Part shown: piece by piece, positions 1 through 64,000 of the stretch | How the letters are laid out: every line of letters begins with the position of its first letter | Numbering within the stretch: the first letter of the stretch is position 1 | Source: Acidobacteriota bacterium | GTDB taxonomy: Bacteria > Acidobacteriota > Terriglobia > Terriglobales > Acidobacteriaceae | DNA length: 64,000 bases | Assembly (NCBI GenBank): GCA_021779935.1 | Contig: JAJXZT010000048.1 | Location: 124,001 to 188,000 of the forward strand | Reading direction: 5' to 3' | The notes under the pieces: generated by a model | What the model saw: the letters and a program-made list of their open reading frames with translations, nothing else | What the model was told of the DNA's origin: nothing | Database searches by the model: none | Program-made: the position numbers and the translations under genes

Positions 1-1
1 G

Positions 2-481
2 ATGGCGCGGATATTCGGGTTGGAAGTATTGCGCATGGCCCAAAGCGATGTGTTGCCACTGGACTACGCCTTGTATGGAAACACGATCCGCGGATACCTC
101 GTGGATGCGCAGCGTCGAGTGGAGGAAGCACATTGGAGCACGAACATTGATTTTGGTCCGGCGATTGAAGCAGCGGACCGGTTTGCAGCGGCGGGCAAGG
201 AACTGGATGCGGCCGAAAAGGAGCCTCCGGAGAAAGCAGCCAAGGTCAACCAGGCATTGATGGATGCGGAGAGAGCGCTGTTGACCAGCGGATTGCCGAA
301 CCGTCCGTGGTTCAAGCACGCGATCTATGCACCGGGCGAGTACACAGGGTACGCAGCCGTTGTGATTCCCGGAGTGAATGAATCGATTGATCGGAATGAT
401 CCGACGCAGACGGCAGCGCAGCTTGCGGAGGTTACCAAAGCCCTGAATCGCGCGGCAGAAACACTGGAGTCCGTGCGCTAA
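2..481 (+). CDS. C-terminal part of an M28-family (PSMA/NAALADase-like) peptidase
   Basis: Only the last ~159 residues are present; the gene begins before the window, so the first Met seen is probably internal. The region corresponds to the transferrin-receptor-type dimerisation domain found at the C-terminus of glutamate carboxypeptidase II-like zinc peptidases. The clearest signature is LPNRPWFKHAIYAPGEYTGY followed by a PGVNESID segment, which matches the conserved 'RpfyrHviyAPs..Y.g...PGi.daid' pattern of that family. The metal-binding catalytic domain lies upstream and cannot be checked. Such proteins are usually secreted or periplasmic aminopeptidases or dipeptidases; substrate specificity cannot be told from this fragment. 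Confidence 0.82.
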   Translation: MARIFGLEVLRMAQSDVLPLDYALYGNTIRGYLVDAQRRVEEAHWSTNIDFGPAIEAADRFAAAGKELDAAEKEPPEKAAKVNQALMDAERALLTSGLPNRPWFKHAIYAPGEYTGYAAVVIPGVNESIDRNDPTQTAAQLAEVTKALNRAAETLESVR

Positions 482-561
482 GGTGGTGAGAAGTACAGTC
501 CCTGGGAGTGTACTTTTGCTGAATAGTCTGGCTGCGCGCGATGTGATAGAGTCCGGCAAGA

Positions 562-756
562 ATGAACGTCCATTGGGAAACGCGCGTGGCCAGTCTTATG
601 GCAGGTGGGGGAGCGATCTGGGTTGTGTACGCAGCAACAGAGCACTTCACGAACCTGGTCACTCTACTTTTGCCGCGTGGGCCGCTTGAGACATGCGCAA
701 TCGGCATACTGATCTGGCTGCACGCGAAATGGCGGAACAGCGTACAACTCCGGTAG
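562..756 (+). CDS. Possible small membrane protein (64 aa)
   Basis: A short reading frame in the gap between the peptidase gene and the terminator facing thiC. It encodes a peptide with two hydrophobic stretches (about residues 12-36 and 43-53), which could form one or two membrane helices, and a basic C-terminus. There is no strong ribosome-binding site before the ATG and I recognise no family. It may be a real small protein or chance coding; nothing else in this gap competes for the sequence. Confidence 0.35.
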   Translation: MNVHWETRVASLMAGGGAIWVVYAATEHFTNLVTLLLPRGPLETCAIGILIWLHAKWRNSVQLR

Positions 757-797
757 TGGAGAAACGCCGATAACCGCAGGATGTTTCAGAAATAACA

Positions 798-824
798 AGG
801 CCGCGAGGGTTCGCGGCCTGTTTT
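798..824. terminator. Bidirectional intrinsic terminator between the peptidase region and thiC
   Basis: A perfect 9-bp GC-rich stem (798-806 with 811-819) and 4-nt loop, followed by GTTTT. It sits just beyond the end of thiC and can serve transcripts from both sides. Confidence 0.75.
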
Positions 825-841
825 GTGCCTAAAACTCAAAC

Positions 842-2344
<1,503 letters not shown>

Positions 2345-2569
2345 TTATACGCCCTGATTCGGCGCGGGTTTCGGCTCGAAGCGTGCGTCTTTCGAGGGCT
2401 TGCGAAGCGGCAGACCGGGGCGTTCCGAGGACCGCACATTTTGTTCATCACACATAAGAGGCAGTTGCCTTGACCCGCGCCTTGCGGAGAAGTAACCTCA
2501 AGAGAACAGGGGTGCCGATGGCAAGGGTTTTGCGTCGTAAGAGGGCGCCGGTGCATCCCTTTATCAACT

Positions 2570-3034
2570 ATGTCGCCACAATCTCGCAAATACGCTAAGT
2601 TCGGCATTCCGATCACAATCATCGTTCTCGCACTGGGATACCTCGCCTACAGCGGCGTCCAGGAAACAAAGAGCTACTACGTCACGATCAAGGAACTGAA
2701 CGGCATGGGAGGCAGTGCGTACAGCAAACGTCTGCGTGTCGCCGGAAGCGTGCAACCGGATTCCATCAAACGGCAGGGACCGAAGGTTGAATTCAACCTG
2801 GTGGAAAACGGACTGGTATTGCCGGTGGTGTACACGGGAAGTGAAACGCCGCCAGATACTTTCAAGGACAACTCCCAGGCGCTGGTCGAGGGAAACTACG
2901 GGCGCGATGGAGTGTTCCACGCCCAGATGCTGCAGGCCAAGTGCGCGTCGAAATATGCGGCGATGCCAACGGCGACGGCAGCAAACACACCGGCGCCTAA
3001 CCCGGAAGCCGCGAGTACGAATCTTCCCAAGTGA
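2570..3034 (+). CDS. ccmE: Cytochrome c maturation haem chaperone CcmE, CxxxY type
   Basis: Membrane-anchored, exported haem chaperone of System I cytochrome c maturation. There is one N-terminal transmembrane helix (about residues 12-29), an OB-fold domain (about 35-130) and a flexible Ala/Pro-rich tail. In the canonical protein haem is bound covalently by a His in a 'HxxxY' motif; here the aligned segment reads KCASKY, so the ligand position is Cys (CxxxY), the variant known from Desulfovibrio and archaea. The gene opens a ccmEABCD operon and its stop overlaps the GTG start of ccmA (GTGA). There is no strong ribosome-binding site before the chosen ATG, so the exact N-terminus is less sure than the identity. 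Confidence 0.9.
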   Translation: MSPQSRKYAKFGIPITIIVLALGYLAYSGVQETKSYYVTIKELNGMGGSAYSKRLRVAGSVQPDSIKRQGPKVEFNLVENGLVLPVVYTGSETPPDTFKDNSQALVEGNYGRDGVFHAQMLQAKCASKYAAMPTATAANTPAPNPEAASTNLPK

Positions 3035-3762
3035 GCTCGGAGCACATCTCGAACGACAACGCCGCCGGTACACAGCCGGCGGTTGCTTTGTCTGAGGTTG
3101 TACGGCACTTCGGCCGTTTTGCCGCCGTGCGGGAAGTGACTGCGGACTTTGCACCGGGCAGGCTCTACGTCGTACTGGGAGAGAACGGCGCGGGGAAATC
3201 GACGCTGCTGCGCATGATGGCGGGGCTATTGCAACCGACTCGCGGGACGATCCGCATCCTGGGAGAGACGGATATAAGAGCTGTGGCGACCCGCATGGGG
3301 TATATGGGCCACGCGCCGCTGCTCTACGACGAACTGGATGCGATGGAGAACCTGCGGTACTTTGCAGGGCTCTATTCCATCCACGACGACCGTGTGTGCG
3401 CTGCCGCCATCGAGCGCGTAGGTCTCAACCCGGAACTGAAGCGCCGCGTTGGCCAGTATTCGCAGGGAATGCGTCAGCGTGCGTCGCTGGCGAGGGCAAT
3501 CCTGCACAACCCGGAGCTGCTCCTGCTGGACGAACCATTCTCAAATGTCGATGTAAAGTCGGCGCATGAAATGGCACGGCTGCTGGGTGCAATGCGCGAC
3601 GAAGGCAAGACAGTTTTCGTCGTGACTCACCAGGCGGCGGTGATGGAGCCCGTGGCTGACGAGTCGATCGTCATGCACACAGGGCGGCTGATTGCGCGGG
3701 AGCAGGGAATTCCTCAATCTCTCCTATCGCCGTATGCACGGCCTTCCGAGGTGCGGCGATGA
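3031..3762 (+). CDS. ccmA: Haem exporter ATP-binding protein CcmA
   Basis: ABC ATPase that works with CcmB and CcmC to load haem onto CcmE and release holo-CcmE. Visible motifs are Walker A GENGAGKST (about residue 51-59), the signature YSQGMRQR, Walker B LLLLDEP and a switch His in VVTHQ. The GTG start overlaps the ccmE stop by 4 nt and the stop overlaps the ATG of ccmB, showing translational coupling. Length (243 aa with this start) is slightly above typical CcmA because of a ~16-residue N-terminal extension before the domain begins. On sequence alone it could be another ABC transporter ATPase; the neighbours settle the assignment. Confidence 0.93.
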   Translation: MSSEHISNDNAAGTQPAVALSEVVRHFGRFAAVREVTADFAPGRLYVVLGENGAGKSTLLRMMAGLLQPTRGTIRILGETDIRAVATRMGYMGHAPLLYDELDAMENLRYFAGLYSIHDDRVCAAAIERVGLNPELKRRVGQYSQGMRQRASLARAILHNPELLLLDEPFSNVDVKSAHEMARLLGAMRDEGKTVFVVTHQAAVMEPVADESIVMHTGRLIAREQGIPQSLLSPYARPSEVRR

Positions 3763-4433
3763 GCATATTGGGGGTGACACAGCGGACGTTGCGGAAAGAC
3801 CTTCGTTTGGAGTGGCGATCGAAAGACGCCATCAACAGCATGCTGTTCTTCGCGCTGCTGGTAGTGGTGATCTTCAGTTTTGCGTTTGACCCAACTGCAG
3901 AAGAGTCACGCCATATTGCCGGCGGGCTGATCTGGGTGGCGTTCCTGTTTGCGGCGGTAGTCGCACTGAATCAGACTTGGGCGCGCGAGCTCCGCAACCA
4001 GGTGCTGGACGCGTATCGCGTATCGCCAGCTCCGGCGACGGCGCTCTTTCTGGCGAAGGCGTTGGGTAATTTTCTGTTCGTCGTGGTACTGGAAGCCTTG
4101 ATGGCGCCGCTGTTCGTGGTTTTTTATAATCTGCGATCAGTGGGGCCTGTCTACCAACTGCTGGTAGTGGGGGCGCTGGGAACGTGGGCGCTGGTAGTGA
4201 ACGGGACTTTCTTTGCAGCGATGTCGATTCGCACGAGAAGCCGCGAGATCATGCTGCCGCTGATCCTGTTCCCGATTTCAATTCCGGCGCTGCTGGCGAT
4301 GGTGGACGCGACGACGTCGATCCTGACGGGGAGCGCTTCGCCGGCGTTCTGGATTCGGCTATTGGCAATTTATGACTTGGTATTTACCACGGTTTGCTTA
4401 TCATTGTTCGAAACGGTGCTAAACGCGGAATGA
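3759..4433 (+). CDS. ccmB: Haem exporter membrane subunit CcmB
   Basis: Polytopic ABC permease partner of CcmA with about six hydrophobic helices spread over 224 residues, the usual length for the family. The N-terminal segment with Arg-rich KDLRLEWRSKDAI, then a first helix and a WARELRNQVLD loop, is typical of CcmB. Start ATG overlaps the ccmA stop (ATGA), and its own stop overlaps the ccmC start. It lies in the cytoplasmic membrane and acts in holo-CcmE release together with CcmA, CcmC and CcmD. Confidence 0.93.
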   Translation: MSILGVTQRTLRKDLRLEWRSKDAINSMLFFALLVVVIFSFAFDPTAEESRHIAGGLIWVAFLFAAVVALNQTWARELRNQVLDAYRVSPAPATALFLAKALGNFLFVVVLEALMAPLFVVFYNLRSVGPVYQLLVVGALGTWALVVNGTFFAAMSIRTRSREIMLPLILFPISIPALLAMVDATTSILTGSASPAFWIRLLAIYDLVFTTVCLSLFETVLNAE

Positions 4434-5128
4434 AAAAGACATTTCCAATCTTTGCGATTGCTACGCTCGGGTTGCTTTCGTACGCGCTCTATCAAGCACT
4501 GGTGGTGGCGCCGACGGAAGTGACCATGGGCAACGTGCAGAGGATCTTCTACTATCACCTACCCTCGGCGTGGGTGGCCTTTGCTCTGTTCTTCGTGAAC
4601 TTTCTCGCCTCCATCTGGTACCTGGCAAAGCGCACTGCGGGTTCGGATGCGCTGGCGCTGGCATCGGCTGAAGTGGGAGTGGTTTTCTGCACGATTGTGC
4701 TGCTGACAGGGCCGATCTGGGCGCGACCGGTGTGGGGCATCTGGTGGACGTGGGACGCGCGGCTGACGAGCACGCTGGTGCTGTGGCTGATCTATGTCGC
4801 TTATCTCATGCTGCGGCGTTTTGCGAGCGGCGGACAGACTCCGGTGCTGGCCGCGGCGCTGGCGATCTTTGGATTCGTCGACGTTCCAATCGTGTACCTT
4901 TCCATCCGGTTCTTTCGTACGCAACATCCACAACCGGTGATTGGCGGCGGTCCTGGCTCGGGCCTTGATCCTCGAATGTGGACGGCGGTGCTGTGGAACC
5001 TGGCGGCATTTGCAGCTTATGGAAGCCTGCTGGTCTGGACGCGCTATCGCATGGCGATGGTGGAGCGGCAGGTGGAAGAGGCCCACGCGCAAAGGGCGCT
5101 GGAGAGCAACGAAGGGGCAGAGCAATGA
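4430..5128 (+). CDS. ccmC: Haem-handling membrane protein CcmC
   Basis: Six-helix member of the haem-handling protein superfamily that transfers haem to CcmE. The tryptophan-rich WWD motif is present as WGIWWTWDARLT (near residue 100), flanked by His residues in periplasmic loops. I chose the ATG at 4430, which overlaps the ccmB stop (ATGA), over an upstream in-frame TTG at 4394 that would lie inside ccmB and has no ribosome-binding site; the product is then 232 residues, normal for CcmC. The stop overlaps the start of ccmD. Confidence 0.92.
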   Translation: MKKTFPIFAIATLGLLSYALYQALVVAPTEVTMGNVQRIFYYHLPSAWVAFALFFVNFLASIWYLAKRTAGSDALALASAEVGVVFCTIVLLTGPIWARPVWGIWWTWDARLTSTLVLWLIYVAYLMLRRFASGGQTPVLAAALAIFGFVDVPIVYLSIRFFRTQHPQPVIGGGPGSGLDPRMWTAVLWNLAAFAAYGSLLVWTRYRMAMVERQVEEAHAQRALESNEGAEQ

Positions 5129-5259
5129 CACACGACGATAAGTTTCTCTTTGCCGCGTATGTGGTTACGTGGGCGGTCCATATCGTATACCTCCTTTACC
5201 TCACCGGCCGGTCGCGGCGTCTGCGCAACGAGATCCGTGACCTCGAGCGCAAGCCGTAG
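5125..5259 (+). CDS. ccmD: Small membrane protein CcmD
   Basis: A 44-residue product with one transmembrane helix (about residues 7-27), followed by a basic Arg-rich stretch (RSRRLRNEIRDLERK) as in other CcmD proteins, which stabilise the CcmABC/CcmE complex. The ATG overlaps the ccmC stop (ATGA), and the next gene begins 2 nt after its stop. Identity rests mainly on operon position, size and topology, since CcmD sequences are poorly conserved. Confidence 0.78.
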   Translation: MTHDDKFLFAAYVVTWAVHIVYLLYLTGRSRRLRNEIRDLERKP

Positions 5260-5261
5260 CC

Positions 5262-5738
5262 GTGAAAGACAGTGCTCGTACGATCCTCAGCGCGTTCGGC
5301 GTGGCTTGCCTGTTGTTTGCGATGGCCGCGATCCTGATGAGCCTGCCATTTGCAGCGCGTCAATATGCGGTGTTGAAGCATTGGCCGGAGACGAAGGCAC
5401 AGGTCCTGTCGAGCAACGTAGTACAACGCGGTAGCGGCAACTACTCAGTCCAACTGGAATTGATGCTGCAAGTGGCGGGACATCCGCAGGTTGTGACGAC
5501 GGAGATGCCTGAGCCCGGCAGTGATGCCGAGAAAGCACAGAAGACGGCGGACCGATTCCACCAGGGTTTGTGGATCGTCATTCGGTACAACCCTGCCGAC
5601 ATTTCTGAAATTCGGCTCGATTCCGACCATCCGACACGCTTCTTCCGGCTTCCTATTCTGCTGGGATCGACGGCGCTGCTGTTCGGGGCGATTGCGATCG
5701 TGTTTTTCTGGTTTGCGCGCAGAGCCTCCACGAATTGA
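5262..5738 (+). CDS. DUF3592-type membrane protein
   Basis: 158-residue protein with an N-terminal transmembrane helix (about 8-30), a soluble middle domain that begins with the 'WP.t.A.V' pattern of DUF3592 (HWPETKAQVLSS) and contains a VIRYNPADISEIRL segment, and a C-terminal helix (about 130-152). The GTG start lies 2 nt after ccmD, so it is cotranscribed with the ccm genes, but I know of no role for this family in cytochrome c assembly. A strong terminator follows, so the operon ends here; ccmF, ccmG and ccmH are not in the window. Confidence 0.78.
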   Translation: MKDSARTILSAFGVACLLFAMAAILMSLPFAARQYAVLKHWPETKAQVLSSNVVQRGSGNYSVQLELMLQVAGHPQVVTTEMPEPGSDAEKAQKTADRFHQGLWIVIRYNPADISEIRLDSDHPTRFFRLPILLGSTALLFGAIAIVFFWFARRASTN

Positions 5739-5769
5739 AAAGGCTGCGCCGAGACGCAGCCTTTCTCTC
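5739..5769. terminator. Terminator ending the ccm operon
   Basis: A 10-bp stem (5739-5748 with 5755-5764) and 6-nt loop. The arms start with AAA and end with TTT, so it can work in both directions between the convergent genes ending at 5738 and 5785. Confidence 0.72.
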
Positions 5770-5784
5770 TCCACAAGCTGAACT

Positions 5785-6279
5785 TTAGTCGGCCACCTGG
5801 GTTGGATCGCCCGTGTGATATTCGTCGATTTCGGATCGGATGTAAGCCTGAATCGCCTGGCGTGCAGTATCGTTGAACGTAAAAAGCCGTAGGGCGCCGC
5901 CGCCGTCGATCGATTTCGGGTCAAAAGTAATGTCGTCGCGGAATTTCTTCATCCCAGCAACGCCATCCACGTCCTTGCCGTGCAAGGCATAGACGGTATC
6001 AAAGTTGCCCTTGCCCCACTCCTTCGCTTCGCGATCCAGGTATTTGCGAATCGCATTGATGGTGGCGGAGTCATTGGCGTCCTTGGCAACGATTTCGATG
6101 GCGCCTCCGCTCTTCAGCAGCCAGAAGTGCATTGTGGTTTTGGACAGATCAAAACCAAGTATTTTCTGGATCCTTTCATTGGCAGCCTGATTCTGGGGAG
6201 CGGCGGAACTTTGTCCAAATGCATTTAGACCCAGAAGAAGCGCAACCAACAGCGTTCCGAACACCGCGATTCGTTTCAT
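5785..6279 (-). CDS. Secreted hypothetical protein
   Basis: 164 residues from the chosen ATG, which has a GAGG ribosome-binding site 9 nt upstream; a longer reading frame to 6432 has no such site. The N-terminus (MKRIAVFGTLLVALLLGLNAFG) is a clear Sec signal peptide. The mature part has no cysteines and contains an 'GKDVDGVAGMKKFRDDITFDP' type segment and an acidic C-terminus. I recognise no named domain. It is probably a periplasmic protein; the adjacent GtrA and CDP-alcohol genes are on the same strand 88 nt upstream and may be cotranscribed. Confidence 0.7.
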   Translation of the reverse strand: MKRIAVFGTLLVALLLGLNAFGQSSAAPQNQAANERIQKILGFDLSKTTMHFWLLKSGGAIEIVAKDANDSATINAIRKYLDREAKEWGKGNFDTVYALHGKDVDGVAGMKKFRDDITFDPKSIDGGGALRLFTFNDTARQAIQAYIRSEIDEYHTGDPTQVAD

Positions 6280-6367
6280 GGCACCCATCCTCGACGCAAA
6301 AGAGTTTTCAGAGCCCGTCATTCCTAGTCGATGACCAGATGTTGCAGTGTTGGATACGTTATCTCCG

Positions 6368-6844
6368 TCACTTGCGAAACGCAAGCCCAAGCTGCATGGA
6401 ATGTGCCCGGGAGGACCTTCTTTCGCGGGCAACCCGGAAAACGAGCAACTCGCCGAGGAAGAAATTCACCAGCGAACAGGCAACAATACTGACAAGGTTG
6501 GAGATCAGAATCGGGACATGCGCGTGCCCGAAGAGAAGTGTCATGAAAGTGAGGCTTCCCGCGAGCGAAACGGCGCCATTCGTCAGGTGGAACTGCACAA
6601 ACCTGGCGAAGATCAACCGCGGCGAATGAAGGTTCCGGTCTCGCCAAGTGTAAAGCACGTGCCAGACGAAATTGTGGATGATCGTACACTCGACCGCGAT
6701 CAGGGTCGCCACCTGGTACTGCAAAAACAGACCATGGGTGAGCCACTGGAGGATGGCGAGTTGCACGAGAACGCCGACTAATCCGACCGCGTTGAAGCGC
6801 AGCCAGCGCCGGAGATATGACATTTGCCCGTGATTGCGGTTCAT
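6368..6844 (-). CDS. GtrA-like membrane protein
   Basis: 158-residue protein with four hydrophobic helices and the GtrA hallmarks: an N-terminal 'RFNAVGLVGVLVQLAIL' helix, the 'HNFVWHVLYTWRDR' loop and the 'NFFLGELLVFR' C-terminal signature (canonical 'nF....wvF'). GtrA proteins are thought to flip or chaperone polyprenyl-linked sugars for cell-envelope glycosylation. The ATG overlaps the stop of the upstream CDP-alcohol transferase gene (ATGA), so the two are translationally coupled and likely work on the same lipid-linked envelope component. Confidence 0.86.
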   Translation of the reverse strand: MNRNHGQMSYLRRWLRFNAVGLVGVLVQLAILQWLTHGLFLQYQVATLIAVECTIIHNFVWHVLYTWRDRNLHSPRLIFARFVQFHLTNGAVSLAGSLTFMTLLFGHAHVPILISNLVSIVACSLVNFFLGELLVFRVARERRSSRAHSMQLGLAFRK

Positions 6845-7527
6845 CGCAGTGTCTCCTGACGATAGAGGGCGCAAGTGTGAACCGTAGCCTGGTAGAGAAA
6901 CATTAGTGCCATGCCGATGGCGCCGCAGAGTCCACCAGCATCGAAGAGCCGGTAAACGCCGCCGAACAGATGGACGTACGGCTTCCAGAGGAGAAAGGCG
7001 TTGCCGATCACGAGGAGAAACCGGAGCTCGGTGGGCCCAAACTTTGCGATTGAGATCTGGAAGACGGCCAGAGTGTAGGTAGCCAGAACGGCTTCCATGA
7101 ACAAAAGGTAATAGGTGAGCAACAGCGCCAATGCGATCCGTGGATGCATGTATCCGGAGACCGCGAGCCCTGACAACAGCGCCAGCGCGCCAATGGCGTC
7201 GACCAGGTGATCGACGTAGAAGCCGTAACGGGGGCGCGTCTGCTGCCGGAATAGTGCCAAAGTGCCATCGAGACTGTCACCAAGCCAGTTGAGGGCAAGA
7301 CAGATACTGCTGATCCAGACCCAGCGAACATCGATGGCTGTGGCGGCATAGCTTAGTCCCGCCGCGAGCATTGCGACCAGTCCAAGAGCCGTCAAGTGAT
7401 CGGAGTTAACGGCCTGCGGAGTTCGGGCCGCGAGCCACTGGAGAGCGGCGTGTTCGGGGGCCGAGAGAAAGCTCTTCTGGATGCGGGTTGCGGGCCGAAA
7501 GGTTGAGGGAATAGTGGTTGCGTTCAT
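6841..7527 (-). CDS. CDP-alcohol phosphatidyltransferase family protein
   Basis: 228-residue polytopic membrane enzyme. The family active-site motif is seen as D-x2-DG-x2-A...G-x3-D-x3-D (DSLDGTLALF ... GFYVDHLVD), with all four Asp present. The Arg that normally follows the Ala is Leu here, with an Arg two residues later and one extra residue before the Gly, so the motif departs from consensus. Members transfer a phosphoryl-alcohol from a CDP-activated donor. Start chosen at the ATG with an AGGGAG ribosome-binding site. First gene of a pair with the GtrA gene. Confidence 0.85.
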   Translation of the reverse strand: MNATTIPSTFRPATRIQKSFLSAPEHAALQWLAARTPQAVNSDHLTALGLVAMLAAGLSYAATAIDVRWVWISSICLALNWLGDSLDGTLALFRQQTRPRYGFYVDHLVDAIGALALLSGLAVSGYMHPRIALALLLTYYLLFMEAVLATYTLAVFQISIAKFGPTELRFLLVIGNAFLLWKPYVHLFGGVYRLFDAGGLCGAIGMALMFLYQATVHTCALYRQETLR

Positions 7528-7971
7528 ATGTGTCTCCCTGGCACGGTTGCCAGAGAGATGAAACCGCCATAGCCGCAAAATGGGAATGCACAGCGCCTCA
7601 TCCCAGAGGTCATCAGTTCATCACTTCATAAGTTATAGAAATATAGCCGGTTACACGCGAAGGTGATACGATCATGCAATTATCAAGGCGCTCACATATT
7701 GGGAGTGATGCTGGTCGCTTGCAGGAGAATCACGGCGAGCGACGAGATTTCCGAAAATTCGGAAACGCTCCGTGGCACAAAATAACCGGAAATCATTCGA
7801 GTTAGAATGGCTTTAGTTTGAGTTTGCCTCGGCATTTGACATTGTTGTTCTTGCCAGAGAATTCTGTGTTGCGGTTTGAACGTGGAGTAGTTTGTAGTTC
7901 ACAGCGCTGAAAGCAGTTCTGTGCCGGCTAATGTTGCGTGAGCCGTCTAACTCAGGTTTGGGGAGGTCGGG
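7528..7971. other. 444-nt intergenic region between divergent units
   Basis: No convincing coding sequence. It separates the minus-strand CDP-alcohol/GtrA genes from the plus-strand XRE regulator and must hold the promoters of both. An 18-bp palindrome at 7748-7765 is the only clear structure. A TTGACA at 7836-7841 could be a plus-strand -35, but the matching -10 is poor. Confidence 0.6.
7748..7765. promoter_or_regulatory. 18-bp palindrome, candidate operator
   Basis: Perfect inverted repeat: a 7-bp arm (TTTCCGA), AAAT, and its reverse complement. It is not followed by a T-tract, so it is not terminator-like. Lying between two divergent units, one of which encodes a CI-like regulator, it is a candidate binding site for that regulator. 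This is inference. Confidence 0.35.
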
Positions 7972-8754
7972 TTGACCGCAGGTGAAACCCTGCGCTCCCT
8001 CAGGGAGTCGCTGGGGCTGACCATACGGGACGTCGAGGCCGCCAGTCTTCGTCTTGCGACCAAGTACGAAAACCAGGAGTACTCGATATCGCTGAGCAGG
8101 CTCTCCGATATCGAGACGAAAGGTATAGTCCCGAGCATCTATAAGCTCTATACCCTCTCAGCGATCTATCGCCGGGACTTCAAGGAATTCCTGCGCCTTT
8201 ATGGAGTCGACCTTCAGAATTGCATTGGAGACATGTCGTTGGTGGAGATCCCAAACTCCCACCAGGTCAGCGTCCTGAACAACATAGACCCATACAACGT
8301 GCCGGTACGGATCGACCCGGGCTTCGATCTGCGCAACACCGGCGTGCTGGGGCGAATGATTCTGAAGTGGGGAACGGTTCCGCTTGCTTTCCTGGCAAAC
8401 TTTTCGGATCGCCGATACACCTATGCTTACGTCGGCACGGACGACTGGACGATGTACCCGTTGGTGCTGCCGGGGACATTCGTGCAAATTGACGAGGCGC
8501 GGAGCAAAGTTGTGGAGGGTTTGTGGCGATCGGAATACGAGCGGCCGATCTATTTTGTGGAGACGCGCGAAGGGTTTACATGCTGCTGGTGTGAGCTAAG
8601 CGGATCCAACATCACGCTGAAGCCGCACCCGATGTCCCCGACGCGGACGCGTATTCTCCGATACGGAAAGGACGCAGAGGTGATCGGCCAGGTCGTGGGG
8701 ATCGCTATGAAGTTGGATGATTGGACGAACCCCGAGAACGCGAGAGGAGTTTGA
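7972..8754 (+). CDS. XRE-family transcriptional regulator with S24-like C-terminal domain
   Basis: 260 residues. The N-terminal ~75 residues form a helix-turn-helix of the Cro/CI type (GETLRSLRESLGLTIRDVEAA, then SLSRLSDIETKGIVPSIYKL). The C-terminal half, with a 'PLVLPGTFVQID' segment followed by 'GLWRSEYERPIYFVETREG', resembles the LexA/CI-like S24 fold, but I cannot see a complete Ser-Lys self-cleavage pair. The TTG start is supported by a GGGGAGG ribosome-binding site ending 4-5 nt before it. Its last 50 nt overlap the convergent gene at 8705-9121. Regulated target unknown; the palindrome upstream suggests autoregulation. Confidence 0.85.
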   Translation: MTAGETLRSLRESLGLTIRDVEAASLRLATKYENQEYSISLSRLSDIETKGIVPSIYKLYTLSAIYRRDFKEFLRLYGVDLQNCIGDMSLVEIPNSHQVSVLNNIDPYNVPVRIDPGFDLRNTGVLGRMILKWGTVPLAFLANFSDRRYTYAYVGTDDWTMYPLVLPGTFVQIDEARSKVVEGLWRSEYERPIYFVETREGFTCCWCELSGSNITLKPHPMSPTRTRILRYGKDAEVIGQVVGIAMKLDDWTNPENARGV

Positions 8755-9121
8755 GCATTTTCAGAACAAGCGAAAAGTGCTGTGCAGACCCGCCCGCCAG
8801 TTCAGCCGGAACGACGTTCTCATTCTTCGAGAGACGCTCGGCATAATTCCCAACACCACCATCTTTCGCCGCTTCCGTTCGGGTCGCCTGCTCATAGAGA
8901 TCGGGGACCGGCGTCCGAAGCGTATCCAGAAACACGCTGGTATGGGCCTCTGAAATTGCCTTATTGGCCTTCTCCTCACCGTAAGTGGCTGACATTCCCC
9001 AATGTTCGTACTGCTTCTTCCCCACCCGAAGGCCAGCAAGAAATTCGAGGCGCTGCCAGACTCCCTCCATTGTGTCCAGAGTCCGGTGCATGAAGTCGTC
9101 GAATGCCGAGACGATTCTCAT
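8705..9121 (-). CDS. Conserved-looking hypothetical protein
   Basis: 138 residues, soluble, no signal peptide. It starts with 'MRIVSAFDDFMHRTLDTMEGVWQRL', then a helical stretch with a YGEEKANKAISEAHTSVFLDTLRTP segment, a pattern I associate with acidobacterial proteins of unknown function. It is convergent with the XRE regulator and overlaps its 3' end by 50 nt, and it points away from the membrane-protein pair that follows. The C-terminal Ser/Arg-rich tail lies in the overlap and may be poorly constrained. I cannot assign a function. Confidence 0.65.
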   Translation of the reverse strand: MRIVSAFDDFMHRTLDTMEGVWQRLEFLAGLRVGKKQYEHWGMSATYGEEKANKAISEAHTSVFLDTLRTPVPDLYEQATRTEAAKDGGVGNYAERLSKNENVVPAELAGGSAQHFSLVLKMLKLLSRSRGSSNHPTS

Positions 9122-9413
9122 TTTGTTCTACTTTCGGAACGCAGAAACACTTCCAAGTAATCGTTCACTAAGTTTCATTTGGCCCAACATAGCACGTGTA
9201 GACGATTTTACTGACAAAGAAATCTTAGCGCTGTTCCCGATTGACCGGGCGTTTGCCTCCTGGAATATTGCAGCCCTCCCTAGCAATCTGGCAAGCCAGG
9301 AGGAGGACAGTTACGGAATCAGAACGGAAGCGAAGATTTCCGACAGACATCGTAAGTCAGTCGGGCTCCAGGGATGTGTCGCCCGCTTCACATGTTGGCC
9401 TGAGGTGGATGTA

Positions 9414-10073
9414 GTGTCGAACGCCATTCGTCTATACCGGGGTTATCCCGTGCTGAGTGCGTACGGTCTCTACCAGTTGGCGCGCTGGATGTATGCATTG
9501 CTGGGGTCGTCGGCGGGCAGTTACGCAGGTTTTGAGGCCCTCGATGCACTGTTGAGTTTGGCGGTCGTATACGAAATTTTCAGTCATACCTTTCGTGATT
9601 TCGAAGGATTGCGAAAACTGACGCGTGCGATTTTTCTATGGGTGGCGTCTGTGCTGGCTGTGTTCGGCACCGCAGTGGCGGCTTCGGTATCGGGAGCAAC
9701 CTCCCTCCGCGTGGTGACTGGCCTGCAGGTGCTGGGCGGAACCGCGAGCGTAGCGGTAGGCAGCATGCTGTATTTCCTGGGAAGATTCTGCCGGTCTCGT
9801 CGTTCCACCCTGAGCTATATCGCGTTTTGTGGCGTGACCTGGATCGGATTGGTTACCGGTGTAATCGCGAACGGAACATTCGTAACCTCTAACGGCGTGA
9901 TACAAGGCATTGAACCGTACTGCTTTGTGCACGCGATGTCGTATAATCTCGCGATCCTGATTTGGATTTTCTGGCTGTCGTCTATGGGTTGGGAACGCAA
10001 GACGGATAAGTTCCTCGAAACCGGGCCCCTGCCAGATCTGAATCGGGCTCTCATGGAAGTGTTGAATCGATGA
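9414..10073 (+). CDS. Polytopic membrane protein of unknown function
   Basis: About six hydrophobic helices over 219 residues, beginning with an RLYRGYPVLSAYGLYQLARW segment and a conserved-looking YEIFSHTFRDFEGLRKLTRA loop. I associate this layout with acidobacterial integral membrane proteins of unknown role. The frame is open further upstream to 8985, but that part has no coding character and overlaps the opposite gene. I chose the GTG at 9414, which has a GAGGTGG site 5 nt before it; a GTG three codons earlier is possible. Related proteins as I recall them have one more N-terminal helix, so the N-terminus may be truncated. The stop overlaps the next start (ATGA). Confidence 0.66.
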   Translation: MSNAIRLYRGYPVLSAYGLYQLARWMYALLGSSAGSYAGFEALDALLSLAVVYEIFSHTFRDFEGLRKLTRAIFLWVASVLAVFGTAVAASVSGATSLRVVTGLQVLGGTASVAVGSMLYFLGRFCRSRRSTLSYIAFCGVTWIGLVTGVIANGTFVTSNGVIQGIEPYCFVHAMSYNLAILIWIFWLSSMGWERKTDKFLETGPLPDLNRALMEVLNR

Positions 10074-10603
10074 TCGTTACTCTCACAATTGTCTTGCTCC
10101 CGTTGTGCTTCGCGGTCCTGCTGTTCTATTGGGCCCGCGGTCGCGTGCGTGGCGTCACAAGCGTTGCTGACGTGGCGTCGCTCACAGTTCCGGTGGATGT
10201 GAAGGCAATGATGAACCTTCTCGATCCAGCACAGCAGATGTTCCTGGCGGCCAGGTTGTCCGAAAAGGACTTTCGCACGCTTCAAGTGGAGCGGACAAAG
10301 GTATTACTGGAGTATGTTCACCGTATTGCGCACAATTCGGCCGTGCTGATATCACTTGGGCACACGGTGATGACCAACGTAACCGAGCCGCAGCTTGCGG
10401 CGCAGGGGCAAGAGTTGGTGACTCTGGCGCTGCGTACGCGACTGCTGGCGCTTGCGGCGATGGTGATGCTTTATACGAGTGCGCACACGCCGTGGGTTTC
10501 GACGTGCCTCGAAATGTCGGTGGGGCGGTACCAGTCGGCAAAGGCTCGGATGGATGTACTGGGTGGGTTGTTGGCGGCATCGCATGAACCGTCGGCTGGC
10601 TGA
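10070..10603 (+). CDS. Membrane-anchored hypothetical protein
   Basis: 177 residues with an N-terminal transmembrane helix (about 3-22), a basic stop-transfer (RGRVRG) and a mostly helical soluble part that includes DPAQQMFLAARLSEKDFRTLQ and a hydrophobic stretch near residues 130-145. The ATG overlaps the stop of the preceding membrane-protein gene, so the two are translationally coupled and may form a complex. No known domain recognised. Confidence 0.7.
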   Translation: MIVTLTIVLLPLCFAVLLFYWARGRVRGVTSVADVASLTVPVDVKAMMNLLDPAQQMFLAARLSEKDFRTLQVERTKVLLEYVHRIAHNSAVLISLGHTVMTNVTEPQLAAQGQELVTLALRTRLLALAAMVMLYTSAHTPWVSTCLEMSVGRYQSAKARMDVLGGLLAASHEPSAG

Positions 10604-10803
10604 TTTCGATAGATGGAATCGTGACCATTGAGGTCTACGCGATGAGCTTTACAGATGTTCCGATAAGTGGTGGGGAATCGGGCGAGCAGTTCCGTGGGCA
10701 AGGTCCATCGGGGTGGTGGCTTGTTCTAAAATCAAAACATAGCTGAACTATCCGACGAACACTCTGGTTTTGTTGCTGAATTGAGTTAGTGTAGGAGTGA
10801 CTC

Positions 10804-11211
10804 GTGGCAATGTTCGACGTCGTTCTTCGGCACGACATTATGGACCCCAATACCCGAGACTCCATGCTGAAGCAGTTCCTGCTCATGGTCGGCGGTGACA
10901 GGAGCCTGAATTTCTTGAAGTGGTATGAATGCGGGTTCGTGGTAGACGTTGCGCTGAATTTCTCGGATGCCATGGAGAAAGTCTCGAAGTCCGGGATACT
11001 GGACCTGGTGGTTGTGGACCTGACGTGGAATCGGACGGGGGCTGCTCATTTTTGTTCGGAAGTCAGGCGGCTTTGTCCTGGCACTAAGGTGGTTGCGCTG
11101 GTGGCTGGTGCTCCGGGACTGGAAGTTGGACTGATAGATCTGGCGCTGGACTACCGCACCGACGAAGAAGAACTCATCAATCAAATCTCCAATCTCTCGT
11201 TCGAATGCTGA
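10804..11211 (+). CDS. Receiver-like protein, divergent
   Basis: 135 residues with the pattern of a CheY-like fold: a central strand with Asp (DLVVVDLTWNRTG), helix 3 (CSEVRRLCPGTKVVALVAG) and a final helix. The acidic pair after strand 1 (HDIMD) and the conserved Lys in the last strand are not in canonical form, so phosphorylation chemistry is doubtful. GTG start with an AGGAG site 6-7 nt upstream; an ATG two codons later is possible. No output domain and no adjacent kinase. It could be a phospho-independent adaptor. Confidence 0.62.
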   Translation: MAMFDVVLRHDIMDPNTRDSMLKQFLLMVGGDRSLNFLKWYECGFVVDVALNFSDAMEKVSKSGILDLVVVDLTWNRTGAAHFCSEVRRLCPGTKVVALVAGAPGLEVGLIDLALDYRTDEEELINQISNLSFEC

Positions 11212-11330
11212 TCCCGACGAACTTTCGGTTACACCTCAAAATCCTCATCTAAATATGAGTGTTGCCGGAACCAGCGGCGGTGACTTGTCGTATTCTCCTT
11301 AGGGTCAGAGGTTGGAGGAGTGGAGTGTCT

Positions 11331-11834
11331 ATGCTGCGAATTCGTTCGGTTGTATTGCTTGCGCTTGCGCTCGTAGTCGCGGGAGTTCCGGCATTTGCCC
11401 GTAACAGCTCGGACCAGGTTCGGTTTGGTCAGAACGTGACGGTGCAGGCAGACGAAAATGCCGGGGACATTGTCTGTTTCGGCTGTTCTGCGCGAATTAC
11501 GGGTACGGCCGGCGATGTCGTTGTCTTCGGTGGCGACGTTACCGTGGAAGGGATAGTACACGGCGACGTCACCGTATTCGGCGGAAGCCTGAATGTCTCT
11601 TCCGGAGCGAGCGTCGACGGCGACGCGGTTGCGTTCGGAGGCGGGGTCCATCGATCCACGGGAGGAAAAATCGGCGGAGAAGTCACAAACTTCCTGGGAC
11701 CGATCTGGATTGGCGCGGTGTTCGTGCCACCCCTCGTTGTCATCGTTCTTATCGGAGCGTTTTTTGTCTGGCTGGTGTCGCCAAACCGTCGAGTGCGACG
11801 CCCACCGCCCGTAAGACCGCCCGCAGGGCAATGA
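11331..11834 (+). CDS. Exported beta-helix (bactofilin-like) protein with C-terminal membrane anchor
   Basis: 167 residues. A signal peptide (MLRIRSVVLLALALVVAGVPAFA) is followed by a repetitive region (about 25-115) of short strands, GDVVVFGGDVTVEGIVHGDV and VFGGSLNVSSGASVDGDAV, typical of the right-handed beta-helix of polymer-forming (bactofilin/DUF583-like) proteins. One transmembrane helix (about 125-150) and a basic Pro-rich tail end the protein. The chosen ATG has a GGAGG site; an upstream in-frame start has none. Unlike cytoplasmic bactofilins it is exported, so a surface or periplasmic scaffold role is more likely than a cytoskeletal one. Confidence 0.8.
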   Translation: MLRIRSVVLLALALVVAGVPAFARNSSDQVRFGQNVTVQADENAGDIVCFGCSARITGTAGDVVVFGGDVTVEGIVHGDVTVFGGSLNVSSGASVDGDAVAFGGGVHRSTGGKIGGEVTNFLGPIWIGAVFVPPLVVIVLIGAFFVWLVSPNRRVRRPPPVRPPAGQ

Positions 11835-11875
11835 TGTCCGGCGTGTTTGAAGGACTGCGGAAGCTACTTTGGAGG

Positions 11876-11928
11876 GGAAGTATGGTGCGCCCGGAGAGAT
11901 TCGAACTCCCGACCTAATGCTCCGGAGG
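11876..11928. repeat. attL-side 53-bp direct repeat (displaced tRNA-Arg 3' half)
   Basis: Identical over 53 bp to 16368-16420. It covers, on the minus strand, the anticodon loop, 3' anticodon stem, variable loop, T arm, acceptor 3' strand, CCA and a few flanking bases. It lacks the 5' half of the tRNA, so it is not a functional gene. Confidence 0.92.
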
Positions 11929-12222
11929 ACTTGCCGCACGGAAAATCAATAACTTAGCGCAATTTGCATGGAGTGAGATACTCCAGTATTTATGCGGGCT
12001 TGGCGCGCATCGTTGTTTTCGGGGACAAGCCGGTACAAGCCTCCACCGGGCACAAAATTGGGCACAGTTGAAACACCAGTTTCCATTCTCACAATCCCAG
12101 CCTCAACGGATAAAATGGCGGGCTGTCAGGTTCTTTGGGGTGCTTTCATTCGATGCGCCTTTAGTTGTCTGGAGTCCATCACCCCTCAGGCAGTGGCTCT
12201 TGGCTACTTAGTTACCACAGGA
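11929..12222. other. Noncoding left arm of the element
   Basis: No credible gene; a plus-strand frame at 11992-12339 has no ribosome-binding site and runs into the opposite gene. It contains the GGGACAAG motif (12022-12029) and the 20-bp repeat at 12048-12067 that recur near the right end, so it probably is the attachment-site arm. Confidence 0.55.
12048..12067 (+). repeat. Candidate arm-type integrase site, left
   Basis: 20-bp sequence built from two GGGCACA units around an AT-rich centre; 19 of 20 bases match 16288-16307 on the same strand. A GGGACAAG motif lies between this site and the core repeat, as it does on the right. Interpreted as an arm-type recombinase binding site (inference). 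Confidence 0.6.
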
Positions 12223-12609
12223 TTACGGAGTTTCAGGGTGTTCCGGTTGAGGAAAACTCTCCGGGAACACGCGCCGCTCAATTGCTTTCAACCGACTATC
12301 AATGATTTGCTCAATTGTCTCAGTATCCTCATTGACTAGGTCCAATTCACGCTTCCAAACAAGGAAGATCGAGTAGCACCCGACCAAGAGTAAAGAGCCT
12401 TTCACGCGCCAAAGGAACCAAAGGCCCGTCTGGCCGTAATTCACTCCGCTGGCTCCCCGTTCGAACAACGCAAGCGCGAAGAGCACCCCGACAACAAATC
12501 CCAGCAATAAGACGCAAAAGACGAATCCGACAAGAAAGCCACGCCGTGCTTCCCACAGGCGCGTATAAAGCGGTGAAGGCTGATTGAGGTCACCGTTTAA
12601 ATAGCGCAT
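12223..12609 (-). CDS. Element-encoded membrane protein of unknown function
   Basis: 128 residues with two strong transmembrane helices (about 26-50 and 66-86) separated by a short loop, then a charged C-terminal part (WKRELDLVNEDTETIEQIIDSRLKAIERRV) likely to be a cytoplasmic amphipathic helix. The ATG has a strong GGAGG site. It is the last gene on the minus strand of the element, about 500 nt beyond the 187-aa gene, so probably has its own promoter. Two-helix proteins with a cytoplasmic tail occur as effectors in some phage-defence and toxin modules, but nothing here identifies it as one. Confidence 0.66.
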   Translation of the reverse strand: MRYLNGDLNQPSPLYTRLWEARRGFLVGFVFCVLLLGFVVGVLFALALFERGASGVNYGQTGLWFLWRVKGSLLLVGCYSIFLVWKRELDLVNEDTETIEQIIDSRLKAIERRVFPESFPQPEHPETP

Positions 12610-13105
12610 ATGCCATCTCCTCCGTTCAATGCCTAATCAGTTTAAACCTGTCCCAATATGCTCCCCGCGCGCGTATTGGTCGGAAAACTCTTGAATGGGA
12701 TGGTTACAGGCCCACCCGCTCGCCGAAGACTTGGACGTTTTGCACATGCGGCCCCTTTTTATAGCTACCGCAAAACGGGCTGAGGCCATGGCCCTCGTGC
12801 GTACATTCTCCTGCTATGCGTGCTGCTTTTTATGCTGTCCTAATCGTGTCCCATACGCTCTCGGGCCGTAAAGACGATGGAATGTATTATGGCGATGCGA
12901 ACTCAAAGAACTAGGGCTTGTGGGCGGTGAATACAGGGCATTTTATAGATGGCTTGAGCGGGAGAGGGTTTCTCCCGCCCTTTGGTTTACTTCGCTTGTG
13001 TGTGCGTGAAACCTCCGCCTAGCCTGGGGCGGAATGCTTCTAGCCTCGCGCGCGCGCGTACCTGTGTCGAAATTCTCCGCGTGATTCTCAGAACCTCAAC
13101 CTTCC
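12610..13105. other. 496-nt noncoding stretch inside the element
   Basis: I see no gene with a ribosome-binding site. It holds a perfect 8-bp hairpin (12958-12965 with 12971-12978) that lacks a clean T-tract on either strand, and an alternating CG run near 13047-13056. It could contain a promoter for the membrane-protein gene or an origin, but no iteron cluster or recognisable replication signal is present. Confidence 0.5.
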
Positions 13106-13669
13106 CTAGCATGGCTCCCTTGATTGGTTGATTACTTGATTGCTTGATTGTGTGATTCCTGATTCATGATTTACAGATTCGTGATTCCTGCCAGGTGGCG
13201 AATAGGACTCCTCGAACCGAACGAAGCGGGAAATGCGCGAATACACTTCCGCGCTGCACTTCTGCTGTCCATCGCTGTTCTTCGTTACGTTTTCCACCTC
13301 TGCCGTGAAACACGAGCCGACAAAAATTCTCCAGTCCATCGCTTCATGCTTTTTGGGCGGTTCGCCATTCGCCATTACCCAGTGGCGGTAATATTTCGAT
13401 TGCCGCCCCGGAATGCCCGGTCCCTCGCGCGTCCCTCCGAAATTGAAGAACAGGCTGAGGGTGACGGGTTCATCGAAAAGCGCACATTCCAGCCGTAAAG
13501 ACCAGCGATTGCCGTTTCTCATCCATTCCGGTCCCTGCCAGCCCACCACGCAAACGAGATAGCGCCCCGGGTGGATGCAAGGATATGGGTCTTTATCCCA
13601 GACGGGAGGAGCAATACAAACTGGCGCTCCTCCGTCCTGTTTACGCTTAGTCCGTTTGGCGTCCCTCAC
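13106..13669 (-). CDS. Element-encoded hypothetical protein with repeat-encoded tail
   Basis: 187 residues. The core (about 25-155) has a globular pattern with PGRYLVCVVGWQGPEW, NRWSLRLECALFDEPVTLSLFFNFG and ISRFVRFEE segments, suggesting a beta-rich fold. The pattern recalls small plasmid and phage proteins of unknown function. The last ~26 residues are Asn/Ser/Glu-rich and encoded by degenerate 8-bp DNA repeats, so they may be a non-conserved extension. The GTG start overlaps the stop of the upstream winged-helix gene (GTGA), so the two are coupled. Function unknown. Confidence 0.68.
   Translation of the reverse strand: MRDAKRTKRKQDGGAPVCIAPPVWDKDPYPCIHPGRYLVCVVGWQGPEWMRNGNRWSLRLECALFDEPVTLSLFFNFGGTREGPGIPGRQSKYYRHWVMANGEPPKKHEAMDWRIFVGSCFTAEVENVTKNSDGQQKCSAEVYSRISRFVRFEESYSPPGRNHESVNHESGITQSSNQVINQSREPC
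13120..13167. repeat. Short tandem 8-bp repeats
   Basis: Four units of TTGATTNN in exact 8-bp register (13120-13151), then two degenerate units (GTGATTCC, TGATTCAT), with further GATT copies up to about 13188. They lie in the 3' end of the 187-aa gene. Unit length and lack of spacers rule out a CRISPR. Confidence 0.75.
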
Positions 13670-14022
13670 TGCACGCCCCTTTCCGGATCGTGACGCAAGA
13701 AGTAGCGCGAAATGGTGCGGCCTGAGTTGTCGCGGAGAGTTTCGTTTTCCACGATGAACCCGCGCGCACGAATTTCATGGAAGCGCGCTCCGTGCTGTGC
13801 GATACCAGCGGCCATGATTTCCGGCAATTCCAAAGGGCGGCCCTCGGAACACGCGCGGCGCAACATCTCGATTAACAGTTCCGCCTGGGTGGGACGATTG
13901 CCTTTAAGAGAAAACCCGAGCTTGCGCTGGGGTGGCGTGGCGGGATGATCGCGCCAAAGGCCGCGAGGGTTTCCATTGCGAATTCCTGAGCTTCTAGCAG
14001 ACAATGCAATTGAGTCGTACAT
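13666..14022 (-). CDS. Winged-helix-like DNA-binding protein of the element
   Basis: 118 residues from an ATG preceded by a GGAGATGGC site; a longer frame to 14169 lacks one. The C-terminal ~70 residues (TQAELLIEMLRRACSEGRPLE, then IMAAGIAQHGARFHEIRARGF and a beta-wing NETLRDNSGRTISRYFLRHD) match the small winged-helix domains seen in many phage and plasmid proteins. The N-terminal part is Arg/Pro-rich and probably disordered. It lies between the excisionase-like gene and the 187-aa gene on the same strand, so may regulate or bind the element's own DNA. Confidence 0.7.
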   Translation of the reverse strand: MYDSIALSARSSGIRNGNPRGLWRDHPATPPQRKLGFSLKGNRPTQAELLIEMLRRACSEGRPLELPEIMAAGIAQHGARFHEIRARGFIVENETLRDNSGRTISRYFLRHDPERGVQ

Positions 14023-14116
14023 GCCATCTCCAATGGTGAGAGTCTCTGACTCTCGGTTGTGCGATTCGTGAGGCTCCGGTGCGCTAACACTGGAGCCTCT
14101 CGCGTTTTGTGTGTGC

Positions 14117-14320
14117 CTAGACCACGCGAGTCCGGCGCTCTGGAGCGGGACTTTTTCCACCGTCCTCAATTACCTTGATTAATTCCGACTCGCGAATCAT
14201 CGTGCGCGAGCCAACCTTGGTTCGTTGCAAACGCCCTTGTGACAACCAAGCGTGAATCGTCCACTTGCTGATACCACCGAGCCGTCTTGCAGCTTCGTTG
14301 ACTGAAATGAGCGTGTCCAA
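14117..14320 (-). CDS. Excisionase-like MerR/HTH_17 DNA-binding protein
   Basis: A 67-residue product from a TTG at 14320 with a GAGG site 6 nt upstream; a longer version from the ATG at 14386 would add 22 residues but has no clear site. The domain reads ISVNEAARRLGGISKWTIHA, then a wing with RLQRTKVGSRTMIRESEL, the pattern of helix-turn-helix-17/AlpA/Xis proteins that bend DNA near attachment sites. It is divergent from the zinc-finger/integrase operon, with which it shares a promoter region. Likely role: excision directionality or repression of the integrase operon (inference). Confidence 0.75.
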   Translation of the reverse strand: MDTLISVNEAARRLGGISKWTIHAWLSQGRLQRTKVGSRTMIRESELIKVIEDGGKSPAPERRTRVV

Positions 14321-14377
14321 GTCCAACCTCGCATATTGATGTTGACCCAAATCGCTGCATGTGACAGTATTGCAGTG

Positions 14378-15205
14378 ATGAGACATACACAAGTCACAAA
14401 ACATGTCACAACTCCATGGAGGCTTGCCACTGTTCCCGTCCGCATCGAACTCCCGATAGGCTGGGATGGCATCGATGACCAAGATTGCTGGCGAATTGTG
14501 CAGGATCAAGACGATCTTCGTTTTGTGAGTGCTCCATTGAGCGAAGAACAAATTGCAGCGGCGCATGAAACCTTTGAGGCGAAACAACGGTGTAATGAAC
14601 TTACGGTTAAGTACGTTGACGGGCGCACTTACCTAGAAGAGTTTCTGGCAATTCGCACGCCGGAGCAGGCGGTGACATTTCTGAATAAATTCGGTGATCC
14701 CGGATTTGAGCAATACCTTGCATTCGATGTAAATGCACCTCTCCGGTTCGCGGGGATCATTCGCTTTCAGAAATTGCTCATAGAAGCGGCAACTACGCCG
14801 CTATCCGAGTGGAAATCGCTGAGACCTCCGCAGCCACCGGGTGTTGTCTTGCATACTCCACATTTTGATTATCTCCCGCCACTAGCCTGCGATGTCTCTG
14901 TGAGATATGAGGGTGAAACTGTTAGCGCGGAATTTCTAAGCACTTATGGGTACGAAATATGCTTTGCTGTCTTATTTTTCGACAAGGTGGCTGGTGTCGA
15001 ATTTAGATTGTGCGAAAGACTTGGGTGCCGAAGGCTATTTCGTGTCGAGAGCCATCACAACCGAAAATACTGTTCTGCTGACTGTGCCCACGTTGCCGCG
15101 GTCAGGGCTTGGCGTGCTCGCCAAGAGGCGCCCCGCAGTAAGGCTGCAAAGACCGGAAAAGGAAATCAACGTGATCTCCGAAGAAGAAAGAAAGGGAGAG
15201 CTTAA
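14378..15205 (+). CDS. CGNR/DUF6076-like zinc-finger protein in the integrase operon
   Basis: 275 residues. The N-terminal ~200 residues contain a helical and beta region (YLEEFLAIRTPEQAVTFLNKFG and a C-terminal 'SAEFLSTYGYEICFAVLFFD' segment), and the C-terminus holds a CxxxxC...CxxxC zinc site (Cys212, 217, 232, 236 by my count) followed by an Arg/Lys-rich tail, as in CGNR-type and DUF6076-like proteins. The ATG at 14378 is taken as start, with an ATG at 14339 possible; neither has a clear ribosome-binding site. It ends 2 nt before the integrase ATG, so both are cotranscribed. Base composition looks more AT-rich than the surrounding chromosome. Role unknown; DNA binding is plausible. Confidence 0.7.
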   Translation: MRHTQVTKHVTTPWRLATVPVRIELPIGWDGIDDQDCWRIVQDQDDLRFVSAPLSEEQIAAAHETFEAKQRCNELTVKYVDGRTYLEEFLAIRTPEQAVTFLNKFGDPGFEQYLAFDVNAPLRFAGIIRFQKLLIEAATTPLSEWKSLRPPQPPGVVLHTPHFDYLPPLACDVSVRYEGETVSAEFLSTYGYEICFAVLFFDKVAGVEFRLCERLGCRRLFRVESHHNRKYCSADCAHVAAVRAWRARQEAPRSKAAKTGKGNQRDLRRRKKGRA

Positions 15206-15207
15206 GC

Positions 15208-16440
15208 ATGTCCATCTACAAGCGCGGCGGAATCTACTGGTACAAGTTCATGTGGAACGGCGAAGTAATCCGCGAATCCACGAAGCAGGGGAATCAGAAC
15301 GTAGCGCGGAACATGGAATCCGCGCACAGGACCGCGCTGGCAAACGGGCTGGTGGGTATCCGCGAGAAGAGACAGGCTCCCACCCTCAAAGAGTTTTGTG
15401 ATGAGCGGTTCGAACCGTGGGCCAAGTCGAGTTTCCAGAAGAGCACCCCGAACAATTGGCTGTGGTTTCGTACCGGCATCCGTGCGCTGCTGGCATACAA
15501 GACGCTGGCAAGCGCGCGGCTGGACACAATCACGAACGAGCTGGCGGCGGAGTTTGCCTCTCACCGCCAGTCGGACGGGAAACAGGTGAGCACCGCGAAT
15601 AGCGCATTGCGTGTTTTGCGGCGTGCTCTGAGGCTGGCGGCGGAGTGGGGAGTGATAGACGCTATCCCGGTCATCTCCCTGCTACCTGGCGAGCGACACC
15701 GTGAACGAGTCATCAACGTGGAAGAGGAACGCGCCTATCTGGACAAGGCCCCGGAACCCCTCAAGTCGATTGCAACCGTTCTTGCCGATACCGGACTCCG
15801 CCCGGAAGAATGCTACCGGATGCGCTGGGAAGATTTGAATTGGAAGAACGGGCGGAACGGGACTCTGCTGGTGATGCACGGTAAGACGGCAGCGGCCCGG
15901 AGGCTGATTCCCATGACTCCGCGCGTGCGGTTCGTGCTGGAAACCCGCTGGGAGTTTGCCAACAAGCCCCAAGACGGCTGGGTGTGGCCCGCCCCGACTC
16001 GTAGCGGCCATGTGGAGCATTGCAGCCTCAAGAAGCAGCACGCCCGGGCCTTCCGGCTGGCCAACAAGGAAGTGAAAGAGCGGAACGAAAAGAACGGCAC
16101 GAAGGAAAAGGAACTCCGCGAGTGGGTCCTGTACTCGTTCCGGCATACGTTCCTGACGCGCCTCGGGGAGTCCGGCTGTGATGCGTGGACGCTGGCGAGG
16201 ATTGCCGGACACTCTTCCATTGCGATTTCCAGCCGCTACGTTCACCCCTCCGAAGACGCGGTTCTAAACGCCATGTCTCGGCTGGGTGGGCACAATATTG
16301 GGCACAGGGAAGAAACACGCGAAATTCCGCAGGGACAAGAACCGCCGCAACTTGTTGAGGGGACTGAGGAAGTATGGTGCGCCCGGAGAGATTCGAACTC
16401 CCGACCTAATGCTCCGGAGGCATTCGCTCTATCCAGCTGA
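15208..16440 (+). CDS. Tyrosine recombinase (integrase) of the element
   Basis: 410 residues. N-terminal arm-binding/SAM-like region, then the catalytic domain: Arg198 in TGLRPEEC, Lys in MHGKTAAARR, box II YSFRHTFLTRL (Arg312, His313; the usual first His of HxxR is Tyr), His335 in AGHSS and the nucleophile Tyr344 in SSRYVHP. It follows the zinc-finger gene by 2 nt. The reading frame continues through the right repeat into the tRNA-Arg gene, so residues 390-410 are encoded by the antisense strand of the tRNA, and the TGA stop lies beyond the repeat in chromosomal DNA. In the excised circle the frame would instead end after nine different residues. It catalyses integration and, with a directionality factor, excision. 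Confidence 0.95.
   Translation: MSIYKRGGIYWYKFMWNGEVIRESTKQGNQNVARNMESAHRTALANGLVGIREKRQAPTLKEFCDERFEPWAKSSFQKSTPNNWLWFRTGIRALLAYKTLASARLDTITNELAAEFASHRQSDGKQVSTANSALRVLRRALRLAAEWGVIDAIPVISLLPGERHRERVINVEEERAYLDKAPEPLKSIATVLADTGLRPEECYRMRWEDLNWKNGRNGTLLVMHGKTAAARRLIPMTPRVRFVLETRWEFANKPQDGWVWPAPTRSGHVEHCSLKKQHARAFRLANKEVKERNEKNGTKEKELREWVLYSFRHTFLTRLGESGCDAWTLARIAGHSSIAISSRYVHPSEDAVLNAMSRLGGHNIGHREETREIPQGQEPPQLVEGTEEVWCARRDSNSRPNAPEAFALSS
16288..16307 (+). repeat. Candidate arm-type integrase site, right
   Basis: Matches 12048-12067 at 19 of 20 positions, same orientation. It lies inside the integrase gene, 61 nt before the right core repeat; a GGGACAAG motif (16332-16339) lies between, as on the left. 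Confidence 0.6.
16368..16420. repeat. attR-side 53-bp direct repeat
   Basis: Identical to 11876-11928. The match ends at the 5' side of the anticodon loop of tRNA-Arg, so the crossover lies somewhere between the anticodon loop and the CCA end. Confidence 0.92.
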
Positions 16441-16451
16441 GCTACGGGCGC
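16375..16451 (-). tRNA. tRNA-Arg(CCG)
   Basis: Complete 77-nt cloverleaf with encoded CCA. The acceptor stem is GCGCCCG/CGGGCGC, the D stem GCTC/GAGC, the anticodon stem AATGC/GCATT with loop CTCCGGA (anticodon CCG), the T stem GGGAG/CTCTC with loop TTCGAAT, and the discriminator is A. It is the integration target of the element at 11876-16420, and the insertion leaves the tRNA intact. Its antisense strand encodes the integrase C-terminus. Confidence 0.96.
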
Positions 16452-16472
16452 GCATTCACCACGTTCAAAGTT

Positions 16473-16501
16473 AGTGTACAACATCCAGTTCGATTGCAGA
16501 A
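16473..16501 (-). promoter_or_regulatory. Possible tRNA-Arg promoter
   Basis: On the minus strand a TACACT -10 (16473-16478) is spaced 17 nt from a weak TTCTGC -35 (16496-16501). The -10 ends about 21 nt before the mature tRNA 5' end. Confidence 0.35.
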
Positions 16502-16510
16502 CCGCCCGCG

Positions 16511-16933
16511 TCAGTCCGGACGCATCGGCAAAGACAGGTGTTCGTGAAAAATCCGGATCTGGCCGTCGTAGTCGAGCGAGAAGACCTGGGTCGCACGGCC
16601 TTTCTCGATATGTTCCTCAGCCGATCTGGAACCGCCCGGGCCAAGTTTGGTTGCGTGAAACTGGAAGATGTAGCACGCAATGGCGGCCCGATCACCGAGC
16701 ATGATGACCTCGACCTCTCCATGGCTCGCACGCAGCACGGAATTGGTTCCGAAGTATTCGCGTTCGCGCCGGGTGGCCGCGAGGCGGCCCGGTTCGGAAC
16801 GCGTACTGAGGGAGCCAAAGACGTTGGAGTCGTGCGCATAGAACTCCGCCAGTTGGACTGTTGACTTCGAAGTAAACGCAGTCCAGAATTTCTCGACTTC
16901 GGCGCGAACGTTTTCGGGAGAAAGTGTAACCAT
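16511..16933 (-). CDS. SnoaL/DUF4440-type NTF2-like protein
   Basis: 140 residues with the alpha+beta cone pattern of the NTF2-like superfamily: an N-terminal helix (VRAEVEKFWTAFTSKSTVQLAEFYAHD), then strands with a SEVEVIMLGDRAAI-like centre and a final FSLDYDGQIRIFHEHLS strand. Such proteins serve as small-molecule enzymes or uncharacterised polyketide-cyclase-like proteins; the ligand cannot be told. It is a single gene just outside the mobile element. The ATG start is at a sensible domain boundary. Confidence 0.8.
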   Translation of the reverse strand: MVTLSPENVRAEVEKFWTAFTSKSTVQLAEFYAHDSNVFGSLSTRSEPGRLAATRREREYFGTNSVLRASHGEVEVIMLGDRAAIACYIFQFHATKLGPGGSRSAEEHIEKGRATQVFSLDYDGQIRIFHEHLSLPMRPD

Positions 16934-17097
16934 AGGGCGACTACCAATGTATCATTCGAATCGCCGGGGGTGTAGTGTCGGGTACACCGTACATCCGCGG
17001 CCTGTAATCGAGAAGTTACACTGAAAACGGTCTCGCGAAAAGGTTTCTAGTCCACTGACGAACCGGGCGAAGCGGGTCCAATTTGTGGAGGAGCACG

Positions 17098-17388
17098 ATG
17101 CAGACGTGGAAGAAGGCGGTAGTCTTTGGTTCGCTTGGGGCTGGGACGGTGCTGGCGATCTCCGGCCGGAGGCCTGTTGGACTTGCTCTGATGGCGGGCG
17201 GGCTCGCACTGCTGGCGTCCGAGTACCCGGAGAAATTTGAGGCAGTGTGGGAGAATGCGCCGGAATATGTGACCCGCGCCAGCCAGATCTTTGCGGCTTT
17301 TTCGAAAGTCAGCGAGAAATACGCGCAAGAGGCGGAGCGCCGTAGCATGGAACCCATCTCCGCGATGAGCGAAGAGTACGCTGGCTGA
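17098..17388 (+). CDS. Small membrane-associated hypothetical protein
   Basis: 96 residues from an ATG with a strong GGAGGAG site. It has a hydrophobic Gly/Ala-rich hairpin (about residues 8-40: VVFGSLGAGTVLAISGRRPV, then LALMAGGLALLAS), then an amphipathic helix with EKFEAVWENAPEYVTRASQIFAAF and a charged tail. The architecture suggests a membrane hairpin with a cytoplasmic or periplasmic helix. No family recognised. Confidence 0.75.
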   Translation: MQTWKKAVVFGSLGAGTVLAISGRRPVGLALMAGGLALLASEYPEKFEAVWENAPEYVTRASQIFAAFSKVSEKYAQEAERRSMEPISAMSEEYAG

Positions 17389-17589
17389 TCCAGCTTTAGC
17401 ATTCTTGTAAGCCGCCAGCCGCCTCCGGGCGTTGGTTTTGGGGCAAGAATGAACCTGTCAGGGTGGCGATTGTCCGTCGGTAGGCGGCGGATGGATTGAT
17501 GCCTTTCATATCCAAAGTCCAGTTCACACCCAGCCTAAGGCTGAACGAAAGTACTCCAAAAGCTGAGAATTTGGCGCGCAGCAGTACAC

Positions 17590-17636
17590 TGTCCATTAGG
17601 ACAATGCCCATTGTCCGATGATATTTTGAACCATCG
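17590..17636. promoter_or_regulatory. Nested inverted repeats upstream of the LuxR-type regulator
   Basis: Three overlapping or adjacent palindromes: TGTCC-ATTA-GGACA (17590-17603), GGACAATG-CC-CATTGTCC (17599-17616) and CCGATG...CATCGG (17616-17636). They reach into the -35 element at 17626. They look like an array of regulator half-sites (TGTCC), possibly for autoregulation. Confidence 0.5.
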
Positions 17637-17654
17637 GCTAAATATCGATATTCT
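17626..17654 (+). promoter_or_regulatory. Sigma-70-type promoter of the LuxR-type regulator
   Basis: TTGAAC (17626-17631), 17-nt spacer, TATTCT (17649-17654). This places the start of transcription near 17661, about 20 nt before the ATG. The -35 overlaps one of the palindromes. Confidence 0.55.
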
Positions 17655-17679
17655 ACGTGCATCTCGACAAGGGGCGATC

Positions 17680-18336
17680 ATGAAACCTGCTCCCACAAAG
17701 AAGATCTCAATTCGCATCGCGGTAGTTGAAAGCGATCCTTTGCGTTTTATCGGCTTTCGCGCACTTTTCGACTCGCAGCCAGAGTTGGAACTGATCTCGG
17801 CCACCGTGCCCGAGATTGGGACTCGCGAGAATGTTGACCTCATCCTGCTGGGAAGTCGCGGACAGCAGAACCTGTTTGACGTAATGGCCAGTTTGAAGGC
17901 GGCACGGCCGGATTTGCGCATCATTGTGACCGGCACCGGCGCCGACGATGAGACGATTCTCAAGGCCTTGGCTGCGGGCGCAAAGGGCTATGTCGACGAG
18001 GGGACGACTGCGGCGGAGTTCGTGCAGGCGATCCAGGTGGTACATCAAGGGTCGGTTTGGGCTCCGCGGCGGGTACTCTCCATGTTCATCGAACGAGTCA
18101 CATCCTCTCCGGGACGCATCTTCCCAGCAGGACGGGTATCATTCACGGATCGCGAGAAGGAAGTACTGGAATTGCTGGTGGCCGGCCGGTCCAATAAGGA
18201 GATCGGAGCCGCACTCGGGATCGAGGAGCGTACGGTGAAGGCGCACGTGGCGAAATTGATGCGTAAGGTGGGGGTGCAGAACAGAATCGCGCTCTCGGTG
18301 CATGCAATTACGCATTCACTGGTCTCAAACAAGTAA
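17680..18336 (+). CDS. LuxR/NarL-type regulator with a receiver lacking the phospho-acceptor Asp
   Basis: 218 residues from an ATG with an AAGGGG site; an upstream in-frame start has no such site and would lie before the predicted transcription start. The receiver domain (about 9-125) has the fold pattern (IRIAVVESDPLRFIGFRALF, then LKAARPDLRIIVTG), but the strand that should end in the phosphorylated Asp reads DLILLGSRGQ, with Gly instead. The C-terminal LuxR helix-turn-helix (about 150-212) is intact: FTDREKEVLELLVAGRSNKE, then AHVAKLMRKVGVQNR. It therefore is probably phospho-independent and may respond to a ligand, partner or level. No kinase is adjacent. Confidence 0.9.
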   Translation: MKPAPTKKISIRIAVVESDPLRFIGFRALFDSQPELELISATVPEIGTRENVDLILLGSRGQQNLFDVMASLKAARPDLRIIVTGTGADDETILKALAAGAKGYVDEGTTAAEFVQAIQVVHQGSVWAPRRVLSMFIERVTSSPGRIFPAGRVSFTDREKEVLELLVAGRSNKEIGAALGIEERTVKAHVAKLMRKVGVQNRIALSVHAITHSLVSNK

Positions 18337-18680
18337 TTTGCGATATGTACCTTCGGGATAGCTGTTGTTACTAAAGTACAATGGCTATCAGGACGACTAA
18401 CTTAAAGAACGACAGTGACTTGTCAAAGTTCTCAAAGGTGGGCATACTCTTTTCACCTACCACAGAACCTGGGAGACGGGGTTGGAATTGGTTACGAGGG
18501 TCACCAATTCCAGCCCTTTTCCATTTCAAGTAATTTTCCTCCCGTTTATTACGCGCCACAGCAAGACGACGCCGAAGAGTAACGCGGCGTGACGTGTTTA
18601 ATTGAGCTACTGTGAATGTAAGATATGCTACGTCCGAATGGGCGGGCGTAGCTTCGGTGACTTTGGAGGATGTGCAGAAC
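18337..18680. other. 344-nt intergenic region
   Basis: No gene supported; a minus-strand frame crossing it is a shadow of the SYLF gene. It contains a likely promoter at 18602-18629 and no clear terminator for the regulator gene. Confidence 0.5.
18602..18629 (+). promoter_or_regulatory. Possible sigma-70 promoter of the SYLF-domain gene
   Basis: TTGAGC (18602-18607), 16-nt spacer, TATGCT (18624-18629); the start codon lies about 45 nt after the expected transcription start. Confidence 0.4.
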
Positions 18681-19379
18681 ATGAGAAGGATAAGTGCGGT
18701 CATTTCCATATTTTTAATGCTCATATTGTTGGGTGGCGTTGCGATGGCCAGCGATCGTGGCGACGACATTATGAGGTTGCAGGGCGCAGCTGATGTTCTC
18801 AGCGAAGTGATGGGCGCGCCGGATGGCGGTGTCCCTGCTGAAGTGATTGGAGATGCCAAGTGCATCGCGATTGTCCCTTCGATGAAGAAGGGTGGACTGG
18901 GATTTGGAGCGTCGTACGGCAAGGGCGTTGCAAGCTGCCGCACGGCAAAAGGATGGAGCGCCCCGGCGTTCTTCGCGGTAAAGGGCGGCAGTTTCGGATT
19001 CCAGATCGGCGTGCAGGAAGTTGACCTGGTGATGCTGATCATGAACGACAACGGCATGCGCAACCTGCTGGCGAGCAAGTTCAAACTGGGAGCAGACGCA
19101 AGTGTGGCTGCCGGCCCGGTAGGCCGCCAGGCGGAGGGAGCTACCGACTGGAAGATGCGCGCGCAGGTTCTGACTTATTCACGCGCACGAGGCATATTCG
19201 CGGGCATCAGCCTGAGCGGCGCCGTGATTACTCAGCACCAGGACGACACACGCGCGTTCTATGGGCGCATGGTACCGTTCCGCACGATTCTCACAGGACG
19301 AATTGCTCCGCCGAGAGAATCCGAGGCGTGGCTGAACGCATTACGCAAGTATGCGGGTGCGGGGGTAGACAAGCGGTAA
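18681..19379 (+). CDS. Exported SYLF-domain (Ysc84-like) lipid-binding protein
   Basis: 232 residues. An N-terminal signal peptide (MRRISAVISIFLMLILLGGVAMA) precedes a SYLF/Ysc84 domain: VIGDAKCIAIVPSMKKGGLG, then GFGASYGKGVASCR and a GGSFGFQIGVQEVDLVMLIM core with an LLASKFKLGADASVAAGPVG segment. The family binds phosphoinositides or other lipids in eukaryotes; in bacteria exported copies have unknown roles at the envelope. The ATG at 18681 has a GGAGG site about 11 nt away. The gene is alone and followed by a terminator. Confidence 0.9.
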   Translation: MRRISAVISIFLMLILLGGVAMASDRGDDIMRLQGAADVLSEVMGAPDGGVPAEVIGDAKCIAIVPSMKKGGLGFGASYGKGVASCRTAKGWSAPAFFAVKGGSFGFQIGVQEVDLVMLIMNDNGMRNLLASKFKLGADASVAAGPVGRQAEGATDWKMRAQVLTYSRARGIFAGISLSGAVITQHQDDTRAFYGRMVPFRTILTGRIAPPRESEAWLNALRKYAGAGVDKR

Positions 19380-19398
19380 GAATAAAATTTGGATACGA

Positions 19399-19425
19399 AG
19401 GGGCGGCTTGCGGGTCGCCTCTTTT
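19399..19425 (+). terminator. Terminator after the SYLF gene
   Basis: 9-bp stem with two G-U pairs (19399-19407 with 19414-19422), 6-nt loop, followed by TTTT. Confidence 0.65.
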
Positions 19426-19457
19426 GTGTTTATGGGTTTGACATCGATTTTTAGCAG

Positions 19458-20378
19458 ATGTTAACTTCGGGATTCTCCATGCGAGACCGCTTGGAATATG
19501 CGCCGGTTTGGCTCATTGCACAGATACTGCGCGTGCTGCCTCGTCCATTGGCGCGTGCGGTGGCGATTTCGCTGGCCCACCTGATCAGGCTGCTGCACCG
19601 TAGACTGCACCGGGTGGGGATGCGGAACCTTGGCCTGGCATTCCCAGAGAAAACCGAGGCGGAGCGCAAGCGGATCCTGCGGGGTGTGTATACCTCACTA
19701 GGCAGGCTGCTGGCCGAATTCTCAAAACTCCCTTCCTATACCAAGCAAAACGTGGCGAATGTGGCCATCCATGACGGCCTGGAGAATTACCTGGCTGCCA
19801 GCGCACGTGGCAAGGGCGTCCTCTTTATGACGGCCCATTTCGGCGGTTGGGAAGTGGGATCGTTCGTGCACTCCCTGCTCGGATACCCCCACAATCTAAT
19901 CGTCCGCGATCTCGACAATCCCTACCTCGACTCAATGGTACGCAACCTTCGAACCATGCACGGGAACAAGACATTCGATAAGGACGAGTTCGCGCGAGGA
20001 CTGCTGGCAGCCATGCGTCGAGGCGAGACAGTAGGTGTCCTGATGGACACGAACATGACGCCTCCGCAGGGAGTCTTCGTCGATTTCTTCGGTATTCCGG
20101 CCTGCACCCCGAGCGGCGTTGCGCGAGTCGCGATGCACACTGGAGCAGCGGTGCTACCGGCGTTTACGATTTGGGACAAAAAACTTGGAAAATATCGCAT
20201 CCGATTTGAACCGGCAGTGCCGGCGATTTGCACGGGAGATGCTGACGCCGACGCGCTGGCGAACACGGCGGCCTACACGAAAGTCATTGAGCGATTTGTA
20301 AGGGAATATCCCGACCAGTGGTTATGGGTTCACCGCCGGTGGAAGACAAGGCCGGAGGGCGAACCTCCTCTCTACTGA
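19458..20378 (+). CDS. Lipid A biosynthesis (LpxL/HtrB-type) acyltransferase
   Basis: 306 residues. The catalytic HxxxxE motif is seen as TAHFGGWEVG, and the C-terminal 'WVHRRWKTRP' signature is typical of late lipid A acyltransferases, which add secondary acyl chains to lipid A at the inner membrane. An N-terminal hydrophobic segment (LIAQILRVLPRPLARAVAIS) anchors the protein. An alternative ATG at 19479 is possible; neither has a strong site. lpxD follows 53 nt downstream on the same strand, supporting a lipid A role. Confidence 0.86.
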   Translation: MLTSGFSMRDRLEYAPVWLIAQILRVLPRPLARAVAISLAHLIRLLHRRLHRVGMRNLGLAFPEKTEAERKRILRGVYTSLGRLLAEFSKLPSYTKQNVANVAIHDGLENYLAASARGKGVLFMTAHFGGWEVGSFVHSLLGYPHNLIVRDLDNPYLDSMVRNLRTMHGNKTFDKDEFARGLLAAMRRGETVGVLMDTNMTPPQGVFVDFFGIPACTPSGVARVAMHTGAAVLPAFTIWDKKLGKYRIRFEPAVPAICTGDADADALANTAAYTKVIERFVREYPDQWLWVHRRWKTRPEGEPPLY

Positions 20379-20431
20379 ACTGGCGACGAGTTCCGGTTGC
20401 AGTGTTCGTGGCGTTCCGGTAGAAAGGGCGC

Positions 20432-21436
20432 ATGCGATTACGTGAACTGGCGGAACGAATCGGCGCAACTCTGCACGGCAATGGTGACATTGAGATTCGA
20501 AACGTTTCGAGCATCGCACCGGCGACTCTCGCGGATGTGGTGTTCGTGGACGATGTGCGCTTCCTGGAGCAGGCACTCGAATGTGGTGCGGGCGCGGTGA
20601 TTGCACGGGAAAGCGATCTGCCTGCGAATGCGGATACGATCGGCAAGCCGATGCTGATCCATGCGAACCCCAGATTGGCTTTTGCCCGTGCCGCTGAAGC
20701 GCTACGAAGGGCTGAGGCCGTTCCGGGATTTGTCCATCCGACGGCATTGATTGAACAGAATGTGGAAATCGCTGCCGATGCACGGATTGAAGCATACGCA
20801 GTGATCGGAAGGGATTGCCGCGTCGGCGCCAGAAGCCACGTTGGATCGGGATGTATCCTTGGCGCCGGCGTGACGCTCGGCGAGGACTGCGACCTGGTGG
20901 CGCGAGTGACGATTTATGCGGGCGCGGCCCTGGGCAATCGCGTGGTAGTGCATGCCGGGGCAGTGCTGGGCAGCGACGGATTCGGATTCGCTCGCGACCC
21001 GGAGAGCGGACGCTACGTGAAGTTTCCGCAGATCGGACGGCTGCGCATCGAGGATGACGTGGAGATCGGAGCGAATGCCACAATCGATCGAGGCGCGCTG
21101 GGCGAGACGGTCATCGGACGCGGGACGAAACTCGACAACATGGTGCACATCGGTCACAACGCGCAACTGGGCGAGAATGTCGTGATCGCCGCGCAATCGG
21201 GTGTATCGGGCAGCGCGGTGCTTGAGCGCGATGTGCTGGTCGGTGGGCAGGTGGGAATTGCAGATCACGTGCGCATCGAAGAAGGCGCGATCCTGGGAGC
21301 GCAGAGCGGCATTCCGACGAAGAAGGTGATTCGAGGCAAGGGCATTGTCTTCTGGGGAACGCCGGCGCGTCCGATTGCGGAATATCTGAGGGAACTGGCG
21401 GTGTTGTCGCGGCTTGCACGAAAGAAGAGAGAGTAA
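20432..21436 (+). CDS. lpxD: UDP-3-O-(3-hydroxyacyl)glucosamine N-acyltransferase LpxD
   Basis: 334 residues, usual length. The N-terminal uridine-binding domain (about 1-100) is followed by left-handed beta-helix hexapeptide repeats (about 105-310) with many [ILV]GxxxxI units such as [20 protein letters not shown]. The catalytic His lies in [20 protein letters not shown]. It adds the N-linked acyl chain in lipid A synthesis in the cytoplasm. A downstream ATP-binding gene begins 4 nt after the stop, suggesting an operon with the acyltransferase gene upstream. Confidence 0.96.
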
Positions 21437-21440
21437 AGCA

Positions 21441-22040
21441 ATGGCGGTTGTGGTGGTCGGCGGACAGGCGCGCAGAGTCGGAAAGACAAGCGTGGTCTGC
21501 GGCCTGATTGCCGCCATGCCGGAGCGGCGCTGGACGGCGATCAAAATTACTCAGCACGGGCATCACATCTGCGCGGGAGACGGCGGTCGCTGCGACTGCG
21601 CAACGCCGGACCACAGTTTTGCAATCACCGAAGAACGCGACAGCACGGGGACGAACGACACGTCGCGATACCTGCAGTCAGGAGCCATAGGGTCGTTCTG
21701 GCTGCGTGCGCGTCCGGGAAGCCTCGCAAAGGCCATGCCGCGAGTGCGAGAGATCATCGGCGAGGCGGAGAACGTTATCATTGAATCCAACAGCGTAATG
21801 GCTTTCCTGCATCCGGATATTTATCTCGTGGTACTCGATCCGAAGACAGAAGAATTCAAGCCATCCGTGCTCGAGTTTCTTGGCCGTGCTTCGGCATTGC
21901 TGGTACATCAGGGTGTGCCCGTACTGCAGGGTTTGGACACTCAACTTCTGCATGCAAAGCCGGTGTTTGCGATTACGCGGAATGCATACGTGACGCCGGC
22001 GGTGGTGGATTTTGTGAGAGGATCGCGGAAAGTGCAGTAG
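21441..22040 (+). CDS. P-loop NTPase, MobB-like
   Basis: 199 residues. It begins with a strand and Walker A loop (VVVVGGQARRVGKTSVVCGL), then TAIKITQHGHH, which resembles the KxTxH/D segment of MobB-type proteins that bind GTP during molybdenum-cofactor nucleotide attachment. It has a Cys cluster (CAGDGGRCDCATPDH) not expected in MobB, and a VIIESN strand. The start codon is 4 nt after lpxD. True substrate is unclear, so MobB-like means fold, not function. Confidence 0.7.
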   Translation: MAVVVVGGQARRVGKTSVVCGLIAAMPERRWTAIKITQHGHHICAGDGGRCDCATPDHSFAITEERDSTGTNDTSRYLQSGAIGSFWLRARPGSLAKAMPRVREIIGEAENVIIESNSVMAFLHPDIYLVVLDPKTEEFKPSVLEFLGRASALLVHQGVPVLQGLDTQLLHAKPVFAITRNAYVTPAVVDFVRGSRKVQ

Positions 22041-22111
22041 ACGGGCAAGCAAAGCTTCGGGTGAAATTTGGGCAAGGTGTATAAATGGGCCACGGTAGTC
22101 GGGGGAATCTG

Positions 22112-22975
22112 ATGCGAGATTTTCAGGTGCTGTTCGAGCACGGCGAGCACGCAGAGTTGCTCGATCCCGTTTATGCCTCGTATGGGCGTCTGGGGTTTCC
22201 TGCGCCTCCCGACGGCCGCCCGTGGATCTACGCTAACTTTGTACAGTCGCTGGACGGGATTGTGTCGTTGCTTGGACCGGATGCTTCGGGCGGCGACATA
22301 GCGCAATCGCCGGACGATCGATGGCTGATGGATCTGTTGCGAGCGCATGCCGACGCCGTGCTGATGGGGATCAAAACGCTCATCCAGGAGACGGCACTCG
22401 GACGTCCGCGGCCGCGCGGGCCCGTCTTCCGCATCGTGGAGCCGACTCTGCAACAACTGCGTCAGAAACTGCATCTCGGTCCGGAGCGGAATATTTTCGT
22501 GACGGCATCGACGAAACTTCATCTGGACGACTTCGCTGTTTTTGACGGCGACAAAGTCGAGCCGGTGATTCTGACCACTGAAGAGGGGGCAGCCGCGCTG
22601 CAGCCACAAATGGAGAGTCATCCCAGGGTGCGCGTGATGGCCGCTGGAAGAGGGTCGCTGGTGGACCTGCCGCTGGCCATGCAGCGACTACGCGAGGAAT
22701 TCGGCATTCGGCGTCTGCTTTGCGAGGGTGGGCCGACGCTTTATGCGAATCTGCTGAGGGAAAGTCTTATCGACGAGAAATTCCTGACGATTTCGCCGGT
22801 GGAAGCCGGACAGGCCGTGCCGCCCGGACAACAGGCCGAAGGCGGCCCAGGACTTCGGCCAACCGTCATGCCCGGTCCCGGCTTCACCAAGGACCAGCTT
22901 GTCCACTGGCAGTGGTTGAGTTGCCGAAAGATCGGCGACTATCAATTCAATCGCTATCGCGTTCGGCGAGACTAA
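22112..22975 (+). CDS. RibD C-terminal / dihydrofolate-reductase-fold protein
   Basis: 287 residues from the ATG at 22112; a start nine codons earlier is also possible. The pattern RPWIYANFVQSLDGIVSL near the N-terminus, then DAVLMGIKTLIQE and FGIRRLLCEGGPTLYANLL, is that of the RibD C-terminal reductase domain, which reduces a ribosylamino-pyrimidine with NADPH in riboflavin synthesis. There is no deaminase domain, so it is either a stand-alone reductase or an uncharacterised paralogue. It ends in a 4-nt convergent overlap with the next gene. Confidence 0.8.
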   Translation: MRDFQVLFEHGEHAELLDPVYASYGRLGFPAPPDGRPWIYANFVQSLDGIVSLLGPDASGGDIAQSPDDRWLMDLLRAHADAVLMGIKTLIQETALGRPRPRGPVFRIVEPTLQQLRQKLHLGPERNIFVTASTKLHLDDFAVFDGDKVEPVILTTEEGAAALQPQMESHPRVRVMAAGRGSLVDLPLAMQRLREEFGIRRLLCEGGPTLYANLLRESLIDEKFLTISPVEAGQAVPPGQQAEGGPGLRPTVMPGPGFTKDQLVHWQWLSCRKIGDYQFNRYRVRRD

Positions 22976-25332
22976 GGTTTCAGAATCGGAGGCGTCTGCG
23001 GCTGGCCGGGATCGCGTGGTTTCGGACGTCCCAACTCTCCCTTGGCGCGCCGCTCCTCCAATCTCTGCAATTCCGTCAGGATCGACTCCCTGTCTGTCAC
23101 GGTGTAATCGTGGGCGAAGCGCGTCAGCGCCATCGTGACGAGGTCGGAGTGGTGCACGTTTTCAAGGCCCTTGGTGCGCGTGACGTCCAGCCATAGACGA
23201 TGCACGAGGTGCACGTCCTCGGTGCGGATTGACGGGCTGTGCGGACCAATGCGGAAAGTCTCGACTTCGCCATCAGGGCGAACTACCTGGAACAGCATCT
23301 GGCGCTTCGGCTCTGGCATGGCCTCCCACGCATGGCCGAGATTGAATGCCTGCTCCTGCGCATTCATTTTCGTAGACAGTCCGGCGACGATGGCGGATGA
23401 CTCGAGGGCGTTCGCCGTCTGCACAATTGCGGACCAGACATCGCGGGCCGGGACGACGAGCAGGGCAATGTGCTTGCCGTAGCTTTCGGCGATGCTGACG
23501 GCGCGCGTGAAGAGAGTCTGCTCGTAATCACTGAAAATCTGATCCATGGACAGGTCGTACTCGGCGCTGCCGGGACCCGTGAGTCGCGCGGCAAGAACGA
23601 CGACATCCTGCTCGACGTTGTGTGCGAGAACCCACTTCAGGTGGTTGAGAGTGTTATAGTCGCGAACCGCGATCAGGATGCTGCCTGGACGTATGCCAAC
23701 GCCCTGCGTGTCCACCTGGTCGCGGTGCAGGAGTTGAAATTGCTCCTGCATCTGCTGCTCCGTGTGGGCAAACTTGCTCCGGTTGACGCGCTCCGACACC
23801 AGGAAGATCACGAAGAAGATAGCGGTAAATGCCAAGCCGGCAACCGTGGCAATTGACTTGGTAAACAGGTTGACGATCGCCGTGGTGAAAAGCACCATGA
23901 AGACCGACAAGAGTCCAATGGGAATCTCGCGTCCGGCGACGGTGATGTTCGGCGGAACCTTCCAGCCGCGAGCACCCTTGAACTTGAAGCGCAAGACGAG
24001 CATCGCCAGGCTGTTGAAGGTGAAGCTCCAGATGACGCCGAAAGCATACGCCTCGCCCAGCATATAGACATCGCCGCGGCTCGCGATGATGGTGAACAAC
24101 TGCATTCCGACAACGAGATTGATGATGCGGAAGCTGGTTCCAAATCGCTTGTGGGGCTTGCGGAACCACTCGGTCAGCACGCCATCCTCGGAGACGCGGT
24201 TCAACACGCCGTTGGAACCGACGATGGCGGTGTTGATGGCTCCCGAGAGGATGAGGAAACCGACCAGCACGACGAATGTCTGGAAGAGAAGCTTGAGGAA
24301 GTTCGGCCCCACTTCGTACATCGCCAGACCGCTGATCAGGTTATCCGAATATTGCGCCACCCGAACGTTGTCCGGGATGATCATCACGGCGAGCAGGGAA
24401 ACGAGTCCGGTGAAGACGAAGCTGTAAATGGCAATGACAACGGCTGCGCGCTTCAGGTTCTTCAGCTTGGGGTGAGCAAGTTCGCGGTTGACCTGCGCCA
24501 GCGATTCCTCGCCGCTCATGGCCAGCACGGAGTGCCCGAAGGCAATCATGATCCCGAAGAGACCGAGTAGGTGCGCAAACTGCGTGTGCTTCAGGAAGCC
24601 GAGAGCCGATTCGCTGAAGTGGAGATTACTTGGGATGGGAAGCGGAGGGAGCTGCCAGTGTGCGGCGTTGTTGGCCGGCTTGCCGATGAGCAGCGTGAGG
24701 GCTGACCAGCCAAGCAGAAGCACCACCATGACCGTGGTGATCTGCATGACGCGCAACGCCTTTTCACTCGATTCCTGGATGCCCTTGGTGTTTTCCCACC
24801 AGTAGTAGAGGGTGACCGCAACGGCCAAAACCACGGCAGTCAGGTTCTCGTTGATATGAGGGGCCCCGCCGAAAATGTGGTGAACGGCGACGGGAACCCA
24901 TCCGGCCGCGTCGGCGGTGGCGAGCCATTTGTTGACCAGTCCGGCGATGTAATGTCCGGCAGAAACACCCGAGATTGGACCGGTAAGGATGTAATCGAAC
25001 ATCAGCGCCGATACGCTGATTTTGGCAAGCGTTCCGCCGAGAGCTTCTTTAACGACTCTGTAGACTCCGCCGCGAACGAACATCGAGCAGCTCTCGACGT
25101 AGACGGCCCGCACGGCGAACGAAAAGACCATGACGCCGATGATGAACCAGGGAGCGGCTTTACCCACGGCCTGCTCGGCGATGCCCGCAGCGTAAAAGGC
25201 GGAGGATCCGAGGTCGTTCAGGACGATGGCCGCGGCGCGCCAGAAGGAGATAAACGTCAGCATCACCGAGGTGGCAACGACGATGCGTACGCGCGTAGAT
25301 CCTGGCTTGATAGCGGTTGAATCCGAAGCCAT
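22972..25332 (-). CDS. APC-superfamily amino acid permease with C-terminal USP-like domain
   Basis: 786 residues. About 12 transmembrane helices (roughly residues 20-510) with features of the APC superfamily: an unwound-helix segment LNDLGSSAFYAAG, later GHSVLAMSGEESLAQVNRE in helix 6-7, and an LSGAINTAIVGSNGVLNRVS loop. A soluble C-terminal domain (about 540-700) has a GSILIAVRDYNTLNHLKWVL start and an SSAIVAGLSTK end, resembling a universal-stress-protein fold. The last ~50 residues are Pro/Arg-rich. Likely a cation-coupled amino acid importer regulated by the cytoplasmic domain (inference); the substrate is unknown. Confidence 0.86.
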   Translation of the reverse strand: MASDSTAIKPGSTRVRIVVATSVMLTFISFWRAAAIVLNDLGSSAFYAAGIAEQAVGKAAPWFIIGVMVFSFAVRAVYVESCSMFVRGGVYRVVKEALGGTLAKISVSALMFDYILTGPISGVSAGHYIAGLVNKWLATADAAGWVPVAVHHIFGGAPHINENLTAVVLAVAVTLYYWWENTKGIQESSEKALRVMQITTVMVVLLLGWSALTLLIGKPANNAAHWQLPPLPIPSNLHFSESALGFLKHTQFAHLLGLFGIMIAFGHSVLAMSGEESLAQVNRELAHPKLKNLKRAAVVIAIYSFVFTGLVSLLAVMIIPDNVRVAQYSDNLISGLAMYEVGPNFLKLLFQTFVVLVGFLILSGAINTAIVGSNGVLNRVSEDGVLTEWFRKPHKRFGTSFRIINLVVGMQLFTIIASRGDVYMLGEAYAFGVIWSFTFNSLAMLVLRFKFKGARGWKVPPNITVAGREIPIGLLSVFMVLFTTAIVNLFTKSIATVAGLAFTAIFFVIFLVSERVNRSKFAHTEQQMQEQFQLLHRDQVDTQGVGIRPGSILIAVRDYNTLNHLKWVLAHNVEQDVVVLAARLTGPGSAEYDLSMDQIFSDYEQTLFTRAVSIAESYGKHIALLVVPARDVWSAIVQTANALESSAIVAGLSTKMNAQEQAFNLGHAWEAMPEPKRQMLFQVVRPDGEVETFRIGPHSPSIRTEDVHLVHRLWLDVTRTKGLENVHHSDLVTMALTRFAHDYTVTDRESILTELQRLEERRAKGELGRPKPRDPGQPQTPPILKP

Positions 25333-25358
25333 GTTGGGGTCCTGTATCGTCAGCGGGA

Positions 25359-25529
25359 TTACCTCAGATTATGGTCGCCGCCCACGGGGGTGTCGGGCGC
25401 GTCGTCCTTTTGAAATATTGTTTCCAAATCTTCAACACCGCTGATGAGTACAACCACGAGCGAGCCGGCTGCCCCAATGAAAAACAGAAACTCGAGGAGG
25501 CGTACGCACACTGTTACGATTCCATTCAT
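25359..25529 (-). CDS. Small membrane protein
   Basis: 56 residues from the Met at 25529: one transmembrane helix (VRLLEFLFFIGAAGSLVVVL), then an acidic tail with VEDLETIF. The form is like small acidobacterial proteins of unknown function. An in-frame Met at 25571 lies upstream of a good -10 box, so it is less likely. With the predicted promoter, the message would be nearly leaderless. It is upstream of the permease gene on the same strand and may be cotranscribed. Confidence 0.55.
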   Translation of the reverse strand: MNGIVTVCVRLLEFLFFIGAAGSLVVVLISGVEDLETIFQKDDAPDTPVGGDHNLR

Positions 25530-25538
25530 ACCGCGCTC

Positions 25539-25567
25539 ATCATATAAAGATGCCACGTTGGTTGCAA
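25539..25567 (-). promoter_or_regulatory. Sigma-70-type promoter, minus strand
   Basis: TTGCAA (25562-25567), 17-nt spacer, TATGAT (25539-25544), reading towards the small membrane protein and permease genes. The expected transcription start (~25532) is only a few nt before the chosen ATG. Confidence 0.42.
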
Positions 25568-25618
25568 ACACGTTTGTAGAGAGCCGGGAGAAAAAGGCAG
25601 GGTCTGGTAGACTGTCGC

Positions 25619-27226
25619 GTGGTGCGAAAAATCCACAAGAGCGCGTGGCTACTGGCCATCAGTTCGGGCGTCCTACAGGTCCTTGTTTTTCCCAAGCCGG
25701 GCCTATATTTCCTGTGCTGGGTGGCTCTTGCACCGCTGATGTACGCCATCTTGCGGGCGCGCGAAGCTGATGCGGCCCAACTGCTGACTGACGACACGTT
25801 TTCCTACCTGGTCCCCGCCACAAAAATGCAAGGCTTCCTTCTGGGATGGCTGTCGGGATTTATCTGCTACCTGGGAACCTGCTACTGGGTCTACCACGTC
25901 ATGCATCTCTATGGCGGGCTGAACCCTGCCCTGGCGGCGATCCTGCTGGTTCTATTCGCACTTTTTATCGGATTGCACCACGGAGTTTTCGGAGCGTTGC
26001 TGGCGTGGGCAGGGCAATCGCGCGCGGGCTTCAGCCGGCGAGCCCTTGTATTGGCGCCATTTCTTTGGGTGTCGGTGGAGTTGCTGCGGACGTACCTCGT
26101 GAGCTTTCCCTGGGACCTGCTGGGGACGGCACAAGTCAACAACGTCGCCTTGGCCCGCATTGCGACGGTGACAGGCGTCTACGGAATTTCGTTCGAGATC
26201 GCGCTGGTCAATGCGGCATTTGCGGCGGCATTTCTTGTCCGGCCGAGGCGCCGTCGTAATCTTCTGCTGGCTGCTGTCACGGCGGCTGTCGCTCTACAGG
26301 CGACGGAATTGATCCGTATTGAGCCCTCACCCGCGGACAGCACGGCGATGCTGGTGCAGCAGAACGTGCCAATACAGGACAATTGGACATACCAGGGTTA
26401 CGACAAACTGTTGAAGGACCTGGAGGCCACCAGTGTCCGGCATGAGCCGTTGTCTTCGGCTCCGAATGTAGTGATCTGGCCGGAGTCGCCGGCGCCCTTC
26501 TTTCTGAACGATCCTCTTTTTGTCTCGACGGTGACGGACATTGCGCGAAAAGATCAGGCCTACGTGATCGCCGGAAGCATTGGTGTGCCGCCGGATCAGG
26601 GTCCCGACCCGAAGCAGGTCTACAACTCCGCAGCGCTCTTCGATCCAGCGGGAGCGCTCATAGCTCGTTATGACAAGGTGCACCTTGTTCCGTGGGGCGA
26701 GTATGTTCCATTCCGGCGGATTTTCTCCTTTGCAAAATCGTTGACGGAGGATGTGGGTAATTTTGCGCGGGGTAGCAGCCGTGCGCCGCTCGAGCTCGGG
26801 AACAACAAGTACGGAGTGTTCATCTGCTACGAGTCCGTGTTTCCCGGCGAAATCCGGCAGTTTGCGGACCGCGGAGCGCAAGTGTTCGTGAACATCTCCA
26901 ATGACGGCTGGTTCGGCAACAGCGGAGCGCCCGAACAGCACCTGAACATGGCGCGCATGAGGGCAATCGAGAACGACCGCTGGCTGCTGCGCGACACGAA
27001 CACGGGAATTACCGCCTCGATCGATCCGCTGGGCCGCATTGTGGCGCAGGCGCCGATGCACGAACGTACCGCGCTGGAGGCGCCGTATGCGCTGCGGAAC
27101 AGCACGACGTTCTATACGCGCTACGGCGACTGGTTCCCGATCATGTGTGCGATAATTTCGTTGATAGGGCTACTGTGGCGTGCCAGGCATGGTGCGCACC
27201 TAGTGGAGCCCCAACCCGTATCGTAG
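25619..27226 (+). CDS. lnt: Apolipoprotein N-acyltransferase
   Basis: 535 residues, normal size. The N-terminal half is polytopic (about six helices to residue ~210), and the C-terminal half is a nitrilase-fold domain. The catalytic triad is visible: Glu in IWPESPAPFF, Lys in YDKVHLVPWGEYVPF and Cys in FICYESVFPGE, followed by NISNDGWFGNS and HLNMARMRAIENDR. It transfers an acyl chain to the N-terminal Cys of lipoproteins in the inner membrane. The start is GTG. prfB begins 12 nt after the stop. Confidence 0.94.
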   Translation: MVRKIHKSAWLLAISSGVLQVLVFPKPGLYFLCWVALAPLMYAILRAREADAAQLLTDDTFSYLVPATKMQGFLLGWLSGFICYLGTCYWVYHVMHLYGGLNPALAAILLVLFALFIGLHHGVFGALLAWAGQSRAGFSRRALVLAPFLWVSVELLRTYLVSFPWDLLGTAQVNNVALARIATVTGVYGISFEIALVNAAFAAAFLVRPRRRRNLLLAAVTAAVALQATELIRIEPSPADSTAMLVQQNVPIQDNWTYQGYDKLLKDLEATSVRHEPLSSAPNVVIWPESPAPFFLNDPLFVSTVTDIARKDQAYVIAGSIGVPPDQGPDPKQVYNSAALFDPAGALIARYDKVHLVPWGEYVPFRRIFSFAKSLTEDVGNFARGSSRAPLELGNNKYGVFICYESVFPGEIRQFADRGAQVFVNISNDGWFGNSGAPEQHLNMARMRAIENDRWLLRDTNTGITASIDPLGRIVAQAPMHERTALEAPYALRNSTTFYTRYGDWFPIMCAIISLIGLLWRARHGAHLVEPQPVS

Positions 27227-27238
27227 GAGAACCTCCCA

Positions 27239-28343
27239 ATGGTAGAACAGCTCGAACAGGAATACTCGGTCCTGAAAGACAAGGTCCGCGAGCTACGGGA
27301 GTATCTTTGACGCGCCCAAGCTGCGCGCTCAATTGCAGGAAGTAGAAGAGAAAGTATCCGGCCCGAATTTCTGGTCCGATCCCGAAAACTCACAGAGAGT
27401 CATGCGCGAGCGCAAGCGTCTGGAAGACGCGATTGCAATCGACGGCGAACTGGCGCGCCGCTCGGATGACATCGTCGCCTACTTTGAACTGGCCCACGAA
27501 GGCGAAACAGTCGAGTCCGAAATCGAACGCGAACTGACATCGCTGCGGACGGTGATCGATAAGTTGGAGACGGAGACGCTGCTCTCCGGCGAAAGCGACC
27601 GCCTCAATGCCATTGTTACGATCCATCCGGGCGCTGGCGGCACCGAGTCCCAGGACTGGGCCGAGATGTTGATGCGTATGTACCTGCGCTGGTGCGAACG
27701 CAAGGGCTTCGAGACCGTACTCAACGATCACCAGCCCGGCGAAGAAGCAGGCATCAAATCGGCAACGTTCAGCGTTAGTGGCGAATTCGCCTATGGATTG
27801 CTGACGAGCGAGATCGGTGTGCACCGGTTGGTGCGCATCTCTCCCTTCGATCAGGCGCAGCGGCGGCACACATCCTTCGCCAGCGTCTATGTTTCGCCCG
27901 AAATCGACGACAGCATCGACATCGTCGTCAAGCCCGAAGAGATTCGCATAGATACGTTCCGGTCGGGCGGCAAGGGTGGACAGCACGTTAACACCACGGA
28001 TTCGGCGGTGCGCATCACACACTTTACGACCGGAATCGTGGTGAGCTGCCAGAACGAACGCTCACAGCACAAGAATCGCGAACGGGCATTCAAAATTCTC
28101 CGCTCAAAACTGTATGAGTTTGAGTTGGAGAAAAAACGAGCGGTATCAAGGGCAGTGGAGGATTCGAAACTCGAAATCGACTTCGGCTCGCAGATCCGTT
28201 CCTACGTACTGCAGCCGTACCAGATGATCAAGGACCACCGGACGAAGTATGAGGTGGGAGACGTCGACCGCGTGCTCGATGGCGACCTTGATGGTTTCAT
28301 TCGCGCCTATCTGCAAATGCGGCGCGCGGAGCAGAAATCCTGA
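27239..28343 (+). CDS. prfB: Peptide chain release factor 2, with programmed +1 frameshift
   Basis: Assembled from two frames: 27239-27307 (23 codons ending in CTT before an in-frame TGA), then 27309-28343 after skipping the T at 27308; total 367 residues, normal for RF2. Hallmarks: the stop-recognition SPF tripeptide (VRISPFDQAQRR) and the peptidyl-hydrolysis GGQ motif (SGGKGGQHVN). It releases peptides at UGA and UAA, and the frameshift gives autoregulation, because scarce RF2 lets ribosomes shift past the UGA. The next gene overlaps the stop (TGATG), so it may be cotranslated. Confidence 0.96.
27296..27311 (+). promoter_or_regulatory. prfB programmed +1 frameshift site
   Basis: CGGGAGTATCTTTGAC: the slippery CTT-TGA-C is identical to the classical RF2 site, and a Shine-Dalgarno-like GGGAG sits 3 nt before CTT at the spacing known to promote the shift. 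Confidence 0.92.
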
Positions 28344-28930
28344 TGAGCGGAACCGCACTGACGGATCGATTCGACGAGGCTGTTAAGCTGGCGACCGACT
28401 TGCACCGCCAGCAGCGTCGCAAGGGTGGCAACGTGCCCTACATGGCGCACCTGCTACAAGTGGCGGGACTTGTGCTCGAATTCGGCGGTGACGAGGACAC
28501 GGTAATCGCCGCGCTTCTGCACGATGCCGTGGAAGACCAGGGCGGGACCGCGACCGACGTACTGATCCGCAGCCGGTTCGGTGAAACGGTTGCGAACGTC
28601 GTGCTGGAGTGCAGCGATTCAGCGGGTGACCCCAAGCCGGCATGGAGCGTACGCAAAGAGAAATTCATTGCGAGCATTCCAACTCTAAGTCCGGCGGCGC
28701 GCCTGGTTTCACTGGCCGATAAACTGCACAACGTGCGGTCCATCATCGCGGACTATCGGCAAAATGGAGACCGTGCATGGGATCACTTCAAGGGCAAGCG
28801 CGAAGGAACGTTGTGGTATTACCGCCAGGCGACGGCGGCATATCGCGCGACAGGCAATGAATTTCTTGTCGGGGAACTGGAACGAGCGCTGCATGAACTG
28901 GTCGTGCTGACCGGGGAAACCAAGTTCTGA
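28343..28930 (+). CDS. HD-domain phosphohydrolase (SpoT/MESH1-like)
   Basis: 195 residues. The HD metal-binding pattern is His...HD...Asp: YMAHLLQVAGLV, then ALLHDAVEDQGG and, further on, SLADKLHNVRSI, as in ppGpp-hydrolase-like HD proteins (family 'HxxxVa..l...g.d...iaAaLLHDavEDt'). No synthetase or TGS domain is present. It may hydrolyse (p)ppGpp or another nucleotide. The ATG overlaps the prfB stop (TGATG), so it is translationally linked to prfB. Confidence 0.9.
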   Translation: MSGTALTDRFDEAVKLATDLHRQQRRKGGNVPYMAHLLQVAGLVLEFGGDEDTVIAALLHDAVEDQGGTATDVLIRSRFGETVANVVLECSDSAGDPKPAWSVRKEKFIASIPTLSPAARLVSLADKLHNVRSIIADYRQNGDRAWDHFKGKREGTLWYYRQATAAYRATGNEFLVGELERALHELVVLTGETKF

Positions 28931-28952
28931 CAGTAAGTGTTGAGGTGACGTC

Positions 28953-30092
28953 GTGGCCCAAATGCTCGACATGATCCGGCAGTCGGCGGTTCCCGCAACC
29001 CTCATGCGAACCGCGGCCAAGGGTGCACTAGCGCTGCCAGAGTCCGAGATGTTGGAGATACTTGTGTATCTGGCCGCGCACCCTGTTTTCGGAGAACAGG
29101 CGCAGCTCACGCTGGCGGGCTGGGAAGAATCATCGCTTGTGGCAATCTGCGCGGATACGCAAACGCCGGCCTCGGTCCTGGAATATTTCATCTCCCCGGA
29201 AAATCATCGCACGGCTGTATTGAGGGCACTCCTGTCGAACGAGGCGGTACCAGAGGAGCGGATCGCGGAAGCTGCGCGGTCTGCAGCTGTTGGAATGGCA
29301 CGTGATTTTCTGGAGCACCCGCGTATCCGGGCTAGTGTTCCCGTTCTGCGTGCGCTGGCGGAAAATCCGAACCTTGGCCACGCGATACATCAAGCCTTGC
29401 AACAGCGCCTTGAGGCACTGGGCGTTCATCCAAACGAAAGTGCGTTCGAACTGGAAGATTTTGCTGCACAGTCCGGCACTGTGCCTTATGAAGTCCAACA
29501 CGCGGCAGAGATTATCGCGGAAGAGGGGAAGCCCTTCCAGCTTGTGATGGAACACCCGGATGAAGAGGACCTGCTGGCGGCACTGGCTCCATTGGCGGGC
29601 GTAGAAGTGCAGGGAAGTGCTGCTAACGTGGCGAGGCTCGCAGAAGTGAAGGCGCCCGAGCACAAAGAGCGCATTTCAGTGCTCCAGAAAATTGCGCGCA
29701 TGTCGGTTGGCGATCGTGTGCAACTGGCGATGAAAGGCACTCGCGACGAGCGCTTCATCCTCATCCGCGACGGGTCGAAGGTGGTCTCGCTGGCAGTGCT
29801 GGAGTCGCCGAAGGTGACGGAAACGGAGGTGGAGGCTTATGCGTCGATGAAAAACGTGCAGGAGTCGGTCCTTCGCACCATTGCTTCCAAGCGCAGGTTC
29901 CTCAAGCAATATGTCGTGATACGCGCGCTGGTCAATAACCCGCGCACGCCGCTCGATGTATCGCTTCCGCTGATGAATCATCTGTTGATGACAGATCTCC
30001 GGCACCTCACGATGAACAAGAACGTCGGTGAAATGCTGCGGAAAATAGCGCTGAAGCAGTATCGGGACAAGCTCGAATCGCGCAAGACTTAA
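28953..30092 (+). CDS. Repeat-helical hypothetical protein
   Basis: 379 residues, no signal peptide or membrane segment. It is made of short helical units (LMRTAAKGALALPESEMLEI, LRALAENPNLGHAIHQALQQ, VLRTIASKRRFLKQYVVIRA with NNPRTPLDVSLPLMNHLL) resembling HEAT or leucine-rich-variant repeats, with a helical linker in the middle. Starts at GTG with a GAGGTG site. It follows the HD gene by 22 nt on the same strand. I associate such proteins with Acidobacteriota but know no function; a protein-protein scaffold is likely. Confidence 0.7.
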   Translation: MAQMLDMIRQSAVPATLMRTAAKGALALPESEMLEILVYLAAHPVFGEQAQLTLAGWEESSLVAICADTQTPASVLEYFISPENHRTAVLRALLSNEAVPEERIAEAARSAAVGMARDFLEHPRIRASVPVLRALAENPNLGHAIHQALQQRLEALGVHPNESAFELEDFAAQSGTVPYEVQHAAEIIAEEGKPFQLVMEHPDEEDLLAALAPLAGVEVQGSAANVARLAEVKAPEHKERISVLQKIARMSVGDRVQLAMKGTRDERFILIRDGSKVVSLAVLESPKVTETEVEAYASMKNVQESVLRTIASKRRFLKQYVVIRALVNNPRTPLDVSLPLMNHLLMTDLRHLTMNKNVGEMLRKIALKQYRDKLESRKT

Positions 30093-30149
30093 CAGTGGCA
30101 GAGTTCTCCACGCTGGAAATTTCAAAAATTCAAAAACAGAGAAGTGAAG

Positions 30150-30560
30150 ATGGCAGAAGATGTAATCACGAATGTCTTAAGGAATGCCCGTACGATTGCC
30201 GTCATCGGACTTTCCAACGATCCGATGCGCCCGAGCTACGGCGTGACGGAGTACATGCAGCGGCAGGGGTACCGGATCATCCCTGTGAATCCCAGCGTGC
30301 CGGAGATTCTCGGCGAGAAGTCGTATGCAAAATTAAGCGACATCCCCGGCAAGATTGATATTGTCGATGTCTTCCGGCGTCCGGAGGCCGTTCCTGAAAT
30401 CGTGGACGAGGTGATTGCGCTCAAACTGCCGGTGATTTGGTTGCAGGAGTCCGTGGTGCATGACGAGGCGGCTGAAAAGGCGAGAAACGCAGGGGTGACG
30501 GTCATCATGGACAAGTGCATCTTGAAGGAGCACTACGCCCGGCGCTCACAGTTGGGATAA
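30150..30560 (+). CDS. CoA-binding-domain protein (YccU-type)
   Basis: 136 residues forming a single Rossmann-like CoA-binding domain: ARTIAVIGLSNDPMRPSYGV, then YRIIPVNPS, IDIVDVFRRPEAVPEIVDE and LPVIWLQESVVHDEAAEKAR. This order matches the YccU family, whose members bind CoA or acyl-CoA, but whose reaction is not established. I chose the ATG at 30150; an in-frame GTG/ATG two codons upstream is possible. Convergent with rarA. Confidence 0.88.
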   Translation: MAEDVITNVLRNARTIAVIGLSNDPMRPSYGVTEYMQRQGYRIIPVNPSVPEILGEKSYAKLSDIPGKIDIVDVFRRPEAVPEIVDEVIALKLPVIWLQESVVHDEAAEKARNAGVTVIMDKCILKEHYARRSQLG

Positions 30561-30580
30561 AAAGTATCGGATCGTAACTC

Positions 30581-31966
30581 TTACTCTTTCTCTTTGGGGC
30601 CTTCTTCCCCTGGCTCCGCACTGCGCTTTCGGCTGGATTCTGCGCGTTTCTGGCGAATCTGCGCGAGCCGGTCCTGGATGCGCTTTTCCACTCCCTCTGA
30701 CGTCGGGTGATAGTACGTGCGGTTCTTCAGGTTGTCGGGCAGACACTGCATGTCCGCGACTTTTTCTTCCAGGTCGTGGGCATACTGATAACCGTTGCCG
30801 TAACCGATTTCCTTCATCAGCTTCGTGGGGGCATTGCGCAGGTGCAGCGGGACCGGATCGGCGGCGGTGCTTTCCACGTCGCGCTGGACGTTTTGGTAAG
30901 CCGTGTACAAAGCGTTCGACTTCGGCGCAATCGACAGATAAACCGCGGCTTGCGCGAGTGCGAGATTTCCTTCCGGCATCCCTATGAAGTCGACCGCGTC
31001 GCGTGCGGCCACGGCCAGTTCGAGAGCATGCGGGTCGGCAAGGCCTATGTCTTCGACGGCCATGCGTACGATGCGACGCGCGATGTACAGGGGGTCTTCG
31101 CCGGACTCAATCATGCGGCCCAGCCAGTAGAGCGTGGCATCTGGATCGCTGTTCCGAACGGATTTATGCAGCGCGGAGATGAGGTTGTAGTGCTCCTCAC
31201 CGGACTTGTCATAGCGCAGGACGCGCTTTTGCAGAGCGTCTTCCACTATCTTGCCGGTGATGACGCCACCGCTGGCGCCTCCCGCCGCTTCCACTGCGAG
31301 AGTAGAGGCTATCTCCAGCACGTTGTAGGCGCTGCGGGCGTCGCCGCTGGCGTACGCCGCGATGCGCGCCAGGGCCTCTTCTTCCGCAGTTAGTTTTAGC
31401 AGGCCAAGGCCGCGCTCTTCGTCGAGCAGCGCCCGCTGCATGAGTACGACGATCTGCTCCTCGGTGAGCGGATTGAGCAGGTACACGCGTGAACGCGAGA
31501 GCAGCGCGGAGATCACTTCAAAGGATGGGTTCTCGGTGGTCGCGCCGATCAGGCGGATATTGCCCTTTTCCACGTGCGGCAGGAAGGCGTCCTGCTGTGC
31601 CTTGTTGAAGCGGTGAATCTCATCGATGAAGACGATGGTGCGAGTTCCATATTGGCGAGCGCGCTCGGCCTCGGCCATCACCTGCTTGATTTCCTTGATT
31701 CCCGCCAGTACGGCTGAGAACTCGACGAACTCGGCATTGGTACGGCGGGCGATGATCTGCGCCAGCGTTGTCTTGCCGACTCCGGGCGGCCCCCAGAAAA
31801 TCAGCGAACCAAGATCGTCGCGCTCGATTTGGACACGCAATGACTTTCCAGAGGCCAGAATATGCTCCTGACCGACGAATTCGTCGAAATCGCGCGGGCG
31901 CATACGATCAGCGAGGGGCCGGGAGCGATCGATGGGTTCGTTCGAAATTGCGTGAAAGAGAGACAT
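30581..31966 (-). CDS. rarA: Replication-associated recombination protein RarA (MgsA)
   Basis: 461 residues. AAA+ ATPase with Walker A (GPPGVGKTT), Walker B and the family-specific FIDEIHRFNKAQQDAFLPHV, sensor 1 GATTENPSFEVISALLSRSR, and the C-terminal MgsA domain (RDAVDFIGMPEGNLALAQAA with the YHPTSEG motif). The N-terminal LADRMRPRDFDEFVGQEHI is typical. It acts at stalled replication forks with SSB. The C-terminus has a Lys/Glu/Ser-rich extension. Upstream TrmH-type gene is on the same strand, 23 nt away. Confidence 0.96.
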   Translation of the reverse strand: MSLFHAISNEPIDRSRPLADRMRPRDFDEFVGQEHILASGKSLRVQIERDDLGSLIFWGPPGVGKTTLAQIIARRTNAEFVEFSAVLAGIKEIKQVMAEAERARQYGTRTIVFIDEIHRFNKAQQDAFLPHVEKGNIRLIGATTENPSFEVISALLSRSRVYLLNPLTEEQIVVLMQRALLDEERGLGLLKLTAEEEALARIAAYASGDARSAYNVLEIASTLAVEAAGGASGGVITGKIVEDALQKRVLRYDKSGEEHYNLISALHKSVRNSDPDATLYWLGRMIESGEDPLYIARRIVRMAVEDIGLADPHALELAVAARDAVDFIGMPEGNLALAQAAVYLSIAPKSNALYTAYQNVQRDVESTAADPVPLHLRNAPTKLMKEIGYGNGYQYAHDLEEKVADMQCLPDNLKNRTYYHPTSEGVEKRIQDRLAQIRQKRAESSRKRSAEPGEEGPKEKE

Positions 31967-31989
31967 ACAAATTTTCAGGGTGTCGCTGC

Positions 31990-32823
31990 TTATTCGGCGG
32001 CTTCCGGTTGGGCCTTCCGCCTCTGCCGTGCCGCTTCGTACAAGATGATGGAAGCGGCAATACCCGCATTTAACGACTCCACTCGCGGAGAGTGGGGAAT
32101 TGCGATCATCTCATCTGCGTCAGCCAGTACGTTCTTCGGCACGCCCGCGCCTTCGCTGCCGACAAAGACCGCCACCGGCCCTGTCAGATCTACCTCGTCC
32201 AGTGGCGTCCCCTTGTGAGACGACGTGGCAGCAATTCTGACGCCAGCGGAGCGAAGGCTAGAGGAGACGTCTTCAAAACTGGTCTTGACCACCGGCAGAC
32301 GGAAGATTGAACCGGCTGAGGCGCGGATCACTTTTGGATTCATGGCGGCCACTGTTTTTTCCAGGGCCAGCACGCCGCTGGCGCCGAAGGCTTCGGCGGA
32401 GCGGATCATCGTTCCCAGGTTGCCGGGGTCTTGTATGCCGGCTGCGCCCAGCAGCAACAGGTTCGGGGTGCGCAGTATGTCCTGTAGGGACAGATCCTTA
32501 AGCTTCACCAGTGCGGCGACTCCCTGCGGGGTCTCCGTACTGACAGCGCTCTGAAATACTTCATCCGGGAGAAGCAGCGTCTCGGTGTGGCTGCCGATCT
32601 GGGGAAGCAGTCCGGCAGCGCGTTGCTGGCCGGATTGGCTGAAGAAGACGGTTTTGATGCGCAGGCCGCTGCGAATGGCCTCTTCCAGGGTGCGCAAACC
32701 CTCGATGGCGCAGTAGCCGTCGTCAGTAAGTTCGGCCTGCGTAAAGGCTCGGCGTAGGTCCTTAACCAGCGAATTCTGCCGGCTGGTAACCAGACGTAGC
32801 CGCTCCTGGATCTCTTCGGTCAT
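31990..32823 (-). CDS. TrmH/SpoU-family RNA 2'-O-methyltransferase
   Basis: 277 residues from an ATG with a strong GGAGGAG site (upstream in-frame codons lack one). A substrate-binding N-terminal domain (VTSRQNSLVKDLRRAF) is followed by a SPOUT domain with the three motifs: motif 1 in GIQDPGNLGTMIRSAEAFGA, motif 2 FVGSEGAGVPKNVL and motif 3 IPHSPRVESLNAGIAASIIL. It methylates rRNA or tRNA ribose; the target is not identifiable from sequence. Likely cotranscribed with rarA. Confidence 0.92.
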   Translation of the reverse strand: MTEEIQERLRLVTSRQNSLVKDLRRAFTQAELTDDGYCAIEGLRTLEEAIRSGLRIKTVFFSQSGQQRAAGLLPQIGSHTETLLLPDEVFQSAVSTETPQGVAALVKLKDLSLQDILRTPNLLLLGAAGIQDPGNLGTMIRSAEAFGASGVLALEKTVAAMNPKVIRASAGSIFRLPVVKTSFEDVSSSLRSAGVRIAATSSHKGTPLDEVDLTGPVAVFVGSEGAGVPKNVLADADEMIAIPHSPRVESLNAGIAASIILYEAARQRRKAQPEAAE

Positions 32824-33052
32824 GCCATCTCCTCCCCAAAATTGGGCTCGCCCAAATATTTTGGGGTCGATGCGATTGGCGCAAAGCACGTCGCTAGGAC
32901 ATAATACGCTCTTAGCGGGAGTGAATTCCGGCGCGAGAATTCGTCGCCGCCTGCGGACTCTCCTCCCGCTTTTGGGCAGCAACTTGGCAGCCGCCGTAGC
33001 GGTATGTTAGTGTTCGCTGGCTTAAGTCTACGTCGATAGGGGACAATAACGG

Positions 33053-33700
33053 GTGCACCCCGAAATCATCAAAATCAATCCGATCGAGCCGGAAGCGGCA
33101 CTTGTAGCTTATGCCGCGGAACAGATTCGGCAGGGACAAGTGCTCGGTATTCCGACCGACACGTTCTATGGTCTGGCGGCCGATCCATTCAATTTGCATG
33201 CCGTCGATCGCGTCTATGAGATCAAAACCAGGGGCCGTCACAAGCCTTTGTCGCTTTTGATCGAGAGCATCGACCAGGCGGAAGAACTCGCCAAGCCGCT
33301 GCCCGACGAGTTCTACATGCTGGCCGAGCATTTCTGGCCCGGGCCATTGACGATTATTGTTTCGGCGGCGCCAAGACTGCCCCTGAAGGTCACGGCAAAC
33401 ACCGGCAATATTGCCGTCCGAATACCGGCAGCGCCAATCCCCCTGGCAATCATTCGTGCCTGCGGAGTGCCGGTTACCGCCACGTCGTCGAACTTGAGCG
33501 GCGCGGCCGAATGCACCACCGCCGAGGCCGTACGCGATCAACTGAAGGAAAGCATTTCGATCATCCTCGATGGCGGTACGTCGCCGCGTAGCGTGCCTTC
33601 CACGATTGTGAATCTCGCCGAGAAAAAGGGCGGGTGGAAGGTGCTTCGAGAAGGCGCCATTCCACTTCAGGAAATCGAGGACCTGCTCGGCGACCAATGA
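33053..33700 (+). CDS. Sua5/YciO/YrdC-family threonylcarbamoyl-AMP synthase
   Basis: 215 residues from a GTG start. The family pattern is clear: VLGIPTDTFYGLAADPFN near residue 35, KTRGRHKPLSLLIES (KR.....P), FWPGPLTIIV and VPVTATSSNLSGAAECTT. It makes threonylcarbamoyl-AMP for the t6A modification of ANN-decoding tRNAs. It lacks the extra C-terminal Sua5 domain, so it is the short TsaC-like form. The YdcF-like gene starts inside its stop codon (ATGA). Confidence 0.92.
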   Translation: MHPEIIKINPIEPEAALVAYAAEQIRQGQVLGIPTDTFYGLAADPFNLHAVDRVYEIKTRGRHKPLSLLIESIDQAEELAKPLPDEFYMLAEHFWPGPLTIIVSAAPRLPLKVTANTGNIAVRIPAAPIPLAIIRACGVPVTATSSNLSGAAECTTAEAVRDQLKESISIILDGGTSPRSVPSTIVNLAEKKGGWKVLREGAIPLQEIEDLLGDQ

Positions 33701-34317
33701 GTGACGTTTTGAAAACGGGGCGCCGCTGGATCGTCAGGACCGTACTCGTCCTTCTGGCCGCGTACGCTATTTTCTTCGTCACATCCTGTTTCCGCGTGGT
33801 CGGGCAGTCCAAGCTTGACGAGGCGCGTCCGGCCGATGCAATCGTAATTTTTGGGGCGGCGGAGTATGTTGGTCATCCTTCACCGGTACTGAAGGCCCGG
33901 CTGGATCACGCACTGATGCTTTATCGTCGGGGCCTTGCGCCCATGCTGATCACTACCGGGGGATCGGGCTGGGACACGAAGTATACGGAAGGCGGAGTCG
34001 GCAGAGACTATCTCGCCTCCAAGGGCGTTCCGGATGCCAACCTGATCGCTGAAACGATCAGCACGAGCACGGCGCAATCCGCCGAGCGCATTGCGGTCAT
34101 CATGCGTGCCAACAACATGAAGACCTGCGTAGCCGTCAGCGATCCCTACCACATGTTTCGCATCAAGCAGATGCTCCGGGCGAATGGCATCACGGTGTAC
34201 ACTTCGCCGCGCCCGGAAGTCCGCGTCAGCATGAGAGACGATCTTCTCGGAATCATGCGCGAGGCGCTCAGCTATACACTTTGGCGCATGCATATCACCC
34301 AGGTTTTTGAGCTGTAA
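33697..34317 (+). CDS. YdcF/DUF218-family membrane-anchored protein
   Basis: 206 residues from the ATG overlapping the previous stop (ATGA). One N-terminal transmembrane helix (about 11-33) precedes a DUF218 domain: ADAIVIFGAAEYVGHPSPVL with RLDHALMLYRRGLAPMLITTGG, then AETISTSTAQSAERI and VSDPYHMFRIKQMLR. Family members are associated with cell-wall or envelope processes; the reaction is unknown. The conserved His in DPYHMFR and the Asn/Thr run in TSTAQSAE are present. Confidence 0.87.
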   Translation: MSDVLKTGRRWIVRTVLVLLAAYAIFFVTSCFRVVGQSKLDEARPADAIVIFGAAEYVGHPSPVLKARLDHALMLYRRGLAPMLITTGGSGWDTKYTEGGVGRDYLASKGVPDANLIAETISTSTAQSAERIAVIMRANNMKTCVAVSDPYHMFRIKQMLRANGITVYTSPRPEVRVSMRDDLLGIMREALSYTLWRMHITQVFEL

Positions 34318-34404
34318 CCATTTGTTTGCCTTCGGCCGGTGGCAAGGTACGATGGTGGTGTCATCAAGCTCCGCTTGCGGGGCAATTCTCATGGAGTGAT
34401 CGTA

Positions 34405-34566
34405 ATGGCGAATACACCGGGCACGGCGGCGCCGCAAAGCGGCATCTACTGGTGCAGCGTTTGCAAGACCCCTGTGCAGTTCAAGGCGGGCGAGATACTG
34501 CCCGTCTGCAAGAATCAATGTGGGCGTGGCAACTGGGAGTTTGTTCGGGCTTCCGAACAGAAGTAG
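34405..34566 (+). CDS. Small zinc-ribbon protein
   Basis: 53 residues from an ATG with GGAG 8 nt upstream. It contains a CxxC pair (YWCSVCKTP) and a second Cys pair (VCKNQCGRGNW), which can hold one zinc ion, preceded by a short Ala/Pro-rich N-terminus. Function unknown; similar tiny rubredoxin-like/zinc-ribbon proteins are common. A strong terminator follows. Confidence 0.72.
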   Translation: MANTPGTAAPQSGIYWCSVCKTPVQFKAGEILPVCKNQCGRGNWEFVRASEQK

Positions 34567-34576
34567 CAGGATACGA

Positions 34577-34618
34577 GGGCGAAGTTCCTGCCAGCGGCAA
34601 GGGCTTCGCCCATTTTTT
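34577..34618. terminator. Terminator after the zinc-ribbon gene
   Basis: 8-bp stem GGGCGAAG (34577-34584) with CTTCGCCC (34604-34611), long loop that itself can pair (CTGCCAGCGGCAAG), followed by ATTTTTT. It lies between two convergent genes. Confidence 0.75.
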
Positions 34619-34627
34619 AAAGACGCC

Positions 34628-35323
34628 TCAGGGAATCAGGGCGAATATCCTGACTGGTGCACCGGACCCGCCATCGAGCTTTGCAGGGGCAACGACTGCA
34701 AGCGCGCCAACTGGCGGCGCGCTTTCCAGATTCGCGACATTCTCCAGGTGATAGACATTCCGCACCGCGCAGAAGCGATGCACTGCGTAGTCCTGCGACG
34801 CGCCACTGTCTACGCTGAGCGTGTCGATTCCCAGGCCAAAAGCCTTTCGCGACTCCACCAGAAATTCCGCAGCCTCAAGCGCGTAGGCCGGGAAGTGAAG
34901 TGTGCCGCTGGCGTCAGCATTACGATACGCGCTGGAATCCGGCCAGCGTTCGTCCCATCCGGTGCGGGCTATCACCACGGCGCCGTGAGGAACTGTGCCG
35001 TGCACGGCCTCCCACGCGGCAATATCGCCGGCGCAGATCAGGTAGTCGTCGTTGTTGCGTACCTTATCGCGAACATCAAGCACGATGAGCGGACAGACCA
35101 GTCGTTCCGCAGGAACCTCATCGATGGTCCACATCCCCGGGCCCATGTGTGCGGGCGCATCCATGTGCGTCGAGGAATGCTCGTCGAGCGTGATCTTACG
35201 AACGAAATATCCATTGGCCGCGTGGCTGGCGGTGACTGTAGTTCGAAGTGAGTGCGGGGCGCCTTCCCAGTTAGGGGCATTTTCACTGATGGAATGACTC
35301 AAGTCGATGATTGCTCGGAACAC
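34628..35323 (-). CDS. Cyclase-family (kynurenine-formamidase-like) hydrolase
   Basis: 231 residues from a GTG with a GGAG site 5 nt before it; the frame stays open to 35452, but the added residues do not look like part of the family. The N-terminal IIDLSHSISENAPNWEGAP and the metal-binding HSSTHMDAPAHM motif (HxGTHxDaPxH, here with Ser for Gly) identify the cyclase/KynB-like family of metal-dependent amidohydrolases. Later SVDSGASQDYAVHRFC matches the second conserved region. Substrate unknown; a role in tryptophan catabolism cannot be claimed without kynA or kynU nearby. Confidence 0.86.
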   Translation of the reverse strand: MFRAIIDLSHSISENAPNWEGAPHSLRTTVTASHAANGYFVRKITLDEHSSTHMDAPAHMGPGMWTIDEVPAERLVCPLIVLDVRDKVRNNDDYLICAGDIAAWEAVHGTVPHGAVVIARTGWDERWPDSSAYRNADASGTLHFPAYALEAAEFLVESRKAFGLGIDTLSVDSGASQDYAVHRFCAVRNVYHLENVANLESAPPVGALAVVAPAKLDGGSGAPVRIFALIP

Positions 35324-35540
35324 TGTATCTCCGGTAGGGCGATTGGCCCACCGCCACCATACCAGCGGAAAACAGCCTTCGCAAAAAGGTTCGGCGTGGC
35401 AATTGCTCGCCACGCCGAATGCGTTCATCGCAGACGGTGCCTCCCCCGGCACCGGTTCTAAGGAAGAACAAAATTAAGATAGCCGAATTTCGCGACTTGA
35501 AAACAGCTACCAGCAAAATGTTACGAAATCAGAACACGGC

Positions 35541-36323
35541 TCAGTTCACCCGGACAATGAACGAAATCAGAATCGCCAGGAATGCGGCAAATCCCGTACT
35601 GGTGAAATTCACGGAATTGTTTCCGAGCCGGTCCGGTTTTTCCAGCGTCGCTCCCAGCAGACTGTCGAGAATCATTCCGAGCGTTGCGCAGGTTACAGTA
35701 AGAAAAAACCAGCGCTGATCGATTAAATTCACGGCCACACAGACATAAGTGATCAATGTGGCGGAGAGAATTCCCATGACACTCCCCACGATGGTGACAG
35801 CTCCATTCGTGCCGGAGGGTACTCGCCTGAAATTGGTGATCAGCACGGGATGGCGGGAAAATACCTGCCCAACCTCGCTGGAGACAGTGTCAGCGGCGGC
35901 CTCGGCAAGTGCTGCCGCCACTCCTATCAGCACCCAGCGGGCCGAGTTTGGATACCACATGACCGGTATCGCGCACATGCCGGCAATGGCCAGGTTCGCC
36001 AGTACCTGGCGGGCACTGCGGCCTTCGCTGCCCTCGGCGGTACCGAGCCGCTCCTTGACCTGATGTCCAAAGCGGGTCGTGAAATACGTCAACGCGAAAA
36101 CCACCAGCACGGCAATCAGCGCTCCGGGGCCGGCTGCCATGCACAGCAAAAATGTTACCGCCGCTCCCGCGAGAGCACCGGACGTGTCCACGGCTTTCAA
36201 GCCCCAAGCGGCAAGTGCAAAGGAAATCGTAAGGCCCGCAGACGGGATCACTCGATCCAAAAGAGGGGAGTAAACACCCTGAAAGTAGGCGCCGGTCAAC
36301 GGAATCGGGGGAATAATAGTCAT
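35541..36323 (-). CDS. DUF92-family integral membrane protein
   Basis: 260 residues with about six hydrophobic helices. Signatures of DUF92/TMEM19 are LAEAAADTVSSEVGQVFSRH with FRRVPSGTNGAVTIVGSVMG and LDSLLGATLEKPDR. A plant homologue (VTE6) is a phytyl-phosphate kinase, so the bacterial protein may phosphorylate an isoprenoid alcohol phosphate, but this is not shown by sequence alone. The ATG has no strong ribosome-binding site. Confidence 0.86.
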   Translation of the reverse strand: MTIIPPIPLTGAYFQGVYSPLLDRVIPSAGLTISFALAAWGLKAVDTSGALAGAAVTFLLCMAAGPGALIAVLVVFALTYFTTRFGHQVKERLGTAEGSEGRSARQVLANLAIAGMCAIPVMWYPNSARWVLIGVAAALAEAAADTVSSEVGQVFSRHPVLITNFRRVPSGTNGAVTIVGSVMGILSATLITYVCVAVNLIDQRWFFLTVTCATLGMILDSLLGATLEKPDRLGNNSVNFTSTGFAAFLAILISFIVRVN

Positions 36324-36463
36324 AACTTACTTCTAAACCCTGGGTCGCCCGAACTGCTTCGCAGAGCCCGCGCGCATCAGCCTTTGCAGCGAATGCTATC
36401 AGAACAGCCACAGTGCATTGAAGCTCCGGGCGGGTCACCGGAGAGAATCCGGGGTTAGATACA

Positions 36464-36492
36464 TTGGCTACATTCAGCCCATCCTTTACAAT
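36464..36492 (+). promoter_or_regulatory. Sigma-70 promoter of the beta-propeller lipoprotein gene
   Basis: TTGGCT (36464-36469), 17-nt spacer, TACAAT (36487-36492); expected start of transcription near 36499, about 45 nt before the chosen ATG. Confidence 0.55.
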
Positions 36493-36545
36493 AGATCGTT
36501 CCCATCGGAAAAGGTATTGGGATGAGAGTTACCGGCGGAGAGTCA

Positions 36546-37778
36546 ATGACACAAATGCGGAAGGCCGCTTCGGCGGCAGTCCTGTTTCTAGGATTCCTTA
36601 TCATGGTCGGCTGCGGTGATACCTACCGTCCGATTGCATATCCAATTCCCAAGCCGGGCGGCGACCCGCAGACATTTGATTACGTCGCCATCATCAACTC
36701 GAACGGAACTAATAACGGTTCGGTAACGCAGATCAATGTCGGTGGAGATTCGGCGTCCGCCGTGACTCCGATTGGCAAACAGCCAGCGACTGCCGGATTC
36801 AACTACAGCCAGACGGCTCTATTGGTGCCTAATTACGCGGACGATACGCTCAGCGAGATTACTTCGAGCAGCACTACGGCGACCACGCTGACGATGGCAA
36901 CAGGTTCCAAGCCGACTTTCGTCGGGGCCGTGAGTTCGGGGTTGTTTTCACTCAATTCCGGGGTGAACGCCAACTGTCCGACGTCTCCCTCCCTGGGCGT
37001 GATCGACGGAAGCTCTTTTACGCTGAGAACCAACGTCTGTGTGGGAACGAATCCTGTGTTTGGCATTGCCGTTGACGCCGACCGCGTCTTCGTCGTCGAC
37101 AAGGGCGCAAACAAGGTTTACGTCGTCAACGTCACAACCGACGCGGTAACGAATTCGATCTCTGTCGGGACCGCGCCGGTCTATGCGGTCTTGAGCCCCG
37201 ATGCCGCCTATGCATATGTTTTGAATCAGGGCAGCGATAATATTTCCGTGATCGATACCACGGCGGAGTCGGTTGTCGCAACCGTTCCATCAGGTGGCAA
37301 TGCGCCCAGCTTGGCCGACTTCGACAGCACACTGACTCGTCTTTACGTCGTTAACACCGGCAGTGATTCCGTCTCGGTTTTCGATGTCTCGACTTTGAAA
37401 TCCCCGACGGCCCTGCATACTCCGGTAACGCTTAGCGCAACACCCAACTCGTTCGCCGTGCTGCCCGATGGATCGCGCGCCTTTGCCGGTCTGGCAGGCA
37501 CAAACCAGGTCGCGGAGATCAACACGGGGAGCTACAGTGTCAAGACCATTACGGTCGGCACAACGGCTTCGTCCACGGTCAATTCCGTTGGCCGTTCGAA
37601 CGACGGTTCCAAGGTCTATGCGGCGACAGTCGAACCGACCGATCTGCAGAATGCTACGACGATCATTCGAACCACGGATGACGCCATTGTAGGGAATATC
37701 CTTGCGCCGTTGCAGGATCCAACGTGTTCAGGTACGTCCTGTAAATTGCAGCGTCCGTACTTGGTCATTTCTCGATAA
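36546..37778 (+). CDS. YVTN-type beta-propeller lipoprotein
   Basis: 410 residues from an ATG with GGAG 8 nt upstream (an ATG at 36522 is possible). A lipoprotein signal peptide ends at LIMVGC-G, so the mature N-terminal Cys is probably lipidated by Lgt/Lnt. The rest is built of repeated ~45-residue blades with 'YVVN...D.VtnSI.vGtaPvyavLspD' units (KVYVVNVTTDAVTNSISVGT, AYVLNQGSDNISVIDTT, LYVVNTGSDSVSVFDVS), the YVTN/NHL-like beta-propeller pattern. Periplasmic or surface; ligand unknown. Confidence 0.86.
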   Translation: MTQMRKAASAAVLFLGFLIMVGCGDTYRPIAYPIPKPGGDPQTFDYVAIINSNGTNNGSVTQINVGGDSASAVTPIGKQPATAGFNYSQTALLVPNYADDTLSEITSSSTTATTLTMATGSKPTFVGAVSSGLFSLNSGVNANCPTSPSLGVIDGSSFTLRTNVCVGTNPVFGIAVDADRVFVVDKGANKVYVVNVTTDAVTNSISVGTAPVYAVLSPDAAYAYVLNQGSDNISVIDTTAESVVATVPSGGNAPSLADFDSTLTRLYVVNTGSDSVSVFDVSTLKSPTALHTPVTLSATPNSFAVLPDGSRAFAGLAGTNQVAEINTGSYSVKTITVGTTASSTVNSVGRSNDGSKVYAATVEPTDLQNATTIIRTTDDAIVGNILAPLQDPTCSGTSCKLQRPYLVISR

Positions 37779-37797
37779 GTATCCTTCACAATTGAAA

Positions 37798-37828
37798 AGG
37801 GCGGAGATCGTCTCCGCCCTGTTTCTTT
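37798..37828. terminator. Terminator between the lipoprotein gene and chemosensory array 1
   Basis: Perfect 10-bp stem (37798-37807 with 37811-37820), 3-nt loop, then GTTTCTTT. Preceded by AAAA, so it probably works for the convergent cheX end as well. Confidence 0.77.
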
Positions 37829-37842
37829 GAATGCAGCAGTTG

Positions 37843-38334
37843 TCAGTCGAACTGCGTGTCCTGCCGTCTGCGATGGTGGTATTGCATGGCAATGTTCATA
37901 AACACGCTGCCGGCAGGAGTGTCGAACCGCATCACCAGCGCTTCCGTGTCTTCGCTGCCCTTCAGTCCTGCTTCGCTCGAATGGAATTCCGGCGGGTGAA
38001 CCTTGAAGCGGAATCCCTGGTCGTTTAGCGACGTCACGGCGTTGCCGATCACAAGGTTGGCAAGTTCGCAGACTGTTTCACGCATCAGGTCGTCATCCGG
38101 TGGAGCGTCGGAGCCGGAAAGGCACACGGCAACTTTCGCCGCAGTGTCCCGCGTGACGTCGAATATGACCCTGCCCTCGATATCGCCAGTGATGGTGACG
38201 CGAGCAGCCAGTCCTGTTTTCCGGTAAACCCCTTCGTCCATGCTGACGTCCACGGCCTGGGCCGTGCACTGCATTGTTTCGCCGATTACCGCATCCGCCG
38301 CATTGATAAAAGGTTGAATCAGCTCGATTTTCAT
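37843..38334 (-). CDS. cheX: CheX-like CheY-P phosphatase
   Basis: 163 residues. The alpha/beta CheC/CheX fold is suggested by IELIQPFINAADAVIGETMQ at the start, and the phosphatase motif E-x-x-N is visible once in VCELANLVIGNAVTSL. CheX removes the phosphate from CheY-P. Last gene of array 1; its ATG overlaps the stop of cheY, so the two are translationally coupled, which fits a direct enzymatic pair. Confidence 0.86.
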   Translation of the reverse strand: MKIELIQPFINAADAVIGETMQCTAQAVDVSMDEGVYRKTGLAARVTITGDIEGRVIFDVTRDTAAKVAVCLSGSDAPPDDDLMRETVCELANLVIGNAVTSLNDQGFRFKVHPPEFHSSEAGLKGSEDTEALVMRFDTPAGSVFMNIAMQYHHRRRQDTQFD

Positions 38335-38786
38335 TGGACGGACTCTCCGTTAACCTCTTCCTGTGGCTCCACTGCGATGCCGTCTTCTCCCAGCACGTAC
38401 TTGACGACTTCGTAGAGCAGTTCTGGCTTCACAGGCTTCTGGACGAAGTGCCGTGCGCCCTTCTGCAGCGCTGCGACGATGTTCTCCTGGTAGCCCACCG
38501 ACGAGACCATGATGACACGCGCATTGGGGTGCAGATGAACGATTCGCTCCGCAGCCTCTATACCTTCCATCTGTGGCATGGTGATATCCATGAACACGAT
38601 GTCCGGGAGGATACGGTCATATTCGGTGATGGCAGTACAGCCATCGCCCGCTTCGCCCGCCACCTGGCCGCCAAAAGCCTCAATGATGCGGGACAGGTTT
38701 TTCCGAGCGAAGATCGAATCATCAACCACCAGGTACCGGACAGGTTGTCGATCCTGGGCTCTTACCAGAGCACGAAATTGCTCCAT
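38331..38786 (-). CDS. cheY: CheY-type response regulator of array 1
   Basis: 151 residues from an ATG with GAGG 6 nt upstream (an ATG four codons earlier is possible). A single receiver domain (about 17-138) has all chemistry residues: acidic pair in YLVVDDSIFAR, phospho-acceptor Asp in DIVFMDITMPQ, Ser/Thr in IMVSSV and Lys in VQKPVKP. The C-terminal ~15 residues are acidic. It is 42 nt downstream of cheB and coupled to cheX. It probably signals to the flagellar motor or another output. Confidence 0.9.
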   Translation of the reverse strand: MEQFRALVRAQDRQPVRYLVVDDSIFARKNLSRIIEAFGGQVAGEAGDGCTAITEYDRILPDIVFMDITMPQMEGIEAAERIVHLHPNARVIMVSSVGYQENIVAALQKGARHFVQKPVKPELLYEVVKYVLGEDGIAVEPQEEVNGESVQ

Positions 38787-38828
38787 ATTAGACCTCATCT
38801 TCCGACGGCGAATTACGTTCGCAGCCGG

Positions 38829-39899
38829 TCATTCAGTTAAGGCGCGGTCCTCCGCGCGGAAATGCGCCATCAGCGCATTCGGCAGTGCATCCAGCGAGAC
38901 AATGCGCGTTGCATAGCCCCGCTCTACCGCGGCCCTCGGCATTCCATAAATCACGGACGATTCCTCGTCCTGCGCAATCGTCATTGCGCCATTTCGCTTC
39001 ATCTCTCCAAGCCCTTCGGCGCCGTCGTCGCCCATTCCCGTCATCAGAACTCCGAGCGAGGATGGACCCAACTCGGCAGCCAGTGAACGGAACATTACAT
39101 CCACGGAGGGACGGTGCCCGTTTACCTTCGGCTCATCGGTGAGTACGGCAATGTTTGCCGCCGGCATTCTCCTCACCTTGATGTGTCGGTTGCCGGGACA
39201 AACCAGGGCCCTGCCCGCTAACAGAAGATCGCCCGATTGAGCCTCTTTGACATGAATTGCGGAACACTCGTCCAACCGCTTGGCAAATAGCGCGGTAAAT
39301 CCCTCGGGCATGTGCTGCACGATCACGATTGCCGCTGGAAAATCCGCCGGCAATCGCGACAATAGGAATTGCAGCGTATTCGGCCCACCCGTTGAACTTC
39401 CTATACCGATCACCCTCGTCGCCAGGACAGATTCGTTAGACTTCTGAGGAGCGCGAGCCGTCTTCAGGGGCTCCAGGATTCGTGCCTTGGAACGACCCTG
39501 CATCGACGCTGCCTTGATCTTCTTGATCAGCTCGTCGGCCACCTCGGACATATGCGCGGAGAGGGCGTCCTTTGGCTTCGTAACAAAGTCGAACGCTCCC
39601 AACCCCAGCGCCTTCAGCGTCGTCGTCGCGCCTTCTGTGGTATGGGCGGAGACTACGATGACCGGCACTTGCTCGTGCCGCATCATTTGCCGCAGAGTCT
39701 CCAACCCGTCCATTCGAGGCATCTCCAGATCGAGCGTTATGACGTCCGGTCGCAGCTCCTTCATCTTCTTCATGGCGAATTCGCCATCGATTGCCGTTCC
39801 CACGACCTGGATGGAACTGTCTCGCTCAATAATCTGCGGAATCAACTTTCGCATCAGTGCCGAGTCATCCACCACCAGAACCTTGACGGTTTGCTTCAT
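38829..39899 (-). CDS. cheB: Chemotaxis methylesterase/deamidase CheB
   Basis: 356 residues. The N-terminal receiver (about 5-120) has the phospho-acceptor in VITLDLEMPRMDG. The C-terminal esterase domain (about 165-350) has the catalytic triad segments GIGSSTGGPNTLQFLL (Ser), VIVQHMPEGFT (His) and LMTGMGDDGAEG (Asp). It removes methyl groups from the MCP of array 1. The ATG overlaps the cheA stop. Confidence 0.96.
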   Translation of the reverse strand: MKQTVKVLVVDDSALMRKLIPQIIERDSSIQVVGTAIDGEFAMKKMKELRPDVITLDLEMPRMDGLETLRQMMRHEQVPVIVVSAHTTEGATTTLKALGLGAFDFVTKPKDALSAHMSEVADELIKKIKAASMQGRSKARILEPLKTARAPQKSNESVLATRVIGIGSSTGGPNTLQFLLSRLPADFPAAIVIVQHMPEGFTALFAKRLDECSAIHVKEAQSGDLLLAGRALVCPGNRHIKVRRMPAANIAVLTDEPKVNGHRPSVDVMFRSLAAELGPSSLGVLMTGMGDDGAEGLGEMKRNGAMTIAQDEESSVIYGMPRAAVERGYATRIVSLDALPNALMAHFRAEDRALTE

Positions 39900-41962
39900 G
39901 CGGAGGCCTCCAGCGAACTTCGATTCGCCGAATCGGCTCGTCCAAAGCGTTCTACTGCGACGGGCACATTGAGGATCAGAACGACACGTCCGTCGCCTAG
40001 TACGGATGCGCCGTTGACCATTTCCGTACTCATGAACTGGTCATCCAGGGCCTTCAACACAAGTTCCTGTTCGCCCACGAGGCGGTCAACGATTAATCCG
40101 AATTTCCTGTCGCCGACGCCAACTACCACGACAAAAAGTTTTCCTTCACGCTCGCTTGCCGTTCCGTTCACCATTCTTTCAAGACGTACCAGTGGCAGAA
40201 CTTCTTCACGAAGCTGCATGACTTCGTGCTGTCCAACTACGTGCACATCCTTTTCCGATGCGCGCATGATTTCCAGCACCGAAGTGAGCGGCACCGCGAA
40301 CAGTCGCTCCGAAACCCGGAAGAGCAGCGCTTTGATGATTGCCAGCGTCAACGGCAGGTTCAGCCGGAATCGCGATCCGGAGCCCCGGTTGGCCTGTATC
40401 GAGATGGTGCCCTTCATCCGGTCGATCACGCCTTTTACAACATCCATGCCGACCCCGCGCCCGGAGACTTCCGTGACCTGCTCCGCAGTGCTGAATCCGG
40501 GCTCCAGGATGAGTTTCAATGTCTCGGAGTCATCGAGCAGCGCCGCTTCTTCGAGCGAAATCATTCCACGCTCAATCGCCTTTGCGCGCACGCGTTCAAC
40601 GTCGATGCCTCGTCCGTCGTCGGAGACCTCAATCACGACATTGTTTCCCAGGTGATAGGCCTTCAGAACAATTGTGGCGCGCTCGGATTTGCCCATTAAC
40701 TGCCGTTCATCCGGCATCTCGATGCCGTGATCCACGGCATTGCGAACCATGTGTGCGAGGGGTTCCGCAAGCGCGTCGAGAATACTCTTGTCGAGGTCCG
40801 TGTTTTCGCCCTCGAGCACCAGGTCGACCTGTTTGCCTTCCTGCTTCGAGAGGTCGCGGACGATGCGAGGGAAGCGGCGAAAGAGCTGTTCGACCGGCAC
40901 CATCCGAATCTTCATCACCGAGCGTTGAAGCTTCTGCATCACCTGCGATTGCAGACCCAGCGCATCGTGCAGGCGATGGTACAGCGCATCCTTGGGGAAG
41001 CGGCGTCCGAAATCCGACACAGCGGCCTGAAACATCGATTTTGCAATGATCAGTTCGCCAACCAGGTCGAGAACCGCATCGATGCGCTCGGCCTCCACGC
41101 GCAGAATATTTTCGACGTTGGTGAGGGAAGTGGATTGTTTGTGCAGAGCCTCAGGCTCGGGCTGATTCGGTGCCGGAACCTCTACATTCGCCGGAGTGGC
41201 CTGCGAAGGCACGGGTGTCTCGATAGTCTCCTGGGCCGAAGCAACGCTCTGCTGCACCACAATTCTCGAAACAACTCCAGGAACGTGGCATTTCTTCTCG
41301 ATCCATTCGCGAGGATGGTGGCTTGCCAGTGCGGATTCTATGACAGATGGGGGCTCCGCGGTTTCCTCGCTGGGATGTATGGCGAGCGGCGTCCCGACTT
41401 CCTCCAGCACGTTACGCACAAGCTGCAGCGCCGCTGAGCGCATGGCGCACTGCGGATCAATCTCGAGTCCCACGTTGTAAACATTCTGGCCGCGCACGGC
41501 ATGCTGCGATATCAGCAGGCGATCGTACTCCGTCCACGCGAATTCCGGCGCGAACGGCGTAACCTCTGCTACCGGAGTGCCGCGCAGTTGCTCGATCATC
41601 ACGCGAACCGCGGGGTATGACGAAGGTTGTTCACTTCTGCGGTAAGCTGTCAGCATCGATTCGAAACTATCGGCGCTGGCCAATACCGTTTCGGCCACAC
41701 TAGCCCCTGCACTTGCGGCAATCTCATCCGTCAGCACGTCTTCCAGCGCGTGCGCAAACTCGCTTAGTTCGCGATAACCGCACGCGGCGGAGTCCCCCTT
41801 GAGCGTGTGCACTGCTCGCCGAATCTCGCGCACAATCTCGGGGTTGCCGGGCTGCTTCTCCAGGCGCATACCTTGTTCGTTCAGCGCTTGCAGCAATTCC
41901 TGCGCGCTTTCGAAGAAGATAGTGCGGAGTTCGTTTGCCCGGTCTTCGGAAAAGAAGCTCAC
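39896..41962 (-). CDS. cheA: Chemotaxis histidine kinase CheA of array 1
   Basis: 688 residues. Hpt domain with His52 in AVHTLKGDSAACG; a linker region with no obvious P2 match (Pro/Glu-rich, about 250-290); dimerisation domain with IDAVLDLVGELIIAKSMFQA; ATPase domain with MVRNAVDHGIEMPDER (N box), VSDDGRGIDVERV and STAEQVTEVSGRGVGMDVV (G boxes); and a CheW-like regulatory domain to the end. There is no receiver domain. It phosphorylates CheY and CheB of the operon. Start overlaps the cheR stop (ATGA). Confidence 0.96.
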   Translation of the reverse strand: MSFFSEDRANELRTIFFESAQELLQALNEQGMRLEKQPGNPEIVREIRRAVHTLKGDSAACGYRELSEFAHALEDVLTDEIAASAGASVAETVLASADSFESMLTAYRRSEQPSSYPAVRVMIEQLRGTPVAEVTPFAPEFAWTEYDRLLISQHAVRGQNVYNVGLEIDPQCAMRSAALQLVRNVLEEVGTPLAIHPSEETAEPPSVIESALASHHPREWIEKKCHVPGVVSRIVVQQSVASAQETIETPVPSQATPANVEVPAPNQPEPEALHKQSTSLTNVENILRVEAERIDAVLDLVGELIIAKSMFQAAVSDFGRRFPKDALYHRLHDALGLQSQVMQKLQRSVMKIRMVPVEQLFRRFPRIVRDLSKQEGKQVDLVLEGENTDLDKSILDALAEPLAHMVRNAVDHGIEMPDERQLMGKSERATIVLKAYHLGNNVVIEVSDDGRGIDVERVRAKAIERGMISLEEAALLDDSETLKLILEPGFSTAEQVTEVSGRGVGMDVVKGVIDRMKGTISIQANRGSGSRFRLNLPLTLAIIKALLFRVSERLFAVPLTSVLEIMRASEKDVHVVGQHEVMQLREEVLPLVRLERMVNGTASEREGKLFVVVVGVGDRKFGLIVDRLVGEQELVLKALDDQFMSTEMVNGASVLGDGRVVLILNVPVAVERFGRADSANRSSLEASA

Positions 41963-42861
41963 GATTGTGCCTCTAGTTTTTGATATGCCGTTCCGTTGTT
42001 CTGATGCAACATGCGGAATTTGTCTGACAGTCCGAACAGGCTTTCCGCGTGTCCCACGAAGAGATAGCTATCCGGATTAAGGCATCGGTAAAGTTTCTCG
42101 ATAAGGCGTTTCTGTTCCGCCTCGTCAAAATAGATCATGACGTTGCGGCAGAAGATGACGTCGTTTCTCGCCGGCAGGAACTCCGTCTTGAGATTGTGGA
42201 AGTCGAAGTGCACCAGTTCTTTCAGGGCTGTCTTGATGGCGTACCGCTCGCCCACCTTGTCGAAATAACGCAGGCGATAAACGTAGTCCACCGATTCCAT
42301 CTGGTGTTCGGGGTAGACGGCTTCCTGCGCTGCTCGCAACACCGAGTAGTTGATGTCAGACGCCAGGATTTCCACTCTCCAGGGCGGAGGAATCAGCGGC
42401 TTCGGAGACGGCATGTCGAAGGGCAGGGGATTGCGAAGGTAGTAGTATGCAAGCGCATCCGCCACCATCATGGCCAGTGTGTAAGGTTCCTGCCCGGTCG
42501 AGCAACCGGCGCTCCAGATACGCAATGTCCAGTCGCGCCTCTCCTGTTTGCGGTGCAGCAACTCCTCAAGAACAACTTTCTGGAAAACTTCAAGCTGCGG
42601 CTTATTGCGAAAGAAACTGGTTTCGTTGACCGTCAGATTCTCAACGAGGTTGACCAGTTCGCGTTTTCCCTCGAAGCTGGTGAGCAGCCGGTAGTAACCG
42701 TAAAAGTTATCGATGCCGCACGCACGCAATCTGCGTTGCAACCTGTCATGCAGGAAGTGCGCGCGCCGCTCGTCGAAGTACATGCCGCATTCCTGGTAGA
42801 TCAAGGTTTGCAGCAGCTTGAGTTCGGCTTCCGTTATGTTGATTGGAACTGGTGATGCCAT
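41959..42861 (-). CDS. cheR: Chemotaxis methyltransferase CheR of array 1
   Basis: 300 residues. The N-terminal helical domain (LKLLQTLIYQECGMYFDERRA, and LTVNETSFFRNKPQLE) binds the receptor. The SAM domain has motif I in WSAGCSTGQEPYTLAMMVA, a DINYSVLRAAQEAVYPEHQM acidic-loop region and NVMIYFDEAEQKRLIEKLYR. It methylates MCP glutamates. It lies between cheW and cheA, overlapping cheA by 4 nt. Confidence 0.96.
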   Translation of the reverse strand: MASPVPINITEAELKLLQTLIYQECGMYFDERRAHFLHDRLQRRLRACGIDNFYGYYRLLTSFEGKRELVNLVENLTVNETSFFRNKPQLEVFQKVVLEELLHRKQERRDWTLRIWSAGCSTGQEPYTLAMMVADALAYYYLRNPLPFDMPSPKPLIPPPWRVEILASDINYSVLRAAQEAVYPEHQMESVDYVYRLRYFDKVGERYAIKTALKELVHFDFHNLKTEFLPARNDVIFCRNVMIYFDEAEQKRLIEKLYRCLNPDSYLFVGHAESLFGLSDKFRMLHQNNGTAYQKLEAQS

Positions 42862-42901
42862 CGTCTCTTTTTCCGGTACTGGTCTCGTGCCGCTCTTCGC
42901 T

Positions 42902-43378
42902 CTAGGTGCCCGTTGCGGAGAGATCCGCGATTTCGCTGACTCTCCTTAAATCGCCTTCGCGCATGATTCGTTCGAGGTCGACAAGAATGATTAACCTGCC
43001 ATTGAACTTGGCGACGCCTCGCACGTAGCTGGACGCCTCGTCCCCGAGAGCTTGCGGCGGATCTTCAATCGCATCGGGAGCAAGCTTCAGGACTTCGCTG
43101 GCCGTGTCCACCAGCAGGCCAACCTGCCGGCCATTGATTTCAGCTACCACGATGCGGTTCTTCCTGTTTCCCGCGGGCTGTTTTTCGCCGAACCGCTTCC
43201 GAAGATCGACTACCGGAACGATCTTTCCGCGTAGATTGATGACGCCCTCGATATGGTCCGGCGTATCAGGCACCGCGGTAATCGCCATCGGCCTTACGAT
43301 CTCATGGACTCTCTCGATCGGAATGCCGAAATCCTCGCGTCCGATACGGAAGCCAACTATTTGCACTTCTTTCGCCAT
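42902..43378 (-). CDS. cheW: Coupling protein CheW of array 1
   Basis: 158 residues with a complete CheW domain: QIVGFRIGREDFGIPIERVH, AVPDTPDHIEGVINLRGKIV and KFNGRLIILVDLERIM. Couples the MCP encoded just upstream to CheA. It begins 12 nt after the MCP stop on the same strand. Confidence 0.95.
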   Translation of the reverse strand: MAKEVQIVGFRIGREDFGIPIERVHEIVRPMAITAVPDTPDHIEGVINLRGKIVPVVDLRKRFGEKQPAGNRKNRIVVAEINGRQVGLLVDTASEVLKLAPDAIEDPPQALGDEASSYVRGVAKFNGRLIILVDLERIMREGDLRRVSEIADLSATGT

Positions 43379-43390
43379 TGACGCCTCCGA

Positions 43391-45373
43391 TTAGGGCAGT
43401 TCCGCCAGCGCATACTTCGAGCCGGAAAGCTTGCGCGACTCTTCTCCTGTCAACCGGCCGCCGTGATCCTCAATCGCGAAACGATCCACCACTTCAAGCA
43501 GCGCGCGTGACATCTTCGACATCTGTTCGGACGATGCCGCAAGTTCGGTCGAACCGGAGGACGCTTGCTGCACCATTTCGCGCATGCGCTCCATGGCCCT
43601 GACCACCGCCTGCGCACCGCCTGCCTGTTCTTCCACCGAAGAATTGATCTCGTGCGTGATCTCGTTCAGGCGGGTAGTTGCCCGGGCGATCTGTGACGAA
43701 CCATGCGATTGTTCGTTCGTGGCGGAGCCGATCTCCTGCGCGAACTTGTATACCTCGGTCACAACGTTCGATATCTTTTTGAGCGCCACGCTCAGGTCGT
43801 TTCCGAGGGTCAAGCCTTCGTCCACGATTCCCGTGCTCTTGTCCATGTTCTCCACTGCCTTGCGGGCTTCTTTCTGGATGCTCTGGATAAGTTCGGAAAT
43901 TTCCTTGGTAGACTGCGCGGATTTTTCCGCCAGCTTGCGCACTTCATCTGCCACCACGGCGAAGCCCAGTCCGTGTTCTCCAGCGCGCGCTGCCTCGATG
44001 GCCGCATTCAGTGCAAGCAGGTTGGTCTGTTCGGAAATATCATCGATGACTTCGATGATCTTCCCGATATCGTCCACCCGCTTGCCGAGTTCGGCAATGA
44101 TCTCCGCCGAGGAACCGATTGCGCGGTTGATGCGATTGAGGCCTTCGGTCGCTTTCTGCATCGTTCCGCTACCGCTCTGCACCTCTTCGCGCGAGCGATT
44201 GGAGATATCGAGCAACACCTTGGCGGTATCGGCCACGCGCTGAATGCTCGCGACCATCTGATCGATGGAGGCGGAGGTTTCACTGACGCTGGACGCCTGG
44301 ACCTGCGTATTCTTCACCATGTTTTGCACGTTGATACTCATTTCGTGCATCGTGCTGGTCACTTCATCGATGGCCGAAGACGACTGCACGCCGATGCGAG
44401 CGGACTCTTCGGATGCTTCCGCAATCTGGTTCGAGCCGGCCGCAACCTGGGACGCCGAGTCACGCACGGAGCGAACGAGGTTTCGCAGCCCCTGCGTCAT
44501 GCGCGAGAAGGCCAGTGAGAACGTATCGTGCTTGGATCGCGGTTCCACGTGTACGGTCAAGTCGCCGGCGGCAATGGCTTCTGAGACAGCTGCCATTTCC
44601 TTCAGGTAGTCGACCATTGCCTGGAAGCTGCGTGCCAGATCGCCGATCTCGTCGTCGCGATTTATATCAATGGTGTGGTTTAAGTCTCCAGAGGTTCCTA
44701 TCTCACCCGCCACGCCGATCAACTGGCCGAGAGGTTCGACAATCGATCGCGACGTTTTTACTGCGATTGCAACTCCAAATACGAGAACGAGCAGACCTCC
44801 GATGACGATGACAATGGTAGTGAACAAGGAAGCCGACTCGTCGGATTTGCGGTGTTCTGCGAGAGTCTTCGTATTGGCGGATTCCGCTTCGTCGATCAAC
44901 TTCATCGAGTTGTTGACCCACTTCTGTGGATCCAGGTTCAGATAGAAAACCTGCAGGTCGCCGACCGTCGCATTGCCAGCATCCACTTGCTTCCGCTTCT
45001 GTATCAGCGTTTGCGCAAATTGCTGGTTCCAGTCTTCCTCAGCGCTCAACAGCTTTGTCAGAGGAATCCGGATCTCGTCATTGCCGGCGGTGGCCATAGC
45101 GGCATTCAGCGAGCTCACGAGCTTCTGATATCCATCGTCGACTTGCGCCGCATCGGAGGGCGCACCGCTCAGCAGGTAGTTGCTGAGATTCAGCCGGTTC
45201 TGCATCATCCGGAATCGGATCAGTTCGTCCGCCTGCGCAATGTCCATCGAAGCGGACGCTGCAGCTCGCGTATCGTGCTCGCGCATGATGGCAAAGATGA
45301 ACACCAGAAGCAGAAACGCGCAGATTCCGAGAATTGCCCCGAAGTTCAGGTAGAGCCTTTTTGCGATTGTCAT
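43391..45373 (-). CDS. Methyl-accepting chemotaxis protein of array 1
   Basis: 660 residues from an ATG with GGAGGT 9 nt upstream. One transmembrane helix near 8-29, a periplasmic four-helix-bundle domain (about 30-185, DELIRFRMMQNRLNLSNYL), a second helix near 189-211 (TIVIVIGGLLVLVFGVAIAV), HAMP (about 212-265), then the cytoplasmic signalling coiled coil with the conserved hairpin tip [20 protein letters not shown]. The sensed ligand cannot be predicted. It heads the array 1 operon. Confidence 0.96.
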   Translation of the reverse strand: MTIAKRLYLNFGAILGICAFLLLVFIFAIMREHDTRAAASASMDIAQADELIRFRMMQNRLNLSNYLLSGAPSDAAQVDDGYQKLVSSLNAAMATAGNDEIRIPLTKLLSAEEDWNQQFAQTLIQKRKQVDAGNATVGDLQVFYLNLDPQKWVNNSMKLIDEAESANTKTLAEHRKSDESASLFTTIVIVIGGLLVLVFGVAIAVKTSRSIVEPLGQLIGVAGEIGTSGDLNHTIDINRDDEIGDLARSFQAMVDYLKEMAAVSEAIAAGDLTVHVEPRSKHDTFSLAFSRMTQGLRNLVRSVRDSASQVAAGSNQIAEASEESARIGVQSSSAIDEVTSTMHEMSINVQNMVKNTQVQASSVSETSASIDQMVASIQRVADTAKVLLDISNRSREEVQSGSGTMQKATEGLNRINRAIGSSAEIIAELGKRVDDIGKIIEVIDDISEQTNLLALNAAIEAARAGEHGLGFAVVADEVRKLAEKSAQSTKEISELIQSIQKEARKAVENMDKSTGIVDEGLTLGNDLSVALKKISNVVTEVYKFAQEIGSATNEQSHGSSQIARATTRLNEITHEINSSVEEQAGGAQAVVRAMERMREMVQQASSGSTELAASSEQMSKMSRALLEVVDRFAIEDHGGRLTGEESRKLSGSKYALAELP

Positions 45374-45467
45374 CTGTCAATACCTCCACGGACCGTTGCT
45401 CGACCAGTACATTGACCGGGAGCGAGGTGCCGGCACAGCCTGTTGAGCGTACGGGTGGTGGTCGAGT

Positions 45468-45821
45468 TCATTCGTTGTTGTTGTTGAAGTCAAAGGCAAC
45501 GACCTCAGTCGTTTCCTTGCTTGCCGGTTCATACTTCCATCTCTTCAGCGCATCGAGCGCTGCATTTATCAGCATGGGATGTCCGCCGAGGACCTTTGTC
45601 GCCACCACGGACCCGGATGCGTTCACCGTGGCTTGGATTCGCACCACGCCCGAGATGCCCATCCGTTTTGCCATGTCGGGGTATATCGGCTTCACCCTGA
45701 CTTTTACCTTGCGTCCTGCATCCTGCTGGCACGATGCCACCGGGGTGAAGGCCGAGCCGAGTACGAGAAACCCAAGAATCGAAACTAGCAACCAGCGCCG
45801 TGCCTTAACAACACTGAACAC
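45468..45821 (-). CDS. TonB C-terminal-domain protein
   Basis: 117 residues from a GTG with an AGGAGG site. A signal peptide or anchor (LLVSILGFLVLGSAFTPVAS) is followed by a TonB-like domain: VKPIYPDMAKRMGISGVVRI, then NASGSVVATKVLGGHPMLIN and ALKRWKYEP. The protein lacks a Pro-rich linker and, with its leader, may be periplasmic rather than a full energy transducer. Adjacent to the MCP gene on the same strand but 94 nt away. Such domains are abundant in Acidobacteriota. Confidence 0.86.
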   Translation of the reverse strand: MFSVVKARRWLLVSILGFLVLGSAFTPVASCQQDAGRKVKVRVKPIYPDMAKRMGISGVVRIQATVNASGSVVATKVLGGHPMLINAALDALKRWKYEPASKETTEVVAFDFNNNNE

Positions 45822-46131
45822 AGCCCCTCCTACATGCGGAAAATTCCAGCCTATCTAGTGCACGAACTTTGCCAGCCCTTCCCAGACCTGAAGTTTTTTC
45901 GTAAGTCATTGAAAATAATAAGTCTATTAAATAGGCAGGATCGGGAAATTCCCAACTGTATACAATTGAGTCTCACAGTGGAGCGATTCACGGCCGCAAA
46001 TGTATCTCATCATGATACGCAAGTAAGAATTACGACGGTTACCTCCCTCCGTTCCATTTACCTTGACTCAAATTGAGAATTCGAGCTAGTTTTGCAGTTT
46101 GTTACTGCAAGATCTGGAACCGATCCCGAAC
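45822..46131. other. 310-nt AT-rich intergenic region between divergent genes
   Basis: Separates the TonB-domain gene (minus) from the large sensor kinase (plus). I see no coding sequence. A possible minus-strand promoter is at 45929-45956; the plus-strand promoter is not clear. The 11-bp palindrome GGGAAATTCCC (45944-45954) overlaps the minus -35. Confidence 0.5.
45929..45956 (-). promoter_or_regulatory. Possible sigma-70 promoter, TonB-domain gene
   Basis: TTGGGA (45951-45956), 16-nt spacer, TATTTA (45929-45934) on the minus strand, about 100 nt before the GTG. Confidence 0.3.
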
Positions 46132-49100
46132 ATGCAAGACCACACTGATCCCTCAAGTTCGCCGTCTACGGCAAGTTCTCATTTCTCGCTACTTGCGACG
46201 GTGTCGTCCGCACTGGAGAAAGGGGCTTCGGTTGCTGAGGTCGCCAAATTGTTCTGTGCCAGCGCGAAAAAGGATCTTGAGGCGGCCGGGGTTTATTACT
46301 GGCAATCTGTATCCATCGGATTGGTTTTCATCGCCACTACAGACACGGACAAAGAGGCCGAATCTCATCGTGAGCAGCGGTCATCCTCTACGCGATCTGC
46401 TGCGGAAGAGGCGGCGAGGTCAAAGAAAGTTGTCCATTCTGCCGATACGTTCTCCTCGGAATTGGTGCTGGCGGTGCCGATGGTGGCCGGTGGCAGGGTG
46501 ACCGGAGTGGTCGCTTATCGTCACCCCGGCAACCCGGACACGAGCGCTGGATTTTACGAGAAGGCGATCGTCTTAACGGAGCAGTTTGCGGCTCTGATGG
46601 AAACGGCCCGTCTGACGCGTGAGTTAAACCAGGCGCAGCGGCGGGCGGAGGTGATGATTGAGTGCGCCTCCGAACTCTATGCCAATCCCGATATTCAGGC
46701 TGTGCGCGAAACCCTGGTGCGCAGGGTGCAGGACCTGCTCGCCGCCGAACTGGTTGCCCTGCTCGAGCAGAAGAATGGCGGGTGGTCGCTCATTTCAGTG
46801 GTTGGGTCGGAGGCAGGGGGGTCGCTCCGCTACGATGCCGCATCGCTAAGTCGCTTTGCGGCCAGGCACGCCGGTGTTTCTAGTCTCGACTTTCCGCTGA
46901 TTGTCGAAATTAATAACAAGGAGGACGAACTTCCGCTGATTCGATCGGGGCAGGTAATGGTTGCGCCGGTCAATGCGGGTTCCGTTCGCTGGCTGCTTAT
47001 CATCCATGGCGGAGCATCCCACAAGTTCACTCAGCAGGACATCTCGCAGGTGCGCGCTGTTTCTGGAATCGGCGCGTTCGCGATTCATAATGTCGAGCTT
47101 TTTTCCACCAGCCGTGCACAGGCCCGGGAACTCCAACAACTTTTAGACATAGCCACGGAACTCGGGAGCATTGAACAACTGGATCCATTTCTGGAGCGAT
47201 TCAGTTTGCGAGCGGCGGAGTTTCTGGGCTTTCGGCGTGCCTTCATCGCCATTGTGGAGCAGGACAACCAATGCCGCGTCCGGTGCTACTGCGAGGAAGG
47301 AGCGATTGTTCCGCTCGTCATTGAACTTCCACCGGCGCTCCAGGGCAGAATCCTCAGGCTTGGCGACGTTTTCTGGACAGACCTGGCGAAGGACAAAGAA
47401 GGAATCGATCGGCGCTTCCTCGAAGAACTCGGTGTCAATCAACTGATCGCGGCTCCTTTACGCGGTTCGGATGGGCGTGTCCTCGGTATCCTGGGTGTGC
47501 TCGACCGTCGCGATGGCGCCGCCATCGGCCCGGAAGACATACGCCGGGCGCGCGCCCTGGCCGCGGAGATCGCCGTTGTTCTACAAGCCGCGCAGAGCCT
47601 CCACCTGGCACAGGAAAATCGCCAGCGTGCGGAAGCTCTTATGTCGCTTGCCTTCGAACTGCGTTCCAGTATGCGGCTGCCCGAGCTGGCAAATTCTTTG
47701 AGCCGCCGAGCCATGGAATTGCTCGGCGGGAACGCGGCGGCGCTGGCACTGTCACGCGCGGGTCTGCTGGAAACAGTCTTCCTCTATAGTGGCGCGGACA
47801 ATGAAGACCGCAGGCATATCCGTGGACTCAACACAGTTCTCTCGGAGTTGTCTGAAAAAAGCGCGGAAGCGCTGCAATGGGGGAGCGGCAGGGAAATGCT
47901 CGGAGACGAAGTTGCCGCTGCGCTGGACTGGGAGGATGTCGCAATTGCGCGCCTTGCCGGCACCGAAGGGCAATTCCTTGGCTATCTGTGCGTGGCCAAT
48001 CGTGGGCGTGACCTGGATGCACTCGATCGCAATATGTTCCGTGCTCTTGCCGGACATGCGTCGGTTGCGCTCGATAACGCCCGGCTTTTCACGCTCATCG
48101 CCCAGTCGAACAATCAATGGATTGAGATTTTCGACGCCATCACGGACTTCATCGTCGTCCATGACCGCAATCACCGCGTTCTACGTATCAATCGAAGCAT
48201 GGCCGAATTCATTGGCGTGCGCCCGGCGGAATTGCTTGGCGTCAGCATGCGCGCCGTGATGGCCATGGCCCTCGATCTCGGACCGGAACCGTGCCCGTTC
48301 TGCCGCGTGACTCCTGGCGAGGCCGACGAGTTTCTCCATCCTGTGCTCGAACGCACATACCTCGTTTCCACCTCGCGCCTGCGCGGCTCGCTCGACGATG
48401 GTACTCAAACCATCCATGTCCTGAAGGATGTCACGGACCGTCGAGAAGCCGAGCGAAGGTATCGCGAGTTGTTCGAGAACATTCAGGAAGGGCTATTCTT
48501 CTCAACCCCGGATGGCCGCTTCCTTGAAGTGAATGACGCGCTGGTCCGGATGCTTGGCTACAACAATCGCGAGGAACTTCTCCAGGTCGATATTCCTAAT
48601 GCTCTTTATATGACTCCTGAGCATCGGGCGGTCTTCAGTCGCGAACTGGAATCGAAAGGCGCGATGCGCAACTATGAAGAAGTGCTGCGCAAGAAGGACG
48701 GCTCGTTCATCTATACCCTGCAGAATGCCTTCGCGCTCACGGACGCCAAGGGGAAAGTCATCCAGTATCGCGGCGTTATGCTCGACATCACCGACCTCAA
48801 GACCTTCCAGGCAGAGCTGCAACGTCAGCGCGATTTCAACGCGAAAATCCTGAACAACACGCAGAGTCTGATTATCGTCGGCGACACAGCCGGCTTAGTG
48901 AGCTTCGCGAACCGCCGCTGCTATGAGATCGGCGGATATCGTTCTGGCGACCTGGTTGGGCGGCGTCTCTCCGAACTTGTCGCGAAGGAAAAGCGCGATG
49001 TAGTCGACGAAGCCATCGCGCAAACCCTGGTGGGGCAGCAGGTGGACAACCTGGAACTACCGTTGCTTCTCGCCGGCGACCGGGTTGGCCAGTTCTCGGT

Positions 49101-49920
49101 GAACCTGAGTCCGATGCGCGACGAGCAGGGCCAAGTGACATCGATCGTCGTCGTCATGAGCGACATCACCGATGCCGCTGTCTTGCAGGCCAAGCTGATG
49201 CATACCGAAAAGATGGCTGCCGTCGGACAGTTGGTATCCGGCGTGGCTCACGAGGTCAATAATCCGCTCACGGCGATCCTCGGTTTTGCCGATCTGCTGG
49301 CGCAGCAGGATACCTTCCCGGCGGATGCGAAAGCGAATCTTGAAATCATCATCCAGGAAGCGCAGCGCACGCGGCAGATCGTCCAGAATCTGCTCCGCTT
49401 TGCCCGCCAGATGCCGCCGCAGCGCGAGCCGCTTCAGATCAACGAACTCTTGCGCCGCACCGTCCAACTGCGCGCCTATGATCTCTCGAACCACGGCATC
49501 GAGGTGATTGAGCAATACGGTGATCTGCCGGACATTGTGGGCGACTCCCAGCAGCTCCAGCAGGTATTTCTCAACATCCTGAACAACGCCTACGACGCGG
49601 TGCGTGAGATCGAGGGTGCCGGCAGAATCGAGATCGTGACTACATATCGCGATGACATGGTGGAAATTAGTTTTGCCGACAACGGTCCGGGCGTGAAGGC
49701 GCCGGAGCGGATATTTGATCCCTTCTATACCACCAAGGCCGTTGGAAAGGGCACTGGCCTCGGGCTGAGCATCTGTTATGGAATCGTGCGCGAACACGGA
49801 GGCGAGATCGGCTGCGCAAATCGTACGACTGGCGGAGGAGCGATGTTCACACTCCGGTTGCCAAGGGAAGCGCCGACCGAACCACAGGTTGAGTTTGCCA
49901 ACGGGATAGGGAACGCATGA
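46132..49920 (+). CDS. Multi-GAF, multi-PAS sensor histidine kinase
   Basis: 1,262 residues from the ATG at 46132 (a TTG at 46099 is possible; neither has a good site). No transmembrane helix, so cytoplasmic. By pattern: about four GAF-like units (to residue ~660), three PAS units (~660-780 with a CPFC motif, ~780-895, ~895-1010), then the phospho-acceptor domain (His1040 in VSGVAHEVNNPLTAILGF) and an ATPase domain with NNAYDAVREI (N box), FADNGPGVKAPERIFDPFYT (G1) and GKGTGLGLS (G2). The kinase core is of the NtrB-like type. The downstream receiver gene overlaps its stop (ATGA), and an NtrC-type activator follows, so this is probably the cognate kinase of both. Confidence 0.93.
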   Translation: MQDHTDPSSSPSTASSHFSLLATVSSALEKGASVAEVAKLFCASAKKDLEAAGVYYWQSVSIGLVFIATTDTDKEAESHREQRSSSTRSAAEEAARSKKVVHSADTFSSELVLAVPMVAGGRVTGVVAYRHPGNPDTSAGFYEKAIVLTEQFAALMETARLTRELNQAQRRAEVMIECASELYANPDIQAVRETLVRRVQDLLAAELVALLEQKNGGWSLISVVGSEAGGSLRYDAASLSRFAARHAGVSSLDFPLIVEINNKEDELPLIRSGQVMVAPVNAGSVRWLLIIHGGASHKFTQQDISQVRAVSGIGAFAIHNVELFSTSRAQARELQQLLDIATELGSIEQLDPFLERFSLRAAEFLGFRRAFIAIVEQDNQCRVRCYCEEGAIVPLVIELPPALQGRILRLGDVFWTDLAKDKEGIDRRFLEELGVNQLIAAPLRGSDGRVLGILGVLDRRDGAAIGPEDIRRARALAAEIAVVLQAAQSLHLAQENRQRAEALMSLAFELRSSMRLPELANSLSRRAMELLGGNAAALALSRAGLLETVFLYSGADNEDRRHIRGLNTVLSELSEKSAEALQWGSGREMLGDEVAAALDWEDVAIARLAGTEGQFLGYLCVANRGRDLDALDRNMFRALAGHASVALDNARLFTLIAQSNNQWIEIFDAITDFIVVHDRNHRVLRINRSMAEFIGVRPAELLGVSMRAVMAMALDLGPEPCPFCRVTPGEADEFLHPVLERTYLVSTSRLRGSLDDGTQTIHVLKDVTDRREAERRYRELFENIQEGLFFSTPDGRFLEVNDALVRMLGYNNREELLQVDIPNALYMTPEHRAVFSRELESKGAMRNYEEVLRKKDGSFIYTLQNAFALTDAKGKVIQYRGVMLDITDLKTFQAELQRQRDFNAKILNNTQSLIIVGDTAGLVSFANRRCYEIGGYRSGDLVGRRLSELVAKEKRDVVDEAIAQTLVGQQVDNLELPLLLAGDRVGQFSVNLSPMRDEQGQVTSIVVVMSDITDAAVLQAKLMHTEKMAAVGQLVSGVAHEVNNPLTAILGFADLLAQQDTFPADAKANLEIIIQEAQRTRQIVQNLLRFARQMPPQREPLQINELLRRTVQLRAYDLSNHGIEVIEQYGDLPDIVGDSQQLQQVFLNILNNAYDAVREIEGAGRIEIVTTYRDDMVEISFADNGPGVKAPERIFDPFYTTKAVGKGTGLGLSICYGIVREHGGEIGCANRTTGGGAMFTLRLPREAPTEPQVEFANGIGNA

Positions 49921-50309
49921 GCACATCCGGTAATCCGCTTCCCATTCTTGTGATTGAGGATGAGCCGTCGGTGATGGCTTATATCTGCACCGCGCTCACG
50001 CGGATGGGATACAACGTTGCATGTGCAGCATCCGGCGGCAAGGCACTGGAGATGCTGAACGGCGGCGGATTTTTCGGGGTCATCTCGGACATGAGAATGC
50101 CCGGCGACATCGACGGCGCCGACATATACGACTGGCTTTTCGAGCATGATCCCAAGCTGGCGAGCCGTTTGTTTTTTATCACAGGCGACACCATGAATCC
50201 CGATACCGCTGCCGCGCTTGAGCGCACCGGTGTGCCTTACATCGAAAAGCCGTTTCGGGTCGAACCTCTCATTGAGCTGGTGAAAAAAGTGATAGGAGTG
50301 CCGGGATGA
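49917..50309 (+). CDS. Single-domain response regulator
   Basis: 130 residues: only a receiver domain. The acidic residues (LVIEDEPSVM), Asp in VISDMRMPGD, Thr in FITGDT and Lys in IEKPFR are all present. It overlaps the kinase stop (ATGA) and is overlapped by the activator start (ATGA), so the three are translationally coupled. Likely a phosphorelay intermediate or sink between kinase and activator. Confidence 0.93.
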   Translation: MSTSGNPLPILVIEDEPSVMAYICTALTRMGYNVACAASGGKALEMLNGGGFFGVISDMRMPGDIDGADIYDWLFEHDPKLASRLFFITGDTMNPDTAAALERTGVPYIEKPFRVEPLIELVKKVIGVPG

Positions 50310-51712
50310 CAGACGAGTTCCATGTGGATTGTCTAGTCGTCGATGACCAGCAAAGCATCCGCAAGCTCTGCTCCACTATAGGCAAGAGCCTGGGATTCTC
50401 CTGCAGCGAGGCCGAAAGCGCGGAGGCAGCACTCTCCATGCTTGACTCCGTTTCGCCCAATATCATCCTCGTAGATCTGCGGATGGCGCAGATGTCCGGC
50501 CTGGAGTTTCTCGCCGAGGTGAAGAAGCGTTCCCCACATACCGAAGTCGCCATCATGACCGGTTTTGGTTCTATTGAGAGCGCCGTTCAGGCCATGAAGC
50601 TCGGCGCTTATGACTACGTCACCAAGCCTTTTCGCGTCGACGAAATGAAGCTGGTCCTGCAACGCATGGCGGAAAAAGTCCGCCTCGTCGCGGAGATCGA
50701 ATATCTCCGCGAGCGCTTTGCCACGGAGACGCAGTTGCACGGCATCGTTGGCACCCATGCCCGTATTCAGGAAATCCTGAAGATGATCGCGCGGCTTAAG
50801 GACACCCGTACCCCGGTCCTGATCACGGGAGAGAGCGGCACCGGTAAAGAGTTGGTCGCGCGCGCCATTCATTTTCGCGGAATGTTCTCCAAGCGTCCCT
50901 TCGTTGCCGTAGATTGCGGTGCGCTGGTTCCCAGCCTGATTGAAAGTGAACTCTTCGGACACGAGAGAGGAGCGTTTACCGGCGCAGTACGCGAGAAGCA
51001 GGGACTCTTCCCAGCCGCTAACGGAGGCACCATTTTCCTCGACGAGATTGGAGAATTGCCTCTCGATATGCAGGCCAAATTACTGCGCGTTCTGCAGGAA
51101 AAGGAGGTGCGCCCCGTCGGCAGCAACAGGTCCGCACATGTCGATGTGCGAGTCATCGCCGCCACCAATCGGGACCTTGAAAAGGCCTATCAGGAAGGCA
51201 CTTTCCGCAAAGACCTCTACTTCCGCTTGAATGTAGTGACTGTCCATCTGCCCTCGCTGCGCGAACACAAATCTGATCTTCCGGCACTCGCCCAGTGGTT
51301 CCTCGACCGCTTTGCCCCCGACTCCGGCATACAGATTTCTAATGCAGCCCTCACCGCCATGATGCGCTACGACTGGCCGGGCAATGTTCGAGAGCTGGAA
51401 AACTGTATGGAGCGCGCCATTGCGCTTGGCGCCGGTCATGAGATTGGGGTCGCGGATCTCCCCGCTTCGTTGCGCGGTGAATCGACAACGGAAACGAATA
51501 CGGTGTTGCCCGCCTCCTTTCCCACGACGGATTTGGAAGAGCTCGAAAAGGATACGATTCAACGAGTCTTCGACGAGGTCAATGGTGATAAAGCCATGGC
51601 CGGCCAGCTCCTCGGAATCTCCCGCGCAACGCTCTATCGGAAGATCAAGCGTTATGAAATCAAACTGCGATCAGACGGCTCTCCTCTGCCTCCATCTGTT
51701 CCAGAATCGTAA
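50306..51712 (+). CDS. NtrC-family sigma-54-dependent response regulator
   Basis: 468 residues. Receiver (about 5-120; Asp in NIILVDLRMAQMSG), AAA+ domain (about 145-375) with Walker A GESGTGKE, the sigma-54-contacting GAFTGA loop (HERGAFTGAVREKQG) and Walker B GGTIFLDEIGELP, and a C-terminal Fis-type helix-turn-helix (KAMAGQLLGISRATLYRKI). It activates sigma-54 RNA polymerase by ATP hydrolysis. Two -24/-12 promoters lie just downstream, and a palindrome after its stop may be its binding site. Confidence 0.96.
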   Translation: MTDEFHVDCLVVDDQQSIRKLCSTIGKSLGFSCSEAESAEAALSMLDSVSPNIILVDLRMAQMSGLEFLAEVKKRSPHTEVAIMTGFGSIESAVQAMKLGAYDYVTKPFRVDEMKLVLQRMAEKVRLVAEIEYLRERFATETQLHGIVGTHARIQEILKMIARLKDTRTPVLITGESGTGKELVARAIHFRGMFSKRPFVAVDCGALVPSLIESELFGHERGAFTGAVREKQGLFPAANGGTIFLDEIGELPLDMQAKLLRVLQEKEVRPVGSNRSAHVDVRVIAATNRDLEKAYQEGTFRKDLYFRLNVVTVHLPSLREHKSDLPALAQWFLDRFAPDSGIQISNAALTAMMRYDWPGNVRELENCMERAIALGAGHEIGVADLPASLRGESTTETNTVLPASFPTTDLEELEKDTIQRVFDEVNGDKAMAGQLLGISRATLYRKIKRYEIKLRSDGSPLPPSVPES

Positions 51713-51719
51713 TCATTGC

Positions 51720-51735
51720 GTCTCACTATTGAGAC
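51720..51735. promoter_or_regulatory. Inverted repeat, candidate activator-binding site
   Basis: GTCTCA-CTAT-TGAGAC, with imperfect extension (ATTG/CAAT) on both sides. No T-tract follows, so it is not a good terminator. It lies about 85 nt upstream of the sigma-54 promoter at 51809, a usual distance for an upstream activator site. Confidence 0.42.
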
Positions 51736-51808
51736 AATCTCGCCGGATCAGCTTGTGCAAAATTGAGAAGTTCATTATTTTCCAATGACATACGAGATCA
51801 CTGGACTG

Positions 51809-51824
51809 TGGCGAGTCAGGTGCA
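51809..51824 (+). promoter_or_regulatory. Sigma-54 promoter before the pseudo-receiver/DHp gene
   Basis: TGGCGAGTCAGGTGCA: GG and GC are exactly 10 nt apart as in the -24/-12 consensus TGGCAC-N5-TTGCA, with one notable deviation (GTGCA for TTGCA). Expected transcription start ~51835, 50 nt before the GTG at 51885. Confidence 0.6.
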
Positions 51825-51884
51825 TCTGCTTCCCCGGAGAGTTTCATACTCAATATTCATCAGGCTTCGTTTCGGGGTACCCCA

Positions 51885-52565
51885 GTGACCGAACAGATTG
51901 TTGTACTTGTTTCAGATGACCCATCATTTGCACCGGCAATTCTAAACAGCCGGGAGTTCCTCCGCATCCACCCGACAGTCACGGTCGTTTCGGGTGCCGG
52001 ACCGTTCTCCTCATCGAAGAAAATAGATCTGGTCATAGTCGGACCACTCGGCTATCGCCCTGCAGAAGAGGTCATTCGGTCGCTTCAGGATGTTGCCCGC
52101 GCTGTCATTTGCCTGGTAAATACAACCAGCACCTCATTGATTGAGGACGGCCGGTTGCATGCCTTACCGGTTTTCCAATCGGAAGGTTGGGAGAGGGCAT
52201 TGTGTACTCTGGCGGCGGAAACACTGCGTCGCCTTGATGTTGAAAATCGACTGCGGTTTGCCGAAGAATCTGCCCTCCACTCTGAGCAACGTGCCGTGCT
52301 GGGCACCTACATGATCGACGTGCGACACAGCATCAACAACGCTCTTACCTCGATTCTCGGCAACGTCGAACTCCTGTTGATGAATCGCGAGGGAAGCGAA
52401 GCAGAAGATCGCGCACAACTTGAGACCATTCATGCAATGTCACTGAAAATGCACGAGATACTCTACCGGTTTTCTTCACTTGAGAATGAATTCCGCTTCG
52501 CGAGCAAGGCGTCTCAGTCTGAGATTGACGCCAGTTCGTGGGTGCCCATGCCGCGCCATGGCTAG
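51885..52565 (+). CDS. Pseudo-receiver + DHp-like protein without a kinase domain
   Basis: 226 residues from a GTG. The N-terminal ~115 residues have receiver-like strands (IVVLVSDDPSFAPAILNSRE, then IDLVIVGPLGYRP), but the phospho-acceptor Asp is Gly. The second part carries a histidine-kinase H-box (DVRHSINNALTSILGNVELL) and a second helix, as in the dimerisation and phosphotransfer domain, but there is no ATPase domain before the stop. It therefore cannot autophosphorylate, yet could act as a phosphotransfer protein (as Spo0B-like proteins do) or a decoy. It has a sigma-54 promoter and follows the NtrC-type gene, suggesting it belongs to that circuit (inference). Confidence 0.72.
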   Translation: MTEQIVVLVSDDPSFAPAILNSREFLRIHPTVTVVSGAGPFSSSKKIDLVIVGPLGYRPAEEVIRSLQDVARAVICLVNTTSTSLIEDGRLHALPVFQSEGWERALCTLAAETLRRLDVENRLRFAEESALHSEQRAVLGTYMIDVRHSINNALTSILGNVELLLMNREGSEAEDRAQLETIHAMSLKMHEILYRFSSLENEFRFASKASQSEIDASSWVPMPRHG

Positions 52566-52642
52566 ACTTCTGCCGACTTCATAAGTTCCAATTTGTCAAT
52601 GACATGCATTTCATGACATAACTATTCCCATCTACTTCGGGA

Positions 52643-52658
52643 TGGCGCGGTAATTGCT
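52643..52658 (+). promoter_or_regulatory. Sigma-54 promoter of chemosensory array 2
   Basis: TGGCGCGGTAATTGCT: GG-N10-GC spacing exact and TTGCT matches the -12 consensus; only one base of TGGCAC differs. Expected transcription start ~52669, 19 nt before the GTG of the first array 2 gene. Near-repeats of ATGACAT (52599-52619) lie upstream. Confidence 0.72.
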
Positions 52659-52687
52659 TTGCATACTGGTGGATATCAAGGACGCGT

Positions 52688-53059
52688 GTGCCCGCCGTGA
52701 AAAAGATACTGATTGTCGATGACTCCGTGGCTGAGAGCAGGCTGATGCAGTCGTATCTGCAACAGGCGGGCTACTGGGCGGTCGTGCTTGGCGACCCAAC
52801 CAGGCTTGAGCAGATGATCGATATGGAGCGGCCCCAATTGATTCTTCTCGATGTCGTGATGCCGACGCGGAACGGATTCCAGGCGTGTCGCGAGTTGAAG
52901 TCGAATACCGCGTACGGAATGATTCCGGTCGTCCTGGTTACGTCCAAGAGTTTGGATAGCGACAAGTTCTGGGGACGCCAGCAAGGGGCGGACGGGTACC
53001 TCGTTAAGCCTTTTACTCGCGAGCAGTTGCTGGGAGAAATACAACGGCTTCTTCACTAA
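52688..53059 (+). CDS. CheY/PilH-type response regulator
   Basis: 123 residues, a single receiver: LIVDDSVAESRLM, Asp in LILLDVVMPTRNG, Thr in VLVTSKS and Lys in LVKPFTRE. The 'D.FWG..QGAdgYlvKPf' stretch (DKFWGRQQGADGYLVKPF) is typical of PilH/PilG-type CheY proteins of type IV pilus-linked arrays. First gene after the sigma-54 promoter, GTG start; a GTG three codons in is also possible. Confidence 0.92.
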   Translation: MPAVKKILIVDDSVAESRLMQSYLQQAGYWAVVLGDPTRLEQMIDMERPQLILLDVVMPTRNGFQACRELKSNTAYGMIPVVLVTSKSLDSDKFWGRQQGADGYLVKPFTREQLLGEIQRLLH

Positions 53060-53065
53060 GGTTGC

Positions 53066-53599
53066 ATGGCGGACGCTGAGAACAATTCGGAGAGCATGGA
53101 GACGCAACGGGAAATGCCCATGGATGGCATTTCGTCGATACGGGAGCAGGCGCCGTCTTTGCCGGAACGTCAATACTGCATCTTTCGTGCAGGACGCGAG
53201 CGCTACTGTCTTCCGGTTCTCGATGTGGAAGAAGTTGTAGAGTGGCCGACGACAACGCGCGTGCCGCTCTCGCCCCCTTTTTTGATGGGTATTTTCAATC
53301 TGCGTGGCTCGATCGTACCGATCGTCGACATTGCATTCACGGATGTGCGTCGCGGTGACTTGTTGCCACGTCATGTCGTGGTGGCGTCGATGCATGAGGA
53401 CGGCGAGGCATTGGACACACGTGTTGGTATCGCAGCCGATGAAGTGATCGGTACGTATTCGACTTCGGAACCGTTGTTGGTGGAGGAATCGCCGCGCGAT
53501 GTTCCGCATTGCAATGGCATGTTGAGCCATCAGGATCGGCTTGCATTGGCGCTTGACTTGAAACGGCTGATACAGGTCTTTCCGATTCCGGTGATTTGA
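53066..53599 (+). CDS. CheW/PilI-like coupling protein
   Basis: 177 residues. A ~35-residue charged N-terminal extension precedes a CheW domain (YCIFRAGRERYCLPVLDVEE, VPLSPPFLMGIFNLRGSIVP and ALALDLKRLIQV). PilI-type proteins have similar layout. It is 6 nt after the CheY gene and upstream of the MCP, so it probably couples that MCP to the hybrid CheA of array 2. The N-terminal extension could recruit another partner. Confidence 0.91.
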   Translation: MADAENNSESMETQREMPMDGISSIREQAPSLPERQYCIFRAGRERYCLPVLDVEEVVEWPTTTRVPLSPPFLMGIFNLRGSIVPIVDIAFTDVRRGDLLPRHVVVASMHEDGEALDTRVGIAADEVIGTYSTSEPLLVEESPRDVPHCNGMLSHQDRLALALDLKRLIQVFPIPVI

Positions 53600-53642
53600 G
53601 GGTTGAGATGGAAAACTGTCGGGCGTTCCTCTGGGAGGCTTT

Positions 53643-55067
53643 ATGAAGGGTCGTCTGAATTCGACGATTGCCGTGCTGGTAATCGTGAATTTTGTAGCGC
53701 TGTTTGTGGCGCTTGTGTTGGGGTACATGGCCGGACAGAAGTCCGGAGGACTGTCCCTGGTTGACCTCGGCGCGCTCTCGTATCCCGCTGGGGTACGGCT
53801 ATTGGGCGGGGCAGCCGTGGCACTTGTAGCCGGACTATTCGTCTGGTTCCGGCTCAACAACAAGGTCGCGGTTCCTGTCCGGGAACTTGCCGAAGTCTCC
53901 GAAAAGCTCAGTGCTGGCGACTATTCCGCGCGGGTTGCCACCAAGTCCGAGGATGACTTTGGCTACATTGCCGAGAACCTGAACCAGGCGGCGGAAGCCG
54001 CTTCGCGTGCAGCGGTGAACCAGGAAGCGCAGGAGAACCTGCAGCGCAGCGTGACTGAGTTCCTCACCATCGTCAGCCAGATCGCTCGCGGCGACCTCAC
54101 GTTGCGCGGGCAGGTCACCAACGACACGCTTGGCAATGTTGTCGACTCTGTGAACTACATGCTCGACAACTTCACCAAGGTGCTTGAACGCGTGCGCAAG
54201 GCTGCTATCGATGTGTCGACCAGTGCCAACGAAATCCTCGTGGCCTCGGAAGAGATGGCACACGGCGCCTCGCAGCAGGACCAGGAAATCACCAACACTT
54301 CGTCGGCCGTGGAAGAGCTCACGGTTTCCATGAAGCAGGTGTCGAACAACGCCGAGGCCAGCGCCGAGGCTGCGCGTCGTGCGCTCGACGCCGCCGAGCA
54401 GGGAAACCGCTCCGTTCGCGACACTCTGGAAGGCATGCAGCGCATTCGCGCTTCCGTGCAGGCCACCGGAAAGAAAATCAAGTCGCTTGGCGACCGCTCG
54501 CTGGAGATCAGCGAAATCATCAACGTGATTAACGACATCACCGAGCAGACCAACTTGCTCGCGCTGAATGCTGCCATCGAGGCTGCTCGAGCCGGTGAAG
54601 CGGGCCGCGGTTTTGCCGTGGTCGCTGATGAAGTCCGCAAGCTGGCTGAGCACTCCCGCACCGCCACCAAGGACATTGCGGCGTTGATCAAGGCGATCCA
54701 GGCCGAAACGAACGAGGCCGTGGTCGTGATGGAAGAAGGCACACGCGAGGTGGAAGTCGGAGCCCGGCTCGCCGACCAGGCCGGCCGCGCTCTGGAGGCA
54801 ATTTCCAGCGTCGTCCGTCAGTCCGCGGAACTGGTGCAGGAAATCTCGCTTGCTTCCAAGCAACAGGTGCGCGGTACGGAAGGCGTGGCAAACGCCATGC
54901 AGATTATCTCCAACATTACGCGACAGACTTCGCAGGGTGCTCGCCAGACGGCACATACAGTGGAAGAGATGGTGAAGCTCTCCGAGCAGTTGAATGAGGC
55001 GCTTTCGCAGTTCCGTATTGCGACGTCGAATTCCAAGGATTCGGTGGCCAGTGTGGGCCGCTCGTAG
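53643..55067 (+). CDS. Methyl-accepting chemotaxis protein of array 2
   Basis: 474 residues. Two transmembrane helices (about 6-30 and 50-71) are separated by only ~18 residues, so there is almost no periplasmic sensor. HAMP follows (about 72-125), a second HAMP-like unit may lie at 130-190, then the signalling coiled coil with tip [20 protein letters not shown]. Sensing must therefore be membrane-based, cytoplasmic or by a partner; this fits mechanical or internal signals rather than a soluble ligand (inference). Confidence 0.95.
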
Positions 55068-55089
55068 CTGACGGAAATTCAGGACTGGG

Positions 55090-55971
55090 ATGGGTGACAA
55101 GATCGACAATCCGGTTGTGACCGAGCACGAACTTTCCGAGTTGCGCTCCCTTATCGAGACGCGCTCCGGAATTTTGTTCGATAACTCGCGTCACCGTTTC
55201 CTCTCTTCGCGTGTCGCCGAATACATGCAAAGACGGAGCCTCACTCGGGGTGCGGACCTCCTGCGATTGATCACCAGCTCCAACGTTGAATATGAATCGT
55301 TGCTCGAACGATTGCTGACGCAGGAAACACGTTTCTATCGTTATCCAGAGATGTTCAGCGCCTTTGAACGCAAGGTCCTTCCGGAAATGCACATGAAGAA
55401 ATTCTGGGAGAACCCGCGCACCTTGCGCATCTGGAGCGCGGGCTGCGCCACCGGCGAAGAGCCTTACACCATCGCGATGAGTATCTGCGAGACGCTGGAG
55501 TTTGCCGAGGCCTGGAACGTCAGTATCCTTGCCACCGATGTAAGCCGCGAAGCGCTGCAGAGCGCGGAGCGCGGCGTCTATACGCGGCGGGCCGTGGAAG
55601 GGCTTACTCCGCATCAGGTCGAGACCTATTTCCTTCGCGTGGGCGAGCAATACATGGTCAAGCCCAAGATTCGCAACATGGTCTCCTTCGCTCCCATGAA
55701 TCTCGCGCAGACCGTGTACATGGGCCGCTTTGACTGCATCTTCTGCATGAACGTGCTGATCTATTTTTCTGACCAGCGGCGCGCCGCCCTGATCCAGCGC
55801 TTCTACGAATATCTGGAGCCCGGCGGTTATCTCTTTCTTGGACACGCAGAGTCCGCGGCCAATGCACAGGTTAAGTTCAACCAAGTGATGCATGACGGTG
55901 CGCGCCTGTTGCAGAAGCCGCTTGGAATGCCGGGCCCGCACGCCTTCGCTGCAACGGAGGCCACGCCATGA
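55090..55971 (+). CDS. cheR: Chemotaxis methyltransferase CheR of array 2
   Basis: 293 residues. The receptor-binding helical domain (LRSLIETRSGILFDNSRHRF) and the SAM domain with WSAGCATGEEPYTIAMSICE, DVSREALQSAERGVYTRRAV and CMNVLIYFSDQRRAALIQRF are all present. The gene overlaps the hybrid CheA start (ATGA). Its start is 22 nt after the MCP stop. Confidence 0.95.
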   Translation: MGDKIDNPVVTEHELSELRSLIETRSGILFDNSRHRFLSSRVAEYMQRRSLTRGADLLRLITSSNVEYESLLERLLTQETRFYRYPEMFSAFERKVLPEMHMKKFWENPRTLRIWSAGCATGEEPYTIAMSICETLEFAEAWNVSILATDVSREALQSAERGVYTRRAVEGLTPHQVETYFLRVGEQYMVKPKIRNMVSFAPMNLAQTVYMGRFDCIFCMNVLIYFSDQRRAALIQRFYEYLEPGGYLFLGHAESAANAQVKFNQVMHDGARLLQKPLGMPGPHAFAATEATP

Positions 55972-58900
55972 GCGCACCCGGAGCGGAGTTTGTTGAGCTC
56001 TTTCTGCAGGAGGCGTCCGAGCACCTTCAGTTCCTCCGCGAGTATTCGGGCATTCTTCAGGATCCTTATCCGGCCACGGAAGATATTGAGCGGCTGTTTG
56101 TCGCCGCGCACGGCATCGCGGGTACGGCCGGAACGTACGGATATAAGCTCTTTTCAGAAGTAGCCAGCAAGGTCGCGCACATCTTCCAGTACGCAATGAA
56201 TGCGACCATCGGTCCTGAAACTTCCGGGCCGATTGTCGAATTCATTTACGAAGCGATTGCCGTTCTGGAGTCCGATCTGCTGATGGTGGCGAGCAATGCA
56301 ACCGAGGCGGAAGAAGACATTGCGGCCTTCAAGCAGAAGTACCCATTTGCATTTCAAGAGCAGCATGCGCGCGCCGCGGTTGCCGAGCCGGAGCAGGTTC
56401 CGCCCGCATCTGCGGAGATTGCCAGCGAGGAAACCAAAGCGCCGGCCGCGCCAGTCGAAGTTGAGCTGCCCGTGGAAGAAGAGCCCGACCTTCCACCCGA
56501 TCCCGAAGTCGCCGCGGAGATTCTGGAGTTCTTTGTCCCAGAGGTGGAGGAACATCTTCAGGCCGTTACCGAATCTCTTCTGCATCTGGAAGCGAGCCCG
56601 AACCCTGAAGACGTGCATCGACTTTTCCGCGCGATGCACACTATCAAGGGCGCGGCTGCACAAGTTGGACTCCACCGCATCGCTTCCGTCGCGCATCGCG
56701 CCGAAGATCTCCTCGGCAGATTGCGTGATGGTGAACTCAGCCCGAACGGAAGCATTGTAGATGTCTGTCTCGAATCCATCGACATCCTGAAGAAGTTGCT
56801 CTACCGGCAGTGGACTGACGACGCATCGTTCCAGAAGGCCGCCAAGCAGCTTTCACGCAAGATACAGCAGATGATGACGATGGCCGCTACTATGGAAGCC
56901 GCACCGGCTCCGCCCGAGTCCATCGTTGCAGAGGTGCTCTCGCCGGCTGTTTCCGAAACGCCTGTCCAGGCCGCACCGGAAGCTATTTCCGAAACGTCGC
57001 GCTCCGCCGTCACAGAGACCGCGGAAGAGCAACCGGCCGGATCTTCTGCGTTACGCGAACCCGGAACCGTCCCGCAGTCGAAGTCGGTACGCATCGCTCT
57101 CGAGCGCCTTGACCGCATGATGAATGCGGTTGGCGAATTGGTGATCAATCGCACCCGCATGCTCGGTCGCCTTGCGGAACTTGAGCAGCTTGCCGACGTG
57201 CTGAACTTCTCCAAGGCTCGGATGAGCGACAAGATCGCCGAGTTTCAGGAGAAGTACGAATTCAGCCGCATTACCTCTACGAACCGTCGCGCTCCAGCAC
57301 CGCAGGATTTTGCCGATTCAATGAGTGGTGTGGACTATCCCTTCCGCACCGGTTATTCAAGCTACTCTCGTTCTTTCGACCATTCGCTTGCTGAGTTCAG
57401 CGAGCTTGAAATGGATCGTTATGACGACTTCGGAATCCTTTCCCGTTCGCTAACGGAAATTTCCGCGGACATCACCGAGGTTCTCACTCAGCTCGACACG
57501 TTTGTCCGGCGTGTAGACACGGATATCGACGAGTTCACCAAACTTGCCCATCGCCTGCAGGACGAGATCACGCAGGCGCGAATGGTGCCCATCGGCAACC
57601 TCTACACTCGTATTGCACGGACCGTACGGGATGCCGCGAAGGCTGCGAACAAAAACGTCGAGCTCGTACTTGCCGGTGCAGAGACTGAACTCGACAACAA
57701 CATCATTCAACAGATTGCTGATCCGCTTCTTCACCTCGTGCGCAACGCGGTCGCCCACGGCATCGAACGCAACGACGAACGCTATGAAGCGGGCAAGCCG
57801 GACAAGGGCACCATCGCTGTCCGCGCATATCATCGCGGCAACCACATTTACATTGAAGTCGAAGACGACGGGCGCGGTGTCGATTACGAAAAGGTTCGCG
57901 CCGCCGCCGTGCAATCCGGAACGTACAGCGCCGAGGATGCGGCTCGCCTCAACGAACGCCAGCTTCTCGATCTCCTGTTCCTTCCCGGTTTCTCCACCGC
58001 GCCGCGCAAGACGGAACTCGCGGGACGCGGCGTGGGCCTTGACGTCGTCAAGGCAAATATCAGCGCTCTGAACGCCGAGATCGAAATCGAAACGCAGAAG
58101 AGCGTCGGCACTCGATTCACGCTCAAGGTGCCACTGACGCTCATCATTTCGCAAGCGCTGTTTGTGCGCTGCGGCACTGCCACGTTTGCCTTCCCTCTGG
58201 CGTTTGTCGAAGAAATCCGCCGCATCCGCGAGAGCGAGATGGAAGAAATCGGCGGCAAGCTGCTGACAAAAGTTCGCGACGTCGTTACCGAAGTCGTTCG
58301 TCTCGACGAACACCTTGGACTTGAGCGCGTGGAACCGGTGAATGGTTGGTATCGTCTCGTGCTCGTCAATATCGCCGGCAGACAGGTCGGCGTCGTCGTG
58401 GAGGAAGTTCTTCGCAAGGACGAAATTGTCATCAAGAGTCTTGGCGGCTATCTGCGAAATTACAAGCTATTCCCCGGTGCAACGATCGCGCCTGATGGCA
58501 CGCTGATCCTGCTGATCGACCTCAATCGCCTGATCGCCGGTGAATCCATCGAGCGCCGTCCCCTGATGACCAATGCCAATGCGGCGCGAATCTTCTCTCC
58601 CGGTGCGGTCGCGCTTGCTGCTGGAGAAATTCCCGAGTCCGCAATTGATGAGGTTGCAAGAGAGAAGGTTGTCGTCCTGGCCGACGATTCCATCAGCGTG
58701 CGCAAGTTCGTGGGGCGCATGCTGGAGAAAGCCGGCTATCGCGTCAAGTTGGCTTCCGACGGTTTGGAGGCACTGGAAATCATTGGGCAGGCGGGATGCG
58801 ACCTGGTTGTTACCGATCTCGAAATGCCACGTACCAATGGTTACGAATTAATGTTGCATCTTCGCCAGGCGCCTGCCACTCGACACATTCCAGTGATGGT

Positions 58901-59063
58901 TGTGACCTCTCGCGCCGGCGAGAAGCATCGCGACCGTGCAATGAAGGAAGGCGCCGTGGCCTTCATGGTCAAGCCAGTACAGGAAGATCAGTTTGTGGCG
59001 GAAGTGGCGCAGTTGATCGGTGGTACGGGAAAACATTCTGCTCCGAGTGAAGTGCAGCGGTAA
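55968..59063 (+). CDS. cheA: Hybrid CheA with two Hpt domains and C-terminal receiver
   Basis: 1,031 residues. Hpt 1 (about 8-110) has His48 in AAHGIAGTAGTYG, but lacks the usual Lys after His-x-x. Hpt 2 (about 190-290) has the canonical His224 in AMHTIKGAAAQVG. A Pro/Ala/Glu-rich linker (about 300-355) leads to the dimerisation domain (LDRMMNAVGELVINRTRMLG), the ATPase domain (LVRNAVAHGIERNDERY, VEDDGRGVDYEKV, GRGVGLDVVKANISAL), a CheW domain, and a receiver (about 895-1020; Asp in LVVTDLEMPRTNG). It resembles ChpA of pilus-linked systems. It should phosphorylate the CheY and CheB of array 2, with the receiver as sink. Confidence 0.95.
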   Translation: MSAPGAEFVELFLQEASEHLQFLREYSGILQDPYPATEDIERLFVAAHGIAGTAGTYGYKLFSEVASKVAHIFQYAMNATIGPETSGPIVEFIYEAIAVLESDLLMVASNATEAEEDIAAFKQKYPFAFQEQHARAAVAEPEQVPPASAEIASEETKAPAAPVEVELPVEEEPDLPPDPEVAAEILEFFVPEVEEHLQAVTESLLHLEASPNPEDVHRLFRAMHTIKGAAAQVGLHRIASVAHRAEDLLGRLRDGELSPNGSIVDVCLESIDILKKLLYRQWTDDASFQKAAKQLSRKIQQMMTMAATMEAAPAPPESIVAEVLSPAVSETPVQAAPEAISETSRSAVTETAEEQPAGSSALREPGTVPQSKSVRIALERLDRMMNAVGELVINRTRMLGRLAELEQLADVLNFSKARMSDKIAEFQEKYEFSRITSTNRRAPAPQDFADSMSGVDYPFRTGYSSYSRSFDHSLAEFSELEMDRYDDFGILSRSLTEISADITEVLTQLDTFVRRVDTDIDEFTKLAHRLQDEITQARMVPIGNLYTRIARTVRDAAKAANKNVELVLAGAETELDNNIIQQIADPLLHLVRNAVAHGIERNDERYEAGKPDKGTIAVRAYHRGNHIYIEVEDDGRGVDYEKVRAAAVQSGTYSAEDAARLNERQLLDLLFLPGFSTAPRKTELAGRGVGLDVVKANISALNAEIEIETQKSVGTRFTLKVPLTLIISQALFVRCGTATFAFPLAFVEEIRRIRESEMEEIGGKLLTKVRDVVTEVVRLDEHLGLERVEPVNGWYRLVLVNIAGRQVGVVVEEVLRKDEIVIKSLGGYLRNYKLFPGATIAPDGTLILLIDLNRLIAGESIERRPLMTNANAARIFSPGAVALAAGEIPESAIDEVAREKVVVLADDSISVRKFVGRMLEKAGYRVKLASDGLEALEIIGQAGCDLVVTDLEMPRTNGYELMLHLRQAPATRHIPVMVVTSRAGEKHRDRAMKEGAVAFMVKPVQEDQFVAEVAQLIGGTGKHSAPSEVQR

Positions 59064-59070
59064 AGAGGAT

Positions 59071-60207
59071 ATGACCGAAGGCTCCAAAATCCGTGTTTTG
59101 ATCGCCGACGATTCGGCGTTCATGCGGAAGGTTCTGCTAAGCATTCTCTCGGCGGATCCTCAGATCGACATTGTGGGAGAAGCACGCGATGGAGTCGAAG
59201 CCGTGTCGAAAGCGGAAAGTCTTCATCCCGATGTCATCACGATGGACATCAACATGCCGCACATGGACGGCTTGAAGGCAACCGAAGTCATCATGTCGAC
59301 GAAGCCTCGGCCGGTTGTCGTTGTCAGCTCGGAGTCGCGTGACGGTGCGGAAGTGACGCTGAAGGCACTTGAACTGGGAGCAATCGATTTTGTGACGAAG
59401 CCGTCCAGTGGTATCGATCTCGACATGAACACCGTGCGCGAAGAACTCGTGCGCAAAGTGAAGGTTGCGTCGAAGGTTCGCGTCGTGCGGACGGCGGCGC
59501 GCATCGCAACCCAGGCTCATCGTCCGACTGAGCCTGCAATGCCTTTTCCTGCGCCGCAGCGCTCCAGCGGATTGTCTGCATCGTCCGGGAACGAAGCTCA
59601 GAAGCCGGGTGGAAAATTTCCAATCGTAGTGCTGGCGGCGTCTACCGGCGGCCCGGCCACTCTCATGCAGCTTATGCCGCTGTTCCCGAAGAATTTTCCG
59701 GGATCGGTGCTGATCGTGCAACATATGCCTGGAAGCTATACTTCACAATTCAGTGAACAACTCGCAGGCGTGTCGTCAATTCGTATTTCAGAGGCGAGTC
59801 CGGGCGAGGTCATTCAGAGCGGCTGCGCGTATGTATGTCCCGGCTCGCATCATCTGCGACTCTCTACCGCTGGACGCATCACGCTGGACGATGGGCCGCG
59901 GATCAACGGTTATCGCCCCTGCGCCGACGTAACACTCGAGGCTGTTGCGGCCTACGCCGGACCAATGGCCGTCAGCGTAGTGCTCACCGGCATGGGCAAT
60001 GACGGGTCGCGCGGAGTACAGGCGATCAAGCAAGCGAACGGCCATGTCATTGCACAGGATGAGGCAAGTTCAATCATTTTTGGCATGCCCGCGGAAGCCA
60101 TCAGGACAGGCAGTGTCGATCAGGTTGTGTCGCTGGACCAGGTTTATCCTACGATTGAGAAGCGCGTGCTTTACGTTTTGGGCGCCGCGCGGGTTGGCGC
60201 TTTATGA
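59071..60207 (+). CDS. cheB: Chemotaxis methylesterase CheB of array 2
   Basis: 378 residues from an ATG with AGAGG upstream; an in-frame start inside cheA is less likely. Receiver with Asp in VITMDINMPHMDG, linker of ~60 residues rich in Pro/Ser, and esterase domain with VLAASTGGPATLMQL (Ser), IVQHMPGSYT (His) and VLTGMGNDGSRG (Asp). It demethylates the array 2 MCP. Followed by two CheW-like genes with overlapping starts. Confidence 0.96.
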   Translation: MTEGSKIRVLIADDSAFMRKVLLSILSADPQIDIVGEARDGVEAVSKAESLHPDVITMDINMPHMDGLKATEVIMSTKPRPVVVVSSESRDGAEVTLKALELGAIDFVTKPSSGIDLDMNTVREELVRKVKVASKVRVVRTAARIATQAHRPTEPAMPFPAPQRSSGLSASSGNEAQKPGGKFPIVVLAASTGGPATLMQLMPLFPKNFPGSVLIVQHMPGSYTSQFSEQLAGVSSIRISEASPGEVIQSGCAYVCPGSHHLRLSTAGRITLDDGPRINGYRPCADVTLEAVAAYAGPMAVSVVLTGMGNDGSRGVQAIKQANGHVIAQDEASSIIFGMPAEAIRTGSVDQVVSLDQVYPTIEKRVLYVLGAARVGAL

Positions 60208-60638
60208 ACAGCTCTGCGAAACGCGCCGCTGCGCCGCCACCGGGTTTGCCTGTCATACTCTTTACGGTGGGCGAATTTACGATGGGAGTACCGGCGCGGG
60301 AGGTTGACGAAGCGTGCGATGCGCGCTCCAGTCATGCGTGGAACGGACAAGACGCGATCGTAGTCGACACGCGCGAATTTTTTCATACGGATACCGGCGG
60401 CCATCCAAAGTATCTTGTGTTGCACGCGGCACCGGTCGCGCTGGCCGTGGACTCCATTAGTCGCATCGCGGAGGTTGGAGAGATTCTTCCGCTACCGCGC
60501 GCGTTTACCGGACATGAGCGGAGATGGTATCGCGGCCTTGCCCTTATAAACGGTGAAGTTGTGCCGGTCCTGAACACTGCGGTGTTTCATCCGGCTGGAT
60601 GGAAGCGTCAGGTCGACGGTGTTTCGGTGAATCGATGA
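60204..60638 (+). CDS. CheW-like coupling protein, divergent
   Basis: 144 residues with a CheW fold (LPVILFTVGEFTMGVPAREV, EVGEILPLPRAFTG and YRGLALINGEVVPVLNTAVF). The sequence is more divergent than in the other CheW genes. Coupled to the cheB stop (ATGA). It may couple other receptors or tune CheA; function beyond coupling is not known. Confidence 0.8.
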   Translation: MNSSAKRAAAPPPGLPVILFTVGEFTMGVPAREVDEACDARSSHAWNGQDAIVVDTREFFHTDTGGHPKYLVLHAAPVALAVDSISRIAEVGEILPLPRAFTGHERRWYRGLALINGEVVPVLNTAVFHPAGWKRQVDGVSVNR

Positions 60639-61081
60639 GTTCGGAAAAACAATTCGTAGTCTTTCCGGTAGGTGTGCGGATGTTTGCGCTTCCCGCCGGA
60701 GTCGTCGCCGAATTGGCTCGCCCCGATCGCCTCCACCGTTTTCCGCATACCACCCCGGCGGTGCAGGGAGTTCTCGCGCGCAATGGACGCATTGTGCCCG
60801 TCTATGATTTCGGGTCGGCATTGCTCCGCAAGCATGGCGAAAAGCATCGTTACTACTTACTGGTGAAAACCCCACGGGGATCTGCCGGAGACCTCATTGC
60901 CTTGCCGGTCAGCGGTGAATGCGAACTTGTGGAGTGCGGCCCGGAGCCACGCTCCAGTCCGCTCCCGCCGTACGTGAGTGACGTGTTGACCGTGCACGGC
61001 AGTATGGTGGAAGTGCTCGACCTGGAGAAACTTATCGCCGCTGTTTCATCTGTGCGCGATAGCAAGGAGGCGACTGCGTGA
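60635..61081 (+). CDS. CheW-like coupling protein, second tandem copy
   Basis: 148 residues. FVVFPVGVRMFALPAGVVAE, QGVLARNGRIVPVYDFGSAL and VLTVHGSMVEVLDLEKLIAA give a CheW domain with a Cys-rich loop (ECELVECG). Its ATG overlaps the preceding stop. With the gene before it, array 2 has three CheW proteins in all, which suggests additional receptors encoded elsewhere. Confidence 0.85.
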   Translation: MSSEKQFVVFPVGVRMFALPAGVVAELARPDRLHRFPHTTPAVQGVLARNGRIVPVYDFGSALLRKHGEKHRYYLLVKTPRGSAGDLIALPVSGECELVECGPEPRSSPLPPYVSDVLTVHGSMVEVLDLEKLIAAVSSVRDSKEATA

Positions 61082-61848
61082 GTACTCCTGCAATCACGGG
61101 CGTTCGTATTCTCGTTATCGATAGCAACGTATTTGTCGCCAAGCGGCTATGCGACGCTTTGAAGTTGGAAGGTTTCGACGTAATACACGCAACGCAGGCG
61201 GCGTATGCGCTCACTATGCTTGAGTGGAATCCGCCGGCGGCGATTCTCTGTGCGACCACGATGAGAGAGATGGGCGCATTCGATCTTCCGCGCATCGTCC
61301 ACGGCGACGCCAAGACAGCCGGGATACCAATTCTTGCCATGGGCGATGGCGGCGATCAGGCGCTCATGGATGCGTTCCGCGCCGGTTGCGATGACTACAT
61401 TGACCGGCGTCTGGGGCCGGAGAGCATCGCGGCGCATGTGCGAAGTTTTCTGCGTAGCCGTGCCGATGGTTTTCAACCGACACAGATGCTGGGAAGCGAA
61501 GACACAGCACTGGAAGGCAGCCTCTCGCACCTTGACCTTCCTGGCGTCATTCAGATGTTGGGCCATTCGCGCCAGACAGGCGCGCTGTATGTGAATGCCG
61601 GTGATCTCGACGCGATCATATTCTTCGATCGCGGAGATGTGTCCCATGCCGAAAGCGGGGATTTTATCGGGGATGATGCCGTGGTGTACATCATCAAGGC
61701 ATGCAATGAAATTGACCATGGCGTCTACAAATTTGTTCCGGGATACACCGCCACGACGCGCACCGTGCTGCGGTCGGTGACGGAACTGATGCTGGATGCT
61801 CTGCGCGAACTGGATGAAGAGGTTCACGACGGAGGACAACAACAATGA
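61078..61848 (+). CDS. Pseudo-receiver-DUF4388 (PatA-like) protein
   Basis: 256 residues from a GTG overlapping the previous stop. The receiver-like N-terminus (RILVIDSNVFVAKRLCDALK, then PPAAILCATTMREMGAFDL) has Ala at the phospho-acceptor position. The C-terminal domain (about 142-240: LEGSLSHLDLPGVIQMLGHS, RQTGALYVNAGDLDAIIFFD and a KACNEIDHGVYKFVPG end) is DUF4388, found in PatA-like proteins. It thus probably acts in output or regulation of array 2 independently of phosphorylation. Confidence 0.86.
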   Translation: MSTPAITGVRILVIDSNVFVAKRLCDALKLEGFDVIHATQAAYALTMLEWNPPAAILCATTMREMGAFDLPRIVHGDAKTAGIPILAMGDGGDQALMDAFRAGCDDYIDRRLGPESIAAHVRSFLRSRADGFQPTQMLGSEDTALEGSLSHLDLPGVIQMLGHSRQTGALYVNAGDLDAIIFFDRGDVSHAESGDFIGDDAVVYIIKACNEIDHGVYKFVPGYTATTRTVLRSVTELMLDALRELDEEVHDGGQQQ

Positions 61849-62666
61849 GCGCAATGCCAGTCGTTTACTTTATCGATGACAGCGCCACCATGCGTGAAGT
61901 CATCAAGATTGCATTTCGTCGCGAAAATATCAACGTTGTAACCTGTCACGACGGGACGAGCGCAATCAACATGATGGAAGGGAATCCGCCAGACGTGGTG
62001 ATTACCGACCTTATTATGCCTGGCAAGGATGGCTACGAAGTTTGCCAGTACATCAAGCAGACCCCGAAATTCGCCCGGACTCCCGTCGTCTTGATGTCGG
62101 GCGTGGTCAACCGCTCCGTTGCGGAGAAGGCGTTCGCCGTTAAGGCTGACGAGTTGATTCGCAAGCCCTTTCAGCCGCAGGATCTTATTACGCGCGTGCG
62201 GCACCTGTTGAATCCTCACGTGGAAGCGGAAGCGCCCGGCACGGCACCCGAAGCAAACGCGTCGGCCATCGCGCTCTCCAGCATTTTTGCTACGCCAGCG
62301 CGCCCACAACGCAAGTCCATCGTGCCGATCAATGACGCACCGGCGGCGCAGCGTCCGGCAGTGCCGGCACTTGCAGCAACTGCGGCAGCCGCGATGAATC
62401 CACCCATCCCTGCACCGGCAGTCTCTATTCCCGGGGCACAGATTACGGGGGCAGCCTCGATCCCCGTTCCTCCATCCAACCCACAGGGAAATGGCCGTGT
62501 ACCCATGCCGCCCGGGGCGGGCATATCCACGGATGCTGGGCGGTTGCGTCTTGAACTTCTGAGACTGCAAAGCCAGGTAAAGAAACTGGAAGCTGAACTT
62601 CGAGCCGAGCGCGAATACACGCGCGCGCTTGAGGAGCACATCAAGACACTGCAAGAGACGGAATAA
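61845..62666 (+). CDS. Response regulator with long Ala/Pro linker and C-terminal coiled coil
   Basis: 273 residues. A canonical receiver (about 4-122; Asp in DVVITDLIMPGKDG, Ser in VLMSGV, Lys in LIRKPFQP) is followed by ~110 residues of Ala/Pro/Ile-rich disorder and a C-terminal coiled coil (LRLELLRLQSQVKKLEAELR...). The coiled coil could bind an output partner or form a dimer. It ends the array 2 operon and starts inside the previous stop (ATGA). Confidence 0.9.
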   Translation: MSAMPVVYFIDDSATMREVIKIAFRRENINVVTCHDGTSAINMMEGNPPDVVITDLIMPGKDGYEVCQYIKQTPKFARTPVVLMSGVVNRSVAEKAFAVKADELIRKPFQPQDLITRVRHLLNPHVEAEAPGTAPEANASAIALSSIFATPARPQRKSIVPINDAPAAQRPAVPALAATAAAAMNPPIPAPAVSIPGAQITGAASIPVPPSNPQGNGRVPMPPGAGISTDAGRLRLELLRLQSQVKKLEAELRAEREYTRALEEHIKTLQETE

Positions 62667-62728
62667 CCGCTGGCCGCGCATTCGCCAGCAAAGCGGGCGC
62701 TTGCTGTCCAGTCTGCCAACCACAGGCC

Positions 62729-64000
62729 CTAGGTAAACATGAATTCCTTCGTGCGCAGGTCGCGAATGGTGTCGCGCAATTTTGCTGCACGCTCGAACTC
62801 GAATCTCTTCGCCGCTTCTCGCATTTCATTTTCCAACCTTGCAATATGCGCGTCGAGTTCTTCCTGCGACTTGATATCGGGAAGTCCTTCAATCTCCGCG
62901 GATACCTCCGAGTAATCGGCTTCGACCATTTGCGCCAGCGACATATCCACGGGACGGAGAATGCTCTGCGGTGTGATGCCGTGCTCCTCGTTATAAGCCC
63001 GTTGAATGGCGCGACGCCGATTCGTCTCGTCGATTGCTTTGCGCATTGAGTCCGTCATGTTGTCGGCGTAAAGAATGGCGCGGCCCTCAACGTGCCTGGC
63101 AGCACGGCCAACGGTTTGAATCAGAGATCCGGCCGACCGCAGAAATCCCTCTTTGTCGGCATCGAGAATGGCTACCAGCGAAACTTCCGGAAGATCAAGG
63201 CCTTCGCGTAAAAGATTGATACCTATCAATACGTCGAATTCGCCCCTCCGCAGATCGCGGAGTATCTTAATGCGCTCGAGCGTCTCGATCTCCGAATGCA
63301 TATAGCGGCAGCGAACACCCACCTCGCTGTAGTATTCCGCCAGGTCTTCCGCCATGCGCTTGGTCAAAGTCGTGACAAGCACGCGTTGCCCATTCTCCGT
63401 GCGCTTGCGAATTTCATGCAGAAGGTCGTCAATTTGTCCGCGCACGGGACGCACTTCCACCTCGGGATCGACGAGGCCGGTGGGACGAATGATCTGCTCT
63501 ACAACCACGCCAGCGGCCTTCGTCAGCTCGTAGGGACCGGGAGTGGCGGAGACGTAGATCGCCTGATTTACGCGGTTTTCGAATTCTTCAAATTGCAGCG
63601 GACGATTATCGAGCGCACTTGGGAGTCGGAAGCCGAACTCAATCAGGTTCTGTTTTCGCGAACGGTCGCCGTGCCACATACCGTGCAACTGCGGAACAGT
63701 CTGGTGCGATTCATCGATGAATAAAAGGAAGTCGCGCGGCACGTAATCAAGCAGCGTGGGTGGCGGTTCACCGGGAAGACGGCCAGTGAAGTGCCGAGAA
63801 TAGTTTTCGATGCCGTGACAATAGCCCATCTCCTTGATCATCTCGAGGTCGAATCGAGTGCGCTGGTGAATGCGTTGCGACTCGACAAGACGACCCTGTT
63901 TTTCCAGCTCCGCTTCCCACCACTTCAGTTCTTCGAGAATCGAATCCACTGCGTGCGACTTTGTCTCGGGCTTCATGACGTAGTGCGTCTTCGGGTAGAT
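62729..64000 (-). CDS. uvrB: UvrABC excinuclease subunit UvrB (C-terminal ~64%)
   Basis: The frame stays open to the window end (5' end missing), so the Met at 63976 is internal; the residues before it read IYPKTHYV, matching the family. Visible signatures: [20 protein letters not shown], helicase motifs [14 protein letters not shown] and [54 protein letters not shown], and a C-terminal UVR domain ([20 protein letters not shown]). UvrB verifies DNA damage in nucleotide-excision repair. Convergent with array 2; only 62 nt separate the stops. Confidence 0.97.

Follow-up and report, generated by a model that had tools for sequence, protein, structure and literature searches.

Does an integrase whose encoded C-terminus is predicted to change when its element leaves the chromosome carry a built-in switch, or does the protein end wherever its attachment site happens to let it end? 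The question is raised by a 4.5-kb integrative element in the window, by which we mean the whole 64,000-nucleotide stretch of Acidobacteriota DNA analysed here, in which the integrase frame runs out of the element and into the target tRNA gene. A sequence-only reading of this DNA had drawn attention to the arrangement and proposed that it could act as a state-dependent switch. Our comparisons with related integrases suggest instead that the altered tail is a side effect of attachment-site layout rather than a built-in switch.

The element is bounded by exact 53-bp direct repeats with a repeat-to-repeat spacing of 4492 bp. The left repeat (11876-11928) is a displaced tRNA-Arg 3' half and forms the attL core; the right repeat (16368-16420) forms the attR core, consists of the tRNA-Arg 3' half plus 7 bp, and lies in the integrase frame up to residue 404. 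The target gene, a tRNA-Arg(CCG) located by ARAGORN at 16375-16451 on the reverse strand, has its 3' half spanned by the right repeat, which ends in the anticodon region. Because the partner halves of relatives in other tRNA genes also end in the anticodon region, the 53-bp repeat is no chance match, and its extent is that of a tRNA-integrating element of the anticodon-loop type.

The integrase gene (15208-16440, forward strand) encodes a tyrosine integrase with a catalytic domain at residues 179-348 (PF00589, E 7.6e-18; phrog_1, E 2e-45), and its best solved relative by profile is the Int protein 6en0 (E 2.2e-23). R198, R312, H313, H335 and Y344, which we take to be the conserved Arg, His and Tyr of the catalytic domain, are invariant across 32 relatives, as expected of a tyrosine recombinase/integrase. 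Only two other genes of the element have a recognised domain. One encodes an HTH_17/excisionase-like protein (14117-14587, reverse strand, start codon unsure; PF12728, E 1.5e-08; phrog_66 excisionase, E 8.7e-07) that is likely a directionality factor and scores 28.7 bits against TIGR01764, slightly below the cut-off of 28.8; the gene lies upstream of the integrase gene on the opposite strand. The other encodes a CGNR zinc-finger protein (14336-15205) and ends 2 bases upstream of the integrase start. Relatives of the CGNR and HTH_17 proteins are present at several related loci, for example L066, L057, L048 and L016.

The integrase frame faces the 3' end of the tRNA gene, continues across the right repeat onto the antisense strand of tRNA-Arg(CCG), and is closed by a TGA (16438-16440) that lies beyond the repeat and is therefore chromosomal; the open reading frame, the ARAGORN call and the repeat match thus bear out this part of the sequence-only reading. 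Residue 404 is the last that the integrated and circular forms have in common. The integrated form has 410 residues and ends in AFALSS after that point; joining the repeats in silico gives a predicted circular form of 413 residues that ends in DLPHGKSIT, its last nine residues and TAG stop being encoded by the inner attachment arm (11929-11957, forward strand, compared with relatives below). The nine different residues proposed earlier stand, but the stop that ends them is at 11955-11957, two bases from the 11953-11955 first given. It had also been considered that another crossover might preserve the C-terminus. Three crossover points placed in the joined sequence all give the changed tail, and the same circle protein, because the change starts at the end of the repeat. 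The difference between the two forms amounts to 6 or 9 residues located about 60 residues past the catalytic tyrosine.

Related arrangements are known. In mycobacteriophage integration-dependent immunity, as outlined in the source excerpts, an att site likewise lies within a gene, and recombination there alters the product of that gene. The product is a repressor, and a degradation tag plays a part; here the gene that contains the att core is the integrase, not a repressor, and neither predicted tail ends in LAA or VAA, the pattern of an ssrA-like tag. The closest parallel is intP/intX of Myxococcus phage Mx8, which, in the available parts of three papers (PMC4701971, PMC6070905, PMC4383910), is also a tyrosine integrase whose gene contains attP toward its 3' end and which gains a new C-terminus on integration; the window integrase, with its att core inside the open reading frame and a C-terminus predicted in silico to change, has the same layout. 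In Mx8, according to the excerpted text of PMC4701971, integration exchanges a C-terminal sequence of 112 residues for one of 13 and lowers the activity of the integrase, and a review states, in the portion available, that the new 3' end of the gene modifies specificity (PMC6070905). The scale thus differs: in the phage 112 residues give way to 13 and activity drops measurably (same excerpt of PMC4701971), and in the window a predicted 6 or 9 residues after residue 404 are affected. Streptococcal ICEs in rumA resemble the window in having att inside the integrase gene and an excised form that differs in C-terminus and length (PMC4701971, excerpt), whereas their integrase is a serine enzyme and their target a protein-coding gene, not a tRNA. 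Archaeal integrases of the SSV/pTN3 type also have a gene that spans attP at a tRNA (PMC4383910 and PMC5495485, in part). Integration disrupts that gene, whereas the catalytic domain in the window is whole in both states and only the residues after 404 differ. The Islander authors, too, noted integrases extending across attP (PMC4383910, excerpt). Judged by these partial sources, the window arrangement is not a new kind: Mx8, the rumA ICEs and attP-spanning integrases were already known.

How common is read-through among the relatives of this integrase? When the proteins of 396 genomes of the phylum were searched, 29 genomes, including the window's own, had matches at E ≤1e-20, and scanning named genome contigs yielded 39 loci. 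The comparison was made on 70 integrases with the C-terminus kept, five of them distant paralogues from the window's own genome: 39 face a tRNA gene, 13 lie on the same strand as their tRNA, and 18 have no tRNA in the scanned stretch. Dropped before this count were L061 and L069 (whose contigs are those of L010 and L016), L006 (repeat only), and L005, L017 and L076 (without a C-terminal match); the tRNA of L031 was entered manually, since the stop of that integrase falls outside the range scanned. A search of IMG/VR with peptide patterns of the window integrase gave no match.

Ten of the 39 facing integrases and two of the 13 same-strand integrases read into the tRNA. The window, L038, L039 and L047, which face tRNA-Arg(CCG) at identities of at least 54%, all read through in the same frame, and so does L068 on tRNA-Arg(TCG). 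L059 (42%) stops 23 nt before its tRNA-Arg(CCG), and L040 (64%), which shares a strand with its tRNA-Arg(CCG), ends 30 nt short of that gene. L045 and L046 are near neighbours: the former reads into its own-strand tRNA and the latter ends 16 nt short. On a tree of 39 rows, each of at least 35% identity and more than 300 aa (L009, L012, L022, L050, L051 and L073 pass on identity and fail on length), facing read-through, present in 7 rows, requires 6 changes; shuffled labels require 6.5 on average, and in 194 of the 500 shuffles 6 or fewer suffice. Reading into the tRNA, as picked out by the sequence-only reading, does recur among related integrases (12 of 52 overall), but it is scattered on the tree, and to judge from these sequences read-through is a labile trait that comes and goes within the family. 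A stop beyond the crossover needs nothing special, since 132 of 195 antisense frames from 65 distinct tRNAs at the loci are open as far as the anticodon. By this count, read-through past the crossover is no commoner than chance, given no stop before the tRNA. L009, a candidate for an integrase that enters an isolated tRNA half, was rejected, as it stops well before a tRNA-Pro about 1 kb further on.

Own-strand placement, before the 5' end of the tRNA, was observed for L040, L041, L045, L046, L067, L070, L071 and L074. Because the repeat is the tRNA 5' half in L045, L067 and L074, one integrase family uses either half of the target.

What decides where the protein ends is visible in the flank between the last helix of the integrase and the tRNA. 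Many members have a GHxxGH-like landmark past that helix, and its GH codon lies 66-72 nt from the tRNA in 21 of the 22 facing members that have it. Most tRNA-facing relatives stop within this flank. All eleven members with a spacing of 70 nt stop before the tRNA, eight of them exactly 16 nt before it, and seven of these eight stops are TGA, six within a TTGA. Five members have a spacing of 69 nt: the window, L038, L039 and L047 read through, and L072 meets a TAA. In the window the 69-nt flank (16306-16374, forward strand, residues 367-389) still contains the TTGA (16355-16358), out of phase; L038 also keeps it out of phase, and L039 and L047 have lost it. A one-base difference in spacing thus shifts the end of the protein while the DNA layout stays near-fixed.

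The circular tail overlies a DNA motif of the attachment arm, AATCAAYAACTTAGC, which supplies the TAG stop. The conserved form of this motif, GAATCAAYAASTTAGC, occurs in the window with one mismatch at 11943-11958 on the forward strand. Among 21 distal halves, 8 have it at two mismatches or fewer and 10 at three or fewer, and where found it begins 8-15 bases inward of the core end. It was absent (at least 5 mismatches) from the other 11: the first copy at L042, L074, L090, L093 and the partners of L033, L031, L010, L014, L037, L020 and L035. A distal half was not found in the fetched stretches of L013, L015, L016, L019, L024 and L027, and none was identified for L039 and L068. Among the halves that carry the motif are those of L042 (Pro), L072 (Lys), L067 (Met) and L158 (Leu); the integrases of these four end ahead of the tRNA. 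A weaker copy, at 3 mismatches, is in the half of L057, whose integrase stops inside the core. The L158 and window arms agree at 22 of 29 bases as far as the circle stop, and past it at 36 of 45. L158, in genome G422, is another 4.5-kb element, in tRNA-Leu, with relatives of the window integrase, HTH_17 protein and orf167 and a similar inner arm. A count of the exact 15-mer AATCAAYAACTTAGC in 150 family genomes gave 39 copies, spread over 33 genomes, against a single copy of its reversed control; of 30 such sites fetched (L097-L126), 8 adjoin a tRNA or tRNA half, those of the window and L038 included, and 22 do not. The simplest reading of this distribution is that the motif would be a DNA site used in recombination, possibly bound by the integrase or the HTH protein. 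A search of the flank for an inverted copy of the motif gave a weak signal: 5 of 26 regions reach p ≤0.05 on the expected strand and 2 of 26 on the other, although nine of the best sites share an offset of 13-14 bp.

State-dependent C-termini are also predicted for L033, L031 and L045, and for L038 and L047 if their partners are right. The candidate partner halves of the last two lie on other contigs of their genomes and were assigned because the last 20 core bases agree. If rightly assigned, they give a circle tail of DLPHTKSTT for L038 and of DLHNEESTTYGNCDEE, with the TAG lost, for L047. Predicted tails elsewhere are DALRRRNKKKD for L033 (Asn) and LPNGKSIS for L045 (Ser); that of L031 (Pro) is dissimilar. 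L057 (Leu) reads into its tRNA and stops inside the repeat, so that its C-terminus is identical in both states. The four read-through members in which the motif occurs (the window, L038, L047 and L045) all read it in one phase, encoding [KE]S[IT][TS] in the tail endings GKSIT, TKSTT, EESTT and GKSIS, and L045 shares the phase though its tRNA is a different one and it lies at the opposite side of that gene. The motif is in that phase in 3 of 5 members that stop earlier; 4 of 4 against 3 of 5 is no difference to speak of, and fixed geometry can give such agreement; the shared phase also fits selection on the tail.

Between the window and L038, which are 81-82% identical, the integrase core has a dN of 0.10 and a dS of 1.5, and the linker (residues 367-388) a dN of 0.55 and a dS of 2.25. 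The linker thus changes at about five times the rate of the core, with dN/dS still below 1, in a comparison of only 22 codons with dS near saturation. In the tRNA-coded stretch, residues 390-404, dS is 0.10 and dN 0.03, as expected where the tRNA and not the protein is under constraint. By eye, every change between the two circle tails alters the protein. An AlphaFold2 model built with 32 family sequences has pLDDT below 50 at residues 360-410, and the family-invariant Tyr344 and a helix at 349-359 precede this region of low confidence.

We consider it quite probable that a near-fixed attachment layout, an integrase gene that abuts it and a phase free of stops together account for the arrangement, the changed tail being a tolerated by-product, probably without effect. 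The layout runs from the GH codon through about 70 nt to the tRNA 3' half as core and then, in part of the family, to an inner arm with AATCAAYAACTTAGC. In the window the flank is one base shorter, at 69 nt, and the TTGA that ends several relatives is out of phase. The frame crosses the core and takes its C-terminus and stop from whatever follows: the chromosomal 5' half of the tRNA in the integrated state and, as predicted, the inner attachment arm in the circle. The change would be tolerated, with little or no effect on recombination. Counted against this by-product reading are the shared motif phase in four of four, the recurrent read-through in the same frame (four on tRNA-Arg(CCG), one on tRNA-Arg(TCG)), the 11 of 21 distal halves that lack the motif, and the linker dN/dS below 1.

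A switch of the Mx8 kind, in which the circular form ending in DLPHGKSIT favours integration and the form ending in AFALSS is less active or less stable and so stabilises the integrated state, seems unlikely. Two forms are indeed predicted from the sequence, the modified Mx8 integrase is less active in the available text of PMC4701971, and the motif keeps one phase in all four motif-bearing read-through members. Against this, merely 6 or 9 terminal residues change, within a stretch modelled at low confidence; read-through is scattered in the family; the arm motif occurs untranslated; L057 reads into its tRNA yet ends the same way in both states; and the tail changes between the window and L038, judged by eye, all alter the protein. 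Thus the sequence-only reading was right that the encoded C-terminus is predicted to differ by state, but the state-dependent switch built on it found no support, given that read-through is labile and the motif is present without being translated; the loss of the circle stop in L047, the low-confidence tail and the fast-evolving linker before it also speak against it, and the common motif phase leaves it a small probability. We regard as very doubtful a narrower version, in which the tail tunes the integrase in some lineages, the inner-arm DNA serving both as recombination site and as fixed-phase code for a C-terminus made only in the circle, so that the enzyme would sense integration directly. 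Were the tail to have a function, Mx8-type control would gain a second well-delimited case, from an unrelated phylum. It is rather unlikely, too, that the element is a remnant left stranded and unable to excise, in which case the circular form would never occur and the question would be moot. The element has only 4.5 kb and few recognisable genes, its circle form is a prediction, and the L038 element would be larger if its other-contig partner is right, with no half within 10 kb upstream of its integrase. An uninterrupted integrase with the family-invariant positions kept, exact repeats, an excisionase-like gene and the arm motif argue against decay, as does the element of the same 4.5-kb size in tRNA-Leu of G422, with its integrase, HTH_17 and orf167 relatives. 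Thirty relatives were used to look for an unoccupied site between the same flanking genes; neither of these genes was found at any of the nine loci inspected.

A striking gene arrangement can thus arise from attachment-site geometry, with a one-base spacing deciding whether an integrase ends before or inside its target, and state-dependent protein ends should not be called switches without looking at relatives. The DNA motif and the spacing rule may be used to map this family of Acidobacteriota elements. Some relatives show further features. L042 has two displaced tRNA-Pro halves (2143-2192 and 3991-4039) upstream of one integrase, which suggests tandem or successive insertions. L069, whose contig is shared with L016, is labelled as a Bordetella parapertussis MAG, while the genome in which that shared contig also occurs belongs to the window's class; it is probably a mislabelled bin. 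In the alignment, the integrases of L014 and L016 have an N-terminal Cys-rich insertion of about 45 residues, absent from the window integrase and possibly a zinc finger.
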